A DNA stretch of 64,000 bases from NCBI RefSeq assembly GCF_013694095.1, contig NZ_JACEFB010000020.1:1-64000 (forward strand), in the 5' to 3' direction. Position numbers and translations under genes: made by a program. Under the pieces are notes generated by a model. It made no database searches and was not told the DNA's origin. It saw nothing but the letters and a program-made list of their open reading frames with translations. The DNA is from Thermogemmata fonticola (GTDB lineage Bacteria; Planctomycetota; Planctomycetia; Gemmatales; Gemmataceae). Below, one piece after another: positions 1 to 64,000 of the stretch. The stretch's first letter is position 1; each line of letters begins with the position of its first letter.

Positions 1-2
1 AC

Positions 3-557
3 GGTGGCGATGGTGACGGTGACGGCGATGGCGGTGGTGACGGTGGCGGCATCTCCGGCAAAGTTCCCTCAGCCGAGGGGGCGCCAAAAAACAATGACGC
101 TACCCAGTCAGCAACCGGGAATGAAGCGGGAGAAGCAACGGGGATTCAAGGGCAGGCTGATGACGGCAGTGCGGGTCAGAGTGCGGTGGATCACGGGGGA
201 ACGGCGGGGAGGGGTGCTGAGGAAGGGGTGGAGGCCGGTTCATGGACGGAGGGGGAGGCGGAACTCGGTGTGTGGCGCTTCCTTCATCATCGTGCAGATT
301 GCATGATCGGTCTTTCGTATGAATCAGTTATCATTAAATCTCTGGTTCCTGATCGATCAACGTATACTCAGATAAATCAGGTTGTCTTGAGTTTTTTGGA
401 AAAAGATCGGAGAAATGCTTCAGCATATCCTGGTGGGAGGAGATATACTGTCATTGTTATGTCACCATTGCTCCTGGCATGTCGTAGTCGGGGTCCGCCG
501 AGGGGGACGAGGCGGGATGGCCAGGGCGTGTCATCGGGGATTGCGGCCGCTGGATAG
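3..557 (+). CDS. possible C-terminal tail of a gene entering from the left edge
   Basis: A frame open from the first bases to a stop at 555-557. It begins with Gly/Asp repeats (GGDGDGDGDGGGDGGG) and continues into an Asn/Ala/Gly/Glu-rich low-complexity stretch before becoming unremarkable after about base 300, where base composition also turns AT-richer. The Asp-Gly repeat could be the low-complexity end of a secreted or calcium-binding protein whose body lies outside the window. The final 80 residues resemble read-through of non-coding DNA, so the true end or an ancestral stop is uncertain. Another frame (4-306) is also open over the same repeat and cannot be excluded. No function can be assigned. 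Confidence 0.25.
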   Translation, partial: GGDGDGDGDGGGDGGGISGKVPSAEGAPKNNDATQSATGNEAGEATGIQGQADDGSAGQSAVDHGGTAGRGAEEGVEAGSWTEGEAELGVWRFLHHRADCMIGLSYESVIIKSLVPDRSTYTQINQVVLSFLEKDRRNASAYPGGRRYTVIVMSPLLLACRSRGPPRGTRRDGQGVSSGIAAAG

Positions 558-998
558 GGCAAAGTCCAGGAGTTTTGCCGGGGAGGTGCAGAGATGAGCG
601 GGCCAGGCCGGTGTTTTGTCCGGGAAATTTCGGGAAAACGGGCTGTGCTGGGCTTGCCGTTACAATCGGCGCCAACGGCGGAGCTGGCAGTGTTGTTTGG
701 GGGATTGAGGGAGTGGCCGGGGTCTTGGGGCGAAAGGCCTTCCAGGTGGGACTTTCGGCGTGCTAGGATAGCTGGAGCGGCGTCTCCGAGAGTTGAGGAA
801 GCCGGAAAAAGGAGTGAGGCGGCGCAAGTTTGCGAATCCGGGACGTTCCTCATGGGGGTGTGTGGTATGGCGGTCCTTTTCGCCCTGGACCTGGCAGGGT
901 CCGCAGGGCAGAGGCGGCAGGGAAGGGTAAGGACCGCGGAAACAGGAGGGTATAACTAGAAAGCGAGGGGTCATCATTTCATTTGTGGAGGAAGAGCC
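558..998. other. intergenic region with no recognisable gene
   Basis: About 440 bases without a convincing coding frame. Several frames are open by chance because of the high GC content, but none has recognisable protein character. A purine-rich stretch with GGAGG (about 985-990), some 9 bases before the ATG at 999, is the ribosome binding site of the next gene. Confidence 0.5.
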
Positions 999-1856
999 AT
1001 GTTTCGTACCCTGCATCGCGTATTGGCGGTGTCCGCCTTCGTATTGACTCTGTGTGCATTGTTGCCGCTGGCCGGGGTGGTGAAGGCCCAACCGGGGAAG
1101 GCGCCGTTCCGTCCGGGGTTTTTGCCGTATGTGCCGCCTGGGGAGTGGCGGCCGGCGGGGAACCTGGGGGTGCAGGGGAACCAGGGCGTGCAGGGGAATC
1201 AGGGCGTGCAGGGGAATCGCGGGATTCAAGGGAATCAGGGAGGCGTTCAGGGGTTCCAGAACTTTGGGAACCGCGGGGGATTCAACGCTTTCGGGGGTAA
1301 TTTCAACGCCTTTGGCGGCGGGTTTGGCAGCTTCAATGCGTTCGGCGGGTTTGGCAGCTTCAACGCCTTTGGCGGCGGCTTCAATATGATGGGGATCGGT
1401 GGCGGATTTGGTGGCATGATGGGGATCGGTGGCGGATTTGGTGGCATGATGGGGATCGGTGGCGGATTTGGTGGCATGATGGGGATCGGTGGCGGTTTCG
1501 GCGGGAACAGCGGCATTCAATTCCTGCCTACGATTCCCGGCGGCTACTTGGGCGGCATGGGTGGCATGATGGGCATGGGTGGCTTCAACTTCGGAGGGTT
1601 TAACTTTGGTGGATTCAACTTTGGTGGATTCAACTTTGGCGGGTTTAACTTTGGTGGATTCAACTTTGGTGGATTCAACTTTGGCGGCTTCAACTTCGGG
1701 GGCTTTGGCGGGTTCAATTTCGGGGGGTTCAACTTTGGCGGATTCAACTTTGGCGGGTTCAATTTCGGGGGGTTCAACTTTGGCGGCGGATTCAATGTGT
1801 GGGGCGGGATTGGAGGATTTGGCAAAATTGGATTTGCAGGTGAGTTGGCGCAATAG
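999..1856 (+). CDS. secreted Gly/Phe/Asn-rich tandem-repeat protein
   Basis: Starts at ATG 999 after a GGAGG ribosome binding site. Residues 1-30 form a signal peptide (basic MFRTLHR start, hydrophobic core, cut near VVKA-QPG). The mature protein is built almost wholly of repeats: NQGVQG hexapeptides (about 50-85), FNAFGG units (about 90-125), four copies of the decapeptide MMGIGGGFGG (about 130-170) and about 16 copies of the pentapeptide FNFGG (about 190-275). The C-terminus is non-repetitive (VWGGIGGFGKIGFAGELAQ). No enzyme motif or membrane anchor is present. The composition resembles structural or adhesive Gly-rich secreted proteins; that role is an inference. Copy number probably varies because the DNA repeats are nearly identical. 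Confidence 0.75.
   Translation: MFRTLHRVLAVSAFVLTLCALLPLAGVVKAQPGKAPFRPGFLPYVPPGEWRPAGNLGVQGNQGVQGNQGVQGNRGIQGNQGGVQGFQNFGNRGGFNAFGGNFNAFGGGFGSFNAFGGFGSFNAFGGGFNMMGIGGGFGGMMGIGGGFGGMMGIGGGFGGMMGIGGGFGGNSGIQFLPTIPGGYLGGMGGMMGMGGFNFGGFNFGGFNFGGFNFGGFNFGGFNFGGFNFGGFNFGGFGGFNFGGFNFGGFNFGGFNFGGFNFGGGFNVWGGIGGFGKIGFAGELAQ
1387..1506 (+). repeat. four near-identical 30-bp tandem repeats inside the Gly-rich gene
   Basis: Encode four copies of MMGIGGGFGG with almost no synonymous difference between units (each carries ATGATGGGGATCGGTGGCGG). Such identity points to recent expansion or ongoing homogenisation by slippage or recombination. Confidence 0.85.
1582..1792 (+). repeat. array of about sixteen 15-bp repeats encoding FNFGG
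   Basis: Units of the type TTCAACTTTGGTGGA or TTCAACTTCGGGGGG in tandem, with one short interruption (GGGGGCTTTGGCGGG). The units alternate between T-rich and G-rich third positions, which suggests block duplication of several units at a time. Confidence 0.85.
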
Positions 1857-2023
1857 CGTCTGACGGACTCTACCGTGGCTCCGGGTGGGGAGCGGTGGGG
1901 TCGAGAGGTGAAGGTCTGAGGGCAGCGCGGCTTTCTCCTTGTGAGGGCCGCGTTGTCGTTTGAGGGAAATGCAAGCGGCGGCCGCGGGGTGGCGTTGCTC
2001 TGGAGCGGGGCGGGGGTGTTTCC

Positions 2024-2029
2024 CTATAA
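2024..2029 (+). promoter_or_regulatory. candidate -10 box of guaB
   Basis: TATAAT in otherwise GC-rich DNA, 43 bases before the guaB start. At 17 bases upstream lies TGGAGC, only a 3/6 match to a -35 box, so the assignment rests on the -10 hexamer and its position. Confidence 0.4.
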
Positions 2030-2071
2030 TTGTCCTCCACACATCGATCCCCGGAACGGAGAGGCGCGGAG

Positions 2072-3568
2072 ATGCACGAGCGAATCGTTTATCAAGGGAT
2101 CACTTTCGATGACGTGCTGCTAGAGCCGGCGTACAGCGATGTGGTGCCGCGGGATGTGGACGTGCGCACGTGGCTGACGCGGAATGTGCGGCTGAACATC
2201 CCGATCGTGTCGAGTCCGATGGACACGGTGACGGAAAGCGAATTGGCAATTGCTTTGGCACAGGAGGGAGGCATTGGCATCATCCACAAGAACATGAGCA
2301 TCGCCCGGCAGACACGGGAAGTGGACAAGGTCAAGCGGAGCGAGAATGGGATCATCACCGATCCGATCACGCTGTCGCCGGATGAAACGGTGGGCCAAGC
2401 TCGGCGGATCATGGAGGAGCACAACATTTCCGGGGTTCCGATCACGGTCAACGGCTATCTCAAAGGGATCCTGACGCGGCGGGACTTGAAGTTCCTGGAT
2501 GACAACAGCCAGCGGATCAGCGAGGTGATGACCAAGGACAATCTGGTCACCGCCCCTGAGAACACGACCCTGGAGGAAGCGGAACGGATCCTGACGCGGA
2601 ACAAGGTGGAGAAGCTGCTTTTGGTGGACAAGGAATACCGGCTCAAGGGGCTGATCACGATCAAGGACATCGACAAGACGCAGAAGTTTCCCAATGCTTG
2701 CAAGGATGCACGGGGGCGGCTGCGGGTGGGAGCGGCGATCGGGGTGTACGAATTCGAGCGGGCGGAATCGCTGATTCAGGCCGGGGTGGATGTGCTGGTG
2801 GTGGATTCCGCCCACGGCCACAGCAAGAATGTGATCGAGACGGTGCGGGAATTGAAGCGGCAGTTTTCTATTGACGTCATCGCGGGGAATGTGGCCACGA
2901 CGGAAGGGGCGCGAGCGCTGGTGGAAGCCGGTGCGGATGGCGTCAAAGTCGGGATTGGTCCTGGTTCGATCTGCACGACGCGGGTGGTCACGGGAGTGGG
3001 TGTGCCGCAGATTTCGGCGATTGCGAATGCAGCCAAGGGGTTGGAAGGCAGCGGGGTGCCTTTGATCGCGGACGGCGGCATCCGTTACAGCGGGGACATC
3101 ACCAAAGCCTTGGCAGCGGGGGCGTATTGCACCATGATCGGCGGGCTGTTTGCCGGCCTGGCGGAAAGCCCTGGACAGTTGATTCTCTACCGCGGCCGAT
3201 CTTTCAAACAATATCGGGGGATGGGGTCACTTGGAGCAATGATGGCGGGTAGCGCTGACCGATACCAACAAGGGGACGCCCGGAGTGATTCCTCCCGGCC
3301 GGATAATGGCAAACTGGTTCCCGAAGGGGTGGAAGGACGAGTCCCCTACAAAGGCCATCTGGCTCCCTTTGTTTACCAATTGGTCGGGGGGCTGAAAGCG
3401 GGGATGGGATATTGCGGCTGCCGGAATCTGGAAGAGCTGCGGACCAAGACGCGGTTCATTCAGGTGACGGCAGCGGCGGTGCAGGAGAGCCATCCGCATG
3501 ACATTACCATTACGCAGGAAGCGCCGAATTACAGCGTGGCTCACACGGTGGTGGACGACGGTCCATGA
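2072..3568 (+). CDS. guaB: inosine-5'-monophosphate dehydrogenase
   Basis: Oxidises IMP to XMP with NAD+, the committed step of guanine nucleotide synthesis; cytoplasmic. The 498-residue protein has the usual length. It opens with the typical [12 protein letters not shown] and [13 protein letters not shown] segments, then two CBS repeats (about 95-215, including [18 protein letters not shown]). The barrel resumes with [19 protein letters not shown] and the catalytic loop GPGSICTTR, whose nucleophilic Cys is residue 301. The flap region ([10 protein letters not shown]) and the C-terminal G-P-Y-K-G loop are intact. ATG 2072 is preceded by GGAGAGGCGCGGAG, and an upstream in-frame ATG (2030) adds unrelated residues. 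The stop lies inside the start region of the next gene, so the two may be coupled. Confidence 0.97.
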
Positions 3569-4490
3569 TCCGACCTGGGTCGGGGGAATGCTGGCGATCG
3601 CCGCGACCGCCGGTCCGCTGCTTGCCCAAGGACCACCTCCATCGTCCCCTTCTCCCCCGCCGTTCCCGCCTCCGATCATGTATTACCATAAACCCGCCGA
3701 CTCTTCGATGCCCCGGCTGAGTTCGACTCCGGACGGGCCGCAGCGGCCGACCGCCTCTCCCTCCGTTCCCCAACCGGCCCCTGCACCCTTCGTTCCCCCG
3801 GATGCACCGGCGGAGCGCAGTCGGCCTCCTCTGGGAGCAACGCCGGCAGTCCCCTGGACGAGTCCGGTGACCGCGCAACCTCCTGCCGCTCCGTTTTCTG
3901 CTCAGAAGACGGAACCACCTCTGGGAGACAAGCGTTCCTTTGAGGAAAAAGAGCGGGACGATCGGGCCAAGCTGGTGTACAGTCCCCGCCCGGAAGATGT
4001 GTTCACCTTGGCCAATGATGGGACTTTGGAGCGGCGGATCATCGAGCGCTTGCGGGAAGAGGAGCGCAAGGCGGGCCGAGACCCGTTCGCCAAGTATCCG
4101 AAAGGGATCACGTTTCCGCCAGCTTCGCCCGCGGGCGCCGGTCTGTCGTATGTGGCCAAGACGGCCGATTATCCCCCCCGGCAGGTGGAATACGTCAACG
4201 GTTATGTCGTGCACCGCCGCTTGCATTTTGAGGAAAAAAATGCCGAACGCTACGGGTGGGACTTGGGCATTCTCCAGCCCCTGGTGTCCGCGGCGTATTT
4301 CTACAAGGATGTTCTGCTTTGGCCGAACAGCCTGGCTTCCGGCGTCGCCTACGGCTTCTGGGACACCAACATGGGCAAATGCCTGCCCGGCAGCCCCACA
4401 CCCTACTATCTCTATCCTCCGGGGTTGACGATCACCGGCAGCGCGGTGGAAGGGCTGGTCATCACCGGTGCAGCGTTCGCCATCCCCTGA
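3498..4490 (+). CDS. exported Pro-rich protein of unknown function
   Basis: 330 residues. I chose ATG 3498 because AGGAG lies about 9 bases upstream, although this makes the gene overlap the end of guaB by 71 bases. The alternative ATG 3588 has GGGGGA directly abutting it. From 3498 the N-terminus is long and basic (RRKRR) before a hydrophobic stretch ending LAAAQG-like ([10 protein letters not shown]), so it looks like an exported protein. Residues 45-130 are Pro/Ser/Ala-rich linker. A conserved-looking domain follows (about 150-330) with [16 protein letters not shown] and a C-terminal hydrophobic and Gly-rich part ([35 protein letters not shown]). I do not recognise the family. It may be a planctomycete-specific envelope protein. 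Confidence 0.7.
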
Positions 4491-4576
4491 GCGCATCAAG
4501 CGGAGGACGGCGCGGCTTTTCGCAGGGGAGATGTGTTTTTTCTTCCCGTGGGGCCGGAGCTGGGGGAGTTACGATC

Positions 4577-5374
4577 ATGAGGCGCAACCGGGTCAAGCAG
4601 CGGCTGCGGGCAGGCCAGCCAGTCATCGGTACGTGGTTATCTCTGGGGAACATCATCGCGGCGCGCTTCCTGGCCCGCATCGGCTTCGATTATCTGACCA
4701 TCGATGTCGAACACACCCTGGCCGGGATGGAAACGACGACGCACATGCTGGCGGCGATCGCCGATGCGGGATGCGTGCCTCTGGTGCGGGTGCCGGCCGG
4801 GCGGCATGATCATATCAAGCGGATGCTGGATAACGGGGCCTATGGCGTGGTGGTGCCGATGGTCAACACCGCGGAGCAGGCACGCGAGGCAACTCTGGCC
4901 TGCCGTTATCCTCCGCGGGGCAACCGGAGCGTGGGCGGAAGCGTCCATGCCCTCAACTTCGAGGCCACGCCGGCGGAGTATTATGCCGCTGCCGATGAGG
5001 AAATCCTGTGCATTCTCCAATGTGAGCACATCGACGCGGTGCGGAACTTCGACGCGGTCTTCGGCCATGAGGGGGTGGATGCTGTCTTCGTCGGACCCAA
5101 TGATCTATCGGCGAGTTTGCGGGACTGTGAGGGCCGTCCTCCGGCGACGGAGGTGCTGGAGCAGACGCTTGCGGACATTCTCCAGGGCTGTCGGCGCTTG
5201 GGAATCCCGGCGGGGATACATACCTTCAGCATCGCCGAGGCGCGCCAGCGCCTCAATGAAGGCTGGCAATTCATCGCCATCAACAGCGAGCTGCGCTTCA
5301 TGATGGAGACGGCCCGGCAGGTGGTCGAGGCCCTCGGCTGCCACACGGCTGCCCGCGAAGTCGCCCGCTATTGA
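4577..5374 (+). CDS. HpcH/HpaI-family aldolase
   Basis: 265 residues. Class II pyruvate-type aldolase of the HpcH/HpaI family, cleaving or forming 2-keto-3-deoxy acids with a divalent metal; cytoplasmic. Seen: GTWLSLGNIIAARFLARIGF near the start, DYLTIDVEHTLAGME (family E/H metal and catalytic region), VPLVRVP, the substrate-loop segment NGAYGVVVPMVNTAEQA, YPPRGNRSVGG, and the second acidic metal-site segment GVDAVFVGPNDLSASL. ATG 4577 follows GGGGGAG at about 8 bases. The real substrate is not predictable from sequence; 2,4-dihydroxyhept-2-ene-1,7-dioate and 2-keto-3-deoxy-sugar acids are typical in the family. The adjacent Pro-rich gene ends 86 bases upstream. Confidence 0.9.
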   Translation: MRRNRVKQRLRAGQPVIGTWLSLGNIIAARFLARIGFDYLTIDVEHTLAGMETTTHMLAAIADAGCVPLVRVPAGRHDHIKRMLDNGAYGVVVPMVNTAEQAREATLACRYPPRGNRSVGGSVHALNFEATPAEYYAAADEEILCILQCEHIDAVRNFDAVFGHEGVDAVFVGPNDLSASLRDCEGRPPATEVLEQTLADILQGCRRLGIPAGIHTFSIAEARQRLNEGWQFIAINSELRFMMETARQVVEALGCHTAAREVARY

Positions 5375-5821
5375 CTCCGCCTTTTTCTGAAGCTGGAAAA
5401 ACGGGCCTAGCCTGGCTCCCTTCTGCCTGGAAGACACCCTGGATTGCCTTTGGGAAGCGCTTTGTGCCCCGCGCTTGGAGGAAAGCCTGCCCCGTGCGTC
5501 TCGTCTCGTGTGGAGGAAAACCTGCCTCTCCTTCGGAAGCGAACCTTCGGAGGTAAAAATGAAGAGACCCCGCCGAGACGCCACAGGCAGTCGCCCAACC
5601 TGCCGTATGACGCCACCGGACGGGGCAAGTAGTTTGTAACATCCCGTTCCAGGTCTGTCCAGAAAATTTTGCCCTTTTTTCTCTCTAAACATAATTTTAT
5701 CTACTTCATTCTGTCGGGGGCTGAAAAGTCTTTTTCTGGAAGAATTGGCAAACTGATAAGGCGAGCCAGATTTTGAGCGTCTCCCGGCTCTATTTGCGTT
5801 TCTCGGAGCGGCGTGCCCGTT
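5375..5821. other. intergenic region between convergent genes
   Basis: About 447 bases between the aldolase stop and the end of the first hybrid kinase. The right half (5650-5770) is AT-rich with several T-runs, for example a CCCTTTTTTCTCTC tract near 5679, which could serve termination, but I find no clear stem before it. No gene recognised. Confidence 0.5.
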
Positions 5822-8335
5822 TCAAGGGTGGGCAGACAGCCGGAGGCGGTGGGGCGGCGGCGGAGTCACGTCCAAGGGGGCCGAGGAGGTGGTTTCGGCG
5901 GTGGCGGATTCTGCAGTGGCGGTCTCTGGGGCGGCGGAGAGGGAGCAAGTATTCGCGCCGGAGCGGAGCATTTGCTGGACGGCAGCGGTGAGGGCACGGG
6001 GCGTGTAGGGCTTATGGATGAAGCCAGTGTAAGGCTGGTCGGTGGGAAGCTCCGTGCCGGAATGGCCGCTGGCGAAAAGGATGGGGACGGTCGGGTGCAG
6101 TTGGCGGATCTGTTCGTAGGCTTCCCGGCCGCAGAGGCGGGGCATGCTAGCATCGAGGACAATCAGGTCGATGCGGTCGGCCGCTTGCTGGAACAGTTCG
6201 ACGGCCTGGAGACCATCTTCGGCGGCCAGCACGCAGTAGCCGGCCTGTTGCAAAGCAGCCACAGCGACCGCCCGGACATACGGTTCGTCATCGACCACGA
6301 GGATGGTTTCGCTGGGATTCGGGGGGGAAGCTGGAGTGGACAATTCCGCCGTCTCCTGGCGCACCGGACCGCTCGGAGTGTCCACCGGCACATAGGGCAG
6401 GTAGATGTCGAAGCGTGTGCCTTGGCCCGGCGCACTCTCGCATGCGATCCAGCCTTCATGGGCGCGTACAACGCCATACACCACAGCTAGCCCTAAGCCG
6501 GTGCCCTTGCCAATTCCCTTGGTGGTGAAGAAGGGGTCGAAGATGCGGTTTTTCACTTCCTCGGTCATGCCGCAACCAGTGTCGGCGACGCTGAGACGGA
6601 CATAGGGCTTGGGTTCGTCCGAGGCATGACGTTCGCCGGAGGTAGGCCCTGCGGACGGGGGCGGAGCGGCTTGGGGGAGAATGGCGGTGGTGATGGTCAG
6701 GAGGCCGCCTTCGGGCATGGCATCGCGGGCATTGAGGCACAGGTTCATCAGGACCTGCTGCATCTGGACGGGATCGCCCCGGATGGAAGCTGGCTCCTCA
6801 GCCGGCTGATAGTGGATAGTGATGCGGGGATCGATGCTGCGGCGCAATAGACGGATTTCTTCCCGGATGAGCGTGTTGAGGTCAATAGGAACGTTTTGCA
6901 GGGGTTGGCGGCGGGCGAAGCCGAGCATCTGGCGGGTCAGCTCGGCAGCCTGTTGTGCAGCATGAGCGGCGGACTCCAGACAGGCCCGGATGGGGGACGA
7001 TTCCTCCGCCTGAGTCAGGGCCAGTTCCAGATTGCCCAGGATGACGGTGAGGAGGTTGTTGAAGTCATGGGCGATGCCGCCGGCGAGTTGGCCGAGGGCT
7101 TCGAGTTTTTGCGATTGCCGCAATTGTTCTTCCAGGCGGGCCTGCTCGGTGACATCGCGGGCCACGATGATCACGCCGGAAGGGGGCGACTCCGGTGCCG
7201 TCCGCAGCGGAGCCACGACGATGTCGAGCAGCAGGGGCGGTTCCCCTGGGGGGCGGGGGATGGCTTCGCGATTGCGGATGGTCTCGCCGGTCTTGAGGAC
7301 CTCCTTTTCGATCTGCCGCCGTCGTTGAATGACTTCAAGCGGTACCGGGAAAACGTCCTCGCAACGCAAGCCGATGAGCTGCTCGATGGATCGGCCGGCA
7401 TATTGAGCGAAAACGGCGTTGCCGCCGAGGAAGCGGAGATCGCGGTCCTTGTAGCAGATCATGTCCGGCACGGAGGCGAAGAGGCTGTGGAGCAGAGTAT
7501 TCTGGCGGACCAATTCGGCCGCGGCGGCTTGCTGCTCCGTGACATCGACCAGGCAGCCATCGAGGCGGACGGCCCGCCCGCTTTCCTCCCGCACGATGGT
7601 TAGGCGGTCGCGGACCCAGCGCGTCTCCCCTTGTGGCGTACAGATGCGGTACTGATGCTCGCCGTGAAGCGCCTTGCTGGAGAGGAGTTGTTTGAGCCAG
7701 TTGTCGCACTGGTCGCGATCTTCGGGATGAACCGCTTCGAGCCATTGGAACAGTTGGTGGAAGGTTTCGACGGGCCGGCCGATGAGCCGCCCTAAAGCGG
7801 GGGAGATATAGCGGAAGCGCCAGGTGCTTTTGCCGCTGCTCGTGGTGATGCGTTCCGCGCTCCACAAGGCCGCCGGGGAATGCGCCAGGACCGAGCGCAG
7901 CTCCGCTTCGACGCGGCGGAGTTGCTGGAGGTTTTCGCGCCGCTCCCGGTCATCCCGGGCCACCAGCAAGCCGAGCGTGCGCTGCGGCAGATGCAGGCGG
8001 GACACCGTGAGGGTCACCGGAATCCAGCCCTGCTGCTTGCTGCGGAGCAAATACCCATCCTGGCCGTGAAAGACGACAGTTTTGGTGAACGCTCCCCGCA
8101 AGCGATGCTGGCCGTGACTGTGGTTGTCCTCGTAACGGAAGAGCGCCCCACTGCTGATACCGAGCAACTCCTGGCGGGAAAAGCCGGTCAAGCGCAACGC
8201 CACTGGATTGACTTCGAGAACCTGATCGGTTTCCGGATCGAGCAAGAAGAGGGCGTCCCCGCTTTCCTCGAACAGGATACGGGCCAGTTCCGCAGAGGCA
8301 AACAGAGGGTGGGATTCATACATGGGCACGGGCAT
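5822..8335 (-). CDS. PAS-domain hybrid sensor histidine kinase with C-terminal receiver
   Basis: 837 residues, no membrane segment, so a soluble sensor. Domains in order: PAS (about 15-130, [21 protein letters not shown]), PAS_3-type (about 145-270), PAS (about 280-400, [18 protein letters not shown]), HisKA with GGIAHDFNN (phospho-acceptor His 423), HATPase_c with [16 protein letters not shown] and [11 protein letters not shown] (about 520-650), and a receiver domain with ILVVDDEP and phospho-acceptor Asp 728 (IVLDASMP). A low-complexity Ala/Thr/Pro tail follows. The second ATG (8323) is an equally possible start. No partner regulator is adjacent, so phosphotransfer must go to its own receiver and then to a distant protein. 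It resembles the kinase at 14257 in architecture but is not a close copy. Confidence 0.93.
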
Positions 8336-8597
8336 GGGCGTGAAGAAAAGGGTGAGGAAATCGGGTTACGGAATCCTGGTCCAGTCCGCTTTGAGGCCTG
8401 CTGTTGGTATCGACAATTTAGCATTTGTTTTGTTGTTGGGCGGAGGGATCTGTCGGAAAAGGCGGCAATTATTCCCGTGCGAGTGATAACTTTTCGGTTT
8501 GGGGAGAAATGCGTGAGGCAGGACGAAAAGCGCCCAGGCGGTCCAAGCCGCGGGGTGCCTGCCGTTGGGGGAGTGGGAAGGGGAGGCAGGGGGAAAA

Positions 8598-10556
8598 TCA
8601 GGGGGATGGCGGCGGTGCGGAGGGTGTGGAGGCGCCGAGGATTTCCACCATTTTTTCGGTCAGCATGGGGTGTTCGCCCAGGTGGTCGGCGCTGAGGCGG
8701 AGGCGGAACCAGGCCTGGGCCGGCTGGCGGGCTTGATAGGTGATGGTAAAGACGGCCTCACCAGAAGGGGGGATAGTTTGAGGGGGAAAGAGGAGCTTGG
8801 CGGCGGCGGGAGAGACGGAGGGCTGGCTGTCGCGGAAGGTGACGGCCTCGGGGAGTTCCACTTCCAGGCGGACGTTGCGTGCCGCTTCCCCCCCGCCATT
8901 GCGCACGCGGATGGTGAGGGTTCCCGGCTGACCGACGGAGAGGGAGAGCGGCTGGGGGATGGTTTCCCAACTGAGGGCGGGCGTGCCTTGGAAGAGGATG
9001 GCCAGTTCCTGGCGGGCCTGCTGGCCGCGGGCATCGGTGGCGGAGGCGGTGAGGAGGCGGCGTCCGGTCGTGGCGGCTTTCAGCTCGTAGCGGAAGGTGC
9101 GGGCTTCGCCCGGTTCCAGGCGGGGAATGATCCAGACGAGGGCGTCGGAGAGCCATTGTCCGCCTTCGGTTTTGCGGGTGGGTTTGCAGTCGGGGGGGAT
9201 CGAGCCGCGGACGCGGACTTGCAGAGCCGGCAAGGTGCCGGTGTTGCGCACGAGGATTTCCACTTTGGCTGGAGCACCCGGAGGCACGGGGGCGTTGCCG
9301 GGCGGACCTGACACCTGGACGCTCAGGCCGGGAACCAGGACGCGGGTGTGTGCCTCGGCTTTCTCCTGAATCCCTCCGGCGGCGGACACGTGCGTGAGCG
9401 TGAGCACATCGCGGGATTCACGCGGAGTGAGGCGGTACTCGATGATCTGGTACTGTCCCGGCAGCAAGCGGGGGATTTCCCAGACCCACTGCTGGGCCGG
9501 CGGGCTGGACGGCGGAGTGGAGGCCCGCTTGCCTCCTGCGGTGATCGGCTCCACTTCCGCCGAGACGGGGACATTTTCCACCAGGCGGATGTTCTCTACC
9601 GGCACGCTGCCCGTGTTGCGGAGGCGGATGCGGACGAGCAGGGGTTCATCCCGCACGGCTTGTTGCGGCGCCGCTTTGCTGAGCTGAAGCGCAGGCGGGC
9701 GCAAGCGGGTCGTGACCGCCTGGCCATGCTCATAGCTGACATAGGCGAGGTTGCGGACTTCCTGGGCATCGGGCTTGGGCCGCAAGGTCAGGCGGATGGT
9801 CCGGCTCTCCCCGGCGGCGAGTGTGCCGAGCTTCCAGACCAGGACGGCAGCCGAGGGCGAAGGGGCGGGCGGGGGCGGTGCCGCGGCGGGATTTTGACCT
9901 GTGGGCGTCAACAGCGGTGGAGCGGCGGGCGGAGCGGACCCTGCCCCGGCAGGCTTTTCCGGCGCGGGATCGGCTGCGACAAACTCCGCCGCCTCCGGCA
10001 CAGGGTTGCGCACCACCACATTGTAAGCCGGTGCCGTGGAGGTATTCCGTACGTGAATGTGGTAAACCAACTCCTTCCCCGGTGGAGACGCCGCCGGTAC
10101 ACGCACCTGAATCCGCACCAGTGGGGCTGGCGGGTCCACCACGGCCTGGCTGGGGGGTGGATGCGCGGCAGGCGGCAAGCTGGGCACCACGCCGGCAGGC
10201 AATAACCCCTGCGCCGGTATGACCGCAGGATCGAACCGCATTCCCTCCGGCAGTAGGGGGTCACTCCCTTCCGCGGGAAGAGTTTCGACGGGAAGTCCCT
10301 CCTCCTCCCCCGCCGCCGCGGCGGAAGCAGAGGGCAGCTCCGCTTCGCCGGTGAAGGTCATTGCGGCTTCCCCACAAATTTCCTCCGAGAATCCCCGGAC
10401 GGACTTGCCCCCCAGCAGCCACAGGGCGGCCATCACGGCCAGAAACAGTCGGGAGGAACGGATCCTGATCCCACCGGTCAGAGGCAGTTTGAGCAGAGCC
10501 ATCCTGGGCCAAGCTGGGCGGATCGGCAGGCCAGTCGGCGTAGTTGTCGCGAGCAT
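8598..10556 (-). CDS. secreted repeat protein with DUF11/CARDB-like beta-sandwich domains
   Basis: 652 residues from ATG 10556, chosen because GGGAGAGGGTGAG lies just upstream; the frame continues upstream without protein character. A hydrophobic export segment occurs at about residues 38-55 (RLFLAVMAALWLLGG). After an acidic/Pro-rich linker come four or more immunoglobulin-like repeats of the conserved-repeat type. Each contains a phrase such as YHIHVRNTSTAPAYNVVVRN, VRIRLRNTGSVPVENIRL, VEILVRNTGTLPALQVRV or LTIRVRNGGGEAARNVRL. These are the hallmark of the DUF11/CARDB families found in bacterial cell-surface proteins. Likely an extracytoplasmic structural or binding protein. It is divergently transcribed from the aminotransferase at 10852. 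Confidence 0.85.
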   Translation of the reverse strand: MLATTTPTGLPIRPAWPRMALLKLPLTGGIRIRSSRLFLAVMAALWLLGGKSVRGFSEEICGEAAMTFTGEAELPSASAAAAGEEEGLPVETLPAEGSDPLLPEGMRFDPAVIPAQGLLPAGVVPSLPPAAHPPPSQAVVDPPAPLVRIQVRVPAASPPGKELVYHIHVRNTSTAPAYNVVVRNPVPEAAEFVAADPAPEKPAGAGSAPPAAPPLLTPTGQNPAAAPPPPAPSPSAAVLVWKLGTLAAGESRTIRLTLRPKPDAQEVRNLAYVSYEHGQAVTTRLRPPALQLSKAAPQQAVRDEPLLVRIRLRNTGSVPVENIRLVENVPVSAEVEPITAGGKRASTPPSSPPAQQWVWEIPRLLPGQYQIIEYRLTPRESRDVLTLTHVSAAGGIQEKAEAHTRVLVPGLSVQVSGPPGNAPVPPGAPAKVEILVRNTGTLPALQVRVRGSIPPDCKPTRKTEGGQWLSDALVWIIPRLEPGEARTFRYELKAATTGRRLLTASATDARGQQARQELAILFQGTPALSWETIPQPLSLSVGQPGTLTIRVRNGGGEAARNVRLEVELPEAVTFRDSQPSVSPAAAKLLFPPQTIPPSGEAVFTITYQARQPAQAWFRLRLSADHLGEHPMLTEKMVEILGASTPSAPPPSP

Positions 10557-10851
10557 GGTTCTCACCCTCTCCCTGGCGGAGGCGAAGCAAGGGGCGGCGG
10601 CACTCCTGGAAGACAGCGCCATAGCAAACCGGGCGTGCTGGGAAAAGAGCGCTTGGCCCAAGCGGAGTGGGGGCCAGGGTTGGAGGGGAGAGCGGCGCCG
10701 ACTCGCCTTGACGCGACCGGCCAGCGGCGGGTAGGCAGTGGCCACACGGTGAAGGAGAAGGAATCGGCAACCCCCATCCGCCCTTGCACCGAAGCCGCCC
10801 GGTTCAGGCACGGCTCGGCGTGGGAGACAGGCGGCCGAGGAGGAAACAGGC

Positions 10852-12024
10852 GTGGTTCAGACAGCAGCCGAGGCGGTCTCAGTACCGCTGTGTGACATTG
10901 CGGGTCAGAATGCGGCGTTGGCCGGCGAGATCGAAGCGGCCTGGCGGCGGGTTTTGGCCAGCGGCCAGGTGATTTTGGGACCCGAAGTGTCGGCCCTGGA
11001 AGCCGAAGTGGCGGCGTTCTGCGGCGTGCGGCATGCCGTGGCCTGCTCGTCAGGCACCGATGCCCTCGTGCTCGCGCTGCACGCCTTGGGGATTGGACCG
11101 GGGGATGAAGTGATCGTGCCGGCCTTCACCTTTTTCGCCACGGCGGGAGCCGTCTGTCGTGTCGGAGCGACGCCTGTCTTCGCTGATATTGATCCGGCCA
11201 CGTACCTGCTTGACCCCGCGGAGGTGGTGCAGCGGCTCAGTCCGCGCAGCCGGGCGGTCATTCCTGTGCATCTATTCGGCCAGGCGTGCGACATGGCAGC
11301 CTTGCGGGCCGTGGCGGAGGAACACACGCTTTACATCGTGGAAGATGCGGCCCAGGCCTTCGGCAGCGGCTATGCCGGGGAACAGTGCGGGCGCTTCGGC
11401 CATGCGGCGGCCTTGAGTTTTTATCCCACCAAGAACCTGGGGGCGGCCGGGGATGCGGGCATGGTCCTGACCGATGACGTCGGTTTAGCCCGGCGGATGC
11501 GCGCCCTGCGGGTCCACGGCTCGGAGGTGCGCTACTACCATCGGGAGGTGGGGTACAACATGCGGCTGGACGCCTTGCAAGCCGCGCTTCTGCGTGTCAA
11601 GCTCCGCTATGTCCCCCAGTGGCTGGAGCAGCGCCGCCAGGCCGCCGCCCGCTACGACGCTTTGATCCAGCAGGCCCAATTGCAGCAATGGCTCCAACCG
11701 CCCGTGGTTCTGCCCCAGCGCTACCACACCTTCAATCAGTACGTGGTGCGCGTACCAGCAGCCCATCGGGACGCCCTGGTCCAATTCCTCAAATCCCACC
11801 AGATCGGCGTGGAAATCTACTATCCCCTCGGCTTGCACGAACAGGAATGCTTCCGCCATCTCGGCTACCAGCGGGGCGACTTCCCCCGCGCCGAGGCGGC
11901 TGCCGCGAGCGTCCTGGCCTTGCCCATGTTCCCGGAAATCACCCCCGCCCAGCAACAGCGCGTGATCGAGGTGTGTGCCGCTTATGCGGCAGCGCATGCC
12001 CCTTCCCTCCGCCGCGCCGCCTGA
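10852..12024 (+). CDS. DegT/DnrJ/EryC1/StrS-family PLP aminotransferase
   Basis: 390 residues, GTG start at 10852 behind GAGGAGGAAAC. Family members transaminate keto-sugars attached to nucleotides for surface polysaccharide, lipid A or secondary-metabolite sugars; cytoplasmic, PLP-dependent. Seen: N-terminal VPLCDI, the cofactor-binding SSGTDALVLALHALGIGPGDEVIVP (split here as in the family), VEDAAQAFGS with the Asp that contacts the pyridine nitrogen, and SFYPTKNLGAAGDAG with the Schiff-base Lys at residue 194. Length is typical. The C-terminal part has the family phrase HTFNQYVVRVP. The neighbouring genes do not reveal which sugar is used. Confidence 0.93.
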   Translation: MVQTAAEAVSVPLCDIAGQNAALAGEIEAAWRRVLASGQVILGPEVSALEAEVAAFCGVRHAVACSSGTDALVLALHALGIGPGDEVIVPAFTFFATAGAVCRVGATPVFADIDPATYLLDPAEVVQRLSPRSRAVIPVHLFGQACDMAALRAVAEEHTLYIVEDAAQAFGSGYAGEQCGRFGHAAALSFYPTKNLGAAGDAGMVLTDDVGLARRMRALRVHGSEVRYYHREVGYNMRLDALQAALLRVKLRYVPQWLEQRRQAAARYDALIQQAQLQQWLQPPVVLPQRYHTFNQYVVRVPAAHRDALVQFLKSHQIGVEIYYPLGLHEQECFRHLGYQRGDFPRAEAAAASVLALPMFPEITPAQQQRVIEVCAAYAAAHAPSLRRAA

Positions 12025-12108
12025 AGAGAGCCGCAGGTCAGAAACGCCCTCAGTCCGAAAGCGAAAACGGGAGTTTCTCGGTAGCGAAGGCAGAGGTTCC
12101 CCCCGCAG

Positions 12109-12150
12109 AGGGCCAAAGTCCCAAAAGCGAGGGCTGAAGTCCCGACAGCG
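12109..12150 (+). repeat. two 21-bp imperfect tandem repeats
   Basis: AGGGCCAAAGTCCCAAAAGCG followed at once by AGGGCTGAAGTCCCGACAGCG. They lie in the intergenic stretch between the convergent aminotransferase and DUF1501 genes. Confidence 0.75.
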
Positions 12151-12286
12151 CGAGGCGGATAATGCCCCGCTAAGGCAGACCAAAAACAAGATCGCTCCGG
12201 TTTTCCCGGCGCACTGCGATGCCGAGCAGAGTCATCACCTCGCGGAGCAGTATCTGTCGGGCCGTGCGATCCCTTCAGCAACGGGA

Positions 12287-13606
12287 TCAGAGGATTTGCC
12301 GGATCGGCTTGCCTTCGGGGCAGAGTTCGATGGGCCGGCCATCTGGCGTGCGGTACCAGGTGTGCAGGTTGATGCCCAGCACGGTGTAGATGGTGGCGGC
12401 CAGGTCTTGGGGTGTCACCGGATTATCGATGACATATTCCGCCAAAGCGTTGGTTGCTCCCACGACTTGTCCGACGCGCAAGCCGCCGCCAGCGAACAAG
12501 GCCACCCCGGCGGTGCTCCAGTGGTCCCGCCCGGCCGAAGGATTGACCTTGGGCGTGCGGCCAAAGTCGCCGAACCAGACGATCAGGGTTTCGTCCAGCA
12601 AGCCGCGGGCTTCCAGGTCGTCCAGCAGGGCAGACATTCCCTGGTCGACGCGCGGGAGCAAGCGTTCCCGGAGGCTGCGGAAGTTGTTCGTGTGGGTATC
12701 CCAGCCGCCATCGGTGACCGTGACGAACTGGACGCCCGCTTCGATCAGGCGCCGGGCCAGCAGGCAGGCTTGGCCCAGATAGTTCCGCCCATAGCGATCA
12801 CGCACCTTGGCCGGTTCCTGCGTCAGGTCGAAGGCCCGCTTGGCCAGCGGACTGGTGATGATGCCGTGGGCCTTGGCGTAAAACTCATCGCGCGCAAGTA
12901 CCGCCTCGTTGCGCTCCACCCGGCGCTGATAATTTTCCAGGTCCGCCAGCATGGAATAGCGGCGGTCGAGCCGCTGCCGCTCCGCTTCGCTGGATAGGCT
13001 GAGATCCCGCACGCGGAAAGCCGGAGAGTTGGGATCGTCCGGCACTTCAAACGGGTTGTATTGGTCGCCCAGAAAACCGCCGATGCCGCCGTTGAACCGC
13101 CGGTCGATATAGCGCCCGATCTGCACGAACGGCAGCATGCCGTTGACGTAACCCCGCTCCTTGGCCACGACCGAACCGTAGCAGGGGAAGGGAAGCGAAG
13201 GGTTGAACTTGTGGCCGGTCATCATGAGGTGGTCGGCGACGCCGTGGGAGCCATTTTGCGGATCATGCCCGCGGATGGTCACCAGCTTGTGGGCACGTTG
13301 GGCCAGCATCGGCAGGGGTTCCGCATAGCGCACGCCCGGCAAGGTCGTCGGCACGGTCCCAAACTCACCGCGAATCTCCACCGGGGCATCCGGCTTAGGA
13401 TCGAACGTGTCGATGTGGCTTGGCCCGCCTTGCATCCACAGCAGGATGCAGCGCTTCGCCCGCGCCGGGGTCTGCGGCGCAGCCGCCCGCAGCCGCAAAT
13501 ACTCCGGCAAACCCAAGCCGAAAACCGACAAGCCTCCGACACGCAAAAACGTGCGCCGGGACACCCCAGAACAATCCGACGTCCGACCGGTGAAGAGATC
13601 GAGCAT
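12287..13606 (-). CDS. DUF1501 (sulfatase-fold) protein with Tat signal
   Basis: 439 residues from ATG 13606, preceded by AAGGGGTG. The first 45 residues hold a Tat-type signal (SRRTFLRVGGLSVFGLGL). The body has the DUF1501 landmarks: CILLWMQGGPSHIDTFDPKP, HDPQNGSHGVADHLMMTGH, FVTVTDGGWDTHTNNFRSL and LIVWFGDFGRTPKVN with GRDHW. DUF1501 belongs to the alkaline-phosphatase/sulfatase superfamily by fold but has no established substrate. In planctomycetes these genes are often paired with DUF1549/DUF1553 cytochrome proteins; such a protein is encoded about 10 kb away but not in the same operon. Exported, probably periplasmic. Confidence 0.93.
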   Translation of the reverse strand: MLDLFTGRTSDCSGVSRRTFLRVGGLSVFGLGLPEYLRLRAAAPQTPARAKRCILLWMQGGPSHIDTFDPKPDAPVEIRGEFGTVPTTLPGVRYAEPLPMLAQRAHKLVTIRGHDPQNGSHGVADHLMMTGHKFNPSLPFPCYGSVVAKERGYVNGMLPFVQIGRYIDRRFNGGIGGFLGDQYNPFEVPDDPNSPAFRVRDLSLSSEAERQRLDRRYSMLADLENYQRRVERNEAVLARDEFYAKAHGIITSPLAKRAFDLTQEPAKVRDRYGRNYLGQACLLARRLIEAGVQFVTVTDGGWDTHTNNFRSLRERLLPRVDQGMSALLDDLEARGLLDETLIVWFGDFGRTPKVNPSAGRDHWSTAGVALFAGGGLRVGQVVGATNALAEYVIDNPVTPQDLAATIYTVLGINLHTWYRTPDGRPIELCPEGKPIRQIL

Positions 13607-13835
13607 GGCAGGCACCCCTTGCAACAAGATAAGGGTGAGATTCAGGCGGGAAACTACCACAGGCGGGAAACACTGCCTGCGCCGCGCAGCACCGACGCGC
13701 GCAACCAGACAGCATTCTGCTATATAACATCCGCGATGCCTCCCCTTTTGTCAACGGAAAAATCTGCCCCGCCCCTCGTTTTTTCGGCCACCCTATCTGA
13801 CTTTTGTTCACCACCTCCCCTGCCGTCCTATCCCC

Positions 13836-13882
13836 TCTCAAGCGGCTAGGGCTTTCTCAGTCTCAAGCGGCTCAGGGTTTCG
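13836..13882 (+). repeat. two ~22-bp imperfect direct repeats
   Basis: TCTCAAGCGGCTAGGGCTTTC and, 25 bases on, TCTCAAGCGGCTCAGGGTTTC. Intergenic. Confidence 0.7.
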
Positions 13883-13960
13883 ATCCGAGCCAGAGGCAGC
13901 GCCGAAGGGTGATCACATAGTACCTACCGTCACATAACGGCCCTTCGCATCACAGAGCGG

Positions 13961-14062
13961 AATGTTCCGGCGCTCTCCAGCGACAGGGTTCTGTCGCCAT
14001 TCTCCTGCGGCAGGGGTGGACCGCCGTTGGCCTGCGGCAAGAGGTTGTGTCACCATTCTGTC
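13961..14062 (+). repeat. four degenerate 27-30-bp tandem repeats
   Basis: Units begin at about 13961, 13991, 14018 and 14046 and share a core such as CTGTCGCCATTCTCCTGCGG followed by CAGGGGT. The last unit is partial. The array lies about 200 bases upstream of the kinase start. Confidence 0.55.
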
Positions 14063-14256
14063 AAATTCGAGCCGTGCTGCCAGCGATGGGAGCAAAATAT
14101 CGGCGGAATCTTCGGAAAAATACTCAGAGGGTTTGGGCAAGCGGTTGCATCGGAGCCGGAGCTGCGGTACAGTTTCTGCAAGGGCTGCGGGAACTTGCTC
14201 TGGAATCCCCTGCCGAGTGCGGGGATGGGCCTATCAGGACATTCCATCGACTGCCC

Positions 14257-17200
14257 ATGTCCAACACCACACACCACCCGTCCGATGAAGCATGGGACCC
14301 CTCCGATGACGGCACCTGGGCGCGACGTTGGATTGAATCGGTGCGGGACCGTGCCCTGATTTTGACTGAGGCGGACGGATCGATCCGCTGGTGGAACCTC
14401 GGCGCAGTCGCCCTTTTCGGCTACACGGCGGCGGAGGTGGATCGCCAGGGCCTGGCCCGGTTATGTCCGGAATCTTCTCAGACGCTCTTGGCGGCGCTGT
14501 TGGCTCAGGCGGAGTCGGCAGGGGCGGCGGAAGGGGAGATGGAATGCCTGCGCCGGGATGGGAGCCGGTTCTGGGGTTTGGTCAACATCACCCCCCTGGA
14601 AGTGCAAGGGCAGCGGCGTTACGGAGTGGCCATCCGTGATCTGAGCGAACGCAAGGCAGCACAGGAAGCCCTGAAGCGGAGCGAGGCCCGTTACCGAACC
14701 ACTTTGCAAAGCATCGGGGATGCCGTCATTGCCACGGATGCCCAAGGACGGGTCGAGTTGCTCAATAGCGTGGCGGAAGAATTGACCGGCTGGACCGCTG
14801 CCGAAGCGCAAGGCCGACCGCTGGAGGAGATTTTCCGCATCGTCAACGAGGAGACGCGGCAGCCCGTGGAATCGCCGGTCCGCCGGGTGTTGCGCGAAGG
14901 GGTGGTTGTGGGGTTGGCCAATCATACCGTGCTCCTCCGCCGCGATGGCCGCCCCATTCCGATTGCCGACTCCGGCGCACCGATCCGGGATGACCAAGGA
15001 CGATTGGCTGGGGTAGTGCTCGTCTTTCGCGATCAGTCGGCGGAACGGTTCCACGAGCGGCGGCGCGAGGCGGAACGCCGGCTGCTCGAAGAGTTGTCCC
15101 GCGGCCGACCCCTCCATCTCTGGCTGGAGTCCCTCTGTCGTGAATACCAGGGCCTTTATCCCGAAGCGCTGGCTTCCGTGCTGCTTCTGGAAGGGAACCG
15201 CCTGCGCCACGGAGCTGCCCCGGATTTGCCAGCGGAATACAACCTCGCCGTCGATGGCGTGCAGATCGGCCCGACGGTGGGGTCCTGCGGTACGGCGGCT
15301 TTCCGCAACGAGTTGGTCATTGTGAGCGATATTGCCACCGATCCCCTCTGGGATATCGGGCGAGACCTGGCCTTACCATTCGGCCTGCGGGCCTGCTGGT
15401 CCATTCCGATCCGAGGGCGGCAGGGTGAAGTCTTAGGAACCTTCGCCGTCTATTACCGGACCCCGCGTTCGCCCCAGGAGCCAGAGATTGCCGACTTGGA
15501 GCGCTGGGCGGACATTGCCAGCCTGGCGATCACCGGCTTCCGCGACCGGCAAGCCCTGGAGGAAAGCGAGGAGAAATTCCGCCTGCTGGCCGAGGAATCC
15601 CTGGCCGGGGTCTACCTGATTCAGGATGGCCGGTTTGTTTACATCAACAACGCCATCGCCCAGATGTACGGCAGCACGCGGGAGGAGACGCTGGCCTTGC
15701 CGTCCGCTCTTGATGTGGTAGCTCCGGAAGATCGGGCCATGGTGGCGGAAAACCTGCGCCGGCGCCTCAGCGGGGAGACGGTGAGCCTGCGCTACCGGTT
15801 CCGGGTGGCCCGCCGGGATGGCAAGATCGGTATCGTCGAAGTCATGGGGCGGCGTATCTTCTTCCAGGGCCGGCCCGCGGTTCTCGGCACCGCCTTAGAC
15901 ACCACCGAACAGTACCAAGCGGAACAGGCCCTGCGGGAGCGGGAGGAATTCCTCCGGTCTCTGATTCGTTCGATCGACGGTGTGGTCTGGGAGGCGGATC
16001 CGCACACCTTCCGCTTCACCTTCGTCAGCGAACGGGCTGAAAAGCTTCTGGGTTACCCCGTGCAGCGGTGGCTGGAAGAGGAGAATTTTTGGGCCAATCA
16101 CCTCCATCCGGAGGATCGGGATCAGGCGGTGCAGTTCTGCCAGTCGGCGACGGCCCGCGGCGAGGACCACACCTTCGAATATCGTATGGTGGCGGCGGAT
16201 GGGCGGATCGTCTGGGTGCGGGATTACGTCACGGTGGAGAAGGACGCGGCAGGCCGGACGGTGGCGTTGCGCGGCATTCTCGTGGACATCACGGAGCGCA
16301 AGCGCTTGGAGGCGCAACTGCTCCAGGCCCAGAAGATGGAAGCCATCGGGCGGCTGGCCGGCGGCATTGCCCATGACTTCAACAACCTGCTTACGGTGAT
16401 TCTGGGATACAGCCAGATGTTGCTCCAGCGGCTGCCCCCAGCGGAAGGGGGGCGGGAGTTGGTCCAGACTATCTTCGAGGCCGGGGAGCGGGCTTCCAGT
16501 CTCACGCAGCAACTGTTGGCCTTCAGTCGCCAGACGATCGTCGAGCCGAAGCTGATTTATCTCGACCAGTTGATTCACGACATGGAGAAGATGCTGCGGC
16601 GGCTCATCGGCGAGGACATTGTGCTGGCGACCGCTTCGGCGGGCCGCCTTCCCCCCGTGCGGATCGATCCCGGCCAGATGAGCCAGATCATCCTCAACTT
16701 GGCGGTCAATGCCCGCGATGCCATGCCGCAAGGGGGACGCCTGACCCTGGAATGCAGCACCATCGAGCTGGACGAGCACTACTGCCGCCTCCATCCCCAG
16801 GCTCAGGCGGGGCGCCACGTCTGCCTCGCGGTCAGCGACACCGGCATCGGCATGACCCCCGAAGTCCAGGAGCGCATCTTCGAACCCTTCTTCACCACCA
16901 AGGAGTTGGGCAAAGGCACCGGCCTGGGGCTGGCTGTGGTTTACGGCATCGTTCGGCAACACGGCGGGCACATCGAGGTGTACAGCGAAGTGGGGCATGG
17001 AACGACCTTCAAGGTGTATCTGCCAGCGGTGCAGGAGCCGGGTTGGCGGGAGTTGTCCCTGGTGGAAGAGACGCCACGCGGGCACGAAACCATCTTGCTT
17101 GTGGAAGATGACGAGGCGGTCCGCGGTTTGGCCCAGACCTCGCTGGAGATGTACGGCTACCGGGTGCTGTGGGCCGCCGACGCGGCTGAAGCCCTGCGTC

Positions 17201-17454
17201 TGGTCGAGGAGCACGCGGGCCGCATCGACCTGCTGCTGACCGACGTGGTCATGCCGGGCATGAGCGGCCGGGAATTGGTGGAGCAGGTCCGCCAGCGCCA
17301 GCCCCATCTGAAAGTCCTCTTCATGAGCGGCTACACCGACGATGCGGTGCTGCGCCACGGCCTGGTCCATGCGGAAGTCGCCTTCTTGCAAAAGCCTTTC
17401 ACCCCCGCCGGACTGGCCCGCAAAGTCCGGGACGTGTTGGACGCCAGCCGCTAA
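14257..17454 (+). CDS. multi-PAS/GAF hybrid sensor histidine kinase with C-terminal receiver
   Basis: 1065 residues from ATG 14257 (MSNTTHHPSD...); the ribosome binding site is weak (AGGA about 20 bases upstream), so the start is provisional. Domains: PAS (about 25-140), PAS (about 148-265, SIGDAVIATDAQGRVELLNS), GAF (about 290-435), PAS (about 445-560, LIQDGRFVYINN), PAS_3 (about 565-690), HisKA with GGIAHDFNN (His 706), HATPase_c ([27 protein letters not shown]), and receiver (ILLVEDDE, phospho-acceptor Asp 996 in LLTDVVMPGMSG, conserved Lys in LQKPF). No transmembrane segment. An orphan hybrid kinase, with no response regulator adjacent. Confidence 0.93.
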   Translation: MSNTTHHPSDEAWDPSDDGTWARRWIESVRDRALILTEADGSIRWWNLGAVALFGYTAAEVDRQGLARLCPESSQTLLAALLAQAESAGAAEGEMECLRRDGSRFWGLVNITPLEVQGQRRYGVAIRDLSERKAAQEALKRSEARYRTTLQSIGDAVIATDAQGRVELLNSVAEELTGWTAAEAQGRPLEEIFRIVNEETRQPVESPVRRVLREGVVVGLANHTVLLRRDGRPIPIADSGAPIRDDQGRLAGVVLVFRDQSAERFHERRREAERRLLEELSRGRPLHLWLESLCREYQGLYPEALASVLLLEGNRLRHGAAPDLPAEYNLAVDGVQIGPTVGSCGTAAFRNELVIVSDIATDPLWDIGRDLALPFGLRACWSIPIRGRQGEVLGTFAVYYRTPRSPQEPEIADLERWADIASLAITGFRDRQALEESEEKFRLLAEESLAGVYLIQDGRFVYINNAIAQMYGSTREETLALPSALDVVAPEDRAMVAENLRRRLSGETVSLRYRFRVARRDGKIGIVEVMGRRIFFQGRPAVLGTALDTTEQYQAEQALREREEFLRSLIRSIDGVVWEADPHTFRFTFVSERAEKLLGYPVQRWLEEENFWANHLHPEDRDQAVQFCQSATARGEDHTFEYRMVAADGRIVWVRDYVTVEKDAAGRTVALRGILVDITERKRLEAQLLQAQKMEAIGRLAGGIAHDFNNLLTVILGYSQMLLQRLPPAEGGRELVQTIFEAGERASSLTQQLLAFSRQTIVEPKLIYLDQLIHDMEKMLRRLIGEDIVLATASAGRLPPVRIDPGQMSQIILNLAVNARDAMPQGGRLTLECSTIELDEHYCRLHPQAQAGRHVCLAVSDTGIGMTPEVQERIFEPFFTTKELGKGTGLGLAVVYGIVRQHGGHIEVYSEVGHGTTFKVYLPAVQEPGWRELSLVEETPRGHETILLVEDDEAVRGLAQTSLEMYGYRVLWAADAAEALRLVEEHAGRIDLLLTDVVMPGMSGRELVEQVRQRQPHLKVLFMSGYTDDAVLRHGLVHAEVAFLQKPFTPAGLARKVRDVLDASR

Positions 17455-17645
17455 AACAATCCGCCAGAGAATCCCTCCGGGAAGTGCTTTCGGAGCGAGC
17501 GGCCAGGCTAAGGGACCCGCCGCCGCCCGCCGCGAGGCGTCCCTCGATACCCCCCGCTTCCCGCCATTTCCCGAAGGGTAAGGGCCGTCCCTGTTTGGAC
17601 CTGGAGACAGCCTCCTGGACCCTCTAGACAACAAGGATCAGGCGC

Positions 17646-18347
17646 ATGAGCGGTATTCCGTGGTGGGGATATGTGCTATTAGCCGGACTGGCCTGGGGGA
17701 CCTATGTGCCGTTGATTTTCTACGGCGGTACGGAGCTGACCACGCGCCCCGGTACGATCGGCGGGCGGCTCGCTTCCATCCTCTGCGTCGGCGTGGCTTA
17801 TTTTGTCCTAGCGGTGGTCATCCCTGTAGCCCTGATGCTTACGCGGGACGATGCCAAGCCGGAATGGCGGCTGACCGGCCTGGTGTTCAGCGCCCTGGCC
17901 GGGGCGGCGGGGGCCGTCGGCGCCATCTGCGTCATCTTTGCCAGCAAAGCCGCGGTGGATCAGGCCCGCTTGGCCGGCCTGGAACCGGCTTCTTACCGCA
18001 TTTACATCGCGCCTCTCATCTTCGCCTTGGCTCCGCTCATCAATACCTTGCTAAGTCTGGTCTGGCATCCGCAGCCGGGCAACCCCTGGCACTTCGCCTG
18101 GGAAACACCAGGGTGGAAGCTCCCCGCCGGGATCGTGCTCGCCGCCGTCGGGACCTTCCTCGTCCTCTTGTCCAAGGAAGACCTGGAAGCCCGTAAGGGG
18201 AAGCCTGCTCCGGCTGCCGCCACGGCCCGAACCTCCAGCGCGGCTGCTTCGCCGAGCGAGCCGGCCTCAGCGGGTGGGAAAGCGGAAGACAACCGCCCGC
18301 AGCCCCAGCCGTCCGCCCCAACCGCCGCGATGCCCGGTGGTTCCTGA
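17646..18347 (+). CDS. multi-pass membrane protein, possibly DMT/GRP-transporter-like
   Basis: 233 residues, ATG 17646 after AAGGATCAGG. About five hydrophobic helices: residues 7-25 (WWGYVLLAGLAWGTYVPLIF), 43-64, 77-100 (Gly/Ala-rich), 118-137 and 155-178, then a cytoplasmic Ala/Pro/Ser-rich tail of about 55 residues. The N-terminal GLAWGTYVP phrase and Gly/Ala-rich helices recall half of a drug/metabolite or glucose-uptake transporter, but the protein is shorter than the ten-helix members. No reliable family call. The next gene follows after 96 bases in the same direction. Confidence 0.7.
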   Translation: MSGIPWWGYVLLAGLAWGTYVPLIFYGGTELTTRPGTIGGRLASILCVGVAYFVLAVVIPVALMLTRDDAKPEWRLTGLVFSALAGAAGAVGAICVIFASKAAVDQARLAGLEPASYRIYIAPLIFALAPLINTLLSLVWHPQPGNPWHFAWETPGWKLPAGIVLAAVGTFLVLLSKEDLEARKGKPAPAAATARTSSAAASPSEPASAGGKAEDNRPQPQPSAPTAAMPGGS

Positions 18348-18443
18348 AGCGGGAAAGTTCGGGAGCCGTCCCGCTGGGTCTAGCGTTTCCAGCGCTCCGG
18401 CTTGGCAGAGCTGGACAACCGCCTGACATGGGAGGACTGCCCC

Positions 18444-18986
18444 ATGCCGTCAGACGAGGTGCAACCCCTCAGCCCGCAGGAAGCGGTGGAACGCCTGGAA
18501 GAAGTGCTTGCCCACGCCTGGATGGTCCGCACCTTCCTCAAGCACGCCGAGGAGATTCAGGGCTGCCCCGACATGCTGGCCGTGCCGCGGACCCTCTTCG
18601 ACACCATCCGTGCGGTGGAACCAGCCCGTCAGCGCGGCGACCTGGCCGCCTACTTGCGCCGCCTCCAGGGCAAGCTCGCCAAGCTCCGCCGCATCACCCA
18701 ATACTACAGCGAGCATTACGCCCGCTTCTCGCCGCATACCAACTACGCTATGGCCGCCCTTTCCCTGCGGGGCATTCTGCGAGCGATGGAGGACATCTTT
18801 CAGCGTCTGGACTGGGAGGCCGTCCGCCAGTTGCCCGCGGTGCCGCCCTCCCGCTCTGCCTTTCCCTCGGCTGCCTCCTCCGCTTCCTCCCCCGCCGCTC
18901 CCCCCGCTTCGCCCTCCGGCTCTTCCCCCCCCTCCGCGAACCCTCCCTCGGATCCCCTCGATTCCCTCGATATTCCTGAAGTCTGA
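18444..18986 (+). CDS. hypothetical helical protein with Ser/Pro-rich tail
   Basis: 180 residues from ATG 18444, placed by GGGAGGA 9 bases upstream. The first 130 residues are alpha-helical in character and charged (SPQEAVERLEEVLAHAWMVR, RLQGKLAKLRRITQYYSEHY, RGILRAMEDIFQRLDWEAV). The last 50 residues are almost entirely Ser, Pro and Ala, ending DPLDSLDIPEV. No signal peptide, membrane segment or catalytic motif. Probably cytoplasmic, perhaps a protein-interaction module. I do not recognise the family. Confidence 0.7.
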   Translation: MPSDEVQPLSPQEAVERLEEVLAHAWMVRTFLKHAEEIQGCPDMLAVPRTLFDTIRAVEPARQRGDLAAYLRRLQGKLAKLRRITQYYSEHYARFSPHTNYAMAALSLRGILRAMEDIFQRLDWEAVRQLPAVPPSRSAFPSAASSASSPAAPPASPSGSSPPSANPPSDPLDSLDIPEV

Positions 18987-19093
18987 GCTGCCCTCGCCGG
19001 CCCTGGAACCTGGCCCGCCGACGCTCCATTCCCCCCTGTTTCCCCAGAGCCGGGAGTGCTTTTCCCCTGGAACCCAAGCGGCGGGATCGGCGT

Positions 19094-19099
19094 TATAAT
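19094..19099 (+). promoter_or_regulatory. candidate -10 box
   Basis: TATAAT about 53 bases before ATG 19152. No good -35 match at 16-18 bases upstream (AACCCA). Supports a separate transcript for the small downstream gene. Confidence 0.35.
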
Positions 19100-19151
19100 G
19101 CAGGGGCCGTCCTTTCTACTGACTTCTTCGGTCCTTCTGGGAGCCTTTCCG

Positions 19152-19538
19152 ATGTATCACGCCATTGGCCTTCTCACACCGCAGAGCGATTTTTCGCTCG
19201 CCGAAGCTGTCCGCCGCCTGCAAGCCCACCTGCCGGACCACCAGGTTATCCTGGAAGGACCGCGGATCACCGTCCGACAGCAGGATTGGTCCATCCACAT
19301 CGAAGAGGAACAGGGAGAACACCTGCGTGAAGAGATCGAAGGGCTAGTGGACCGCCTGGCGGGCGTGGAACCGGACGAAGCGGAGCGCTACCTCGCTTCC
19401 CTCCGCCGTCTGCAAATCTTCAGCGAAGATGTCGATCCCAGGATGGAGCATTTCCACACTTACCTGGGCGTCATTGACGTGCTCAAATCCTTTGCGGGAG
19501 TACTTCTGGTGGACCCGAAAGAGCCGGGCGTCCTCTGA
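19152..19538 (+). CDS. small conserved-looking hypothetical protein
   Basis: 128 residues from ATG 19152 (GGGAGC about 9 bases upstream); an alternative ATG at 19098 would add a hydrophobic stretch (PSFLLTSSVLLGAF) but would begin inside the candidate promoter. Acidic, soluble protein (MYHAIGLLTPQSDFSLAEAV, IHIEEEQGEHLREEIEGLVDR, DVDPRMEHFHTYLGVIDVL). The opening suggests a two-layer alpha/beta fold. No known motif. Convergent with the antiporter gene, with 149 bases between the two stops. Confidence 0.7.
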   Translation: MYHAIGLLTPQSDFSLAEAVRRLQAHLPDHQVILEGPRITVRQQDWSIHIEEEQGEHLREEIEGLVDRLAGVEPDEAERYLASLRRLQIFSEDVDPRMEHFHTYLGVIDVLKSFAGVLLVDPKEPGVL

Positions 19539-19553
19539 AAACGGGACCCTTCT

Positions 19554-19628
19554 GGAAGCCGGTGCAGGAAGCCGGTGCACACCTGAGAAAGGCCGCTCAA
19601 AAAGGCCGCTGAGGCGGAAGAAGCCGCC
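19554..19628 (+). repeat. paired short tandem repeats and a small hairpin between convergent genes
   Basis: GGAAGCCGGTGCA occurs twice in tandem (19554-19579), then AAAGGCCGCT twice (19588-19597, 19601-19610). GGCGG (19613-19617) can pair with CCGCC (19624-19628) but no T-run follows, so it is a weak terminator candidate. Confidence 0.6.
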
Positions 19629-19687
19629 GTACCAATGTGCCTCCCCCCAATGGCGTGTCTGGGTCTGCCGGAAGCGGCCGAGCACCG

Positions 19688-21628
19688 TCAGTGCTGGGAA
19701 GCCGGCGGCGGCTCGGTCTCCGAGACTGTTTTGTTGGAGGGATCGCAGGGGGAGGTGTCGGCAGCGGAAGAAGAGGGGGAGGCGGAAGGTTCAGCAGCCG
19801 GCGATGTCGTGGCTCCAGCAGGCGGCGATTCCGCAGCGGAAGAAGGGGCCGACGCTGGATCAGCAAGCGAGGGATCGGCGGGATCGTCAGCAGAGGAAGC
19901 GTCGGGACCGGCGGAACGATCCGCGGCGGGGAAAGACGCCGAGGCTGTGACACCCCAATAGCGATGCATCACCGCGAAGAGAATGGCACCGGCTAGCAGG
20001 GAGGCCGCCCAGGGGCATTGCCAAAGCGCCGCGGGCAGGTAGCCGAAGGCCACCGCCGCCGCCGCCACCACCAAGCCATAGGGAAGCTGCGTGTAGGTAT
20101 GGATCATCAGCGGGCAGCCGCTGGAGGTGGCGCTCAGGATCGTCGTATCCGAAATTGGGGAGCAGTGATCGCCGAAGATGGCCCCATCCAGCACCGCGCC
20201 CAGGGACATGATCGTGATCAGGCCATAGGTCTGCTGGTCAAGCTGGAAGGCGACGGGGATGGCCGTGGGGATCAGAATGGCCATCGTGCCCCAACTGGTT
20301 CCCGTGGCGAAGGCGACAGCGGCGGCCAGCAGAAACAGCAGCGCAGGGAAAAGGAAGGGGGCGATGTTTCCTTGCAGGGTCGTCGCCAGAAACTCGCCGG
20401 TGCGTAAGGCAGCACAGCTCTGTTGCAGCGACCAGGCCATGAGCAGGATCGCCCCTGGGTAGAGAGCCAGGCGCAGACCCTGGAGCAAGCAGCGGAGGAT
20501 GGTTCCCCAGCGGAGGCCGCCGAGCAGCCAGGCGGACACGATGCCGGTGAACAAAGCGGCGGACGCGGCGAGGGCGATGACCTGAACCGAGCGGGTCACG
20601 CCGCCGAGCACGTCCCGCCAGTAGCTGATCTGCCAGAGCTGGCGGCCTTCCTCCTGCAAGCGGGCGAGACCGCCGCCATCCAGCCACAGACCCACGAGAA
20701 TGCCGCCCACGAAGACGCTCAACGGCAAAAGGGCGGCCCAGGGATTGCGCCGCGGGGTAACGGGAGCGGTGGGTTCGTGGGGCAAGCGGCTCGGATCACG
20801 CCCGGCGACAGCCGCACGCTCCACCCGCGCCATCGGGCCGAAATCCCGGTCCAGCAGCACGTTGATCAGGAGGAACGCTATCATCAGCCAGCAATAAAAG
20901 CGGAAGCCCAGAGCATCCAGGAACATGGCAAAGCCATCGCGGCCCAAGTGCCACTGCTGGCTCACGTCTCGGAACAGGCCGACTTCGTAGCCGATCCAGG
21001 TGCTTACCAAAGCGACCCCCGCGACGGGAGCAGCGGTGGCGTCGATCAGAAAGGCCAGCTTGGCCCGCGAGATCCGCTGCTGGTCCGCCAGAGGACGCAT
21101 GGTGGAACCGATCAGCACCGAGTTGGCATAATCGTCGAAGAACAAGACCAGGCCCATGAGGACGGTACAGCCGTTGGTCGATCGACGGCTGCGGGCCAAG
21201 CGGGCGAGGCGGCTGGCCAAAGCAGCAAATCCCCCCGTGGCGATCGCCAGGACAATCATCCCCAGCATGAGGCCCACGGAGCCGAGGATGACGGCGTGAT
21301 CCGGGTCTTGCGCCGCGGCCAGGACAAAGCCCGCCGCTGTGGCGACCCCTTCCTGCCAGGCTTCCGGCTGATCTGCCCCCTGCTGGGGAAGCACGACTAG
21401 CAGGCCGCCCAGAAGCACCGCGAGGGTCAGGGCCAGCAAGAGGCGGCGGGTGGCAAAGGCCAGGCAGACGGCGGTCAGAGGCGGGGCCAGGCTGTACCAC
21501 TGGCCCGCTTCCGCGGGTGCCTGCTGCGCCAGGAGCAGCACGGCTGCCAGGACCAAAGCCGCCAGCAAGCTGCGCCGCAGCACCGTGCCGATCCCGCCGC
21601 TTCCCCCCTCTGCCCCCTTGGCCGACAT
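19688..21628 (-). CDS. NhaC-family Na+/H+ antiporter-like transporter
   Basis: 646 residues with about a dozen hydrophobic helices. Landmarks of the NhaC/ion-transporter family are present: GLVLFFDDYANSVLIGSTMRPLAD (in two parts), RAKLAFLIDATAAPVAGVALV, STWIGYEVGLF, FATGTSWGTMAILIP and GAVLDGAIFGDHCSPISDTT. These contain the conserved acidic and polar residues of the ion path. Expected to exchange cytoplasmic Na+ for external protons at the inner membrane. The C-terminal 75 residues (after the last helix) are a disordered Ser/Ala/Pro/Asp tail unusual for the family. It is divergently transcribed from the cytochrome gene at 21893. Confidence 0.92.
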   Translation of the reverse strand: MSAKGAEGGSGGIGTVLRRSLLAALVLAAVLLLAQQAPAEAGQWYSLAPPLTAVCLAFATRRLLLALTLAVLLGGLLVVLPQQGADQPEAWQEGVATAAGFVLAAAQDPDHAVILGSVGLMLGMIVLAIATGGFAALASRLARLARSRRSTNGCTVLMGLVLFFDDYANSVLIGSTMRPLADQQRISRAKLAFLIDATAAPVAGVALVSTWIGYEVGLFRDVSQQWHLGRDGFAMFLDALGFRFYCWLMIAFLLINVLLDRDFGPMARVERAAVAGRDPSRLPHEPTAPVTPRRNPWAALLPLSVFVGGILVGLWLDGGGLARLQEEGRQLWQISYWRDVLGGVTRSVQVIALAASAALFTGIVSAWLLGGLRWGTILRCLLQGLRLALYPGAILLMAWSLQQSCAALRTGEFLATTLQGNIAPFLFPALLFLLAAAVAFATGTSWGTMAILIPTAIPVAFQLDQQTYGLITIMSLGAVLDGAIFGDHCSPISDTTILSATSSGCPLMIHTYTQLPYGLVVAAAAVAFGYLPAALWQCPWAASLLAGAILFAVMHRYWGVTASASFPAADRSAGPDASSADDPADPSLADPASAPSSAAESPPAGATTSPAAEPSASPSSSAADTSPCDPSNKTVSETEPPPASQH

Positions 21629-21741
21629 ACCCTCCCTCCGCCCCGGCAGCTTCCCGCCTCACTTCCCGATCCCGCGCCAAGCCCTGACCTGGACCGGCAC
21701 GGTGCTCTGGGCCGTTCCCCTGCCTATTTTGGCTTTTCCTG

Positions 21742-21770
21742 TTGAGCCTCCCCGCCTCTCCTGTTATACT
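21742..21770 (+). promoter_or_regulatory. candidate sigma-70-type promoter for the cytochrome/WD40 gene
   Basis: TTGAGC (21742-21747), a spacer of exactly 17 bases, then TATACT (21765-21770). This is the best promoter-like match in the window. It lies about 120 bases upstream of ATG 21893 in the divergent region. Confidence 0.5.
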
Positions 21771-21892
21771 AAACTTCCCACCGAATACGTGCCGGGGCTA
21801 TTCCGGCGGCTGCCCACTACACACCTTCGGTTCGGAGACACGGTTTTCCCTCCTGAACACTAACAGATTGGCGGGTGCGAGGTAACCTAATC

Positions 21893-23503
21893 ATGCGGTT
21901 GCGTACCATTGTGACAAGCGGGATGGGCCTGCTGCTCGCGGGTCTGTTGGCGGTTCTGCCTCCCTTGCCGTCCGCTTCGTTCTCTCTCATCGCTCAAGAG
22001 AAGAGCGGTTCCGGCAGCGGCCGGGGAGGGGCTGGCCCAGGGAGCGCGGCGCCGGTCAGCTACTACAAGGATATCCGCCCCATCCTGCAACAGCATTGCA
22101 ACGGCTGCCATCAACCGGCCAAACCGATGGGCGGCTACCTCACTACCAGTTACGCCGACTTATTCAAGGCCGGGGAGCGCGAGAAAGTCGGTATTGTACC
22201 AGGACGGCCGGATCAAAGTTATCTGGTCGAACAAATCCGCATCCATCCGAACGGCAAAGCGGAAATGCCCAAGGGGCGGGACCCTCTCTCTCCGGCCCAG
22301 ATCGACAAGATCGTCACCTGGATCGCCCAGGGAGCCAAGGATGACACTCCTCCCGCCGCTCGCACCGACGTGATCGATGCCGATCATCCCCCCAAGTACA
22401 ATTCGCCGCCGGTGATCACCGCTGTGGCCTACTCCCCCGATGGCCAGTTCCTGGCGGTGAGCGGCTATCACGAGGTGCTGCTTTACGACGCCGAAACGTT
22501 GGAATTGCGCGCCCGCCTCATCGGCATCTCCGAACGGATTCAGTCCCTGGCGTTCTCGCCCCAGGGAGACAAGCTGGCGGCGGTCGGCGGCGCACCGGGA
22601 CGCTTCGGCGAAGTCCAGGTGTGGGACTACCGCAAAGGCAAGCTGCTGCTCTCCGCCCCCTTCACCTATGACACGCTCTACGGCGTGAGCTGGTCCCCCG
22701 ATGGCCGCATGATCGCCTTCGGCTGCGCAGATAATACGGTGCGGGCCATCGATGCCCTGACCGGCAAGCAGGTGCTGCAAATGGGCACGCACACCGACTG
22801 GGTGCTCGGCACCGTCTTCTCCCAGGATGGGCAGCATCTGGTGTCGGTGAGCCGGGACATGAGCATGCGTCTGACCGAAGTGGCGACGCAGCGTTTCATC
22901 GATAGTGTCACCAGCATTACACCAGGAGCACTCAAAGGCGGACTGATGGCGGTGGATCGCCGGCCCTGGCCCAAGACGATCCCGGTGCGGTTCTGGGGCC
23001 GGACCTTGCAGGTGCCGCGGCCGCCCCGCTACCAGAAGGTGCCGCCGGATACGCCTGGCGTTCCCCCCAAACTCTACGACGAGGTCGTGGCGGCTGGATC
23101 GGATGGCACCCCCCGCCTCTACAAAATCCATCGGGAACAGAAGCGGGAAATCGGAGACGACGCCAATAAAATCCGCGACTACCAGCCGATGCCGGGACGC
23201 ATCTCCGCCGTGGCCTTCCATCCGGAGGGTCTGCTGTTCGCCGCAGCCAGCAGCCTCGACGGCACCGGCGAAGTCCGCATCTACGACGTCCGCCAAAGCG
23301 TCAAAAAGATCGTCTGCGAAAAAGTGAGCGGTCCGGCCTATACCGTGGCCTGGCACCCCAGCGGCCAACGGCTCGCCTCCGCGGGCTTCGACGGCATCGT
23401 CTGGATCCACGACGCCAACACCGGCAAACTGCTGCGGCAGTTCACCGTCCTGCCCGGCAGCCCGCCCCCCAGTAATCCTGGCACTCCCAACACCCCACGC
23501 TGA
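21893..23503 (+). CDS. planctomycete cytochrome C (PSCyt1-type) domain plus WD40 repeats
   Basis: 536 residues from ATG 21893, with GAGGT about 10 bases upstream. Signal peptide in residues 1-35 (MRLRTIVTSGMGLLLAGLLA). PSCyt1 domain about 55-150 with the heme-binding CNGCH at residues 69-73 and the typical KDIRPILQQHC and IVTWIAQGA. The rest is a WD40-type propeller with repeats such as AVAYSPDGQFLAVSG, SLAFSPQGDKLAAVGG, GVSWSPDGRMIAFGC and VAWHPSGQRLASAGFDG. A long insertion (about 350-430) follows the fifth blade. Probably periplasmic. The family is abundant in planctomycetes and its role is unknown. The following DUF1549/DUF1553 gene is a usual partner. Confidence 0.92.
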   Translation: MRLRTIVTSGMGLLLAGLLAVLPPLPSASFSLIAQEKSGSGSGRGGAGPGSAAPVSYYKDIRPILQQHCNGCHQPAKPMGGYLTTSYADLFKAGEREKVGIVPGRPDQSYLVEQIRIHPNGKAEMPKGRDPLSPAQIDKIVTWIAQGAKDDTPPAARTDVIDADHPPKYNSPPVITAVAYSPDGQFLAVSGYHEVLLYDAETLELRARLIGISERIQSLAFSPQGDKLAAVGGAPGRFGEVQVWDYRKGKLLLSAPFTYDTLYGVSWSPDGRMIAFGCADNTVRAIDALTGKQVLQMGTHTDWVLGTVFSQDGQHLVSVSRDMSMRLTEVATQRFIDSVTSITPGALKGGLMAVDRRPWPKTIPVRFWGRTLQVPRPPRYQKVPPDTPGVPPKLYDEVVAAGSDGTPRLYKIHREQKREIGDDANKIRDYQPMPGRISAVAFHPEGLLFAAASSLDGTGEVRIYDVRQSVKKIVCEKVSGPAYTVAWHPSGQRLASAGFDGIVWIHDANTGKLLRQFTVLPGSPPPSNPGTPNTPR

Positions 23504-23758
23504 CACGACAATGTCATTCCCTCCCCAGGGAAAACGGCAACCCCGCTGACCAAACCCGAACTCGACGGGGAAACCGGTGGAAAAAATTCCGAATCGACTA
23601 GCATACGGCGGCAACTACCGGCACAATAAAGTAGGTTCGGAAACACAATGAGATAAAGACAAACCACCTGCTGCGAAGACGACCTGCTGGGAATACGACA
23701 GTCGTTCTCCTCGCTGCGCATGTTGGAACCGCTGGAACCTGGATAGGAAGAACGTACC

Positions 23759-26700
23759 ATGAGATGCCGACATTTTCTCGCTGTGGGATTCGCCTGGGTT
23801 GGAGTGCTGTTTCCCCTGCCGCTGAAGGCGGGCGAGGCGCCTGGAGGGTCCGCTCCCGCAGCTCGCGAAGCCTTGCCAGAGGGGGCCACAGTCACTCGGC
23901 TGGTGGTGCACCCCTCCCGGATCGAGTTGCGCGGTCCCTTTGCCTATGCCCAGGTGCTCGTGACCGCTCAGCTCAGCAACGGCGAAACCGCGGATGTGAC
24001 CCGCCTGGCGCATTACGAATTGCCCCAGGGGCTGACTGTGGACGCCGGACTGATCCGGCCCCAGCGCGACGTGCAAGGCACGCTGACCATCCGCCTGGGA
24101 AACCAGAGCGTGCAGGTGCCGGTCCAGGCGGTCCAGGTGCAGAGCGATCCGCCAGTCAGCTTCGTGGCGGACGTGCAGCCGGTGCTGTCCAAGCTGGGGT
24201 GCAATGCGGGCACCTGCCACGGGGCCGCCCAGGGGAAAAACGGCTTCAAGCTCTCCCTGCGCGGCTACGATCCCCTCTTCGACTATCGCAGCCTCACGGA
24301 TGATCTGGAAGGGCGGCGGTTCAACCGGGCGGCGCCGGAAAAGAGCCTGATGCTCATGAAGCCCGCCGGCGTGGTCCCCCATCAGGGCGGCGTGCTCCTG
24401 CAACTGGGTGACCCGAATTACGAACTGATCCGCCGCTGGATCGCCCAGGGGGTGCGCTTTGACCCGCAAACGCCGCGCGTCCGCAGCATCGAGGTCTATC
24501 CGAAAAATCCCACGATCTACCGCATCGGCCAGAAGCAGCAGTTTGCCGTCTATGCCACCTACAGCGACGGGCGGGTGCGGGATGTCACCGCCGAGGCTTT
24601 CCTGGAAAGCAGCAACACGGAAGTGGCCACGGTGTCGCCACGGGGCCTGGCCCAGACCCTCCGCCGGGGGGAAGCCACCCTGCTCGCCCGCTACGAAGGC
24701 GCCTACGCCGCCTCCACCCTCATCGTGTTGGGGGACCGCACCGGCTTTGAGTGGATCCAGCGGCCCGTCCACAACTTCATCGATGAGCTGGTCGATGCCA
24801 AGCTCAAGAAAGTACGGGTGCAGGTCAGCCCCTTGGCCAGCGACGAGGAGTTCCTCCGCCGGGTCTATCTCGACCTAACCGGCCTGCCTCCCACCTCCGC
24901 GGAAGTCCGGGCCTTCCTGGCCGACCCACGGGACAGCCGCGTCAAGCGGGATGAAGTCATCGACCGGCTCATTGGCAGCGAAGCCTTCATCGAACACTGG
25001 ACCAACAAATGGGCGGACCTGCTCATGGTCAACCGCAAGTTTTTGGGCGAAGCCGGTGCCGCCGCCTACCGCCAATGGATCCGCGAGGCCATCGCCACCA
25101 ACATGCCTTATGATCGCTTCGCCTATACGATCCTGACCGCCTCCGGTTCCAACCTGTCCGTACCCCCGGCGTCGTATCACAAAATCCTGCGCACGCCGGA
25201 CGCCCTCATGGAAAACACCACCCAGCTTTTCCTGGCCATCCGCTTCAACTGCAACAAGTGCCACGACCATCCCTTCGAGCGCTGGACGCAGGATGACTAC
25301 TACGGCTTGGCCGCCTACTTTGCTCGGACCAAGCTCAGCGAGGACCCGAAGTACAAGGGGCAGCGGATCGGCGGCTCGGCGGTGGAAGGGGCCAAGCCCC
25401 TCGTGGAAATCGTCGCCGACGCTCCCGACGGGGAAGTGCGGCATGAACGGACCGGGCAGATTGCCGCCCCCCGCTTCCCCTTCAGCGTGCCGGTGAGCCT
25501 CTCGCCCCAGGAACCCCGGCGCGTCCAACTGGCCAAATGGATCACCTCCCCGCAGAACCCCTACTTCGCCAAAAGCTACGTCAATCGCCTCTGGAGCTAC
25601 CTGCTCGGCGTGGGGTTGATCGAACCGGTGGACGACATCCGCGCAGGCAATCCGCCGACCAACCCCGAATTGCTGGACCGCCTGACCGAGGAGTTCATCC
25701 GCAGCGGTTTCGACACCCGGCACATCATGCGCTTGATCTGCAAGAGCCGGACCTATCAGCTCTCGGTAGAAACCAACCGCTGGAACAAGGATGACGAGAT
25801 CAACTACTCACACGCTTTGCCGCGGCGTCTGCCGGCGGAGGTGCTCTTCGACTCGATCCACCGGGTGACTGGCGCGGTTAGCCGCCTGCCGGGTCTGCCT
25901 CCGGGAGCACGGGCTGCGCAGCTTCTCGATAGCAACGTCGAAGTCCCCGGCGGCTTCTTCGAGCTGTTCAGCAAGCCGCCGCGGGAAAGCCCCTGCGAAT
26001 GCGAACGCTCCAACACCCTCAACCTCGGCCCCATCCTGGCTATGGTCAACGGGCCGATCATCGGCGAAGCCCTGCGCGATCCCAACAACCGCCTCAATCA
26101 GTTCGTCCTCCAGGAGAAGGACGACGCCAAGGTCGTGGAGGAGATTTACCTCTCGGTACTCAATCGCCGTCCCACTCCTGCGGAATTGCAAGCGGGGATC
26201 AAGGCCCTGCACTCCGCCGACGCCGACCACAAGTACCTGGTCGAGGAGTACCTCAAGCGCAAGGCCGCCTTCGAGGCATACGAAAAGACAATTCCCCAGC
26301 GGCAGAAGGCGTGGGAAGCGGGCCTGCTCGCTCAAAAGCCGACGCAGTGGGTGACCCTGGACATCCGCAAGGCGGCCTCCCGCCAGGGTCCCTACGCTCA
26401 GCCGCGGCCCGGCGCCACCCTCACTGTTCAGCCGGACGGCAGCATCCTGGCCAGCGGCAACATCGACTCCCTCGACATTTACACCCTCGTCGGCCTGGCC
26501 GAAACCGATCAGCCGATCACCGCCATCCGCCTGGAAGTGCTCAGCGATCCGAGCCTGCCGAGCAAAGGGCCGGGGCGCGCTCCCAACGGCAACTTCGTGC
26601 TCACGGAGTTCCGCCTCCGCTATCACCGCTTGGATCAGCCCGACGGCCCGCAGGCGATTGTCCGCCTCACCGCCGCCGCTGCCACCTTCCAGCAGGACGG

Positions 26701-27151
26701 CTTCCCCTTGGCCAACACACTAGACAACAACCGGGCCACCGGTTGGGCCATCGCCCCGCAAACTGGCCGGGATCAGGCCGCCCTCTTCCGCCTGGCGCAA
26801 CCAATCAGCGGGCCGGCAGGTGTCGCCTTCACCATCGAAATGGAGCAGCACTATCAGCAGGCGGCCCATCACACCCTCGGCAAGTTCCGCCTCTCCTACA
26901 CCACGGACCCCAATCCGCGCCTGAGCAGCCCGCTCACGCCGGAACAGCTTGCCTTGCTGGAGACCCCCGAAGAGAAGCGGACGCCGGAACAAAAGGCCCG
27001 CCTGCGCCAGATGTACCTCGCCCAGGATCAGGAGTACCAACGCCTGGCTGCGGAAGCGGCCAAGGTCCCGCCCCCGGACCCCCGCGTCGTCGGCGCGCAG
27101 GACCTCGTCTGGGCTTTGATCAACACTCCCGCTTTCCTGTTCAACCACTAA
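23759..27151 (+). CDS. DUF1549/DUF1553 (PSCyt2/PSD1) protein with heme-like motifs
   Basis: 1130 residues, ATG 23759 after TAGGAAGA. Signal peptide 1-24. A bacterial Ig-like domain comes first (about 38-125, VTAQLSNGETADVTRLA). Next is the planctomycete segment LGCNAGTCHGAAQGKNGFKL with a CX4CH variant at 148-154, and a second Ig-like domain (about 240-325). DUF1549 (about 335-540) contains YLDLTGLPPT and a true CxxCH (CNKCH, 498-502) followed by DHPFERWTQDDYYGLAAYFAR. DUF1553 (about 600-840) has KWITSPQNPYFAKSYVNRLW. A discoidin-like beta region occupies about 880-1060. Secreted or periplasmic; enzymatic role unknown. It follows the PSCyt1/WD40 gene by 255 bases. Confidence 0.93.
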   Translation: MRCRHFLAVGFAWVGVLFPLPLKAGEAPGGSAPAAREALPEGATVTRLVVHPSRIELRGPFAYAQVLVTAQLSNGETADVTRLAHYELPQGLTVDAGLIRPQRDVQGTLTIRLGNQSVQVPVQAVQVQSDPPVSFVADVQPVLSKLGCNAGTCHGAAQGKNGFKLSLRGYDPLFDYRSLTDDLEGRRFNRAAPEKSLMLMKPAGVVPHQGGVLLQLGDPNYELIRRWIAQGVRFDPQTPRVRSIEVYPKNPTIYRIGQKQQFAVYATYSDGRVRDVTAEAFLESSNTEVATVSPRGLAQTLRRGEATLLARYEGAYAASTLIVLGDRTGFEWIQRPVHNFIDELVDAKLKKVRVQVSPLASDEEFLRRVYLDLTGLPPTSAEVRAFLADPRDSRVKRDEVIDRLIGSEAFIEHWTNKWADLLMVNRKFLGEAGAAAYRQWIREAIATNMPYDRFAYTILTASGSNLSVPPASYHKILRTPDALMENTTQLFLAIRFNCNKCHDHPFERWTQDDYYGLAAYFARTKLSEDPKYKGQRIGGSAVEGAKPLVEIVADAPDGEVRHERTGQIAAPRFPFSVPVSLSPQEPRRVQLAKWITSPQNPYFAKSYVNRLWSYLLGVGLIEPVDDIRAGNPPTNPELLDRLTEEFIRSGFDTRHIMRLICKSRTYQLSVETNRWNKDDEINYSHALPRRLPAEVLFDSIHRVTGAVSRLPGLPPGARAAQLLDSNVEVPGGFFELFSKPPRESPCECERSNTLNLGPILAMVNGPIIGEALRDPNNRLNQFVLQEKDDAKVVEEIYLSVLNRRPTPAELQAGIKALHSADADHKYLVEEYLKRKAAFEAYEKTIPQRQKAWEAGLLAQKPTQWVTLDIRKAASRQGPYAQPRPGATLTVQPDGSILASGNIDSLDIYTLVGLAETDQPITAIRLEVLSDPSLPSKGPGRAPNGNFVLTEFRLRYHRLDQPDGPQAIVRLTAAAATFQQDGFPLANTLDNNRATGWAIAPQTGRDQAALFRLAQPISGPAGVAFTIEMEQHYQQAAHHTLGKFRLSYTTDPNPRLSSPLTPEQLALLETPEEKRTPEQKARLRQMYLAQDQEYQRLAAEAAKVPPPDPRVVGAQDLVWALINTPAFLFNH

Positions 27152-27604
27152 GCCGCGGTTCCTGCGGTTTTTGCCCCCTCCGTTTGAGCCGCCGGGCCTG
27201 ATCCCTCGGGTCTGATTCTGCGGGAGAAGGCGGAGGGCGGCTGACCTCAGAAGCCGGAACTTGACCAAACCCAAGCCTCGCGGACCGGGACAGCCTCCCT
27301 CACCCCGGTCTGCTTTGTTTTTTTCTCCCCGCAACGAGGGAAGCACGCCGAGCGGTGAAGACGGCAAAAAAGGGCGCCCGGCGCAGTCGGTTTTTCCACA
27401 ATATCCTCAAAAGGAATCCTTCGAGAGGATAGCGGTTCATGCGACCGCGGTTCCCCTGTCCCTTGGGGGGAGACCCTCCTGCGGGGGGGGGCACCCAGTC
27501 AGTCTGCCGATTCAGGGGGAATAAGGGGAATAGGGGAACCGCGGCACCGCGGCACCGCACAGGAACAAACAAAGGCCAGCCAGGGCGAGTTGGGGAAGAA
27601 TCCC
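27152..27604. other. intergenic region with short tandem repeats
   Basis: About 450 bases. Contains short tandem repeats (GGGCCTGATCCCTC/GGGTCTGATTCTGC near 27197-27225; GGGGAATAAGGGGAATAGGGGAACC near 27517-27541; GCGGCACCGCGGCACCGC near 27541-27558) and a CCTGCGGGGGGGGGC run near 27478. No coding frame has protein character. Confidence 0.5.
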
Positions 27605-28708
27605 ATGGCAGGTGACGGACAGGAAGAACCGCAGAGCGTGCCGGAGGCTTTGCGGCGATGGCTGGAGTGGACGGTGCAGGTGGAAGCGTCGGACCTGCAT
27701 CTGGTGGCGGGTCACCCGCCGATGCTGCGCCTGCATGGGGAACTGACGGAGATGCCGGAGCCACCCCTGGAGGCCGCGGCGCTGGAACCGCTGCTCTTAT
27801 CGCTCTGCTCGCCGGAACAGGCGGAGCGGCTGAGTGCGAACCGCAACGTGGACTTCGCCGTGACGGTGGCCTTGGGGCAGGAGGTGGTCCGGTTGCGTGC
27901 GGCCTTGTTCCATGCAGGCCGGCAGTTGGCCGCCTGCTTCCGCCTTATTCCGTCACGCATTCCCGACCTGGCCTGGGCCGGCTTCCCCGCGGCGCTGGCG
28001 GATCGCCTCTGTGCCCTCCGCGATGGACTGGTCATCGTCACCGGGGCGACCGGTTCCGGCAAAACGACGACCCTGGCCATGCTGGTGGACCGCATCCATG
28101 CTCTCGGCGGGCGCCGCATTCTGACGGTGGAAGAACCTGTGGAGTATCTCTTCCCCCGCCGGCCGCATTCCCTGGTGACGCAGCGGGAAGTCGGCGTCGA
28201 TGTGCTCAGCTTTGCTGACGGCCTCAAATACGGCCTGCGCCAGGACCCCGATGTCCTGCTCATCGGCGAAGTCCGCGATCGCGAGACGGCCCAGATGGTG
28301 CTCTCGGCGGCGGAGACCGGCCACCTCGTCTTCACCACCCTGCACACCCGCGATGCCAAGGGCGCCATCACCCGCCTGGCCGATCTGTTCGCTCAGGAAG
28401 TGCAGAGCCTCATCCGCGCGCAGCTCGCCATGAGCCTGCGGGCTATTCTCAGCCAGCGCTTGCTGCCGGGTCTGGAACGGGGCAGCCGCCGCGTCCTGGC
28501 CCTGGAGGTCCTCTGGAACACCCACCCCATCGCCAGCGCTATCCGCAGCGGCAAGATCGAAAGTATCGACAACTACATCCTCACCGGACGCGAAGAGGGG
28601 ATGATCACCTTCGACGAATCGATCCGCCAGCTCTTCCGCGCCGGCCGCATCACCCGCCGCACTGCCGAAGAGCACATGGCCGATCCCACCCTCCTGCAAC
28701 GCCCGTGA
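27605..28708 (+). CDS. PilT-type secretion/twitching ATPase
   Basis: 367 residues from ATG 27605 (GGGGAAG upstream); a TTG at 27590 adds five residues. Hexameric ATPase of the type IV pilus/type II secretion family, cytoplasmic. The N-terminal PAS-like domain contains EASDLHLVAGHPPMLRLHGEL. Walker A GATGSGKT is at residues 147-154, the Asp box LTVEEPVEYLF follows, then Walker B VLLIGEVRD and the His box VFTTLHTRD. PilT-like members drive pilus retraction. It stands alone here without pilM-Q or a major pilin. DUF1559 pseudopilin-like genes occur 0.2 kb and about 23 kb away, a possible but unproven link. Confidence 0.93.
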   Translation: MAGDGQEEPQSVPEALRRWLEWTVQVEASDLHLVAGHPPMLRLHGELTEMPEPPLEAAALEPLLLSLCSPEQAERLSANRNVDFAVTVALGQEVVRLRAALFHAGRQLAACFRLIPSRIPDLAWAGFPAALADRLCALRDGLVIVTGATGSGKTTTLAMLVDRIHALGGRRILTVEEPVEYLFPRRPHSLVTQREVGVDVLSFADGLKYGLRQDPDVLLIGEVRDRETAQMVLSAAETGHLVFTTLHTRDAKGAITRLADLFAQEVQSLIRAQLAMSLRAILSQRLLPGLERGSRRVLALEVLWNTHPIASAIRSGKIESIDNYILTGREEGMITFDESIRQLFRAGRITRRTAEEHMADPTLLQRP

Positions 28709-28780
28709 GAGCGCCCCTTCTGCCCCGGCAACGTGGAGAGCGCTCCTGCATCTCCCGGCAACGTTGGGAGTGCCCCTTCA
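28707..28780 (+). repeat. two and a half 29-31-bp imperfect tandem repeats at the end of the PilT-like gene
   Basis: Units start at 28707 (in the stop codon region), 28736 and 28767, each with GAGAGCGC or GGAGTGCC followed by CCGGCAACGT. Downstream, GGGAAAGTTTCCC (28833-28845) is a small palindrome between the convergent genes. Confidence 0.65.
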
Positions 28781-28872
28781 CCCGAAGCTGACAAAGGGCC
28801 GTCGCTGGCGAAAAAACTTCGCTTCCAGACCAGGGAAAGTTTCCCGAAGGGAACATCCCCTCGCCGACGCTG

Positions 28873-29676
28873 TCAGTCGTCGATCACTTCCCCGCCATTG
28901 CGGGTGATCAAGGCCTGGATCGTTTTGGCGTTGGGCAGCTTGGGGTAGTTCCGCACAGAACCATCGGCGAAGGCTGCCTGGAAGACGCCGCCGACTTGCC
29001 CCAACAGGGCGCCCATGTTCTTCTTCGGGTCGAAGGGCAGCTCCTCCGGCTTGGTCCACGGTACCGCCTCCTTGGCCACCACGACCATCCAGGTGTTGGA
29101 CGTACCGTCGGTGAAGTCTGTGAACTGAAATCCTTTCCCCGCTTCCCAAGCGGCGCCGGGACCGAAGAAGACGCGGTAGTGCGTCAGGCCCTTTTTCGCC
29201 TCCTCCTCAGCCCCCGGCAGGGCGAATGTCTTGGGCATCCGCTCGATCAGCTTCTTGTTGTGCTCGCTGTCCCACGGCTCATCCAGCTTGAACTCTTGGT
29301 AAAGTTTATCGTCGATGTAGGGCAGGATGGCGACACGCCAGCTCAGCAGCGGCTTGCCGTTCCGATCCTCGAAGGCCGGCGCAGGGAGGCAGCCACGAGC
29401 GTCATGGTGGTTGTGCAAGGCAATGAGGATCGTTTTGAGGTTATTAGCAGACTCCATGAGAGCTGCCTTATTGCGCTCGGCTTTTTGGAAGTGACGGGCC
29501 GCGAACAACTCGCTGGGCGAGAGGGGATGGGCCGGGGACAGGGTGGGGGGCAGGGCGGATAGGGCCGGCAGCGGAGGCGGCGTTGTCCCCGACAAGGTCG
29601 GCTTCGGCCAGAAAGCGGCCGTGGCACTCAGCCAAGCTAGGAGCACACCGGGCACGGCAAAGCGGCGGCGCGTCAT
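28873..29676 (-). CDS. DUF1559 family secreted protein
   Basis: 267 residues from ATG 29676, fixed by GAGGAGG seven bases upstream. N-terminal signal (TRRRFAVPGVLLAWLSATAA). The DUF1559 core is clear: NNLKTILIALHNHHDARGCLPAPAF, LLSWRVAILPYID and the C-terminal AAFADGSVRNYP with NGGEVIDD. Unlike most family members it lacks a class III prepilin leader and pilin-like N-helix, so it is probably exported by Sec rather than assembled. Function unknown. DUF1559 proteins are greatly expanded in planctomycetes. It sits downstream of the three-gene HlyD operon on the same strand but 347 bases away. Confidence 0.9.
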   Translation of the reverse strand: MTRRRFAVPGVLLAWLSATAAFWPKPTLSGTTPPPLPALSALPPTLSPAHPLSPSELFAARHFQKAERNKAALMESANNLKTILIALHNHHDARGCLPAPAFEDRNGKPLLSWRVAILPYIDDKLYQEFKLDEPWDSEHNKKLIERMPKTFALPGAEEEAKKGLTHYRVFFGPGAAWEAGKGFQFTDFTDGTSNTWMVVVAKEAVPWTKPEELPFDPKKNMGALLGQVGGVFQAAFADGSVRNYPKLPNAKTIQALITRNGGEVIDD

Positions 29677-30023
29677 GAGCAATCCTCCTCGAACCAGAAT
29701 GGAATGGACCGTGGAACCGTTGGGACCGAGATGGCACCCAATTCACAATAACCGCGACGGGTCTGACGTGCAACGCACTCGGTAGGAATTTTTCCCCCCA
29801 CGCTCGGCCAGAGTTTTCCCTAAGCTCTACAGGCCGGTCTTACGTCCTGGGGTGAGGCCGCTTTCCGCTTTTCGGCTTGGCTGGAGTGCCAGAGGGCTTG
29901 GGAATGCCAGGCTGAAGTGACACCAGGCTGTCCCGGTGGTCCGAGGCGGGCGAACGCAGTCGGAATGCAGGCGGAGCCGTCAGGGTCTGGGATGCCATCC
30001 CTTCCCCAGGCAGGGCGAGCGGA
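29677..30023. other. intergenic region without recognised features
   Basis: 347 bases between the end of the M50/HlyD gene and the DUF1559 start, both on the minus strand. No coding frame with protein character and no clear terminator or promoter. The promoter of the DUF1559 gene probably lies here. Confidence 0.4.
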
Positions 30024-32279
30024 TCAATACAGCCCCAGGTCCAGGGCGTTGGCCAGGGTTCGGCCCAGCCACCAGGCGGCGCTGCGCCAGCGGGCGTGGA
30101 TTTTGACGCTGGCCAATTGGCCCGGTTCGATCGCCGCATCCGGGTCGAGCAGTTCGACTTCGATGAGATAAACCTGGGCGAGGGGGATGAGGACGTTCGG
30201 GTCGTTGTGGGGTTTGACGGCCAGGGGGCCGCCGCCGCGATGGGTCAGTTGAATCGGGACGGTTTCGGCGTTTTGCGCGGGCAGAGTGGTGACGCGCCCG
30301 GTGAAGATGCGGTCGCTGCGGCCTTTGACCAGGATGGAGGCGCTGAGGGCGGGCTGCTGGGCGAGTTCCTCCTGGAGGAGGCGGTAATCCGGGGGTGTGA
30401 CCGGTACGCGAACGACGAGGCGCTGCGGGTCCCCGATGGCGAAGACGGGATGGGCTTCGCTGTACCCTTTGTCGAAGAGTTTGCCGACATCTTCCGGCTT
30501 AGGGGCGGTCAGGACGGTGCCGGGGCGCGGGGCACGCAATTCCCGCACCTGCTGGAGGCGCTGCTGGAGCAACTGGAGGCGGCGTTCGGCGCTGGCGGCC
30601 TTTTTGCGGGCCTCTTCGCGGGCCAGGCGCAACTGGGCCAGGGCAGCCTCGTCGGCCACGCCCAACTGGCGGCTGATCTCCTGCTGGAGGCGTTCGGCGA
30701 TGAGCTGCTCCGTTTCGGCGGCGGCCCTGGCCTGTTCGATTTCGACGAGCAGCGGCTCGCTGGTGAACTCGCCGAGCAACTCTCCGGCCCGAACAGTCTG
30801 ACCGGCGCGGGCGTGCAAGCGCTGCAAGCGGGCCGGCTCCGGCAGCAGGACGCTTTCCATCGCGGCGGGATGCACCGCGACCAGGCCAGTTTCATGGATG
30901 CGGCTCACCGGCAGCGGCAGGACAAAGAAGGCGGCCACCAAAGAGGCCGTCACAGCGAGCGTCACATACACACGTTTGGCTTTCATGTCCGGCAGGCGTC
31001 CTCGTTGGCGTATGTTGCGGATGATCCGATACGTCGGCCATACGAAAATCGACAGCAGCGACGCGATCGCCAGCATCTGGCTGAGAATCTTCAGCTTCGG
31101 GCCGAGGAAGTCTGAGAGCACCCAGAGGATGCCGAAGACTACAATCCAGCGGTATACCCAACTGGCGATGGCGTAGAAGATGAAGGTGGCCTTGCGGGCC
31201 GGCGACATGTACGGCTCCGGCGGCACCTCCACACCCAGGCAGCGCGACAAAAACAGATTGTTGAGGAAACGATTGGACCGCTCCCGCAGGTTCGGCACTT
31301 CCATCCAGTCCGCCAAAATGTAGTAACCGTCGAAGCGCATCAGCGGATTGGCGTTGAAAATGATCGTGGAAATGGAGCACAGGATCATCAGACAGATGGC
31401 GATGTTGTTGACCACCGGCAGATGGGGCGTGTACCACCAGACGAAGGTGGCGGCGGCGGCGATCATCAGCTCCACATAGATGCCCGCAAAGGAGATGATG
31501 ATCCGCTTCCACTTGTCCGCGAGCGTCCAGGCATCGGTGACATTGCAGTAAAGGCAGGGACTCAGGCACATGAGCAACAGGCCCATCTCGTGGCTTTCCC
31601 CGCCGAAAGCTTTGCAGGACAGGCCGTGGCCAAACTCGTGAATGATCTTCACCACGCCCAGAGAGAGCCAGATGTAAAGCATCGAGCGCCAGGTGAAGAA
31701 CTCGTGGTAAGCGGGCAGGCGGGCGTAGAAAGTGTCGAAGTGCAGCAGAACGTGGAAGACCGCGGCGCCAATGAACAGCACGCTCAGCACAAAAAACCAG
31801 CGGGTGAAGATCCACCAGGTGTAGCGGTACAGCCAACTCAGGATGCGGTCCGGATCGAAGACGGGGATTTTGATGTAGAGAATGTTGGTCAGGGTCATCA
31901 GGCGGCGGAGGCGGCGCTGTTTGGCGCGCCGCTCGAAGAGATGGGCGCCGGCACCGGGCGCCTCGTGCTGCACCAGCCCCGCCATGACCAACTGCCGCGC
32001 GAAACTCTCCAGGTCGTGATATTCCAGCCGGTGGGGCTTAAATTCCTCCTCAAAGCGTTCCCGCACCTGCTCCAGGGTGTGTTCCCCATCGAAGAGCCGG
32101 AAGACAAAATACTCCTGCTTGTTGAAGCGATAGTAGCGCAGGCAGACGGGGTCCTTGACGACGTGGTAGGTTTTGCCTTCGTATTTCTGCTCGAAGACTT
32201 GCAAGTCTGGCCGGACGCGCAGGCGGACCGCCTTACGGCGCACAGCGGGATCGTTGAGGCTATCGGTGGCGCGGCTCAT
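30024..32279 (-). CDS. PqqD-like / M50 zinc metalloprotease / HlyD adaptor fusion
   Basis: 751 residues. Residues 18-105 form a PqqD-like winged helix (RVRPDLQVFEQKYEGKTYHV, LVMAGLVQ). A membrane region of about eight helices (155-455) carries the site-2-protease signature: HEFGH at 214-218 (zinc ligands His and catalytic Glu) and NPLMRFDGYY at 311-320 with the third ligand Asp 317. A periplasmic HlyD adaptor follows: first half of the barrel-sandwich (about 460-510, LHARAGQTVRAGELLGEF), coiled coil (about 515-590), second half and beta-barrel (about 595-740). Membrane proteases of this kind fused to adaptors occur in bacteria with unknown substrates. Third gene of the triad, 80 bases after the WD40 adaptor gene. 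Confidence 0.9.
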   Translation of the reverse strand: MSRATDSLNDPAVRRKAVRLRVRPDLQVFEQKYEGKTYHVVKDPVCLRYYRFNKQEYFVFRLFDGEHTLEQVRERFEEEFKPHRLEYHDLESFARQLVMAGLVQHEAPGAGAHLFERRAKQRRLRRLMTLTNILYIKIPVFDPDRILSWLYRYTWWIFTRWFFVLSVLFIGAAVFHVLLHFDTFYARLPAYHEFFTWRSMLYIWLSLGVVKIIHEFGHGLSCKAFGGESHEMGLLLMCLSPCLYCNVTDAWTLADKWKRIIISFAGIYVELMIAAAATFVWWYTPHLPVVNNIAICLMILCSISTIIFNANPLMRFDGYYILADWMEVPNLRERSNRFLNNLFLSRCLGVEVPPEPYMSPARKATFIFYAIASWVYRWIVVFGILWVLSDFLGPKLKILSQMLAIASLLSIFVWPTYRIIRNIRQRGRLPDMKAKRVYVTLAVTASLVAAFFVLPLPVSRIHETGLVAVHPAAMESVLLPEPARLQRLHARAGQTVRAGELLGEFTSEPLLVEIEQARAAAETEQLIAERLQQEISRQLGVADEAALAQLRLAREEARKKAASAERRLQLLQQRLQQVRELRAPRPGTVLTAPKPEDVGKLFDKGYSEAHPVFAIGDPQRLVVRVPVTPPDYRLLQEELAQQPALSASILVKGRSDRIFTGRVTTLPAQNAETVPIQLTHRGGGPLAVKPHNDPNVLIPLAQVYLIEVELLDPDAAIEPGQLASVKIHARWRSAAWWLGRTLANALDLGLY

Positions 32280-32359
32280 GGCTCCTCAGCAGGCAAGTCC
32301 GCAGGCAGCAGTTCCCGTCAGGCTCCCGGCGAGGGGGAAACCCGACGTAGCCCGGCGTC

Positions 32360-34504
32360 CTACGGCAGCTTGTCCGGCGGCGGCACAATCACCGTCGCCG
32401 TACTCTTGTCCAGCAGGCGCAAGGCCCGGTTGTCCATTTCCACACGGACGGTTACAGAGCGAGGATCGGCGGCGTCGATGGTGACGATCCGCCCTTCTTG
32501 GCGGTGGGGCGGGGCTTTCGGCAGGGTCCAGAGGTGGACCGTGCCTTTGTCGGTGCCCAGGACAAAGAACGGCGTGGCGGCGGGCGGGCTGAACGCCGCG
32601 GCGGTAATTGCCACTCGACCCGGAGGAATCAAGCGGGCGATTTCCGCGGCCCGGCCCCCACTACGGGGCAGATGCCAGAGCTGGACGGTGCCTTTGAGGT
32701 CCCCTTCTCCGCCCACCGTGGCCAGGGTGTACGGCGGCCACTGCTCCGGCGGCAGCTCCGCGGGCAAAGTCTGCGGTTGGAACAGAGCCAACGTGGCGAA
32801 ACCGAGGTGAGGGCTGAAATTGATCACTTGTCCCACCGTTTGTCCGCTGTCCAGTTGGAGCAGGTCCAGGCGGCTCTTGTCATGATCGAAGAGGACGCGG
32901 GCGCCGTCGGGGCTGAGGCCGAGCACATCGAGCAGGCCGGCGCGGTGTTCCAGGGTGCGGGTCAAAGCGGCGCCTTCCCGGCCCAGTTTCCACACCTTGA
33001 GGGTGCGGTCGCGGCTGGCCGTCACCAACTGCCCCTGGGGGTTGAAGGCCAGGCTGGTGACGGTATCCCGGTGATCGGGGGGCAAGGCGTAGAGCCGCTC
33101 GCCGCTGGGCAGCGCCCAGAGCCAGACTTCACGCCCGGCGGCGGAGGCAGCGTAGCGGCCATCGGGACTGATGGCCACAAAACCGATGCCGGTCACGTGC
33201 GGCGGTTCGGCCTCCACCTTCGGCTGAGCGGGGAGGTGCTCCGGGTCGTCGATGTCCCAAATGCGCAGGCGGCCATCCTCGGCCCCGGTGACGACGAGTT
33301 GCCGCGGCGCTCCCGGAGGAGTGCAGGCCACGGAGCGGACCGGCGCCGGATGCGGCAGATTATGCCCCAAACTGGAACGTTCCGCCACCTGGGACAGGTT
33401 CGGGTCCCACACCACGGCGGTCCCATCTAGTCCCACCGACACCACCAGGGGGCGCTCGGCATGGCCGGAGACGGCCACCCCCGCCACCGGCTGACGGTGC
33501 GCGGACAGCGTCATCAGCGGGGCAGTCGGCAGGGTCGGCTCCACACTCACCGTCATGTGGCGGCGCAAGCGGGCGGCATATTGCACATCGAGCTGCCCTT
33601 CCAGGCGGACTTTGTCCGTCGATTGAATCTCCAGGATTTTGTCTCCGGCCCGCACATACTCGCCGGGCCAGCGGGCAATGTTGCGGATGATGCCGCTGAC
33701 CGTCGCCGTCACCCGGTGCTTCTGGATCAACAGGTCCGCCTCCTTGAGTTCCTGCTCGGCCTTGACGATCTGCTGGTTCACCTGGGCCAGGTTCTCCAGG
33801 AACCGGCTGAGCATGATGCGGTCGTCCAGAATGGTCGATTGCGGGATGACGTCGGGGTTGTTTTTGTACAGGTCGATTTTGCGTTGGGCGAAGTCGGCTC
33901 CCTTTTGGGCCTGTTCGCGGACTTCCTGGGCGGCGAGGCGGTTCTTCTCGGCCGCTTCCCGCCGGGTCTGAATCAATTGGTCATCCAGGAGGCAAACCGT
34001 CTGGCCCGCTTGGACGAAATCCCCTTCCTGAAGCCGCCAGTAGGGGTATTGCCGCTGGGGATCGCGGGGATGGAAGACGATGTTGGGATGGGGGCGCTCC
34101 GGGTCGTAGAGGATGGGGGGGCCATCGGGGCGGGGCCATTCGTAGCGGCCATCGGGTCGGCGCGTCAGGGGGGCGGCCAGCAATTCGATCCGGCCATCCA
34201 CTTCTGCCGAGACCTGTTGCCGCTCCTCGTATTGCACGAAGCAGTTGGGAATGATGATCGGTTCCGGGCCGACACGTAGGGGAGGAAACTGGGGGACGGG
34301 CTGCCCCTCGTAAAGCGGAGCCCCGATGGAGGCGGCAGCGGCAGTGGCGGATGAGCCATCGTCCGGCGGCGGCACCGGAACGGGCGAACCTGTGGGAGCA
34401 CATCCCGCAGCGAGCAGCAGGAGCCAGCCGCCCTTCTTCCACCAGGGACGTAACCTGGTTATCGCAGGTGCTGGGTTTCGATAGGCCGTCGATGTCTTTC
34501 TCAC
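32360..34504 (-). CDS. HlyD-type adaptor lipoprotein with inserted WD40 propeller
   Basis: 714 residues. Lipoprotein signal with lipobox LAAGC, lipidated Cys 35. Barrel-sandwich first half about 95-175 (QVSAEVDGRIELL, LQEGDFVQAGQTVCLLDD) and a coiled-coil hairpin about 177-262. The sandwich second half is at about 264-295 (TATVSGIIRNIARWPGEYV). The beta-barrel starts at 297-326 (KVRLEGQLDVQYAARLRRHM). A WD40 propeller of about seven blades occupies 333-665 (FVAISPDGRYAASAAGREV, SLAFNPQGQLVTASRDRTLK). The adaptor barrel then resumes at 667-714 (EGRIVTIDAADPRSVTVRVE). So the propeller is inserted inside the barrel, not added at an end. Middle gene of the operon; likely periplasmic, membrane-tethered. 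Confidence 0.88.
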   Translation of the reverse strand: MRKTSTAYRNPAPAITRLRPWWKKGGWLLLLAAGCAPTGSPVPVPPPDDGSSATAAAASIGAPLYEGQPVPQFPPLRVGPEPIIIPNCFVQYEERQQVSAEVDGRIELLAAPLTRRPDGRYEWPRPDGPPILYDPERPHPNIVFHPRDPQRQYPYWRLQEGDFVQAGQTVCLLDDQLIQTRREAAEKNRLAAQEVREQAQKGADFAQRKIDLYKNNPDVIPQSTILDDRIMLSRFLENLAQVNQQIVKAEQELKEADLLIQKHRVTATVSGIIRNIARWPGEYVRAGDKILEIQSTDKVRLEGQLDVQYAARLRRHMTVSVEPTLPTAPLMTLSAHRQPVAGVAVSGHAERPLVVSVGLDGTAVVWDPNLSQVAERSSLGHNLPHPAPVRSVACTPPGAPRQLVVTGAEDGRLRIWDIDDPEHLPAQPKVEAEPPHVTGIGFVAISPDGRYAASAAGREVWLWALPSGERLYALPPDHRDTVTSLAFNPQGQLVTASRDRTLKVWKLGREGAALTRTLEHRAGLLDVLGLSPDGARVLFDHDKSRLDLLQLDSGQTVGQVINFSPHLGFATLALFQPQTLPAELPPEQWPPYTLATVGGEGDLKGTVQLWHLPRSGGRAAEIARLIPPGRVAITAAAFSPPAATPFFVLGTDKGTVHLWTLPKAPPHRQEGRIVTIDAADPRSVTVRVEMDNRALRLLDKSTATVIVPPPDKLP

Positions 34505-34642
34505 GCGCTTACCCTCAATCCGGACAATGACGCCTCGCGGACAGTTCCTGACCAGGTGATTGCTCAGCCGAAGGTTTCCTAGCCGAAAGTTTGCCTCGGT
34601 GCATTTTCACGTGCGGCGGTTCAGGGTCCGGGTTCCCCCGGT

Positions 34643-36799
34643 TCAGAAGAAGAAGATGATCTTTTCGTAGAACCACTCCCAGACGCCGTGGAAGAGGGAA
34701 TATCCCAGGGCATGTTGGCCGCAGCGGATGCGGGTGCGCACTTCCAGGCCGGTGACGAACTGGCTGCGCGGGGCTTGCAGGTGCGGCGGAATGTCCGGGG
34801 CTTGCAGCTTGACATAGGCGGTGACGACCGGTTCGTTATCGGTCAGTTCCTGCTGGTTGGGCACCGCCTGGGCAGTCAGGCCGTTTTCGTAGAGCCGGCC
34901 GAGGAAGCGGGTATCGGGCATGCTGGACAGGAGAAGGTCCACATCCAGATATTTGCGTCCGGTGGCGGCCTCGACGTGATGGAGGCGCGGGTCGGCGAAC
35001 GCCCGGCGGATGTGGCCGATGTTGCGCTGGGGGATTTTCAGTTCGACGTGCCACACTCCTTCCAGGTTGCCGACGCGGAGCAGCTCTTCGTGGGGCCGAA
35101 TGGTGCGGCCCAGGAGTTTATCCCGCCGGTCGTCGTCCAGCACCGTCCAGATGGGGGGGCGTTCCCGCGGCAGGGCCGGATCGAAGCGCGGGGCAACGGC
35201 GCGGAACTTGCCCAGCGGTTCCGGCAGGCAGAGGTATTCGCGCAGCAGGGCCTGGTATTCGCGGTCGGCAGCCTCCCGGCGCAGGCGGGCCGTCTCCCGC
35301 TGGGTCTCGTAGGTGGCTCGGTCGCGCACGTCTCGCAACTCCCGCAGGATTTGCTCGGCGGCCTCGAATTGCCCCTGGGCTTCATTGCGCTGGCTCAGGG
35401 CCTGCTGCAACCGCTGCGCCAGCTCCGCACTGTAAAGATGCACGACATCGTAATCCGGTGCGATCTTCTGACCGGGACGCACGCGGATATCGACCACCAC
35501 CCCTTCGGTGCGGGGAAAGATTTGGGCGATCTCTTCCGGGAGCAATTGCCCCTTGGCGTCCAGACGCAGAGGGTAGGGGACGGCGATGAGGCAGCCGATG
35601 AGGATAGCCAAGAGCAGGCCGATGGCCAGGGCGTAGAAGCGTCCTTTGCCGCCGAGACCCTCCTGGATCGCCAGCAGGGGTTTCCAGAGCAGCCGCAGAG
35701 GGACGCGCTTCATTTCCGCGGCGTTGTAGAGGGCGGGCGCGGCATGCTTGCCGACCACTTCCAGGCGCTGGATGAGCGGTTCCACCTGCTCCGGCGGATT
35801 GAACACTTCCAGCACCAGAATGGAGCGAGGCGGCTTGTTGGGGTCTTTTTCACGGGGATCGCGGATCGGTTGGGCCACGAGGAACTTGGGATGGCTTTCC
35901 GCCAGGTAGGCATCTAAGGCCGTGGCGACCTGCGGCGGCAGGCCAGCTTCCCGCGTTCCCTTGAATACCAGGGTTTCCCCCCAGTGCAGCACCTGCTCCA
36001 TCAAGCGGCGCAGGCAGCGGATGTGGGTGCTCGCCTTTTCCACCACGTCCGCCCCGCTGACGGCTTCCACCGTCACCCGCGAGCGCCCGTGCCGCACTCC
36101 CACGCTGAGCCGGTCGCAGTCGATCAGTTTGCGGCCTTCGTTGGCCACGTGATACGCCACTTCCGTCGGATGCAGGGAGGAATGAATCAGCCGGGCGAAG
36201 GCTTCGATCTGGGTAAAGGTCCGTTCGATGTTCGGATCCGCCCGCTGGCTCAGATAAGCGTGGAACTGGCTGGCATAGCCCGCCATTTGGGCCGTATAGT
36301 TGAGGAAGGCGGGGTAAAGCCGGGGGTCATGGTTCGGTTCCTGGAAGACTTCCAGCAGTCCCAGCGAGTGTTTGTCAGGGGTGAGAATCGGGGCAAGCAG
36401 AATGAAGTAGTTGGTGAGGTTGGCGGCGGGGATGGGGGCATTCTCGGCGCCGGGGGGCGTGAGGCGGCCATTCGGTTCGAGCAAGGCCGGCCGCGGCGGC
36501 TGAGCCTGAAACACCTGGCGGAGCAATTCGTTATGGCATTGTCGGCAGCCGCGCTTCTCGTCCAAACCCACCTGGTCCAGACGCACCTGACACGCCAATT
36601 GTAAAAAGCCTTGCGGGGTCCGCAGCCAGATCGCTCCGGCCTTCGCCTCGATCGTTCCTAACGTCTTGTGAAGCAACTGCTCGTAAAAATCGCTGGGGGG
36701 CAGATGGGAGCCGGCCAGCTTCGCTGCCGCCTCGAAGCTCTCCTCGATCCGGCGCGTATAACGCTGCCGCTCATCTGTTACCGCAGGATTGACGCTCAC
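34643..36799 (-). CDS. GAF-domain / HlyD adaptor fusion, inner membrane
   Basis: 718 residues, first gene of the operon. Residues 20-185 and 190-365 look like two GAF domains (GTIEAKAGAIWLRTPQGFLQ; LIDCDRLSVGVRHGRSRV; ILVLEVFNPPEQVEPL). One transmembrane helix at 388-408 (FYALAIGLLLAILIGCLIAV) should place the GAF part in the cytoplasm and the remainder in the periplasm. The remainder is HlyD-like: EEIAQIFPRTEGVVVDIRVR, a coiled coil (about 455-535) and a beta-barrel (GVWHVELKIPQRNIGHIRRA). The first GAF contains CRQCH (85-89), a CxxCH-like motif. The layout suggests a signal-responsive adaptor. The family is not familiar to me beyond its domains. Confidence 0.85.
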   Translation of the reverse strand: MSVNPAVTDERQRYTRRIEESFEAAAKLAGSHLPPSDFYEQLLHKTLGTIEAKAGAIWLRTPQGFLQLACQVRLDQVGLDEKRGCRQCHNELLRQVFQAQPPRPALLEPNGRLTPPGAENAPIPAANLTNYFILLAPILTPDKHSLGLLEVFQEPNHDPRLYPAFLNYTAQMAGYASQFHAYLSQRADPNIERTFTQIEAFARLIHSSLHPTEVAYHVANEGRKLIDCDRLSVGVRHGRSRVTVEAVSGADVVEKASTHIRCLRRLMEQVLHWGETLVFKGTREAGLPPQVATALDAYLAESHPKFLVAQPIRDPREKDPNKPPRSILVLEVFNPPEQVEPLIQRLEVVGKHAAPALYNAAEMKRVPLRLLWKPLLAIQEGLGGKGRFYALAIGLLLAILIGCLIAVPYPLRLDAKGQLLPEEIAQIFPRTEGVVVDIRVRPGQKIAPDYDVVHLYSAELAQRLQQALSQRNEAQGQFEAAEQILRELRDVRDRATYETQRETARLRREAADREYQALLREYLCLPEPLGKFRAVAPRFDPALPRERPPIWTVLDDDRRDKLLGRTIRPHEELLRVGNLEGVWHVELKIPQRNIGHIRRAFADPRLHHVEAATGRKYLDVDLLLSSMPDTRFLGRLYENGLTAQAVPNQQELTDNEPVVTAYVKLQAPDIPPHLQAPRSQFVTGLEVRTRIRCGQHALGYSLFHGVWEWFYEKIIFFF

Positions 36800-37275
36800 T
36801 CTCGGTTCTCCCCAAGCTCAGGGGACAGGATGACACCCACGCAGGACCCAGGCCCCCAGAGGGCGATTAGCTCCCAGCCTGATGGCAGCGGATTCTGTTC
36901 TCAACCAGTCCTGCACTCACTGCTTCCGATACTTCGATACCATCGGCAGATGGCCCGAACCCCAATAGCAGATTCTACCCCGGAGTCCTTCCGGTCGCTG
37001 GCCGGCTCTGCCCTCTGCTTTTTCCTCAGGGGCGGGCCTGATCTCTTTCCTCCGGGGCATGCTGGTCTGCTGATGGGGCAGTGATGCCGCCTTCTCCGGG
37101 CCATCATGCCGGGTTATACAGTCTATAGCATACCTGTTATAGGGAATATGCTGCAAGGCCGTTCCCGGCGGACAGAATTGGCAGGGAATACGGGGCAAGG
37201 CCCTTGTTGGCGGACAGCGGCCAGGTTCCTGTCGGGAATGCGCGGCAAGACCGTTGTCGGCGGGGAGGGGAAACG
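36800..37275. other. divergent intergenic region with AT-rich core and 34-bp repeats
   Basis: 476 bases between the HlyD operon (leftward) and the sulfatase (rightward). An AT-rich core at about 37111-37141 (TTATACAG, TATAGC, TTATAG) offers -10-like hexamers on both strands and is the likely promoter zone. It is followed by three 34-bp repeats reaching to the sulfatase ribosome binding site. Confidence 0.5.
37142..37267 (+). repeat. three imperfect 34-bp direct repeats in the sulfatase leader
   Basis: Copies at 37142-37175, 37184-37217 and 37234-37267, each beginning GGGAAT and containing GGCAAGRCC (GCAAGGCC in the first) and GGCGGACAG or GGCGGGGAG. Spacing between copies is 42 and 50 bases. 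The third copy ends in the GGGGAGGGG that acts as ribosome binding site for ATG 37276. Confidence 0.75.
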
Positions 37276-39009
37276 ATGCGCGCCTGGCTCTGCGGTCTGG
37301 GACTGCTCCTAAGCGGGCTGCCCGTGCAGGCGGCCCCTCCGAACCTCGTGCTGATCATCAGCGATGATCAAGGGTATGGGGACCTGGGCTGCCACGGCAA
37401 TCCGGTGTTGCGCACACCGCACTTGGACCGCTTGGCGCGGCAGAGCGTTTGGCTCAAAAACTTTTACGTTTCCCCCGTCTGTTCGCCGACGCGGGCCAGT
37501 CTGTTGACCGGCTTGTACTCCTACCGCACCGGCGTGGTGGACACCTACCTGGGCCGAGCGCTGATGCGCCCCCAGGTCCGCACCCTGGCAGAGCATCTCG
37601 CCCAGGCGGGTTACCGCACCGGCCTCTTCGGCAAGTGGCACCTGGGGGACAATTACCCCTTGCGCCCGGAAGATCGCGGTTTCCACGAGACGCTCTGGCA
37701 CTTGGGCGGAGGATTGGCCCAGCCGAGCGATCCGCCGTGGGTCGATCCGCGCCGGGCTTATTTTGATCCGGTCCTCCAGCGTAACGGCCAGGAGGTACAG
37801 GGGCGCGGCTACTGCACCGATCTATTCACCCGCTCGGCGATCCAGTTCATCCTCCGCCACAAGGACCGGCCGTTTTTCGCGTACATTGCCTACAATGCGC
37901 CGCATGCTCCCTTCCAGGTGCCGCCGGAGGGAGTGCAGTTTTACCGCCAGCGGGACCTAACGCCGCGAGCCTTTCCCAAAATCGGGCAGCCGTGGTGGAA
38001 CGGTCCGAAGAAGCTGGACACCGAGGCGATCGCCGCCGCTTACGGGATGATCGAGAATCTGGATGCGAACATCGGGCGGTTGCTTCAGACTCTGCACGAA
38101 CACGGGTTGGCAGAACGGACGCTCGTGGTGTTCCTGACGGACAACGGTCCGGGCGGGGTGCGCTGGAATGCCGGCTTGCGCGGCCGCAAGGGAACGGTGT
38201 ACGAAGGGGGCATTCGCGTGCCGTGCTATGTGTGCTGGCCCCACCGCCTCAAAGGCGGGCAGGTGCTGGAATGGCCCCTGGCTCATATCGACCTGGTGCC
38301 GACGCTGTGTGAATTGTGCGGCGTGCCGTGGCGCGAACCCTGCGATGGCCGCAGCTTCGCCCCCTGGCTCCTCGGCTCCTCCGAACCCTGGCCGGACCGC
38401 ACCCTCTTCTTCCAGTGGCATCGCGGTGACACCCCGGAACAGTTCCGGGCCTTCGCAGCGCGGGGACCCCGTTACAAACTGGTGCAGGCCGCCGGTACTG
38501 GCCCCGGTTCCTCCTGGAAACCCCGCTACGAACTGTTCGACCTGAGCACCGACCCTTACGAGGAAACCGATCTGGCGGAGAAGATGCCGGAGATGGTCGA
38601 GCGCTTGCGCCGGGAGTACGCCGCCTGGTTCACGGAAGTGACGCGGCAGGGTTTCGCTCCGCCGCGGCTCGTGCTGGGCAGTCCCCAGGCGCCGGAGGTC
38701 CGTCTGAGCCGGCAGGACTGGCGCGGTCCGCGGGCCGGTTGGTCCGCCGACAGCCTCGGCCATTGGGCCGTCCATGTCGCCCGTCCTGGCCGCTACCGCT
38801 TCACGCTCCACGCTGCCGTGCCAATCCAGCAGTGGGAACTCCTCTGCGAGCAGGCGCAACCGCCCCGGCAGCACGGCCACGGCACGGGCCAAACCACCCT
38901 CTGCCTCGATTCCCTCCGCTTGCAGGCCGGAGAAGCCCGCCTGGAAATCCGCCTCAATGACCCTCCCGTGGGACCCACCCACGTGATCGTCGAGTATCTC
39001 GGCCCCTAG
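37276..39009 (+). CDS. secreted arylsulfatase-type sulfatase
   Basis: 577 residues, ATG 37276 behind GGGGAGGGG. Signal peptide 1-20 (RAWLCGLGLLLSGLPVQA). Hydrolyses sulfate esters, in planctomycetes typically of algal or animal polysaccharides; periplasmic or secreted. Metal-site opening NLVLIISDDQGYGDLGC. The CSPTR motif holds Cys 69, which must be converted to formylglycine. GKWHLGD, the HAPF segment (YNAPHAPFQVP) and LTDNGP are all present. The C-terminal 120 residues (about 455-577) after the sulfatase fold form a beta-rich domain (GPRAGWSADSLGHWAVHV), perhaps carbohydrate-binding. No maturase or polysaccharide lyase lies nearby. Confidence 0.94.
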   Translation: MRAWLCGLGLLLSGLPVQAAPPNLVLIISDDQGYGDLGCHGNPVLRTPHLDRLARQSVWLKNFYVSPVCSPTRASLLTGLYSYRTGVVDTYLGRALMRPQVRTLAEHLAQAGYRTGLFGKWHLGDNYPLRPEDRGFHETLWHLGGGLAQPSDPPWVDPRRAYFDPVLQRNGQEVQGRGYCTDLFTRSAIQFILRHKDRPFFAYIAYNAPHAPFQVPPEGVQFYRQRDLTPRAFPKIGQPWWNGPKKLDTEAIAAAYGMIENLDANIGRLLQTLHEHGLAERTLVVFLTDNGPGGVRWNAGLRGRKGTVYEGGIRVPCYVCWPHRLKGGQVLEWPLAHIDLVPTLCELCGVPWREPCDGRSFAPWLLGSSEPWPDRTLFFQWHRGDTPEQFRAFAARGPRYKLVQAAGTGPGSSWKPRYELFDLSTDPYEETDLAEKMPEMVERLRREYAAWFTEVTRQGFAPPRLVLGSPQAPEVRLSRQDWRGPRAGWSADSLGHWAVHVARPGRYRFTLHAAVPIQQWELLCEQAQPPRQHGHGTGQTTLCLDSLRLQAGEARLEIRLNDPPVGPTHVIVEYLGP

Positions 39010-39291
39010 AGCCTTGCTGCCAAGCCCCATTCCGCCAGCCACACTCATGCCGTCCGGTAGGGTTCTGCCAGGCGCCATAATCTGTCCGGCAGGGGGAGCA
39101 GCATTGTTTCAGCTTGCCCCGGATCGTTCAGCCAGCGGATTCGGAAGGAGGCGTTTCCCTGGACCGACCTTGCACGCCGGTCCGAGAGCAGGGAAAATCG
39201 GCAGGGGTTCTCCCGGTTCAGCAATGGAGCGGGGGGAATGGCGAAACCTTCCCGTCGCAGAGGGGGACTTTCCCGTAACGGGGGAAGGTGA

Positions 39292-41682
<2,391 letters not shown>

Positions 41683-41884
41683 TCTACAGGATGAGAGAGG
41701 CGCGCCGGGAAGAAAAAGGGGCTGGACGAGCCGGCTTCCCCTTTTAGCGGGGACTTTCGTTCCGGGGTTCGCAGCGAGTATTGGCCCGCTTCCTGGTGGT
41801 CCGGGATACTCTGGCGAGGTCCAGCAGGCGTGAGGTGGTGAGCGAGGAAGGATTCCCCTTGCGACGTGATTGAGGAATGAGGCT

Positions 41885-42835
41885 GTGGACGCTCCGCGCG
41901 ATGGTTCTGATACCGCAAGGCTGCCCGTGTGGACCCCCGCGGAGCAGTGGCAGCGCACGGCCCTGTTTCTCTTCGCCCGCCTGCAATTTCCCCGCTTCCC
42001 CTTGGCGGACGATCTGCTGCTGTCCCACCTGGAGCGCACGTTCCAGCTTTATCAAGCCAAGCAGGAGGCGCCGCTGAGCTGGCAGGCGTATCTGGACGGA
42101 TTGTACATCTTGGACTGGTATGTGTGCGTTGGCTGCCTGGAGCGTCTCGAGACGGCCTGGGAGACGCTCTTCGCCGCTCGGACGGGCCGCACGGACTGCC
42201 TGCTGGTGGATGCCTTGCGCCTGCGAGCCGCCCGCCTGTATCCCTCGGATCTCGCCGCTCAGGAGCAAGCCGTCAGCGAGTTCTGGAGCCGCTTGCTGGT
42301 CCCGGACCGCCCCGCGAGTTTACCCATTCTGGCCCGCTACGACGGGCGGCGGCCCTTGGTCCCCTGGCTCATCCGCGTCTTCCAAAACGAGCATATCTCC
42401 CGTTTGCGTCAGACGCCGGACAACTCGCTGGAAGAAGACGATCATTTCGTCCCGGCCGATCTGCGCCCGGCAGATGCAGGGGCGAGCCGCTGGCGGGAAC
42501 TGTTCGTACAAGCAGCCCAGGAATGGCTCAGCCAGTTGCCGGAGGAAGACCTGCTCCTTTTGGGCCTGCGCTGGCGCTACCGCCTCAATCAACGGGAGGC
42601 GGCCCGCCTCTTCGGACTCAATGAAGGGACCTTGACCCGCCGGACGGACAAACTCCGGGAGCGTGCCCTGGACTACTTCCGCCGCCGCCTGGAAGCCGAA
42701 GGCTGGACCGGCGAGGACCTCACCCCCTTCATCCTCTCGGAACTGGGCCAGGTGCTCACCGACGACCCGCGCCTGTCCGCTGATCACCTGGCTTTCCTCC
42801 TCGCCCAACGGCAGGCGAAACAGGCCGCTTCCTAA
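41885..42835 (+). CDS. divergent sigma-70-family (ECF-like) RNA polymerase sigma factor
   Basis: 316 residues from GTG 41885, preferred because GAGGAAT lies 8 bases upstream; a TTG at 41870 would add five residues. Region 2-like helix: GRRPLVPWLIRVFQNEHISRL (split), resembling the ECF core-binding segment. Region 4-like: LSQLPEEDLLLLGLRWRYRL then NQREAARLFGLNEGTLTRRT, a helix-turn-helix. A long N-terminal part (1-140) and a C-terminal 60 residues are not typical ECF regions. Planctomycetes encode many atypical sigma factors. No anti-sigma gene is adjacent, so control may lie in the extra domains. Confidence 0.75.
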   Translation: MDAPRDGSDTARLPVWTPAEQWQRTALFLFARLQFPRFPLADDLLLSHLERTFQLYQAKQEAPLSWQAYLDGLYILDWYVCVGCLERLETAWETLFAARTGRTDCLLVDALRLRAARLYPSDLAAQEQAVSEFWSRLLVPDRPASLPILARYDGRRPLVPWLIRVFQNEHISRLRQTPDNSLEEDDHFVPADLRPADAGASRWRELFVQAAQEWLSQLPEEDLLLLGLRWRYRLNQREAARLFGLNEGTLTRRTDKLRERALDYFRRRLEAEGWTGEDLTPFILSELGQVLTDDPRLSADHLAFLLAQRQAKQAAS

Positions 42836-42943
42836 CCCCTGCCTGGGGGCTAGGCACTCTCCTAATTCACCGTCATTTCCTGACGGATCCCCGTTGGTAG
42901 GACCGCTTCCCGCTGGACCGCTTCTTCGCTGAAGTAATGCCGT

Positions 42944-43843
42944 CTAGCGCTGGGAGAGATAACGTTGCACGGCGAGGAGCCACGGGGTGGCTTCATCTCC
43001 CTGTTCGGGGAATCCGAGGGGTCGGGCGCGGAGGCGAGCGGCATCGTCGTTGAGGACCTCGACGGTGCGGAAGTGGAGATACCAGAGCACGCCGGCGCGC
43101 ACGCCGTCGTCATCGAAGACATAGAGAGGATGGCGGGAGTCATCCCCCACGACGGCGTTGAATTGGGCGAGGGCTTGGGGCAGATTTTCCGGCGTGACTT
43201 CCAGGGAAACCAAGTCGAGTTGGCGCTGGCTGGCGATCTGGCGGAGGGCGGTCACATCCGCCTGGGGAGGATGGAGGTAAAGGAGGGTGCGGAAGTTGGC
43301 GCGTTGCAAGGCGTCGAAGCCGTCGAGGGTGGGCCGCCGGCCGCTGGCCACGCCGCGCTTGACGCGGGTATACCCCGGCAGATGCGCCGGCGGCGGTGGG
43401 GAAGTGCTCGCCGCGGGGGATGGCCCGCCGGACCCTCCCGCTTGGGGCGGCCGCGCGCTGGAGGAGGAGCCGTTGGCGCTCGGCGGCAAGCTCTCCGGCA
43501 AGAGGATTTCCGGCGGCGGACGGTCAGCCGGCCGCGGCGCGGGAGCGGGAGCCGCCGGCGGGGCCAGCCAAGAAGGAGCCGGCGGATACTGCCGCGTCTC
43601 CGGCGGCGGAGCGACCGGCGGCACCAGGTTGCCATTGGCCAGCGGCGGAGCCGGCGTGGTCGGCACATTCGCCGGGGGAAGCAGATACGGACTGCGCGGT
43701 GCGGCGGGAAGAAAGGGCCGCGGCTCACGGAAACGGTCCGACACACAGCAGCGATGCTTGCAGCACCCCGCGGCGACCACGAGACCGCCACAAATCAATA
43801 TCATCGGCCAATGCATCCCGAACCGATGACGCAGGATTGTCAT
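42944..43843 (-). CDS. lipoprotein with degenerate dual-specificity-phosphatase-like domain
   Basis: 299 residues from ATG 43843, fixed by GGGAGGAGG upstream. Lipobox VAAGC (Cys at about 27). Residues 40-165 are Pro/Ala/Ser-rich linker. The C-terminal domain (about 170-299) follows the outline of the DUF442/dual-specificity phosphatase group: GYTRVKRGVASGRRPTLDGF, NFRTLLYLHP, LVSLEVTPENLPQALAQF, then HPLYVFDDDGVRAGVLWYLH at the place of the P-loop. The catalytic HCxxGxxR is replaced by VFDDDGVRAG, with no Cys and the Arg kept. It should therefore be inactive as a phosphatase and may bind a ligand or partner in the envelope. Fold assignment is by eye. Confidence 0.7.
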   Translation of the reverse strand: MTILRHRFGMHWPMILICGGLVVAAGCCKHRCCVSDRFREPRPFLPAAPRSPYLLPPANVPTTPAPPLANGNLVPPVAPPPETRQYPPAPSWLAPPAAPAPAPRPADRPPPEILLPESLPPSANGSSSSARPPQAGGSGGPSPAASTSPPPPAHLPGYTRVKRGVASGRRPTLDGFDALQRANFRTLLYLHPPQADVTALRQIASQRQLDLVSLEVTPENLPQALAQFNAVVGDDSRHPLYVFDDDGVRAGVLWYLHFRTVEVLNDDAARLRARPLGFPEQGDEATPWLLAVQRYLSQR

Positions 43844-44418
43844 GGCTGCTTCCTCCTCCCGTGGCGGGCGTCCTGCCGTGCGCATCTTCTGGAAAACCCG
43901 CCCAGCCGCTACATCTCTTGTACATTCTACTGCACGCTTTTTGCCGTCCTACGGAACTTCCCCGTGGCAGAGGGCACCCGCCCTGCCTGCGCAAGCGACT
44001 GTAGCGATTGTACCGAAAAGGTAAGCCGGGCGGAGCGGGAAGCGGCAGCGAAAAAACGGGCAGCGAACCGAGAAGATAGAGGCCCTCATGGGTCAGAGGA
44101 TGGGTCGCCACTTCTGTTGATCCCGGCCTATGGCAATCTGTCGATCCTGGCCTATGGCAACCGGTCCATTCCGCGGGTCCCACCGTCCCGCTCGTATATT
44201 TTCCTCACCGGGATGTCTCCTACTTTTTCCTTACTGCGATGTCTCCGGGGAAAAATCTCGGTGGAAAAATCTCGGTGGAAAAATCTCGGTGGAAAAATCT
44301 CGGTGAGGCGGACGATACCCAGAGGCGGAATCGGCTTCTAGAGTGAAGGGATGATGGAGAGCGGCGCAGGAGGTGAAGGTCGGCAGGCGAGGCCGAGAAC
44401 GAGCCGCAGAGGGAAGAT
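43844..44418. other. divergent intergenic region with tandem repeats
   Basis: 575 bases between the lipoprotein (leftward) and the acyltransferase (rightward). Contains a duplicated CCTATGGCAA motif (about 44127-44162: GATCCCGGCCTATGGCAA and GATCCTGGCCTATGGCAA) and the 14-bp array at 44249-44304. No coding frame with protein character. Confidence 0.5.
44249..44304 (+). repeat. four perfect 14-bp tandem repeats
   Basis: GGAAAAATCTCGGT four times without a mismatch. Intergenic, 115 bases upstream of the acyltransferase gene. The unit is not a multiple of three and is AT-rich compared with its surroundings, so it may be a slippage-prone regulatory tract. Confidence 0.85.
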
Positions 44419-45825
44419 ATGGCGGAGGGAAGCCCAGCACGGCAGCCGCTGGAAGCGCCGCAGATTCGCCGGGCGCGGCGTGCGGGCCTGGCTTTGCTGC
44501 TCTTAGGCAGTGGGGCGGCGAGCGGGACGATTGGGCTGGTGACGGCGGCGGCGGAGACCACTGAGCGGGCGTGGGCGGCGGGCAGTTTCCTCTTGGTGCT
44601 AGTCCTGGTAGTGGCGGGGTTGCAACTGTACTGGTCGGCGTATCGGGCCTGGGGCTGGGCGGTGTACGGGGCGTGGCTCTGGCTGGCCCTAGTGGCGCAT
44701 GGCGGGTATTGGCAGCACTGGCCGGGTTGGGCGCATGGGCTGGCGTTGGGTTTGCTCCTGGGCGGCCCCTTGCGGGCGTTGCGCTACTATCGGCGGCGCT
44801 CCGGGCCGGAAACCCTGCTCCTCCTCGTGGCCGGATTGGTGCTAGCCGGGGGTGTTGGAGCGGTTTTGCTGCGAATGGCCGGCGCCGTCGGGGAGGAATG
44901 GCTGGATGTGGTGTCTCGCTTCGGCGGGAGCGGCGGGGCTTTCTGGGGCTGGCTGACGGGTGCGGCGGGCATGGCACTGCTTGCCAGTATCGGCCTGTTC
45001 CGGCCTGCTTTTGCCCTGGCCTGCGAGCCGTTGCTGTGGCTGATGTATGCGGTGCGCTGGCGCGGCGGAGGAGAAGAGCAGGTTCCCGCGCACAGCCCCT
45101 GCCTGGTCATCGCCAATCATGCCTGCTGGGGAGACCCGCTGTTTCTGGAAAAAATGCTGCCCCGTCCGACCACCCCGATGATGACCTCCCGCTTCTACGA
45201 CCTGCCCGTCCTCCGCTTCTGGATGCGGCATTTTGGGGTCATTCGCGTGCCGGAACAGCCGCTCAAGAAGGAAACCCCGGAAGTCCAGGAGGCCATAGCG
45301 GCTCTGGAGCGCGGCGAATGCCTGGTCATCTTTCCGGAAGGGTATCTGCGGCGGCGGGAAGAACAACCCCTGCGCCGCTTCGGACGGGGCATCTGGCTGA
45401 TCTTGCGTGCCTGCCCCCAGGTGCCCATCTTCGCCTGCTGGATCGAGGGGAACTGGGGCAGCTACACTTCGTACTGGAACGGTCCGCCCACGAAAAACAA
45501 GCGCCCGGATTTCCGCCGCCCTATTCGCATCGCCGTCACCGGCCCGCATTGGGTCCCCGCCGCTGTGCTGGCGGATCACTGGCAGACTCGCTTTTTCCTG
45601 ATGGACCTCGTGGACGCCGCCCGTCAGCAGCTCGGCTTGCCCCCGCTGGGTCCGTTTGCAAGCGCCCCGCCTGCTGCCCTTCACCGAGACCCCGGCCACG
45701 AACCGGACGGAGAGGAGGAGGAACCCGACAGCGGACCCCACAATGCGGGTGAACCCGATAGCGGACCCGACGGTGAGGGCCAACCGCACCGCCCTACTGA
45801 GCCGCCGCTGGAACATCGTTCCTGA
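44419..45825 (+). CDS. membrane lysophospholipid acyltransferase (PlsC-type)
   Basis: 468 residues, ATG 44419 after AGAGGGAAG. N-terminal half with five or six hydrophobic helices (about 22-215), an unusual extension for PlsC proteins. The acyltransferase domain (about 225-405) has the catalytic NHACWGD (NHx4D type), FPEGYLRR and later FACWIEGNWGSY. It should transfer an acyl chain to a lysophospholipid or another amphiphile at the inner membrane. The C-terminal 50 residues are acidic and repetitive (EPDSGPHNAGEPDSGPDGEG). The stop codon lies within a 22-bp tandem repeat. Confidence 0.88.
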   Translation: MAEGSPARQPLEAPQIRRARRAGLALLLLGSGAASGTIGLVTAAAETTERAWAAGSFLLVLVLVVAGLQLYWSAYRAWGWAVYGAWLWLALVAHGGYWQHWPGWAHGLALGLLLGGPLRALRYYRRRSGPETLLLLVAGLVLAGGVGAVLLRMAGAVGEEWLDVVSRFGGSGGAFWGWLTGAAGMALLASIGLFRPAFALACEPLLWLMYAVRWRGGGEEQVPAHSPCLVIANHACWGDPLFLEKMLPRPTTPMMTSRFYDLPVLRFWMRHFGVIRVPEQPLKKETPEVQEAIAALERGECLVIFPEGYLRRREEQPLRRFGRGIWLILRACPQVPIFACWIEGNWGSYTSYWNGPPTKNKRPDFRRPIRIAVTGPHWVPAAVLADHWQTRFFLMDLVDAARQQLGLPPLGPFASAPPAALHRDPGHEPDGEEEEPDSGPHNAGEPDSGPDGEGQPHRPTEPPLEHRS

Positions 45826-45875
45826 TTCCCTTCCAACATCGTCCCTGACTCGTTCCAGCATCGTTCCTGATCTCT
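45808..45875 (+). repeat. three 22-bp imperfect tandem repeats spanning a stop codon
   Basis: Units beginning near 45808, 45832 and 45854, each with the core CATCGTTCCTGA or CATCGTCCCTGA. The first copy supplies the acyltransferase stop codon and the other two repeat that sequence downstream. Confidence 0.75.
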
Positions 45876-46104
45876 TTTCAAAAAAGCGGCGGATCACCCA
45901 GTTGTTCATGACTTGGGACTCATTCAGGAATTAGTCCACTTGCTGGAGAAAGAATCGGCGTCCGCCTCTACACCGTTGCCGGTGCATCCCGTAGCATGGC
46001 TTGCGGAGCCTGTGGGGGGCCGGAGCTGAGGGTTGGCGGCCTCCCGATCTAGGGCTTCGCCGGTGTTTGCGGGTTTCCCGTCCTTTACGCAGGAGAAGGT
46101 CACC

Positions 46105-46833
46105 ATGTGGACGCGCCGGGAAGTTCTCCGTTACAGTGCGTGGGGTGCCGTGGCAGCGTGGGGTTCCTCCGTGTCGGGGTGGGCTGCCCAACAACCTGCC
46201 CAAGCCGCAGCCGCGGGCTTTACCTTGCCCAAGCTCCCCTATGCCTACGACGCCCTGGAGCCGGTCATCGATGCCGAGACCATGATGATCCACCACAGCC
46301 GCCATCATCAGGCGTATATTGACAACCTCAACAAAGCCCTAGCCCAAGCCGCCCCCGAGTGGCTGAAGAAGGACATCAGCGACATTGTCCGCAACTACGC
46401 GCAGTTGCCGGAGTCGATCCGCACCGCGGTGCGCAACAACGGCGGCGGGCACCTCAATCATTCCTGGTTCTGGGTGATGATGACCCGGCCCCGTTCGACG
46501 GCCCCCAAAGGCGAATTGCTCCGGGCGATCGAGGCCAGCTTCGGCTCCCTTGACGGCTTCAAAAAAGAGTTTCTCGCCGCGGCACTCGGACGCTTCGGCA
46601 GCGGCTGGGCCTGGCTCATCACCGGCAAGGAAAAACCCCTGGCCATCACCAGCACCGCCAATCAGGACAATCCCATCAGCGAGGGGCAAACCGTCCTGCT
46701 CGGCTGCGATGTCTGGGAGCATGCTTACTACCTGAAGTACCGCAATGCCCGCGGCAAGTACGTCGAAGCCTGGTTCGACGTTATCAACTGGGACGATGTG
46801 GCGGAACGCTTTGCCAAAGCGGGCCGACAGTGA
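46105..46833 (+). CDS. Tat-exported iron/manganese superoxide dismutase
   Basis: 242 residues from ATG 46105 (AGGAGAAGGT upstream). The first 35 residues form a Tat-type signal (MWTRREVLRYSAWGAVAAWG), so the enzyme is periplasmic. Dismutates superoxide. Metal ligands expected in this family are visible: His in TMMIHHSRHHQAYID, His in NNGGGHLNHSWFW, and Asp/His in LLGCDVWEHAYYLKYRN. GSGWAWLI is typical. Metal preference (Mn or Fe) cannot be decided by eye. The gene stands alone and precedes a dehydratase gene after a repeat array. Confidence 0.95.
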   Translation: MWTRREVLRYSAWGAVAAWGSSVSGWAAQQPAQAAAAGFTLPKLPYAYDALEPVIDAETMMIHHSRHHQAYIDNLNKALAQAAPEWLKKDISDIVRNYAQLPESIRTAVRNNGGGHLNHSWFWVMMTRPRSTAPKGELLRAIEASFGSLDGFKKEFLAAALGRFGSGWAWLITGKEKPLAITSTANQDNPISEGQTVLLGCDVWEHAYYLKYRNARGKYVEAWFDVINWDDVAERFAKAGRQ

Positions 46834-46893
46834 GGATTCCTGCAATGCAGGGTCGGAGGCAGACCGCCAGGACCCGGTTCCCAGCGCCGGGGT

Positions 46894-47012
46894 CCCCCGT
46901 CCTGGTTCCGCGATGAGAAGGCTCCCCCCGTCCTGGTTCCGCGATGAGAAGGCTCCCCCCGTCCAGGTTCCGCGATGAGAAGGCTCCCCCCGTCCAGGTT
47001 CCGCGATGAGAA
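46894..47012 (+). repeat. four 31-bp tandem repeats upstream of the YjhG-type dehydratase
   Basis: Units start at 46894, 46925, 46956 and 46987 (last one partial), each CCCCCGTCCTGGTTCCGCGA or CCCCCGTCCAGGTTCCGCGA followed by TGAGAAGGCT. The array ends 12 bases before the start codon at 47025, so it occupies the whole leader. Confidence 0.9.
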
Positions 47013-47024
47013 CGTGAAACTGTC

Positions 47025-49001
47025 ATGACCACGACACTGCACGAGGACGAAGTGCTGGCGACGCCGGAGGAGGCGTACCAGTTGCGCGCCACAGCGGAAG
47101 GGCCGGCGGGTCGCTTGCCCCTGACGGCCGAATGGCTGCGGCAGGCCCCCAGCGGCGACATTTTCGGCTGGACCCAGAACGTGGGCATGGGCTGGCGTCC
47201 GGAGCGCCTCGGCGCGCCAGAGTTTTTGCTGCTGAGCACTCAGGGCGGCTTGCGCGCCGCCGACGGCACGCCCGTGGCCCTGGGCTTACACAGTGGGCAC
47301 TGGGAGGTGTCGCTGCTCGTCCAAGCCGCCGCCGAGGAATTGCAACGCCTCGGTTGCATCCCTTTCGCCGTGGCGGTGAGCGATCCCTGCGATGGCCGCA
47401 CTCAGGGCACCACCGGCATGTTCGACAGCCTGCCCTATCGCAACGACGCCGCCGTGGTCCTCCGCCGCCTCATGCGCAGCCTGCCCACCCGCCGCGGCGT
47501 CCTGGGAATCGCTACCTGCGACAAGGGACTGCCCGCGATGATGATGGCCCTGGCGTCCCAGCACGATCTGCCAGTGGTCCTCGTTCCCGGCGGCGTCATG
47601 CTGGCTGGCCCGGCGGAGCATGAGGATACGGCCAAGGTGCAAACCCTGGGCGTGCGCTTCGCGCATGGAGAAATCACGCTGGAGGAAGCCGCCGAAGCGG
47701 GCTGTCATGCCTGTGCCAGTCCCGGCGGGGGCTGCCAGTTCCTGGGCACCGCGGCCACCTCGCAGGTCGTTGCTGAAGCCTTGGGATTGACCCTGCCCCA
47801 TGCCGCCCTGTCCCCCTCCGGGCAGCCGATCTGGCTGGACTTGGCCCGCCGTTCCGCCCGCGCTTTGCTTCGCTTGGCCCAGCGCGGCCTGCGCGCTTGC
47901 GACCTCCTCACCGAAGCCGCTCTGCATAACGCCCTGGCCGTCTTCGCCGCTGTCGGCGGCAGCACCAATCTCGTCCTGCACCTGCCCGCCGTCGCCTTTC
48001 ACGCTGGTCTGCCCCGGCCCACCCTCGACGACTGGATCCGCATCAACCGCTCCGTGCCCCGCTTGGTCGACGCCTTGCCCAATGGCCCGATCGGCCATCC
48101 CACCGTGCGCGTCTTCCTGGCCGGCGGGGTGCCGGAAGTGATGCTCCACCTGCGCGAACTGAACTTGCTCCGCCTCGAGGCCCTGACGGCCAGCGGCTAC
48201 CCTCTCGCCCAAGTGCTGGATTGGTGGCAGCAGTCGCCGCGGCGGCACCGCCTGCGCCGATTCCTCCAGGAGCACGAAGGCATCGACCCGGACACGGTCA
48301 TCATGTCTCCTCAGCAGGCCCGCGCTCGCGGACTGACCAGCACCGTTACCTTCCCGCGAGGCAACCTCGCTCCTCAAGGCAGCGTCATCAAGTCCACGGC
48401 GATCGATCCAAGCGTGGTCGACCCCGACGGCGTCTATCGCAAAATCGGACCCGCAAAAGTCTTCATCCGCGAAAAGGATGCCATCGCCGCCATCAAGGAC
48501 GGGCGCATCGCTCCCGGCGATGTCCTGGTCCTCTGCTGCCGGGGACCGCTTGGCAGCGGCATGGAGGAAACCTATCAACTCACCTCCGCCCTGCGCTATC
48601 TGCCGTGGGGGAAGCAGGTTGCCTTGCTCACCGACGCCCGCTTCAGCGGCGTCTCCACGGGCGCCTGCATCGGCCATGTCGCCCCGGAAGCCCTCGCGGG
48701 CGGACCCATCGGCAAACTCCGCGACGGCGACCGCATCCAGATCATCATCGACCGCCATCGCCTGGAAGGGAGTGTGGACCTCGTCGGCGATGCCAATGGC
48801 ATCTATGGCCCGCAGTGGGGCGAGGCTGAATTGGCCCGCCGCCCGCCCCGGCCTGACCTGGCCCCCGATCCCGACCTGCCGGCCGATACCCGCCTCTGGG
48901 CCGTCCTCCAGCATCTCAGCGGCGGACCCTGGGCTGGCGCTGTCTATGATCCCCAGCGGCTCCTCGAAGTCCTCCAACCGCTCCTCTTACGCCAGAATTG
49001 A
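47025..49001 (+). CDS. YjhG/YagF-type dehydratase (IlvD/Edd superfamily)
   Basis: 658 residues, matching the length of the YjhG/YagF sugar-acid dehydratases (D-xylonate dehydratases in E. coli) rather than IlvD (about 560-615). Iron-sulfur dehydratase that converts an aldonic acid to a 2-keto-3-deoxy acid; cytoplasmic. Cluster-type cysteines appear in [34 protein letters not shown] and [16 protein letters not shown]. Further family phrases are [14 protein letters not shown] and [18 protein letters not shown]. The ribosome binding site is weak. An HpaI-type aldolase that could act on such products is encoded at 4577, but distance precludes an operon. Tandem 12-bp repeats straddle the stop codon. 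Confidence 0.88.
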
Positions 49002-49013
49002 CGCCAGAATTGA
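48990..49013 (+). repeat. 12-bp tandem duplication at the dehydratase stop
   Basis: CGCCAGAATTGA occurs twice back to back; the first copy carries the gene's stop codon and the second repeats it 12 bases later in the same frame. Confidence 0.85.
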
Positions 49014-49330
49014 CACCGCTTTGCGCTTTCCCTGGGCCACTTCCTCCCTCGCCGCTTCCCTCGTCTTTTGTCCCACAGGCCAGCCCTCGCCGCGCTGACA
49101 AAGGTATGCCTGGAACCAGCAGCCCCGGCTTCCCCGGCCCGCCGCCTCGTCCTTCAACCCCGCCGAATTGTTATGCCGAGATGGAAAAATCTGGTCGGAC
49201 ATACGCTGCGAGCAACACAAGCGGACCCGGAAATCCGCTGCCGCCACTTTTTGCCGCTTGTTTTTCCGACACCAGCAGCGTCAAAAAGATAAAATGGCAA
49301 TACACAGGTTTCTCTGGGGAAGCCGCGATC
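49014..49330. other. intergenic region upstream of the FHA gene
   Basis: About 317 bases. The FHA frame stays open through it, but the translated sequence is Pro-rich and unstructured and I take it as leader. The segment 49240-49310 is AT-richer, with CAAAAAGATAAAATGG, and may hold the promoter. Nothing else seen. Confidence 0.4.
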
Positions 49331-49789
49331 ATGCGTGCCGTGCTGATTCCGCTCGACGGCGGACTGCCCATCGAACTGACGAAGGAACTCGTCCTGATCG
49401 GCCGGGATGAAGAATGTGACGTGCGCCTGGAACAAAAGAGCATCTCCAAGCTGCATTGCGTGATTGTCAAAAGCGATGGCGTGCTGCTGTTGCGCGACTT
49501 GGGCAGCACCAATGGCACCCGCGTCAACGGCCAGCGCGTCCGCCGGGCTGCCCTGCTGCCCAATGACATCCTGGCCTTGGCCAACGTCAAGTTCCGCGTC
49601 TATTACGGTCCCGATGCTGCCGGCCAACCCCCGCCGGAAGCCATCCCCTCCGACCGCACCCTCGACGAAAGCGATCAGACCGCCTTCCCCGCCGTTCCCA
49701 ATCCCCTGCCCGATGTTTATCCCCCCGATCCCTCCGGCATGCCAGGAAGCGGCCCTGTCGCTCCGCCTCCCCCGCGACCGCAGAACTGA
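49331..49789 (+). CDS. small FHA-domain protein
   Basis: 152 residues from ATG 49331. One forkhead-associated domain (about 5-95) with the phosphothreonine-binding landmarks IGRDEECDVRLEQKSISKLHC (GR, S, H split over the loop) and LRDLGSTNGTRVNGQRV, then a Pro-rich tail. It should bind phosphothreonine peptides, and the Ser/Thr kinase encoded at 55144 is a plausible distant source. Cytoplasmic. It is not in an operon with a kinase. Convergent with glnA. Confidence 0.93.
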   Translation: MRAVLIPLDGGLPIELTKELVLIGRDEECDVRLEQKSISKLHCVIVKSDGVLLLRDLGSTNGTRVNGQRVRRAALLPNDILALANVKFRVYYGPDAAGQPPPEAIPSDRTLDESDQTAFPAVPNPLPDVYPPDPSGMPGSGPVAPPPPRPQN

Positions 49790-49842
49790 AGCCGTTGGCC
49801 TTCCCCGCTCAGCTTTTCCCGATCCGCCAGCAGCAGCCACTC

Positions 49843-51303
49843 CTACAGGTCGAAGTACAAGGCGAACTCATACGGATGCGGGCGCATCCGCAGGGGCGCC
49901 ACTTCATATGTCCGCTTGTAGTCGATCCACGTCTCGATGACGTCCTCGGTAAAAACCCCTCCTTGCAGCAGGAAATCGTGGTCGCGCTCCAGGGCGCTCA
50001 GGGCCTCATCAAGGGTTTGCGGCGTCCGCGGCACGTCCTGCAACTCCTCCGGCGGCAGATCGTAAATGTCCTTGTCCAGGGGCGGACCCGGATGAATCTT
50101 GTTGCGGATGCCATCGAGCATCGCCATGAGCATCGCGGCAAACGCCAGATACGGATTGGCCGTTCCATCCGGCACCCGGTACTCCAGGCGCTTCGACTCC
50201 GGACGGGCCGAATAGACCGGAATCCGCACCGCCGCCGAACGATTCCGCTGGCTGTACGCCAAATGCACCGGTGCCTCGTACCCCGGCACCAGCCGCTTGT
50301 AACTGTTCGTCGTCGGATTGGTGATGGCACACAACGCCGGCGCATGACGCAGCAAACCGCCTAAGGCGTACATCGCCATCTCCGACAGATTCGAATAATC
50401 GCTGCCGTAAAACAGATTCTGCCCGTTCTTCCACAGCGACACGTGGACATGCATGCCGCTGCCGTAGTCCTCAAACAGCGGCTTGGGCATGAAGGTGGCC
50501 ACCTTATTGTGCCGCCGGGCCACGTTCTTGACCACGTACTTGTACTTCAGCACCTGATCCGCCATCGCCACCAATTCGTCGTAGTGGATGTTGATGGCGC
50601 ATTGTCCCCCGCTGGCCTTCTCGTGATGATGGCTTTCCACTCGCAGGCCGCATTCCTCCATCGCCAGCATCATCTCACTGCGCAGATCGTGCAGCGAATC
50701 CGCCGGCGGACAGGGGAAATACCCTTGCCGGTGCGGTATCTTGCCCCCCAGATTCGGCCCTTCCTGCCGCCCGCTGTTCCAAATCCCCTCGGCGCTGTCC
50801 ACCCAGTAAAACGCCGCATGCGCCGTCTGCTCGTATCGCACCTCGTCGAAAATGAAAAACTCCAGCGACGGACCGAAACAGGCCGTGTCTGCCACCCCCT
50901 GCTGCCGCATGTAATGCACCGCCTTACGCGCCACATTCCGCGGGTCCCGGCTGTAATCCTCCCGTGTCAGCGGGTCCTGAATGTTGCAGATCATCGCCAG
51001 CGTCCGCTCCCGCGCGAACGGATCGAGAAACAACGTGTCCGGTTGCGGCACCAGCAGCATGTCGGACTCATTGATCGCCTGCCAGCCTCGCAAACTCGAC
51101 GCGTCGAAACCGTAACCCTCCTCGAATATCTCCTCCGTCAGTGCGGCGGCAGGGATCGTGAAATGCTTCCACTGGCCGGGGAAATCCATGAAGCGCAGGT
51201 CCACCGCCTTCACCTCATGCTCCCGCAAATAAGCCAGCACTTCCCGCGGCGTCCGTGGTGCTTCGCGATGCGGCACGATGGCGACCCCCTTGGGGAGAGG
51301 CAT
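49843..51303 (-). CDS. glnA: glutamine synthetase type I
   Basis: 486 residues; ATP-dependent synthesis of glutamine from glutamate and ammonia, cytoplasmic dodecamer. Landmarks: DFPGQWKHFTIP and EEGYGFDASSLRGWQAI near the N-terminus, ACFGPSLEFFIFDEVRY, the ESHHHEKASGGQCAIN segment, the ATP/ammonia region FMPKPLFEDYGSGMHVHVSL, NRSAAVRIP and RPESKRLEYRVPDGTANPYL. The adenylylation Tyr is conserved (KDIYDLPPEEL, Tyr 414), so GlnE-type control is possible. No P-II gene is adjacent. The start at 51303 fits the family. Confidence 0.96.
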   Translation of the reverse strand: MPLPKGVAIVPHREAPRTPREVLAYLREHEVKAVDLRFMDFPGQWKHFTIPAAALTEEIFEEGYGFDASSLRGWQAINESDMLLVPQPDTLFLDPFARERTLAMICNIQDPLTREDYSRDPRNVARKAVHYMRQQGVADTACFGPSLEFFIFDEVRYEQTAHAAFYWVDSAEGIWNSGRQEGPNLGGKIPHRQGYFPCPPADSLHDLRSEMMLAMEECGLRVESHHHEKASGGQCAINIHYDELVAMADQVLKYKYVVKNVARRHNKVATFMPKPLFEDYGSGMHVHVSLWKNGQNLFYGSDYSNLSEMAMYALGGLLRHAPALCAITNPTTNSYKRLVPGYEAPVHLAYSQRNRSAAVRIPVYSARPESKRLEYRVPDGTANPYLAFAAMLMAMLDGIRNKIHPGPPLDKDIYDLPPEELQDVPRTPQTLDEALSALERDHDFLLQGGVFTEDVIETWIDYKRTYEVAPLRMRPHPYEFALYFDL

Positions 51304-51527
51304 CGGTTGTTGTAAACGGACATCCCGCCGCTTGCAAGGGAGCCGGCGCAGCCGCTCCGCTCGCCGACCGCCGCCAAGGCCGACTCTGGAACCGCCGACT
51401 CTCCCTCACTCACCGCTCAGATGGACAAGGGGACATGGAAGCTCCACCCTGGACCACTCTCAGACTAAACGAGCTGTTCCGATTCAGGGTGAAGCGAAGG
51501 TGAAAAGGGTTTTGGGACCGCGTGCTG

Positions 51528-52394
51528 TCACCAGTCGGGGCCGAGGACCTCGCCGCCGTTGGGAGTCACCGCCGCCCAGAACGTCTGCGGACTGATCTGA
51601 GGAGAGATCATCCGCACGCTGCCGTCTGCCAGTCCTGCCAACAGGCCATGCGTGTAGGGACTCTGAGGAATGCGGGGGTCGGCCTCCTCGATCTTGGGAC
51701 GGAGCTGGAAGGTCACGCTCTGCGCCTCCGCCGACCCCGGCAAGACATCGCCATAAAACGGATTGGCAAATGCGGCTGGACGCATTTCGATAGTCATATT
51801 GACACCATCAATGTCGATAGGAGGTACAGGGGGCAAAACAATATTTATTTCCATACCCCATGATCGTAACATACGATATATATCTTGATCACTTCTCTTC
51901 ATCTTCTTGTTGGCATAACAGGTTGTGATCTCGATGGTGTTGGACATGCCATCACGAATCAAGGCTGATCGATTAGCATGGAATTCCTTGTAAATCTGAG
52001 CATTGATGCAGTAACTCGCCACTCCAATTCTTTGAATGGCAAGGGAGGGATCATCCTCGTTCAGATAGGGCGGCATCACTTCGGCACCCCACAAGGCCTC
52101 TCCTTTGGGTCCGTTCGGGAGCATCTTCTCGTAGTATGCACCGCGCTCCATGTAGGGGAGAATTTCCACGAAGATGCTGTTGTAGCCAATGCGGTCATGG
52201 TTATCGGCATACATATGGATCGCCAGCGCGATCTGTCTAACCTTGTTTTTCTCCCGCGTCACGGAGGCGCTGAGCCGCACCTTCTGCACCGCGGGCAGGA
52301 GCAAGGCCAGCAGGATCGCCACAATGGCAACCGCTACCAGGAACTCCAGCAGGCTGAGCGCCGGGCGTCTTTCTGACATTTGGAAAGGGATCAT
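51528..52394 (-). CDS. DUF1559 pseudopilin-like protein, copy A
   Basis: 288 residues; last in transcription order of three tandem copies. Prepilin-like N-terminus: RPALSLLEFLVAVAIVAILL with Glu at position +5 of the putative mature protein and Ala rather than Gly before the cleavage site, then ALLLPAVQKVR. DUF1559 C-terminus: HGLLAGLADGSVRMISPQIS (H-x9-DG) and NGGEVLGPDW. Probably processed by a prepilin peptidase and inserted in the inner membrane or a pilus-like fibre; role unknown in the family. Differs from copies B and C only in a patch (KKMKRSDQDIYRMLRSWGME to DIDGVNMTIEM), and from C in the N-terminal 55 residues. Confidence 0.93.
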   Translation of the reverse strand: MIPFQMSERRPALSLLEFLVAVAIVAILLALLLPAVQKVRLSASVTREKNKVRQIALAIHMYADNHDRIGYNSIFVEILPYMERGAYYEKMLPNGPKGEALWGAEVMPPYLNEDDPSLAIQRIGVASYCINAQIYKEFHANRSALIRDGMSNTIEITTCYANKKMKRSDQDIYRMLRSWGMEINIVLPPVPPIDIDGVNMTIEMRPAAFANPFYGDVLPGSAEAQSVTFQLRPKIEEADPRIPQSPYTHGLLAGLADGSVRMISPQISPQTFWAAVTPNGGEVLGPDW

Positions 52395-52412
52395 GGTTGT
52401 GCCCTCGTGCTG

Positions 52413-53276
52413 TCACCAGTCGGGGCCGAGGACTTCGCCGCCGTTGGGAGTCACCGCCGCCCAGAACGTCTGCGGACTGATCTGCGGGGAGATCATCCGC
52501 ACGCTGCCGTCTGCCAGTCCTGCCAACAGGCCATGCGTGTAGGGACTCTGAGGAATGCGGGGGTCGGCCTCCTCGATCTTGGGACGGAGCTGGAAGGTCA
52601 CGCTCTGCGCCTCCGCCGACCCCGGCAAGACATCGCCATAAAACGGATTGGCAAATGCGGCTGGACGAAATTCAAGAGTAAATTGTATACCATTAATGGT
52701 GATAGGAGGTGAGGGTCGAATAAAATTTATCTCGAAGCCCCAAAATCTTTTGACATCATGCTGTGAATATTGTCCGTTTTGTTTCATTATGTTGGCATAA
52801 CAGGTTGTGATCTCGATGGTGTTGGACATGCCATCACGAATCAAGGCTGATCGATTAGCATGGAATTCCTTGTAAATCTGAGCATTGATGCAGTAACTCG
52901 CCACTCCAATTCTTTGAATGGCAAGGGAGGGATCATCCTCGTTCAGATAGGGCGGCATCACTTCGGCACCCCACAAGGCCTCTCCTTTGGGTCCGTTCGG
53001 GAGCATCTTCTCGTAGTATGCACCGCGCTCCATGTAGGGGAGAATTTCCACGAAGATGCTGTTGTAGCCAATGCGGTCATGGTTATCGGCATACATATGG
53101 ATCGCCAGCGCGATCTGTCTAACCTTGTTTTTCTCCCGCGTCACGGAGGCGCTGAGCCGCACCTTCTGCACCGCGGGCAGGAGCAAGGCCAGCAGGATCG
53201 CCACAATGGCAACCGCTACCAGGAACTCCAGCAGGCTGAGCGCCGGGCGTCTTTCTGACATTTGGAAAGGGATCAT
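52413..53276 (-). CDS. DUF1559 pseudopilin-like protein, copy B (hybrid)
   Basis: 287 residues, middle copy. Its first ~75 residues match copy A (MIPFQMSERRPALS, VRLSASVTREKNKVRQIALA). Its variable patch matches copy C (IMKQNGQYSQHDVKRFWGFE, TINGIQFTLEF). Everything else is common to all three. The leader is the same as in copy A, including an 18-base spacer to the preceding copy. Family features as in copy A: class III-like leader with Ala before the cut, DUF1559 body, H-x9-DG motif. Confidence 0.93.
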   Translation of the reverse strand: MIPFQMSERRPALSLLEFLVAVAIVAILLALLLPAVQKVRLSASVTREKNKVRQIALAIHMYADNHDRIGYNSIFVEILPYMERGAYYEKMLPNGPKGEALWGAEVMPPYLNEDDPSLAIQRIGVASYCINAQIYKEFHANRSALIRDGMSNTIEITTCYANIMKQNGQYSQHDVKRFWGFEINFIRPSPPITINGIQFTLEFRPAAFANPFYGDVLPGSAEAQSVTFQLRPKIEEADPRIPQSPYTHGLLAGLADGSVRMISPQISPQTFWAAVTPNGGEVLGPDW

Positions 53277-53294
53277 GGTTGTGCCCTCGTGCTG

Positions 53295-54161
53295 TCACCA
53301 GTCGGGGCCGAGGACTTCGCCGCCGTTGGGAGTCACCGCCGCCCAGAACGTCTGCGGACTGATCTGCGGGGAGATCATCCGCACGCTGCCGTCTGCCAGT
53401 CCTGCCAACAGGCCATGCGTGTAGGGACTCTGAGGAATGCGGGGGTCGGCCTCCTCGATCTTGGGACGGAGCTGGAAGGTCACGCTCTGCGCCTCCGCCG
53501 ACCCCGGCAAGACATCGCCATAAAACGGATTGGCAAATGCGGCTGGACGAAATTCAAGAGTAAATTGTATACCATTAATGGTGATAGGAGGTGAGGGTCG
53601 AATAAAATTTATCTCGAAGCCCCAAAATCTTTTGACATCATGCTGTGAATATTGTCCGTTTTGTTTCATTATGTTGGCATAACAGGTTGTGATCTCGATG
53701 GTGTTGGACATGCCATCACGAATCAAGGCTGATCGATTAGCATGGAATTCCTTGTAAATCTGAGCATTGATGCAGTAACTCGCCACTCCAATTCTTTGAA
53801 TGGCAAGGGAGGGATCATCCTCGTTCAGATAGGGCGGCATCACTTCGGCACCCCACAAGGCCTCTCCTTTGGGTCCGTTCGGGAGCATCTTCTCGTAGTA
53901 TGCACCGCGCTCCATGTAGGGGAGAATTTCCACGAAGATGCTGTTGTAGCCGATGCGGTCATGGTTATCGGCATACATATGGATCGCCAGCGTGATCTGT
54001 TTGACCTTGTTTTTCTCCCGCAGCAGAGAAGCAGCCGAGCGCACCTTCTGCACCGCGGGCAGGAGGAGGGCCAGCAGGATCGCCACAATGGCAACCGCCA
54101 CCAGGAACTCCAGCAGGCTGAGCGCCGGGCGTGTATTAGACTTCAGCACACTATGCAACAT
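53295..54161 (-). CDS. DUF1559 pseudopilin-like protein, copy C
   Basis: 288 residues, first in transcription order. The N-terminus (MLHSVLKSNTRPALS, VRSAASLLREKNKVKQITLA) differs from A and B, the rest equals B. Upstream lies AATTGATTTCTCCTTGTC on the plus strand, so the transcript has GGAGAAATC (complement) as ribosome binding site. This copy probably carries the promoter for the array; B and A follow after 18-base spacers with no room for their own promoters. Confidence 0.93.
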   Translation of the reverse strand: MLHSVLKSNTRPALSLLEFLVAVAIVAILLALLLPAVQKVRSAASLLREKNKVKQITLAIHMYADNHDRIGYNSIFVEILPYMERGAYYEKMLPNGPKGEALWGAEVMPPYLNEDDPSLAIQRIGVASYCINAQIYKEFHANRSALIRDGMSNTIEITTCYANIMKQNGQYSQHDVKRFWGFEINFIRPSPPITINGIQFTLEFRPAAFANPFYGDVLPGSAEAQSVTFQLRPKIEEADPRIPQSPYTHGLLAGLADGSVRMISPQISPQTFWAAVTPNGGEVLGPDW

Positions 54162-54197
54162 AATTGATTTCTCCTTGTCAGTTAATTCCTCAAAATT

Positions 54198-54554
54198 TTA
54201 TTTTACATTTATCGTTACCACCTTTGTTGTATTTTCGACCTTCTCATTATTTTCATTTCTAGCCTCTATGTAAGCCCAGCATTCATAATCTCCGGCTGGA
54301 TTAACTAACAACTTTTGTTGCCATTTTTTATTGACAAAATCTAAATATACTGAATTATAAAATATTTGACCATTAGCTTTACATCTCGCCATAAACAACA
54401 TCATTGAAAGTCTTTCGCCCTTTTCTAGGTTATACGTACCTGAACCTTCGATCGTTAGCGGCATGTTGTTCGGATTGGGGACGGGGCTGTTGGGGTCGAA
54501 AGCGATGTCGGCACCGAGCAAGCAGCAGAGGGTCAATCCGAGGAGGAAACACAT
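54198..54554 (-). CDS. small AT-rich secreted protein of unknown function
   Basis: 118 residues from ATG 54554. The hydrophobic start (CFLLGLTLCCLLGADIAFDP) is a signal peptide. The mature part is beta-rich (GSGTYNLEKGERLSMMLFMA, GQIFYNSVYLDFVNKKWQQK, GDYECWAYIEARNENNEKVE). The nearest good Shine-Dalgarno sequence (GGGGAGGAG) lies about 30 bases upstream of this ATG; a start at an in-frame ATT or CTG between them would give a basic n-region (SRLSRKA), so the exact start is open. Base composition is much lower in GC than the neighbours, suggesting recent acquisition or relaxed selection. It sits directly upstream of the DUF1559 array on the same strand, so they may be co-transcribed. Confidence 0.65.
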   Translation of the reverse strand: MCFLLGLTLCCLLGADIAFDPNSPVPNPNNMPLTIEGSGTYNLEKGERLSMMLFMARCKANGQIFYNSVYLDFVNKKWQQKLLVNPAGDYECWAYIEARNENNEKVENTTKVVTINVK

Positions 54555-54774
54555 AGCCTTCCGGCTCAGGCGGCTAATTTTTGCTCCTCCCCGTGGTGTG
54601 ACGAACCGTTGACATGGCAAGACCTCCTCCCGAGACTTTGGAACTCCGATGAGAGACGGATGGGAAAGGTTCCTCCCCAACGAACCGGGAGACATTCGAT
54701 CCGACAATGGAGATGGGCAGTATCGGATCAAACTGGGAACATAACGAATCTCCCGCAAGCGGTCAAGAGGAATT

Positions 54775-54791
54775 GGCAAAAATTTTTTGCC
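54775..54791. promoter_or_regulatory. AT-centred palindrome GGCAAAAATTTTTTGCC
   Basis: A 17-base near-perfect inverted repeat (8-base arms with one extra T). It stands in a divergent intergenic region and could be an operator or a small stem-loop with T-run. Function unproven. Confidence 0.4.
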
Positions 54792-54883
54792 GGTTTAAAG
54801 TCTTGGTATCCTTGGATGTTGCGCTACAAGAGCGGGTCAGTCCGACGAAAGGGAGGGACGACGCACGGGGCCAGGCCGCGGGT

Positions 54884-54923
54884 GGTGATGCTGGAGGGAT
54901 TAGGTGGTGCTGGAGGGATTAGG
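54884..54923 (+). repeat. 20-bp tandem duplication
   Basis: GGTGATGCTGGAGGGATTAG followed directly by GTGGTGCTGGAGGGATTAGG. Intergenic. Confidence 0.75.
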
Positions 54924-55143
54924 CTGCCCAAGGGGGCCTCCGGGCGGCGAGGGGGACGGGGAAAAAGGCTCCACCTTCGGATCAGGATCAGGCGGTGCCG
55001 CTTCCCCTTTCACTCACTCAGGTGTGAGGTAGAATACATCCCAGAAGAGGAAAGAGAGGCGGAACCCGATCGACCTTGGAGCACGGCACCATTGAAGTGG
55101 AGAAATCGCAAGCGGCGTTGGGGTTTCCGGCGGGAGAAAAAGC

Positions 55144-57126
55144 ATGCTCGTGGGTCAAACGATTGGTTCCGGGGCCTACCGCTTTGAGGTGGAGGCGGAG
55201 CTGGGGGCGGGGGCGATGGGGATGGTCTATCGTGCCCGCTTTTACATGGATGGCAAAGTGGTGCCTGTGGCCTTGAAGATGGTCTCGCTGGGACTGTTGG
55301 GGAACGAAGCGGCCCTGGCCCGGTTTGAGCGCGAGGCGAACATTCTCAAGCAACTGCGGCATCCGAACATTGTCCGGCTGTACGCCTCTGGCCAATATCG
55401 CAAGATGCCCTTCATCGCGATGGAGTTTATCGACGGGGAGTCGCTGGACCGCGTGCTCTCCCGCCGGGGACGCCTGACGTGGGAAGAGGTGGTCGCTTAC
55501 GGCAAGCAACTCTGCGCGGCTTTGCAACATGCCCATGACAAAGGGATCATCCACCGCGATCTGAAGCCTTCCAACATCATGATCACGCGCGAAGGCGTGC
55601 TCAAGCTGACCGATTTCGGGATTGCCAAGGACATCGATGTGACGGCCCTGACGGCGGCCAACAGCACGATTGGTACGGCGGCGTATATGTCCCCGGAACA
55701 GTGCAAAGGAGATCGGGACCTGACTCACAAGTCGGACCTGTACTCGCTGGGGGTGGTCTTCTTCGAGCTGCTGACGGGGCGCAAGCCCTTCCGGGCGGAA
55801 ACGACGATGGACATGTTTCTCAAGCATGTCCAGGAAGCCCCGCCGCGGCCCAGCCGGCTGACCGTGGAGGTGCCGCCGAAGCTGGAAGCCCTGATTCTGC
55901 AACTGATGGCCAAGGACAAGGACGACCGGCCCACGGATGCCGCCTGGGTCGGCCGCATGCTCGAAGAGATCGAAGAGGATGCCCTAGCCCTGCGCAGCGC
56001 CGGGGAAGCCCTGCTCCATTCACGCAATTTGGACAAGCCCCGCCATGCGGACGGTTCCCGCCTGACCGCGGAGGATCGCGAGGCGCTCCGGGCTTTGCGC
56101 GGCAAGAAAGTGCGCAAAAAGAAGCAGCGCGATGACCGGGCCTGGTGGGAAAAACCGCTATTCCAAGCGTCGGCGGCTGTGCTCGGTTTAGTGGCCGTCG
56201 CGGGGCTGGCGGCCTGGGCCTTGTGGCCCCCTTCCGCAGATAAACTCTGGCATGCCGTCGAGACCGCCACCGAGCCGGACCAGCAGCGCAAAGCCGCCGA
56301 GACCTACCTCAAGCGCTTCGGCCAGAACGAGGATGAACGCACGCAGAAGGTGGCCGCCATCTTCCGGGACCTGGTGGTTCGTGAGCGCAACCGCGTCCTG
56401 CAAAACCGCTTCAACCGGGGCATGTCCCAGCCGCTGGAAAACGATGATGCCGAAGCCTACAAGCTGGCCTGGAAAGCCCTGGAATACGAAAAGCTGGGGA
56501 ATCTGACCCTGGCCGAGCAGCACTGGAAGCAGCTCCAGGAACGCTTTGCCGAGAGCGCCCAGCTTCCCTTTACGTTGGAGGAGGCGACGTTGCAAAAGGC
56601 CCGCTGGGGCTGGCTGGCCCAACACCGCCTCCAACTCCTTCAGGAGGTCCGCAAGCTCGCTGACACCCTGCGCAAGCAGGTGGACGAATACCGGGAGTTC
56701 GAGCGGCCCTTCCCCACCGATGCCACCCAGCCGGAAACCCTGGCCCTGTTCGCCCAGCGGTTGGAACTGTTCGGCGACCGGGAGAAAGCCTTGCGTATCT
56801 GGACCCAGCTCCACGAGCGCACCGAAAAGGACGAGGAGCAGAAATCCTGGCACTTGCTCGCTGGTGAACGCAAGCACCGCCTGACCACCGCCTCCACCCC
56901 CGCCGACCCGCTCAAGCAGCGCCTCAACCTCATCGAGGGGCATCTGCAAAAGGCCCAGCAACTCCTGGCCGTCCTTCAGCCCGACGATCCCGCCATCAAG
57001 CGCAAGCGGGCCGACATCCGCATCCTTTGCCGTGACATCGCCGATCTGTATGCTGACGAAGGCGAGCCAGCCATCGAGAAGCTGGTGCAGCAAGCCCGCA
57101 CCCTGTTGGAAAAAATGCGAGACTAG
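55144..57126 (+). CDS. PknB-type membrane Ser/Thr protein kinase
   Basis: 660 residues, ATG 55144 behind GGGAGAAAAAGC. Kinase domain about 10-280: Gly loop ELGAGAMGMVYRARF, VALK Lys, Glu in FEREANILKQL, HRDLKPSN catalytic loop, DFG in LTDFGIAKDI, SPEQ in the activation segment, and SDLYSLGVVFFELLTGRKPF. The juxtamembrane part is basic (RGKKVRKKKQRDD), then one transmembrane helix at about 345-362 (SAAVLGLVAVAGLAAWALW). The C-terminal 300 residues are helical and TPR-like, without PASTA repeats. The C-terminal half should be extracytoplasmic and may sense or scaffold. Typical of the large planctomycete kinase set. Confidence 0.94.
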   Translation: MLVGQTIGSGAYRFEVEAELGAGAMGMVYRARFYMDGKVVPVALKMVSLGLLGNEAALARFEREANILKQLRHPNIVRLYASGQYRKMPFIAMEFIDGESLDRVLSRRGRLTWEEVVAYGKQLCAALQHAHDKGIIHRDLKPSNIMITREGVLKLTDFGIAKDIDVTALTAANSTIGTAAYMSPEQCKGDRDLTHKSDLYSLGVVFFELLTGRKPFRAETTMDMFLKHVQEAPPRPSRLTVEVPPKLEALILQLMAKDKDDRPTDAAWVGRMLEEIEEDALALRSAGEALLHSRNLDKPRHADGSRLTAEDREALRALRGKKVRKKKQRDDRAWWEKPLFQASAAVLGLVAVAGLAAWALWPPSADKLWHAVETATEPDQQRKAAETYLKRFGQNEDERTQKVAAIFRDLVVRERNRVLQNRFNRGMSQPLENDDAEAYKLAWKALEYEKLGNLTLAEQHWKQLQERFAESAQLPFTLEEATLQKARWGWLAQHRLQLLQEVRKLADTLRKQVDEYREFERPFPTDATQPETLALFAQRLELFGDREKALRIWTQLHERTEKDEEQKSWHLLAGERKHRLTTASTPADPLKQRLNLIEGHLQKAQQLLAVLQPDDPAIKRKRADIRILCRDIADLYADEGEPAIEKLVQQARTLLEKMRD

Positions 57127-57272
57127 TGAGCGGCCCTCCCCAGCCCTCGTTCTGCCGCAAGCGGCAGGAGCCGGTGGTGCAGCCGGGCCAACGATGGCTT
57201 CCGGGAGCGATTATCCCGCCGCTCCGACTGCGGTCAGTATTCCGAGAGATCATCCCCCAAGGATCCGTGTGT

Positions 57273-58577
57273 ATGCGTGAGCGACCGTCCAGTGCCGCTG
57301 CTTTCGAGCGAGCCAAGCGCAGCATTCCTGGTGGCGTGAACAGTCCTGCCCGTGCGTTCGGGGCGGTGGGGGGACACCCGCTGTTCATCGCCCGCGGAGA
57401 AGGGCCGTATCTCTACGATCTGGACGGGCAGCGGTATCTGGATTTCGTGGGTTCCTGGGGGCCGCTCATTTGGGGGCACTGCCACCCGGCGGTCCAGGAA
57501 GCGGTGGAGGCCGCCTTGCGGCGCGGTTCCACCTTCGGAGCGCCCTGCGAACTGGAGACGGAACTGGCCGAGCTGGTCATCGCCGCGGTGCCGTCGATCG
57601 AGATGGTCCGCTTCGTCTCCAGCGGCACGGAAGCGACGATGAGCGCCATCCGCCTGGCACGGGGGTTCACCGGCCGGTCCACCATCATCAAGTTCGCCGG
57701 CTGCTATCACGGCCATGTCGATGCCCTGTTGGTGGCAGCGGGTTCCAGCGCCTTGACCCACGGCGTGCCGTCGAGTCCCGGCGTGCCGCCCGGTTGTACC
57801 CAGGATACCCTGGTGCTGGAATACAACGATTGCCAGGCTCTGGCCGATGTGTTCCGCCAGCATGGCGATCAGATCGCCGCCGTCATTGTCGAGCCGGTCG
57901 TAGGAAACATGGGACTGGTGGAACCGACGGCGGAGTTTCGCCAGGAGCTGCGCCGCCTCACGCTGCGGTACGGCGCCGTGCTGATCTATGACGAAGTGAT
58001 GACCGGCTTCCGCCTGGCCTTTGGCGGGGCCCAGGAGCTGTACGGCGACCACGCCGACTTGACGACCTTGGGCAAAATCCTCGGCGGCGGCCTGCCTGTG
58101 GGGGCCTACGGGGGGCGGCGGGACATCATGCGCCAGGTCATGCCCGCCGGGCCGGTCTTCCAGGCCGGCACGCTCTCCGGCAACCCCCTGGCGATGGCAG
58201 CGGGGTTGGCCACGCTCCGCCTCTTGCAGCGCCAGCCGCCGTATGCCTACCTGGAAAATCTGGGCCGCGCCCTCCAGAACGGCTTGCAACAGGCCCTCGA
58301 CACCCGCCGCATCCCCGGACGCGTCCAGCGAGTCGGCAGCATGTGGACCCTCTTCTTCACCGCCGAGCCGGTCACCAACTACACCACGGCCCGCCAGGCG
58401 GATACCCGCCGCTTCGCCCGCTTCTTCTGGGAAATGCTCGACCGCGGCATCTACCTGCCGTGCAGCCAGTTCGAGGCCGCCTTCCTCAACGCCGCCATGA
58501 CGCCGCAGCACATCGCCCAGACCATCGCCGCCGCCGAAGAAGCCTTGGACATCCTCGCCCACGCCCCCGCTGCCTGA
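57273..58577 (+). CDS. hemL: glutamate-1-semialdehyde 2,1-aminomutase
   Basis: 434 residues from ATG 57273 (AAGGAT 8 bases upstream). PLP enzyme that makes 5-aminolevulinate in the C5 pathway of heme synthesis; cytoplasmic. Seen: FERAKRSIPGGVNSPARAFG, VRFVSSGTEATMSAIRLARG, FAGCYHGHVDALLV, IAAVIVEPVVGNMG, LIYDEVMTGFRLA and the cofactor Lys 268 in LGKILGGGLPVGAYGG. Length and motif order match HemL. The frame is open upstream back to the kinase stop, but those residues are not family-like. Heme demand fits the cytochrome-type proteins elsewhere in the window. Confidence 0.96.
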   Translation: MRERPSSAAAFERAKRSIPGGVNSPARAFGAVGGHPLFIARGEGPYLYDLDGQRYLDFVGSWGPLIWGHCHPAVQEAVEAALRRGSTFGAPCELETELAELVIAAVPSIEMVRFVSSGTEATMSAIRLARGFTGRSTIIKFAGCYHGHVDALLVAAGSSALTHGVPSSPGVPPGCTQDTLVLEYNDCQALADVFRQHGDQIAAVIVEPVVGNMGLVEPTAEFRQELRRLTLRYGAVLIYDEVMTGFRLAFGGAQELYGDHADLTTLGKILGGGLPVGAYGGRRDIMRQVMPAGPVFQAGTLSGNPLAMAAGLATLRLLQRQPPYAYLENLGRALQNGLQQALDTRRIPGRVQRVGSMWTLFFTAEPVTNYTTARQADTRRFARFFWEMLDRGIYLPCSQFEAAFLNAAMTPQHIAQTIAAAEEALDILAHAPAA

Positions 58578-58937
58578 CGCTGCCTTCCGGGATTGTTCCT
58601 ATTTGACAATTTCAGATTTATGGTTCGTATGTATAGATCAAGGGCGCTCGGAGATAATCATCGTCCCCTTGCTATTGACAATCGTGACTTTGGGAACAGA
58701 TGAACAGATAAAACAAGGCACGGTGACTGGCTCGGAATCATGAGGAAATTGTAACGGTCCGATGCGCCCTCCTGGCCATCGGCTAGGTTTTCCCCCACCG
58801 AGGCGTACACTAATCCGAAGAGAGGGCCGGCGGGAAGGCAAAGGGCCAAGCCCCACCGACCGACTTGCTGCGACTCCGGCTGCCGCGGAGGGAGCTGGGA
58901 CGATCAGGCCAAGTTTCTCCAAACCTTGAGGTGGACC
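58578..58937. other. intergenic region with AT-rich segment
   Basis: 360 bases. The first 170 are AT-rich: TTGACA at about 58602-58607 with TATGTA 19 bases on, and a second TTGACA near 58675. These may give a promoter for the thioredoxin gene, but the spacing is loose. A short minus-strand reading frame ending at 58638 has no family resemblance. Confidence 0.4.
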
Positions 58938-60113
58938 ATGATGAGCCGATGGAACTGGATCTGGGCGGGGAGTGTAGGGGGGCTGGTTTTCGCCGGTTTC
59001 CTGAGCCTGGCGGCGGCCCAGCAGCCCCCCGCCGGCGGCCCCGGCGACGGTAAAGCCGAACCGACCGTGGCCAGCAAATACCTGGAGCTGCAAAAGGAAT
59101 TCGAGGCGGTCAACCGCAAACTGCTGGAGCGCTTCCAGGCGGCCAAGACGGAGGCCGAGCGCAATGCCGTGCGGGAGGAAGCCCTGAAGCTGCTTCCCCA
59201 ATTTGCCGATCGCCTTCTCGCCATTGCCAGCAAGGAAGCGAAGAGCCGGGAGGCGTTCGAGCCGTTGATCCAGGCCCTGCTTTTGGGGCGGGGAGGCGAA
59301 GCCAGCAAAAAAGCGGCCGAATTGCTAGCGGAACACCATGCCGGCGATCCCCGCTTGCTCCGCCTGCTGCCTGCCCTGGCGAGCCAAGGCGGTGAGGCTG
59401 GCACCCGTCTGCTGGAAGTGCTGGCCGAAAAGGCCACGGATCGCCAGGTTCGCGGTCTCGCCCTGCTTTACCACGGTGCCGGTCTGCTGGAACAGGCGGA
59501 CATGCCCGGCCCGTCCCCTCTCCCGCCGGAGAAGCGCCAGGCCGCCTATGCCCAGGCGGAGAAGGTCCTGCGCCAGGCCGTCCAGGATTTCGGCGACGTG
59601 AAAATCCCCACACCCGCCGGTGAACAAACGGTGGCCAAAGCGGCGGAAGAGCACCTCTTCGTCCTCAACAACCTGACCATCGGCAAGGTGTTGCCGGATG
59701 CCGAAGTCCAGGACCTTGACGGCAAGAAAGTCAAAGTGAGCGACTACCGCGGGAAAGTCGTGGTCCTGGACATTTGGGCCACCTGGTGCGGGCCGTGCCG
59801 GGCCATGATCCCCCATGAGCGGGAAATGGTGGAGCGCCTCAAGGGGCAGCCGTTTGTGCTCATCAGCCTCAGTGCGGATGCCAAGAAGGAAACGCTGACC
59901 AGTTTCCTGGAGAAAGAGCCGATGCCCTGGGTCCACTGGTGGAACGGCGGCGAGAGCGGCGGTGCCCTGGAAAAGTACCGCGTCTCCTTCTTCCCCACCA
60001 TTTATGTGCTGGATGCCAAAGGGGTGATCCGCTATAAGCATCTGCGCGGAGAGGCGCTGGAGAAGGCGGTGGAAGAACTTCTCCGGGAAGTGAAAAGCGG
60101 CGAGAAGAAATGA
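58938..60113 (+). CDS. TlpA/ResA-like thioredoxin with helical N-terminal domain
   Basis: 391 residues, ATG 58938 after GAGGTGG; an adjacent second ATG follows. Signal peptide 1-27 (WIWAGSVGGLVFAGFLSLAA). Residues 40-230 are helical and charged, HEAT/TPR-like (KYLELQKEFEAVNRKLLERF). Thioredoxin domain about 245-385: LPDAEVQDLDGKKVKVSDYR, DIWATWCGPCRAMIPHE with redox Cys 284 and 287, and the cis-Pro region in VSFFPTIYVLDAKGVI. Periplasmic thiol reductant, perhaps for cytochrome maturation or repair of exported proteins. No ccm genes adjacent. Confidence 0.93.
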   Translation: MMSRWNWIWAGSVGGLVFAGFLSLAAAQQPPAGGPGDGKAEPTVASKYLELQKEFEAVNRKLLERFQAAKTEAERNAVREEALKLLPQFADRLLAIASKEAKSREAFEPLIQALLLGRGGEASKKAAELLAEHHAGDPRLLRLLPALASQGGEAGTRLLEVLAEKATDRQVRGLALLYHGAGLLEQADMPGPSPLPPEKRQAAYAQAEKVLRQAVQDFGDVKIPTPAGEQTVAKAAEEHLFVLNNLTIGKVLPDAEVQDLDGKKVKVSDYRGKVVVLDIWATWCGPCRAMIPHEREMVERLKGQPFVLISLSADAKKETLTSFLEKEPMPWVHWWNGGESGGALEKYRVSFFPTIYVLDAKGVIRYKHLRGEALEKAVEELLREVKSGEKK

Positions 60114-60312
60114 CAGCTTCTCCGCTCGTCCGCATGAGTCCGCCGGTGTCGCGAATCGTTCCGACGGGTTCCATAAGGTAAACGGAAGAGGCGCGCCGTT
60201 CCGCCCGGCCAGCGGCGGGGAAGAGGATTCAGCCGGACGATTCTAGCGAAGCGATCGGAAGCGATCCGCGACGGGGCGGAGAAGTGCTATCGGCTTGCTG
60301 CCGCGGGAAAGT

Positions 60313-61749
60313 ATGGCGGCACCTATGCCTCACATCCGGGAATTACGGCCTGCGCCGCCGGCTTGGGAAGTCGCCCGGCGCTTGATCGATCTGCCCCACC
60401 TGGTCTTTCTGGATTCCGCGGAAGGACATCCCCAGCGTGGCCGTTACTCTTACATCGCCGCCGATCCCGCCGTCTGGTTCACCGCCACGGTGGGAGCGGA
60501 CCGCCAAGCCGCTCAGCTTCTCTGGCACGAGTGGCACAGCCTCTACCAGCAGTCCCGCCGCCCGGTCGAGTGGCCCGCGGAGTTGCCGCCCTTCTGCGGA
60601 GGCTGGGTGGGGCTATTCGGCTACGGCCTGCAACGCCTCTGGGAACGCATTCCGCGGACTCGCTGGGATGAGTTCGCCGTGCCCGATCTGGCGGTGGGGC
60701 GCTACGACTGGCTGCTGGCTTTCGACCACTTCCAGCACCGGGCCTGGTGTATCGACTGGACTGCGGAAGGTTCCGCGGCGGAGAGGATCGAAGGGCTGCT
60801 CCGCCAGCCCCCGCCGCCGTTGCCGGGGTGTGTCGGTTCCCAAGTGGCCCTGGCTGCTCCCAGTTATCCGCTTCCGGGTTGGCCGGGCGTAGCCAGCAAT
60901 TTTGATCGAACCGGTTACGAGGCAGCGGTGGGCCGGGCCGTGGAATACGTCCGCGCGGGGGATTGCTTCCAGGTGAATCTGTCTCAGCGCTTGTTGGCCC
61001 CGCTGTTCTGCCATCCGTGGGAGTTGTACGAGCGCTTGCGGCAGTGCAATCCCGCTCCTTTCGCCGCCTATTTCGACCTGGGCCGGTTCCAGATTCTCAG
61101 CGCCTCCCCGGAGCGTTTCCTGCGCCTATCTGCCGAGGGGTGGGTGGAGACCCGGCCGATCAAGGGGACCCGCCCGCGCGGCCGCTCGGCTGCGGAGGAT
61201 GCTGCCTTAGCGCAGGAACTGCTTTCCAGCCCCAAGGAGCGCGCCGAGAATGTCATGATCGTGGACCTCTTGCGCAACGATTTAGGGCGGGTGTGTTCGT
61301 TTGGCAGCGTGCAGGTCCAGGCGGTATGCGAGCTGGAGAGTTTTCGGCATGTGCATCATTTGGTCTCCGAAGTGCGGGGGCGGTTGCGGCCGGGTTGCGG
61401 TCCGCTGGAGTTGCTTGCCGCCGCCTTTCCAGGGGGAAGCGTCACCGGAGCGCCGAAGGTGCGCGCCATGGAGATCATTGCGGAGTTGGAACCGACGGCC
61501 CGCGGCCCGTACTGTGGCTGCCTGGCCTGGCTCGGCTTCAACGGTGCGATGGATAGTTGCATCCTCATCCGCACGATGACAGCGGGCCAAGGTTGGGTCC
61601 AATTTCCCGTGGGAGGGGGCATCGTCGCGGATAGCGATCCGGCACGAGAATACGAGGAGACGTTACACAAAGCCGCTGGCCTGCTCCGCGCTTGGCAGAG
61701 CTGTTCCGGCAGCTGGGACACGACTCTCGAGGCGTTGACACCACGATGA
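60313..61749 (+). CDS. pabB: aminodeoxychorismate synthase component I
   Basis: 478 residues from ATG 60313 (CGGGAAAG upstream). Converts chorismate with ammonia to 4-amino-4-deoxychorismate on the way to pABA; cytoplasmic. The chorismate-binding domain has FQVNLSQRLLAPL, ILSASPERFLRL, RPIKGTRPRGRS with Lys 284, LLSSPKERAENVMIVDLLRN (split) and GSVTGAPKVRAMEI. PabB enzymes carry Lys in the PIKGT motif where anthranilate synthase (TrpE) has Ala, which favours PabB. The stop overlaps the start of a mini-cistron (ATGA), followed by the DUF447 and beta-RFAP synthase genes. The operon context suggests that pABA is made for methanopterin as well as folate. Confidence 0.92.
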   Translation: MAAPMPHIRELRPAPPAWEVARRLIDLPHLVFLDSAEGHPQRGRYSYIAADPAVWFTATVGADRQAAQLLWHEWHSLYQQSRRPVEWPAELPPFCGGWVGLFGYGLQRLWERIPRTRWDEFAVPDLAVGRYDWLLAFDHFQHRAWCIDWTAEGSAAERIEGLLRQPPPPLPGCVGSQVALAAPSYPLPGWPGVASNFDRTGYEAAVGRAVEYVRAGDCFQVNLSQRLLAPLFCHPWELYERLRQCNPAPFAAYFDLGRFQILSASPERFLRLSAEGWVETRPIKGTRPRGRSAAEDAALAQELLSSPKERAENVMIVDLLRNDLGRVCSFGSVQVQAVCELESFRHVHHLVSEVRGRLRPGCGPLELLAAAFPGGSVTGAPKVRAMEIIAELEPTARGPYCGCLAWLGFNGAMDSCILIRTMTAGQGWVQFPVGGGIVADSDPAREYEETLHKAAGLLRAWQSCSGSWDTTLEALTPR

Positions 61750-61811
61750 TCTTGGAAGACGACTGGTTCCCCCCGCAGGGACTGGTTCCCCCCACCTTGA
61801 CACGACCATGA
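61746..61811 (+). CDS. 21-codon mini-cistron bridging pabB and DUF447
   Basis: ATG 61746 overlaps the pabB stop (ATGA) and its own TGA at 61809-61811 overlaps the DUF447 ATG at 61808 (ATGA). The encoded peptide is MILEDDWFPPQGLVPPTLTR plus Pro. Its first codons repeat the DUF447 start (MILEG), and the DNA is a tandem duplication (GACTGGTTCCCCCC twice). It may translate as a coupling device or be an accidental by-product of duplication. Confidence 0.45.
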   Translation: MILEDDWFPPQGLVPPTLTRP

Positions 61812-62446
61812 TTTTGGAAGGCTTGGTCACCACTTTGGACGCTGAAGGCGCCCCGCATCTGGCACCGATGGGACCGCGCTTCGATGCGGCCGAATCAGAC
61901 CGCTTCCTGCTGCGTCCCTTTCCCACAGCTCAGACCTGCCGGAACCTGCTGCGCCATCCGCAGGGGGTGTTTCACATCACCGATGATGCCCTGTTGCTGG
62001 CTCAAGCGGCGATCGGACGCCTGCCTTCCTTCCCGCCGGTTCAGCCCGCCGCTCGGATTCGCGGCGTGGTGCTCCAGGATTGCTGCCGCTATTATGAGTT
62101 CGTCATCGAACAAGTTGATACCAGCCAGGAGCGGGTGCATATGCAAGCCCGCATCGTGCATCAGGGCCGCGTCCGGGACTTCCTCGGCTTCCAGCGAGCA
62201 CGGCATGCGATTGTGGAAGCCGCGATTCTGGCGACCCGCGTCCACCTGCTGCCCTGGGAGGAAATCGAGGCCGAGTTCCGCAAGCTGCGGCGGATCGTGG
62301 AGAAGACCGGCGATGCCGCGGAACACGAGGCGATGGCGTTGCTGGAAGAGCATGTGCGCGCGGCGGCAGTCCAGGCAGCCCAGCGATTGGCCCCCCTGCC
62401 GGACCAGAACAGCGAAGCGCCCCAGGACCCACCGAGGGGACCATGA
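61808..62446 (+). CDS. DUF447 family protein, tetrahydromethanopterin-linked
   Basis: 212 residues. DUF447 proteins (flavin-reductase-like split barrel) occur in methanogens and in bacteria with tetrahydromethanopterin-linked C1 metabolism; the precise reaction is not established. Seen: N-terminal ILEGLVTTLDAEGAPHLAPM, the typical FPTAQTCRNLLRHPQGVFHI, YYEFVIEQVDTSQERVHMQA and GFQRARHAIVEAAILATRVH. The last 30 residues are low-complexity. The gene overlaps the mini-cistron and ends by ATGA overlap (62443-62446) with the beta-RFAP synthase gene, so translation of the cluster is coupled. Confidence 0.88.
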   Translation: MILEGLVTTLDAEGAPHLAPMGPRFDAAESDRFLLRPFPTAQTCRNLLRHPQGVFHITDDALLLAQAAIGRLPSFPPVQPAARIRGVVLQDCCRYYEFVIEQVDTSQERVHMQARIVHQGRVRDFLGFQRARHAIVEAAILATRVHLLPWEEIEAEFRKLRRIVEKTGDAAEHEAMALLEEHVRAAAVQAAQRLAPLPDQNSEAPQDPPRGP

Positions 62447-63408
62447 TTCAGGTGATTGCTCCGAGCCGCTTGCACTTTGGCTTGTTTCAAGTGCCGCAGG
62501 GGGAAGGTGAAACCCTTCCGGCTGAGGGACGGCTTTATGGCGGCGTCGGACTGATGATCGACCGTCCCGCGGTGGTGGTGACCTGGCGTGCGGATGGCAT
62601 GGGCCGGCGCGTGGAAGGGGTCCATGCGGAGCGGGTCCAGCAATTTGCGGCTCGCTTTGAGGCGTCGTTGGCCGTGTCCCAGCGCCGGCCCTATGCCCTG
62701 CTGGTGGAGCGCTGCCCCGCCCAGCATATCGGTTTGGGGGTGGGGACGCAACTCGGTTTGGCCACGGCCAAAGCCCTGGCGACTGCCGCCGGTTACGGAC
62801 ACTGGTCCGCCGTCACACTGGCGGCCCGCATCGGACGAGGCGAACGCTCCGCAGTGGGCATCCACGGTTTCGACCACGGCGGCCTGATCGTGGAAGCCGG
62901 CAAACGTGCGGGCGAGCTGGTGTCGCCTCTGTGGCACCATGTCCGCCTGCCGGCAAGCTGGCGCGTCCTGCTGATTCTCCTGCCGCAGGGCCAATCCTGG
63001 CATGGCTCGCAAGAACGCAGAGCGTTTGCGTGCGCTTGTGGGGGAGCTGCGGCCCGCCTACGCCGCCTGGCCATCGAAGGCCTCGTTCCTGCCGCTCAGA
63101 GTGGCGACCTCCACGCCTTTGGCGAAGCCGTCTATGACTTCAACCGCCTGGCGGGAGAGCCTTTTCGCCTCTGTCAGGGAGGAATCTATGCTTCCCCCTG
63201 GATCGAAAGCTGGGTGGCCCGCTTGCGGCAAGCCGGCCTCCGCGGTGTCGGGCAAAGCTCCTGGGGACCGACTGTGTTTGCGATCGTCGGCGATGAAGAG
63301 ACTGCCCGGCATTATGTGCGCCGCTGGCAGACCGAGGCCCCTCTGCTCATCGCCGGCATTGCTCCCGGACATCGCGTGATCCACGATGCTGGCGAACCGC
63401 AGAGCTAG
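62443..63408 (+). CDS. beta-ribofuranosylaminobenzene 5'-phosphate synthase
   Basis: 321 residues. First committed enzyme of tetrahydromethanopterin synthesis: joins pABA-type precursor with PRPP, releasing CO2 and diphosphate (family MptG/beta-RFAP synthase, GHMP-kinase fold). Seen: VIAPSRLHFGLF at the N-terminus, GGVGLMIDRPAV, AQHIGLGVGTQLGLATAKAL corresponding to the GHMP phosphate loop, IGRGERSAVGIHGFDHGGLI and GQSSWGPTVFAIVGDEE near the end. All match bacterial homologues from methylotrophs and planctomycetes as I know them. It uses the product of the pabB pathway encoded two genes upstream. Confidence 0.9.
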   Translation: MIQVIAPSRLHFGLFQVPQGEGETLPAEGRLYGGVGLMIDRPAVVVTWRADGMGRRVEGVHAERVQQFAARFEASLAVSQRRPYALLVERCPAQHIGLGVGTQLGLATAKALATAAGYGHWSAVTLAARIGRGERSAVGIHGFDHGGLIVEAGKRAGELVSPLWHHVRLPASWRVLLILLPQGQSWHGSQERRAFACACGGAAARLRRLAIEGLVPAAQSGDLHAFGEAVYDFNRLAGEPFRLCQGGIYASPWIESWVARLRQAGLRGVGQSSWGPTVFAIVGDEETARHYVRRWQTEAPLLIAGIAPGHRVIHDAGEPQS

Positions 63409-63564
63409 CTCCAGAGTGGCCATGGCAGACCTGGCTCCAGAATAGGCAAAGGCGGGATGCGGGACTGGTTTCCAGGCGACGGCCAAGGCATCAGCCAGCC
63501 ACTGCCGTGATGGAAGCGGAAGCCCCAGCCGGGAAGGAGACGGGTTGCTGTCAGCGAGGTGCCA

Positions 63565-64000
63565 TCAGGAGGCGAGCCAACCGTGGGTGCGGAACCAGTC
63601 GAGCATTTCCCGTGTGAGGCGTCCGCTGTTGTCCATGCGCGGCACCTTGTGCTGCCCGCCATATTTGCCGCGTGCCTTCATCCATTCCGCAAAACCGCCC
63701 CGGCGGATGAGTTGCACTTCCGGCCTACGCATGGCTAAGTCCCCCTGGCGGTGGGGGGCGTAGTCCTCGTTGAGCACCATCAGGGCGGCATCGATGGCTT
63801 GGGCGAACTGCTGCGGATCAGGCAGGCGGTCGGCACATTCCACCAGATACAAGTGATGGCCGGGCAGGTGGGGCTGCTCCGGGAAAACCGGCCCGACGTG
63901 AAAGTCCACCACATGCACCCCGCAGCTCTGAGCCGCGGAGGCGACCGCCTTTTCCACCTCCTCGCTGATCAGGTGTTCGCCGAAAGCGGAGAGAAAGTAT
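63565..64000 (-). CDS. GH3-family protein, C-terminal part (runs off right edge)
   Basis: The last 145 residues or so; the 5' part lies beyond the window. The frame is open to the edge (FLSAFGEHLISEEVEKAV before the internal GTG). GH3 superfamily members are acyl-adenylate-forming enzymes; plant members conjugate amino acids to hormones, and the bacterial role is not known. Seen: HVVDFHVGPVFPEQPHLPGH, the hallmark VLNEDYAPHRQGDLAM, and FAEWMKARGKYGGQHKVPRM. Stop at 63565-63567. Convergent with the beta-RFAP synthase gene. Confidence 0.88.
   Translation of the reverse strand, partial: YFLSAFGEHLISEEVEKAVASAAQSCGVHVVDFHVGPVFPEQPHLPGHHLYLVECADRLPDPQQFAQAIDAALMVLNEDYAPHRQGDLAMRRPEVQLIRRGGFAEWMKARGKYGGQHKVPRMDNSGRLTREMLDWFRTHGWLAS

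Follow-up and report, generated by a model that had tools for sequence, protein, structure and literature searches.

The operon P3-P2-P1 of Thermogemmata fonticola probably encodes those components of a dedicated exporter that sit in the membrane and the periplasm. Its cargo would be large proteins with a LEPR-XLL-type leader at the N-terminus. The link of this exporter to LEPR-type proteins is well supported by co-occurrence and by operonic linkage. Planctomycetes encode many very large proteins for which an export route has so far been lacking, and no function for the catalogued LEPR-XLL motif was found in the literature. A near-universal exporter and this motif are thereby joined into one testable question.

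The operon and its products

The window, i.e. the whole stretch of 64,000 nucleotides that was analysed, contains three co-directional genes on the minus strand, which according to the ORF calls run from position 36799 to 30024. P3 (34643 to 36799, minus strand; 718 aa, GTG start) combines a pair of GAF-like domains in the cytoplasm with a single membrane helix and an HlyD-type adaptor in the periplasm. It is followed after 138 bases (34505 to 34642) by P2 (32360 to 34504, minus strand; 714 aa, GTG start), which has a lipoprotein signal (LLLAAGC), an HlyD-type adaptor and a WD40 propeller. A further 80 bases (32280 to 32359) separate P2 from P1 (30024 to 32279, minus strand; 751 aa, ATG start), in which a PqqD-like domain, an M50 metalloprotease (HEFGH, NPLMRFDG) and a periplasmic HlyD-type domain are combined. 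The original prediction of three co-oriented genes spaced 138 and 80 bases apart is thus borne out by the ORF coordinates, and its assignment of an HlyD module with a different partner to each gene by profile matches, orthologues and structure models. It had also stated that the window holds no pump or channel gene; indeed, gene calling of the window and Pfam scans of 13 of its other genes recognised no ABC, RND, MFS or TolC gene there.

Pfam and NCBIfam directly support the M50, HlyD and WD40 assignments. In P1, the M50 domain matched PF02163 (E 4.5e-8) in the Pfam profile search, next to an HlyD match and a weak PqqD match. The PqqD match is weak but recurrent among the orthologues (10 of 29). 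The M50 residues H214, E215 and H218 of the HExxH motif and N311, P312 and D317 of NPLMRFDG were invariant in all 29. In the structure model of P1 (pLDDT 83.3), a PqqD-type domain at the N-terminus is followed by a membrane-helix bundle, a single helix and the periplasmic HlyD part.

P2 matched WD40 repeats (5e-24) and HlyD_3 (7.5e-11) in Pfam. The WD40 fusion is mainly a feature of Gemmatales, with a few further lineages sharing it; outside these, P2 usually has about 320 aa and consists of an HlyD adaptor alone. Its lipobox is clear in the window protein, and only 9 of 70 relatives match the strict pattern; hence we do not claim lipid anchoring of P2 in general. A second WD40 protein is encoded in the window (21875 to 23503, plus strand). 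It carries a planctomycete cytochrome C motif and matches the WD40 part of P2; possibly, this gene is the source of the fused propeller.

The HlyD part of P3 matched HlyD_D23 in Pfam. No significant Pfam GAF match was obtained for the window P3 itself, and 23 of 29 P3 orthologues did match GAF. Modelling of P3 (pLDDT 88.7) gave two domains of GAF-like fold besides the membrane helix and the HlyD part, and the fold search retrieved the GAF domain of PDE5A together with AcrA/MacA. In the fold searches of the models, the HlyD parts matched AcrA, MexA, MacA and ZneB.

Two further features of the window may be recorded. A PilT/PilU-family ATPase gene (27590 to 28708, plus strand), which lies beside a DUF1559 protein, adjoins the operon; its recurrence with the operon was not seen among the conserved neighbours of relatives. 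Three tandem, near-identical pilin-like genes of 287-288 codons each occupy 51528 to 54161 on the minus strand.

Conservation and partner genes

Of 102 genomes from the order Gemmatales, 92 contained P1. For the class Planctomycetia the count was 284 of 290 genomes of good quality, and for the other classes of the phylum 51 of the 242 sampled. In 60 fetched and 80 named loci the genes for P3, P2 and P1 usually occurred together, within the class in the order P3-P2-P1. Since this gene order is kept across Planctomycetia, the arrangement is not due to chance. The three adaptors are therefore conserved as a unit, as had been expected, and an ABC transporter is not constantly adjacent to them.

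When the neighbours in the 60 loci were clustered, two partners recurred, each at 13 loci: DUF3467 and a SecA-like ATPase with a length of about 650 aa. Outside Planctomycetia P3, P1 and SecA are commonly contiguous, and in some proteobacterial loci TolC joins the operon. In Gemmatales the SecA, TolC and cargo genes are all unlinked to the operon, so that homology and co-occurrence are the basis of the cargo link in this order. The initial description of the operon as lacking a transporter stands insofar as none was recognised in the window; it is incomplete, as other lineages have a SecA-like ATPase and TolC-family channels.

These neighbourhoods bear on two other explanations. The genes could be a fragment of a conventional type I system, in which the adaptors dock on an ABC (or RND or MFS) transporter encoded elsewhere and the M50, PqqD and GAF domains are accessory. 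The fit of the HlyD folds to AcrA, MacA and ZneB would agree with this, as would the TolC-family (OEP) genes, which were found in 20 of 20 genomes tested (in the window's genome on other contigs than the operon) as well as within some operons. However, an ABC gene recurred beside the set neither in the 60 loci nor within the SecA-type plasmid operons described below, and the ATPase that does recur is SecA-like and is lost together with P1. We thus consider a type I fragment unlikely.

The second explanation, a system for maturation and export of RiPPs or other small peptides, is very improbable. It is suggested by the PqqD-M50 part of P1, which resembles the proteases of daptides (NF041824, residues 25-417, 1.2e-50, 172.7 bits) and of the epipeptide type (NF058609, 2.7e-12, 46.9 bits), but both scores stay below the models' own cut-offs of 300 and 225. 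Moreover, no RiPP precursor or modifying enzyme recurred in the neighbour clustering around the 60 loci, and the genes linked to the set encode large repeat proteins. The small RiPP-like precursors that had been envisaged as substrates thus give way to candidate cargo proteins of 423 to >16,000 aa.

The window's genome encodes a short SecA on contig C5, unlinked to the operon on contig C20 (G000:C5:83703-85592; 714-aa ORF with SecA_DEAD, PP_bind and P-loop domains). It retains the motifs GEGKT, DEAD and GRGTD, and the SecA_SW region had no match in the profile search. The accessory-Sec models TIGR03714 and TIGR04221 scored 531 and 463 bits against it, respectively, below their cut-offs of 930 and 725.

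Candidate cargo proteins with a LEPR-type motif

The lead to a cargo came from several of the loci, where a large gene close by encodes a LEPR-like N-terminus. The LEPR-XLL model NF012209 gave no match above its cut-off in the window's genome. For this reason, a local motif profile was built from pattern matches. A pattern search for LExLE[DEPS]RxxP close to the N-terminus had yielded at least nine frames. In this genome the motif has the form LExLExRxxP and lies about 10-40 residues into the protein, behind an Arg-rich start. The motif proteins with a clear start have 423 to 4,124 aa, and the longer ones carry Big, RHS or ELWxxDGT repeats. The 12-residue maximum of their N-terminal hydropathy was at most 0.65, versus 1.75-2.3 for the Sec-type signals of the window (two short motif frames with uncertain starts were left out). 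In two proteobacterial giants the stretch at or after the motif is moderately hydrophobic (1.7-1.8), and the lack of a Sec-like signal therefore applies to the window's genome only.

According to a third explanation, the module merely processes and displays proteins already exported by the housekeeping Sec system, with M50 trimming them in the membrane and the adaptors anchoring them at the cell surface. M50 proteases do normally cleave within membranes, and the SecA-like ATPase could work through SecYEG, as Gram-positive SecA2 does. Yet the cargo N-termini in the window's genome have no hydrophobic Sec signal, the short SecA has no SecA_SW match and several operons include a TolC channel. We therefore regard processing of Sec substrates as improbable and favor export by the module itself.

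For the phylum, NF012209 was searched over the same 294 genomes as P1, with a LEPR call at E<=0.01. Outside the class, P1 was found in 32 of 34 genomes with LEPR-XLL and in 19 of the 208 others (Fisher 2.7e-24). To allow for relatedness among the genomes, the comparison was also made family by family; 29 joint occurrences were observed versus 22.6 expected (CMH chi2 23.8, permutation p ~1e-5). By the positions of the listed matches, 7 of these genomes have a LEPR gene no more than about 10 kb from P1, with 1.25 expected (p 3e-4). The LEPR match of one genome (G408) looks spurious and was set aside. In cargo proteins linked to the exporter, the model reached 24.7 bits in Thalassospira and 18.3 bits at locus L115 (cut-off 17).

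Within Planctomycetia, the local-motif profile matched 295 of 298 genomes at E<=1, usually many times. As the profile was partly built from the window's genome, its 24 matches there are circular; those in most other genomes are not. Absences are partly joint: three genomes (G177, a single contig with 100% completeness, G214 and G141) have neither P1 nor the short SecA nor convincing motif matches. Three others (G058, G060 and G040) retain both the motif and the short SecA; their lack of P1 probably reflects assembly gaps or incomplete genomes, and in a sister genome (G057) P3 lies at a contig edge. There are also counter-cases. G519, a 91% complete MAG, encodes clear LEPR-XLL giants (L168, L169), but P1 and the short SecA were not found in it; conversely, the exporter is present in G144 and G240, where the motif profile gave no match at E<=1.

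Proteobacterial plasmids provide operonic linkage. A tblastn search with P1 against plasmids yielded 78 records. Fourteen loci were opened (none from Escherichia, to which 18 of the matching records belong, and a single record from each set of similar Azospirillum and Citrobacter plasmids), and 13 were readable for a neighbouring large gene. Such a gene of about 1,900-16,240 codons, with a LEPR-type motif near the N-terminus, was present in 10 of the 13. In the remaining loci, a LEPR neighbour was not seen at that of Phyllobacterium or at the unannotated one of Indioceanicola, and no LEPR motif was read at that of Magnetospirillum, where the neighbouring gene is short and lacks its 5' part.

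Five of the ten loci show LEPR-[ILV]LL or FEPR-VLL together with GAF-HlyD and PqqD-M50-HlyD; SecA-like and DUF3467 genes are each present in four of these five. In Thalassospira marina the order is LEPR-XLL protein, DUF3467, GAF-HlyD, PqqD/M50/HlyD, HlyD, TolC. In Methylosinus a giant of about 8,850 aa (N-terminus TLEPRVLLNAD) is followed by DUF3467, GAF-HlyD, PqqD-M50-HlyD, SecA-like, HlyD and TolC. The giants of Pseudosulfitobacter and Mesorhizobium have about 12,740 aa (FEPRVLLSAD) and about 10,500 aa (LEPRLLLSAD), respectively. That of the Alisedimentitalea scapharcae plasmid (L315/L322; about 8,150 aa) has LEPRLLLAAD in frame just upstream of its annotated start, which looks mis-annotated. 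The SecA-like ATPases are annotated as "prepilin peptidase" in Methylosinus C49 (L316:17150-19066) and as "DEAD/DEAH box helicase" in Mesorhizobium, and therefore searches by name would miss them.

The other five loci (Azospirillum, Tistrella, Cupriavidus, Variovorax, Citrobacter) have no SecA and contain genes for HlyD, HlyD and M50-HlyD. Large proteins nearby have LEPRxMFDAA-like N-termini, i.e. LE[PAS]R forms ending in FDAA, FDGA or YDAA. Because of these variants, SecA cannot be the sole energy source in the wider family. The ORF of the Variovorax paradoxus VAI-C plasmid (L332/L334, CP063167 19413-68132) spans 48.7 kb, i.e. about 16,240 codons, with tandem-95 repeats; it has ALEARYMFDAAA at its N-terminus and sits in a TolC/HlyD/HlyD/M50-HlyD operon. 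The conjugative IncHI1B/IncP plasmid pB18196_2 of Citrobacter freundii (L320, NZ_CP142906) combines a SecA-less operon with a 4,465-aa Ig-like protein. Two sets of publications were set aside as support: the secreted Ig-like proteins of IncHI plasmids are reported to be exported through the plasmid's type IV system (PMC6764697, PMC8730810), and the study on DDxP proteins deals with RTX proteins and ordinary type I systems (PMC7730722).

Proposed mechanism and relation to known systems

An export role, as originally proposed, is likely in view of the conserved unit and its linkage to LEPR-type cargo. The mechanism, which we infer in all its steps from gene content and order, domains, intact active-site residues, conservation and linkage, would be as follows. 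The PqqD-like domain would bind the leader in the cytoplasm; we regard the case for such recognition as evenly balanced. The short SecA-like ATPase, which lacks SecA_SW and is encoded on another contig, would then push the chain, and SecA-like energisation may equally well prove right or wrong. In SecA-less relatives the energy supply would differ or come in trans. The M50 membrane domain could cleave the leader and/or form part of the passage; cleavage we consider somewhat less probable than its absence. That PqqD recognises the substrate and M50 cleaves it had been suggested before, and both roles fit a cargo of proteins with LEPR leaders. Docking through the WD40 propeller, also suggested, would be specific to the lineages with this fusion. 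The HlyD parts of P1, P3 and P2 may together build a mixed duct that crosses the periplasm to a TolC-family channel, and the GAF domains could gate this duct by ligand; a mixed ring of the three adaptors is plausible.

Whether the genes define a distinct class of double-membrane exporter, with PqqD/M50 replacing the ABC transporter, SecA-like energy, a mixed duct of three HlyD proteins and LEPR-XLL as the export signal, is a tentative proposal that falls just short of an even chance. If true, this secretion route would rely on an N-terminal leader, and a SecA-like motor would stand where other systems have an ABC transporter; leader recognition would possibly be related to that of RiPP proteases. 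Among the candidate cargo are proteins of >16,000 residues, which rank with the largest predicted for bacteria.

Tripartite RND and ABC pumps (AcrAB-TolC, MacAB-TolC) share the adaptor fold; here, however, there is no pump, and each adaptor is joined to a GAF, WD40 or PqqD-M50 part. With type I secretion (HlyB-HlyD-TolC; LapA-type) the system shares HlyD adaptors, a TolC-type channel in some operons and large repeat or RTX-like cargo. It differs in its SecA-like ATPase, in that an HlyB-type ABC transporter was not recognised, in the PqqD-M50 part of the membrane component and in the N-terminal motif of the cargo, whereas the type I signal is C-terminal. Accessory Sec systems (SecA2 or SecA2-SecY2) likewise have a second, shorter SecA paralogue with its own cargo. 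In contrast to these, the SecA2 cut-offs are not reached here, HlyD adaptors and M50 stand alongside and no SecY2 was seen in the loci. The M50 proteases of daptides and epipeptides (YydH/LiaK) also combine a PqqD-like domain with M50 and HExxH; unlike them, P1 is fused to HlyD and occurs in the context of large proteins, no RiPP enzymes accompany it and the family cut-offs are not reached.

The closest relative is a published module, so the system is not undescribed as had been assumed. Kamneva, Poudel and Ward (2015, PMC4452313) tied secondary SecA_DEAD proteins to HlyD, M50 and GAF-HlyD proteins in Planctomycetes and Proteobacteria, and also reported unlinked SecA copies. They proposed SecA as the ATPase and the M50 protein as the membrane part, with a broader role that was "completely unknown". 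Their paper names no cargo, and in a search of its text PqqD, DUF3467 and LEPR were absent. We found no paper linking the module to a cargo in a literature search that covered few subscription papers. The gene families are the same: M50-HlyD, GAF-HlyD and SecA_DEAD without full SecA_SW all occur here, whereas the co-localisation of SecA and HlyD does not occur in the window's genome. Beyond the 2015 module, our analysis adds DUF3467, the WD40 fusion and the cargo link. The machine was already known; what is new is its candidate cargo, most likely the large proteins of the LEPR type.
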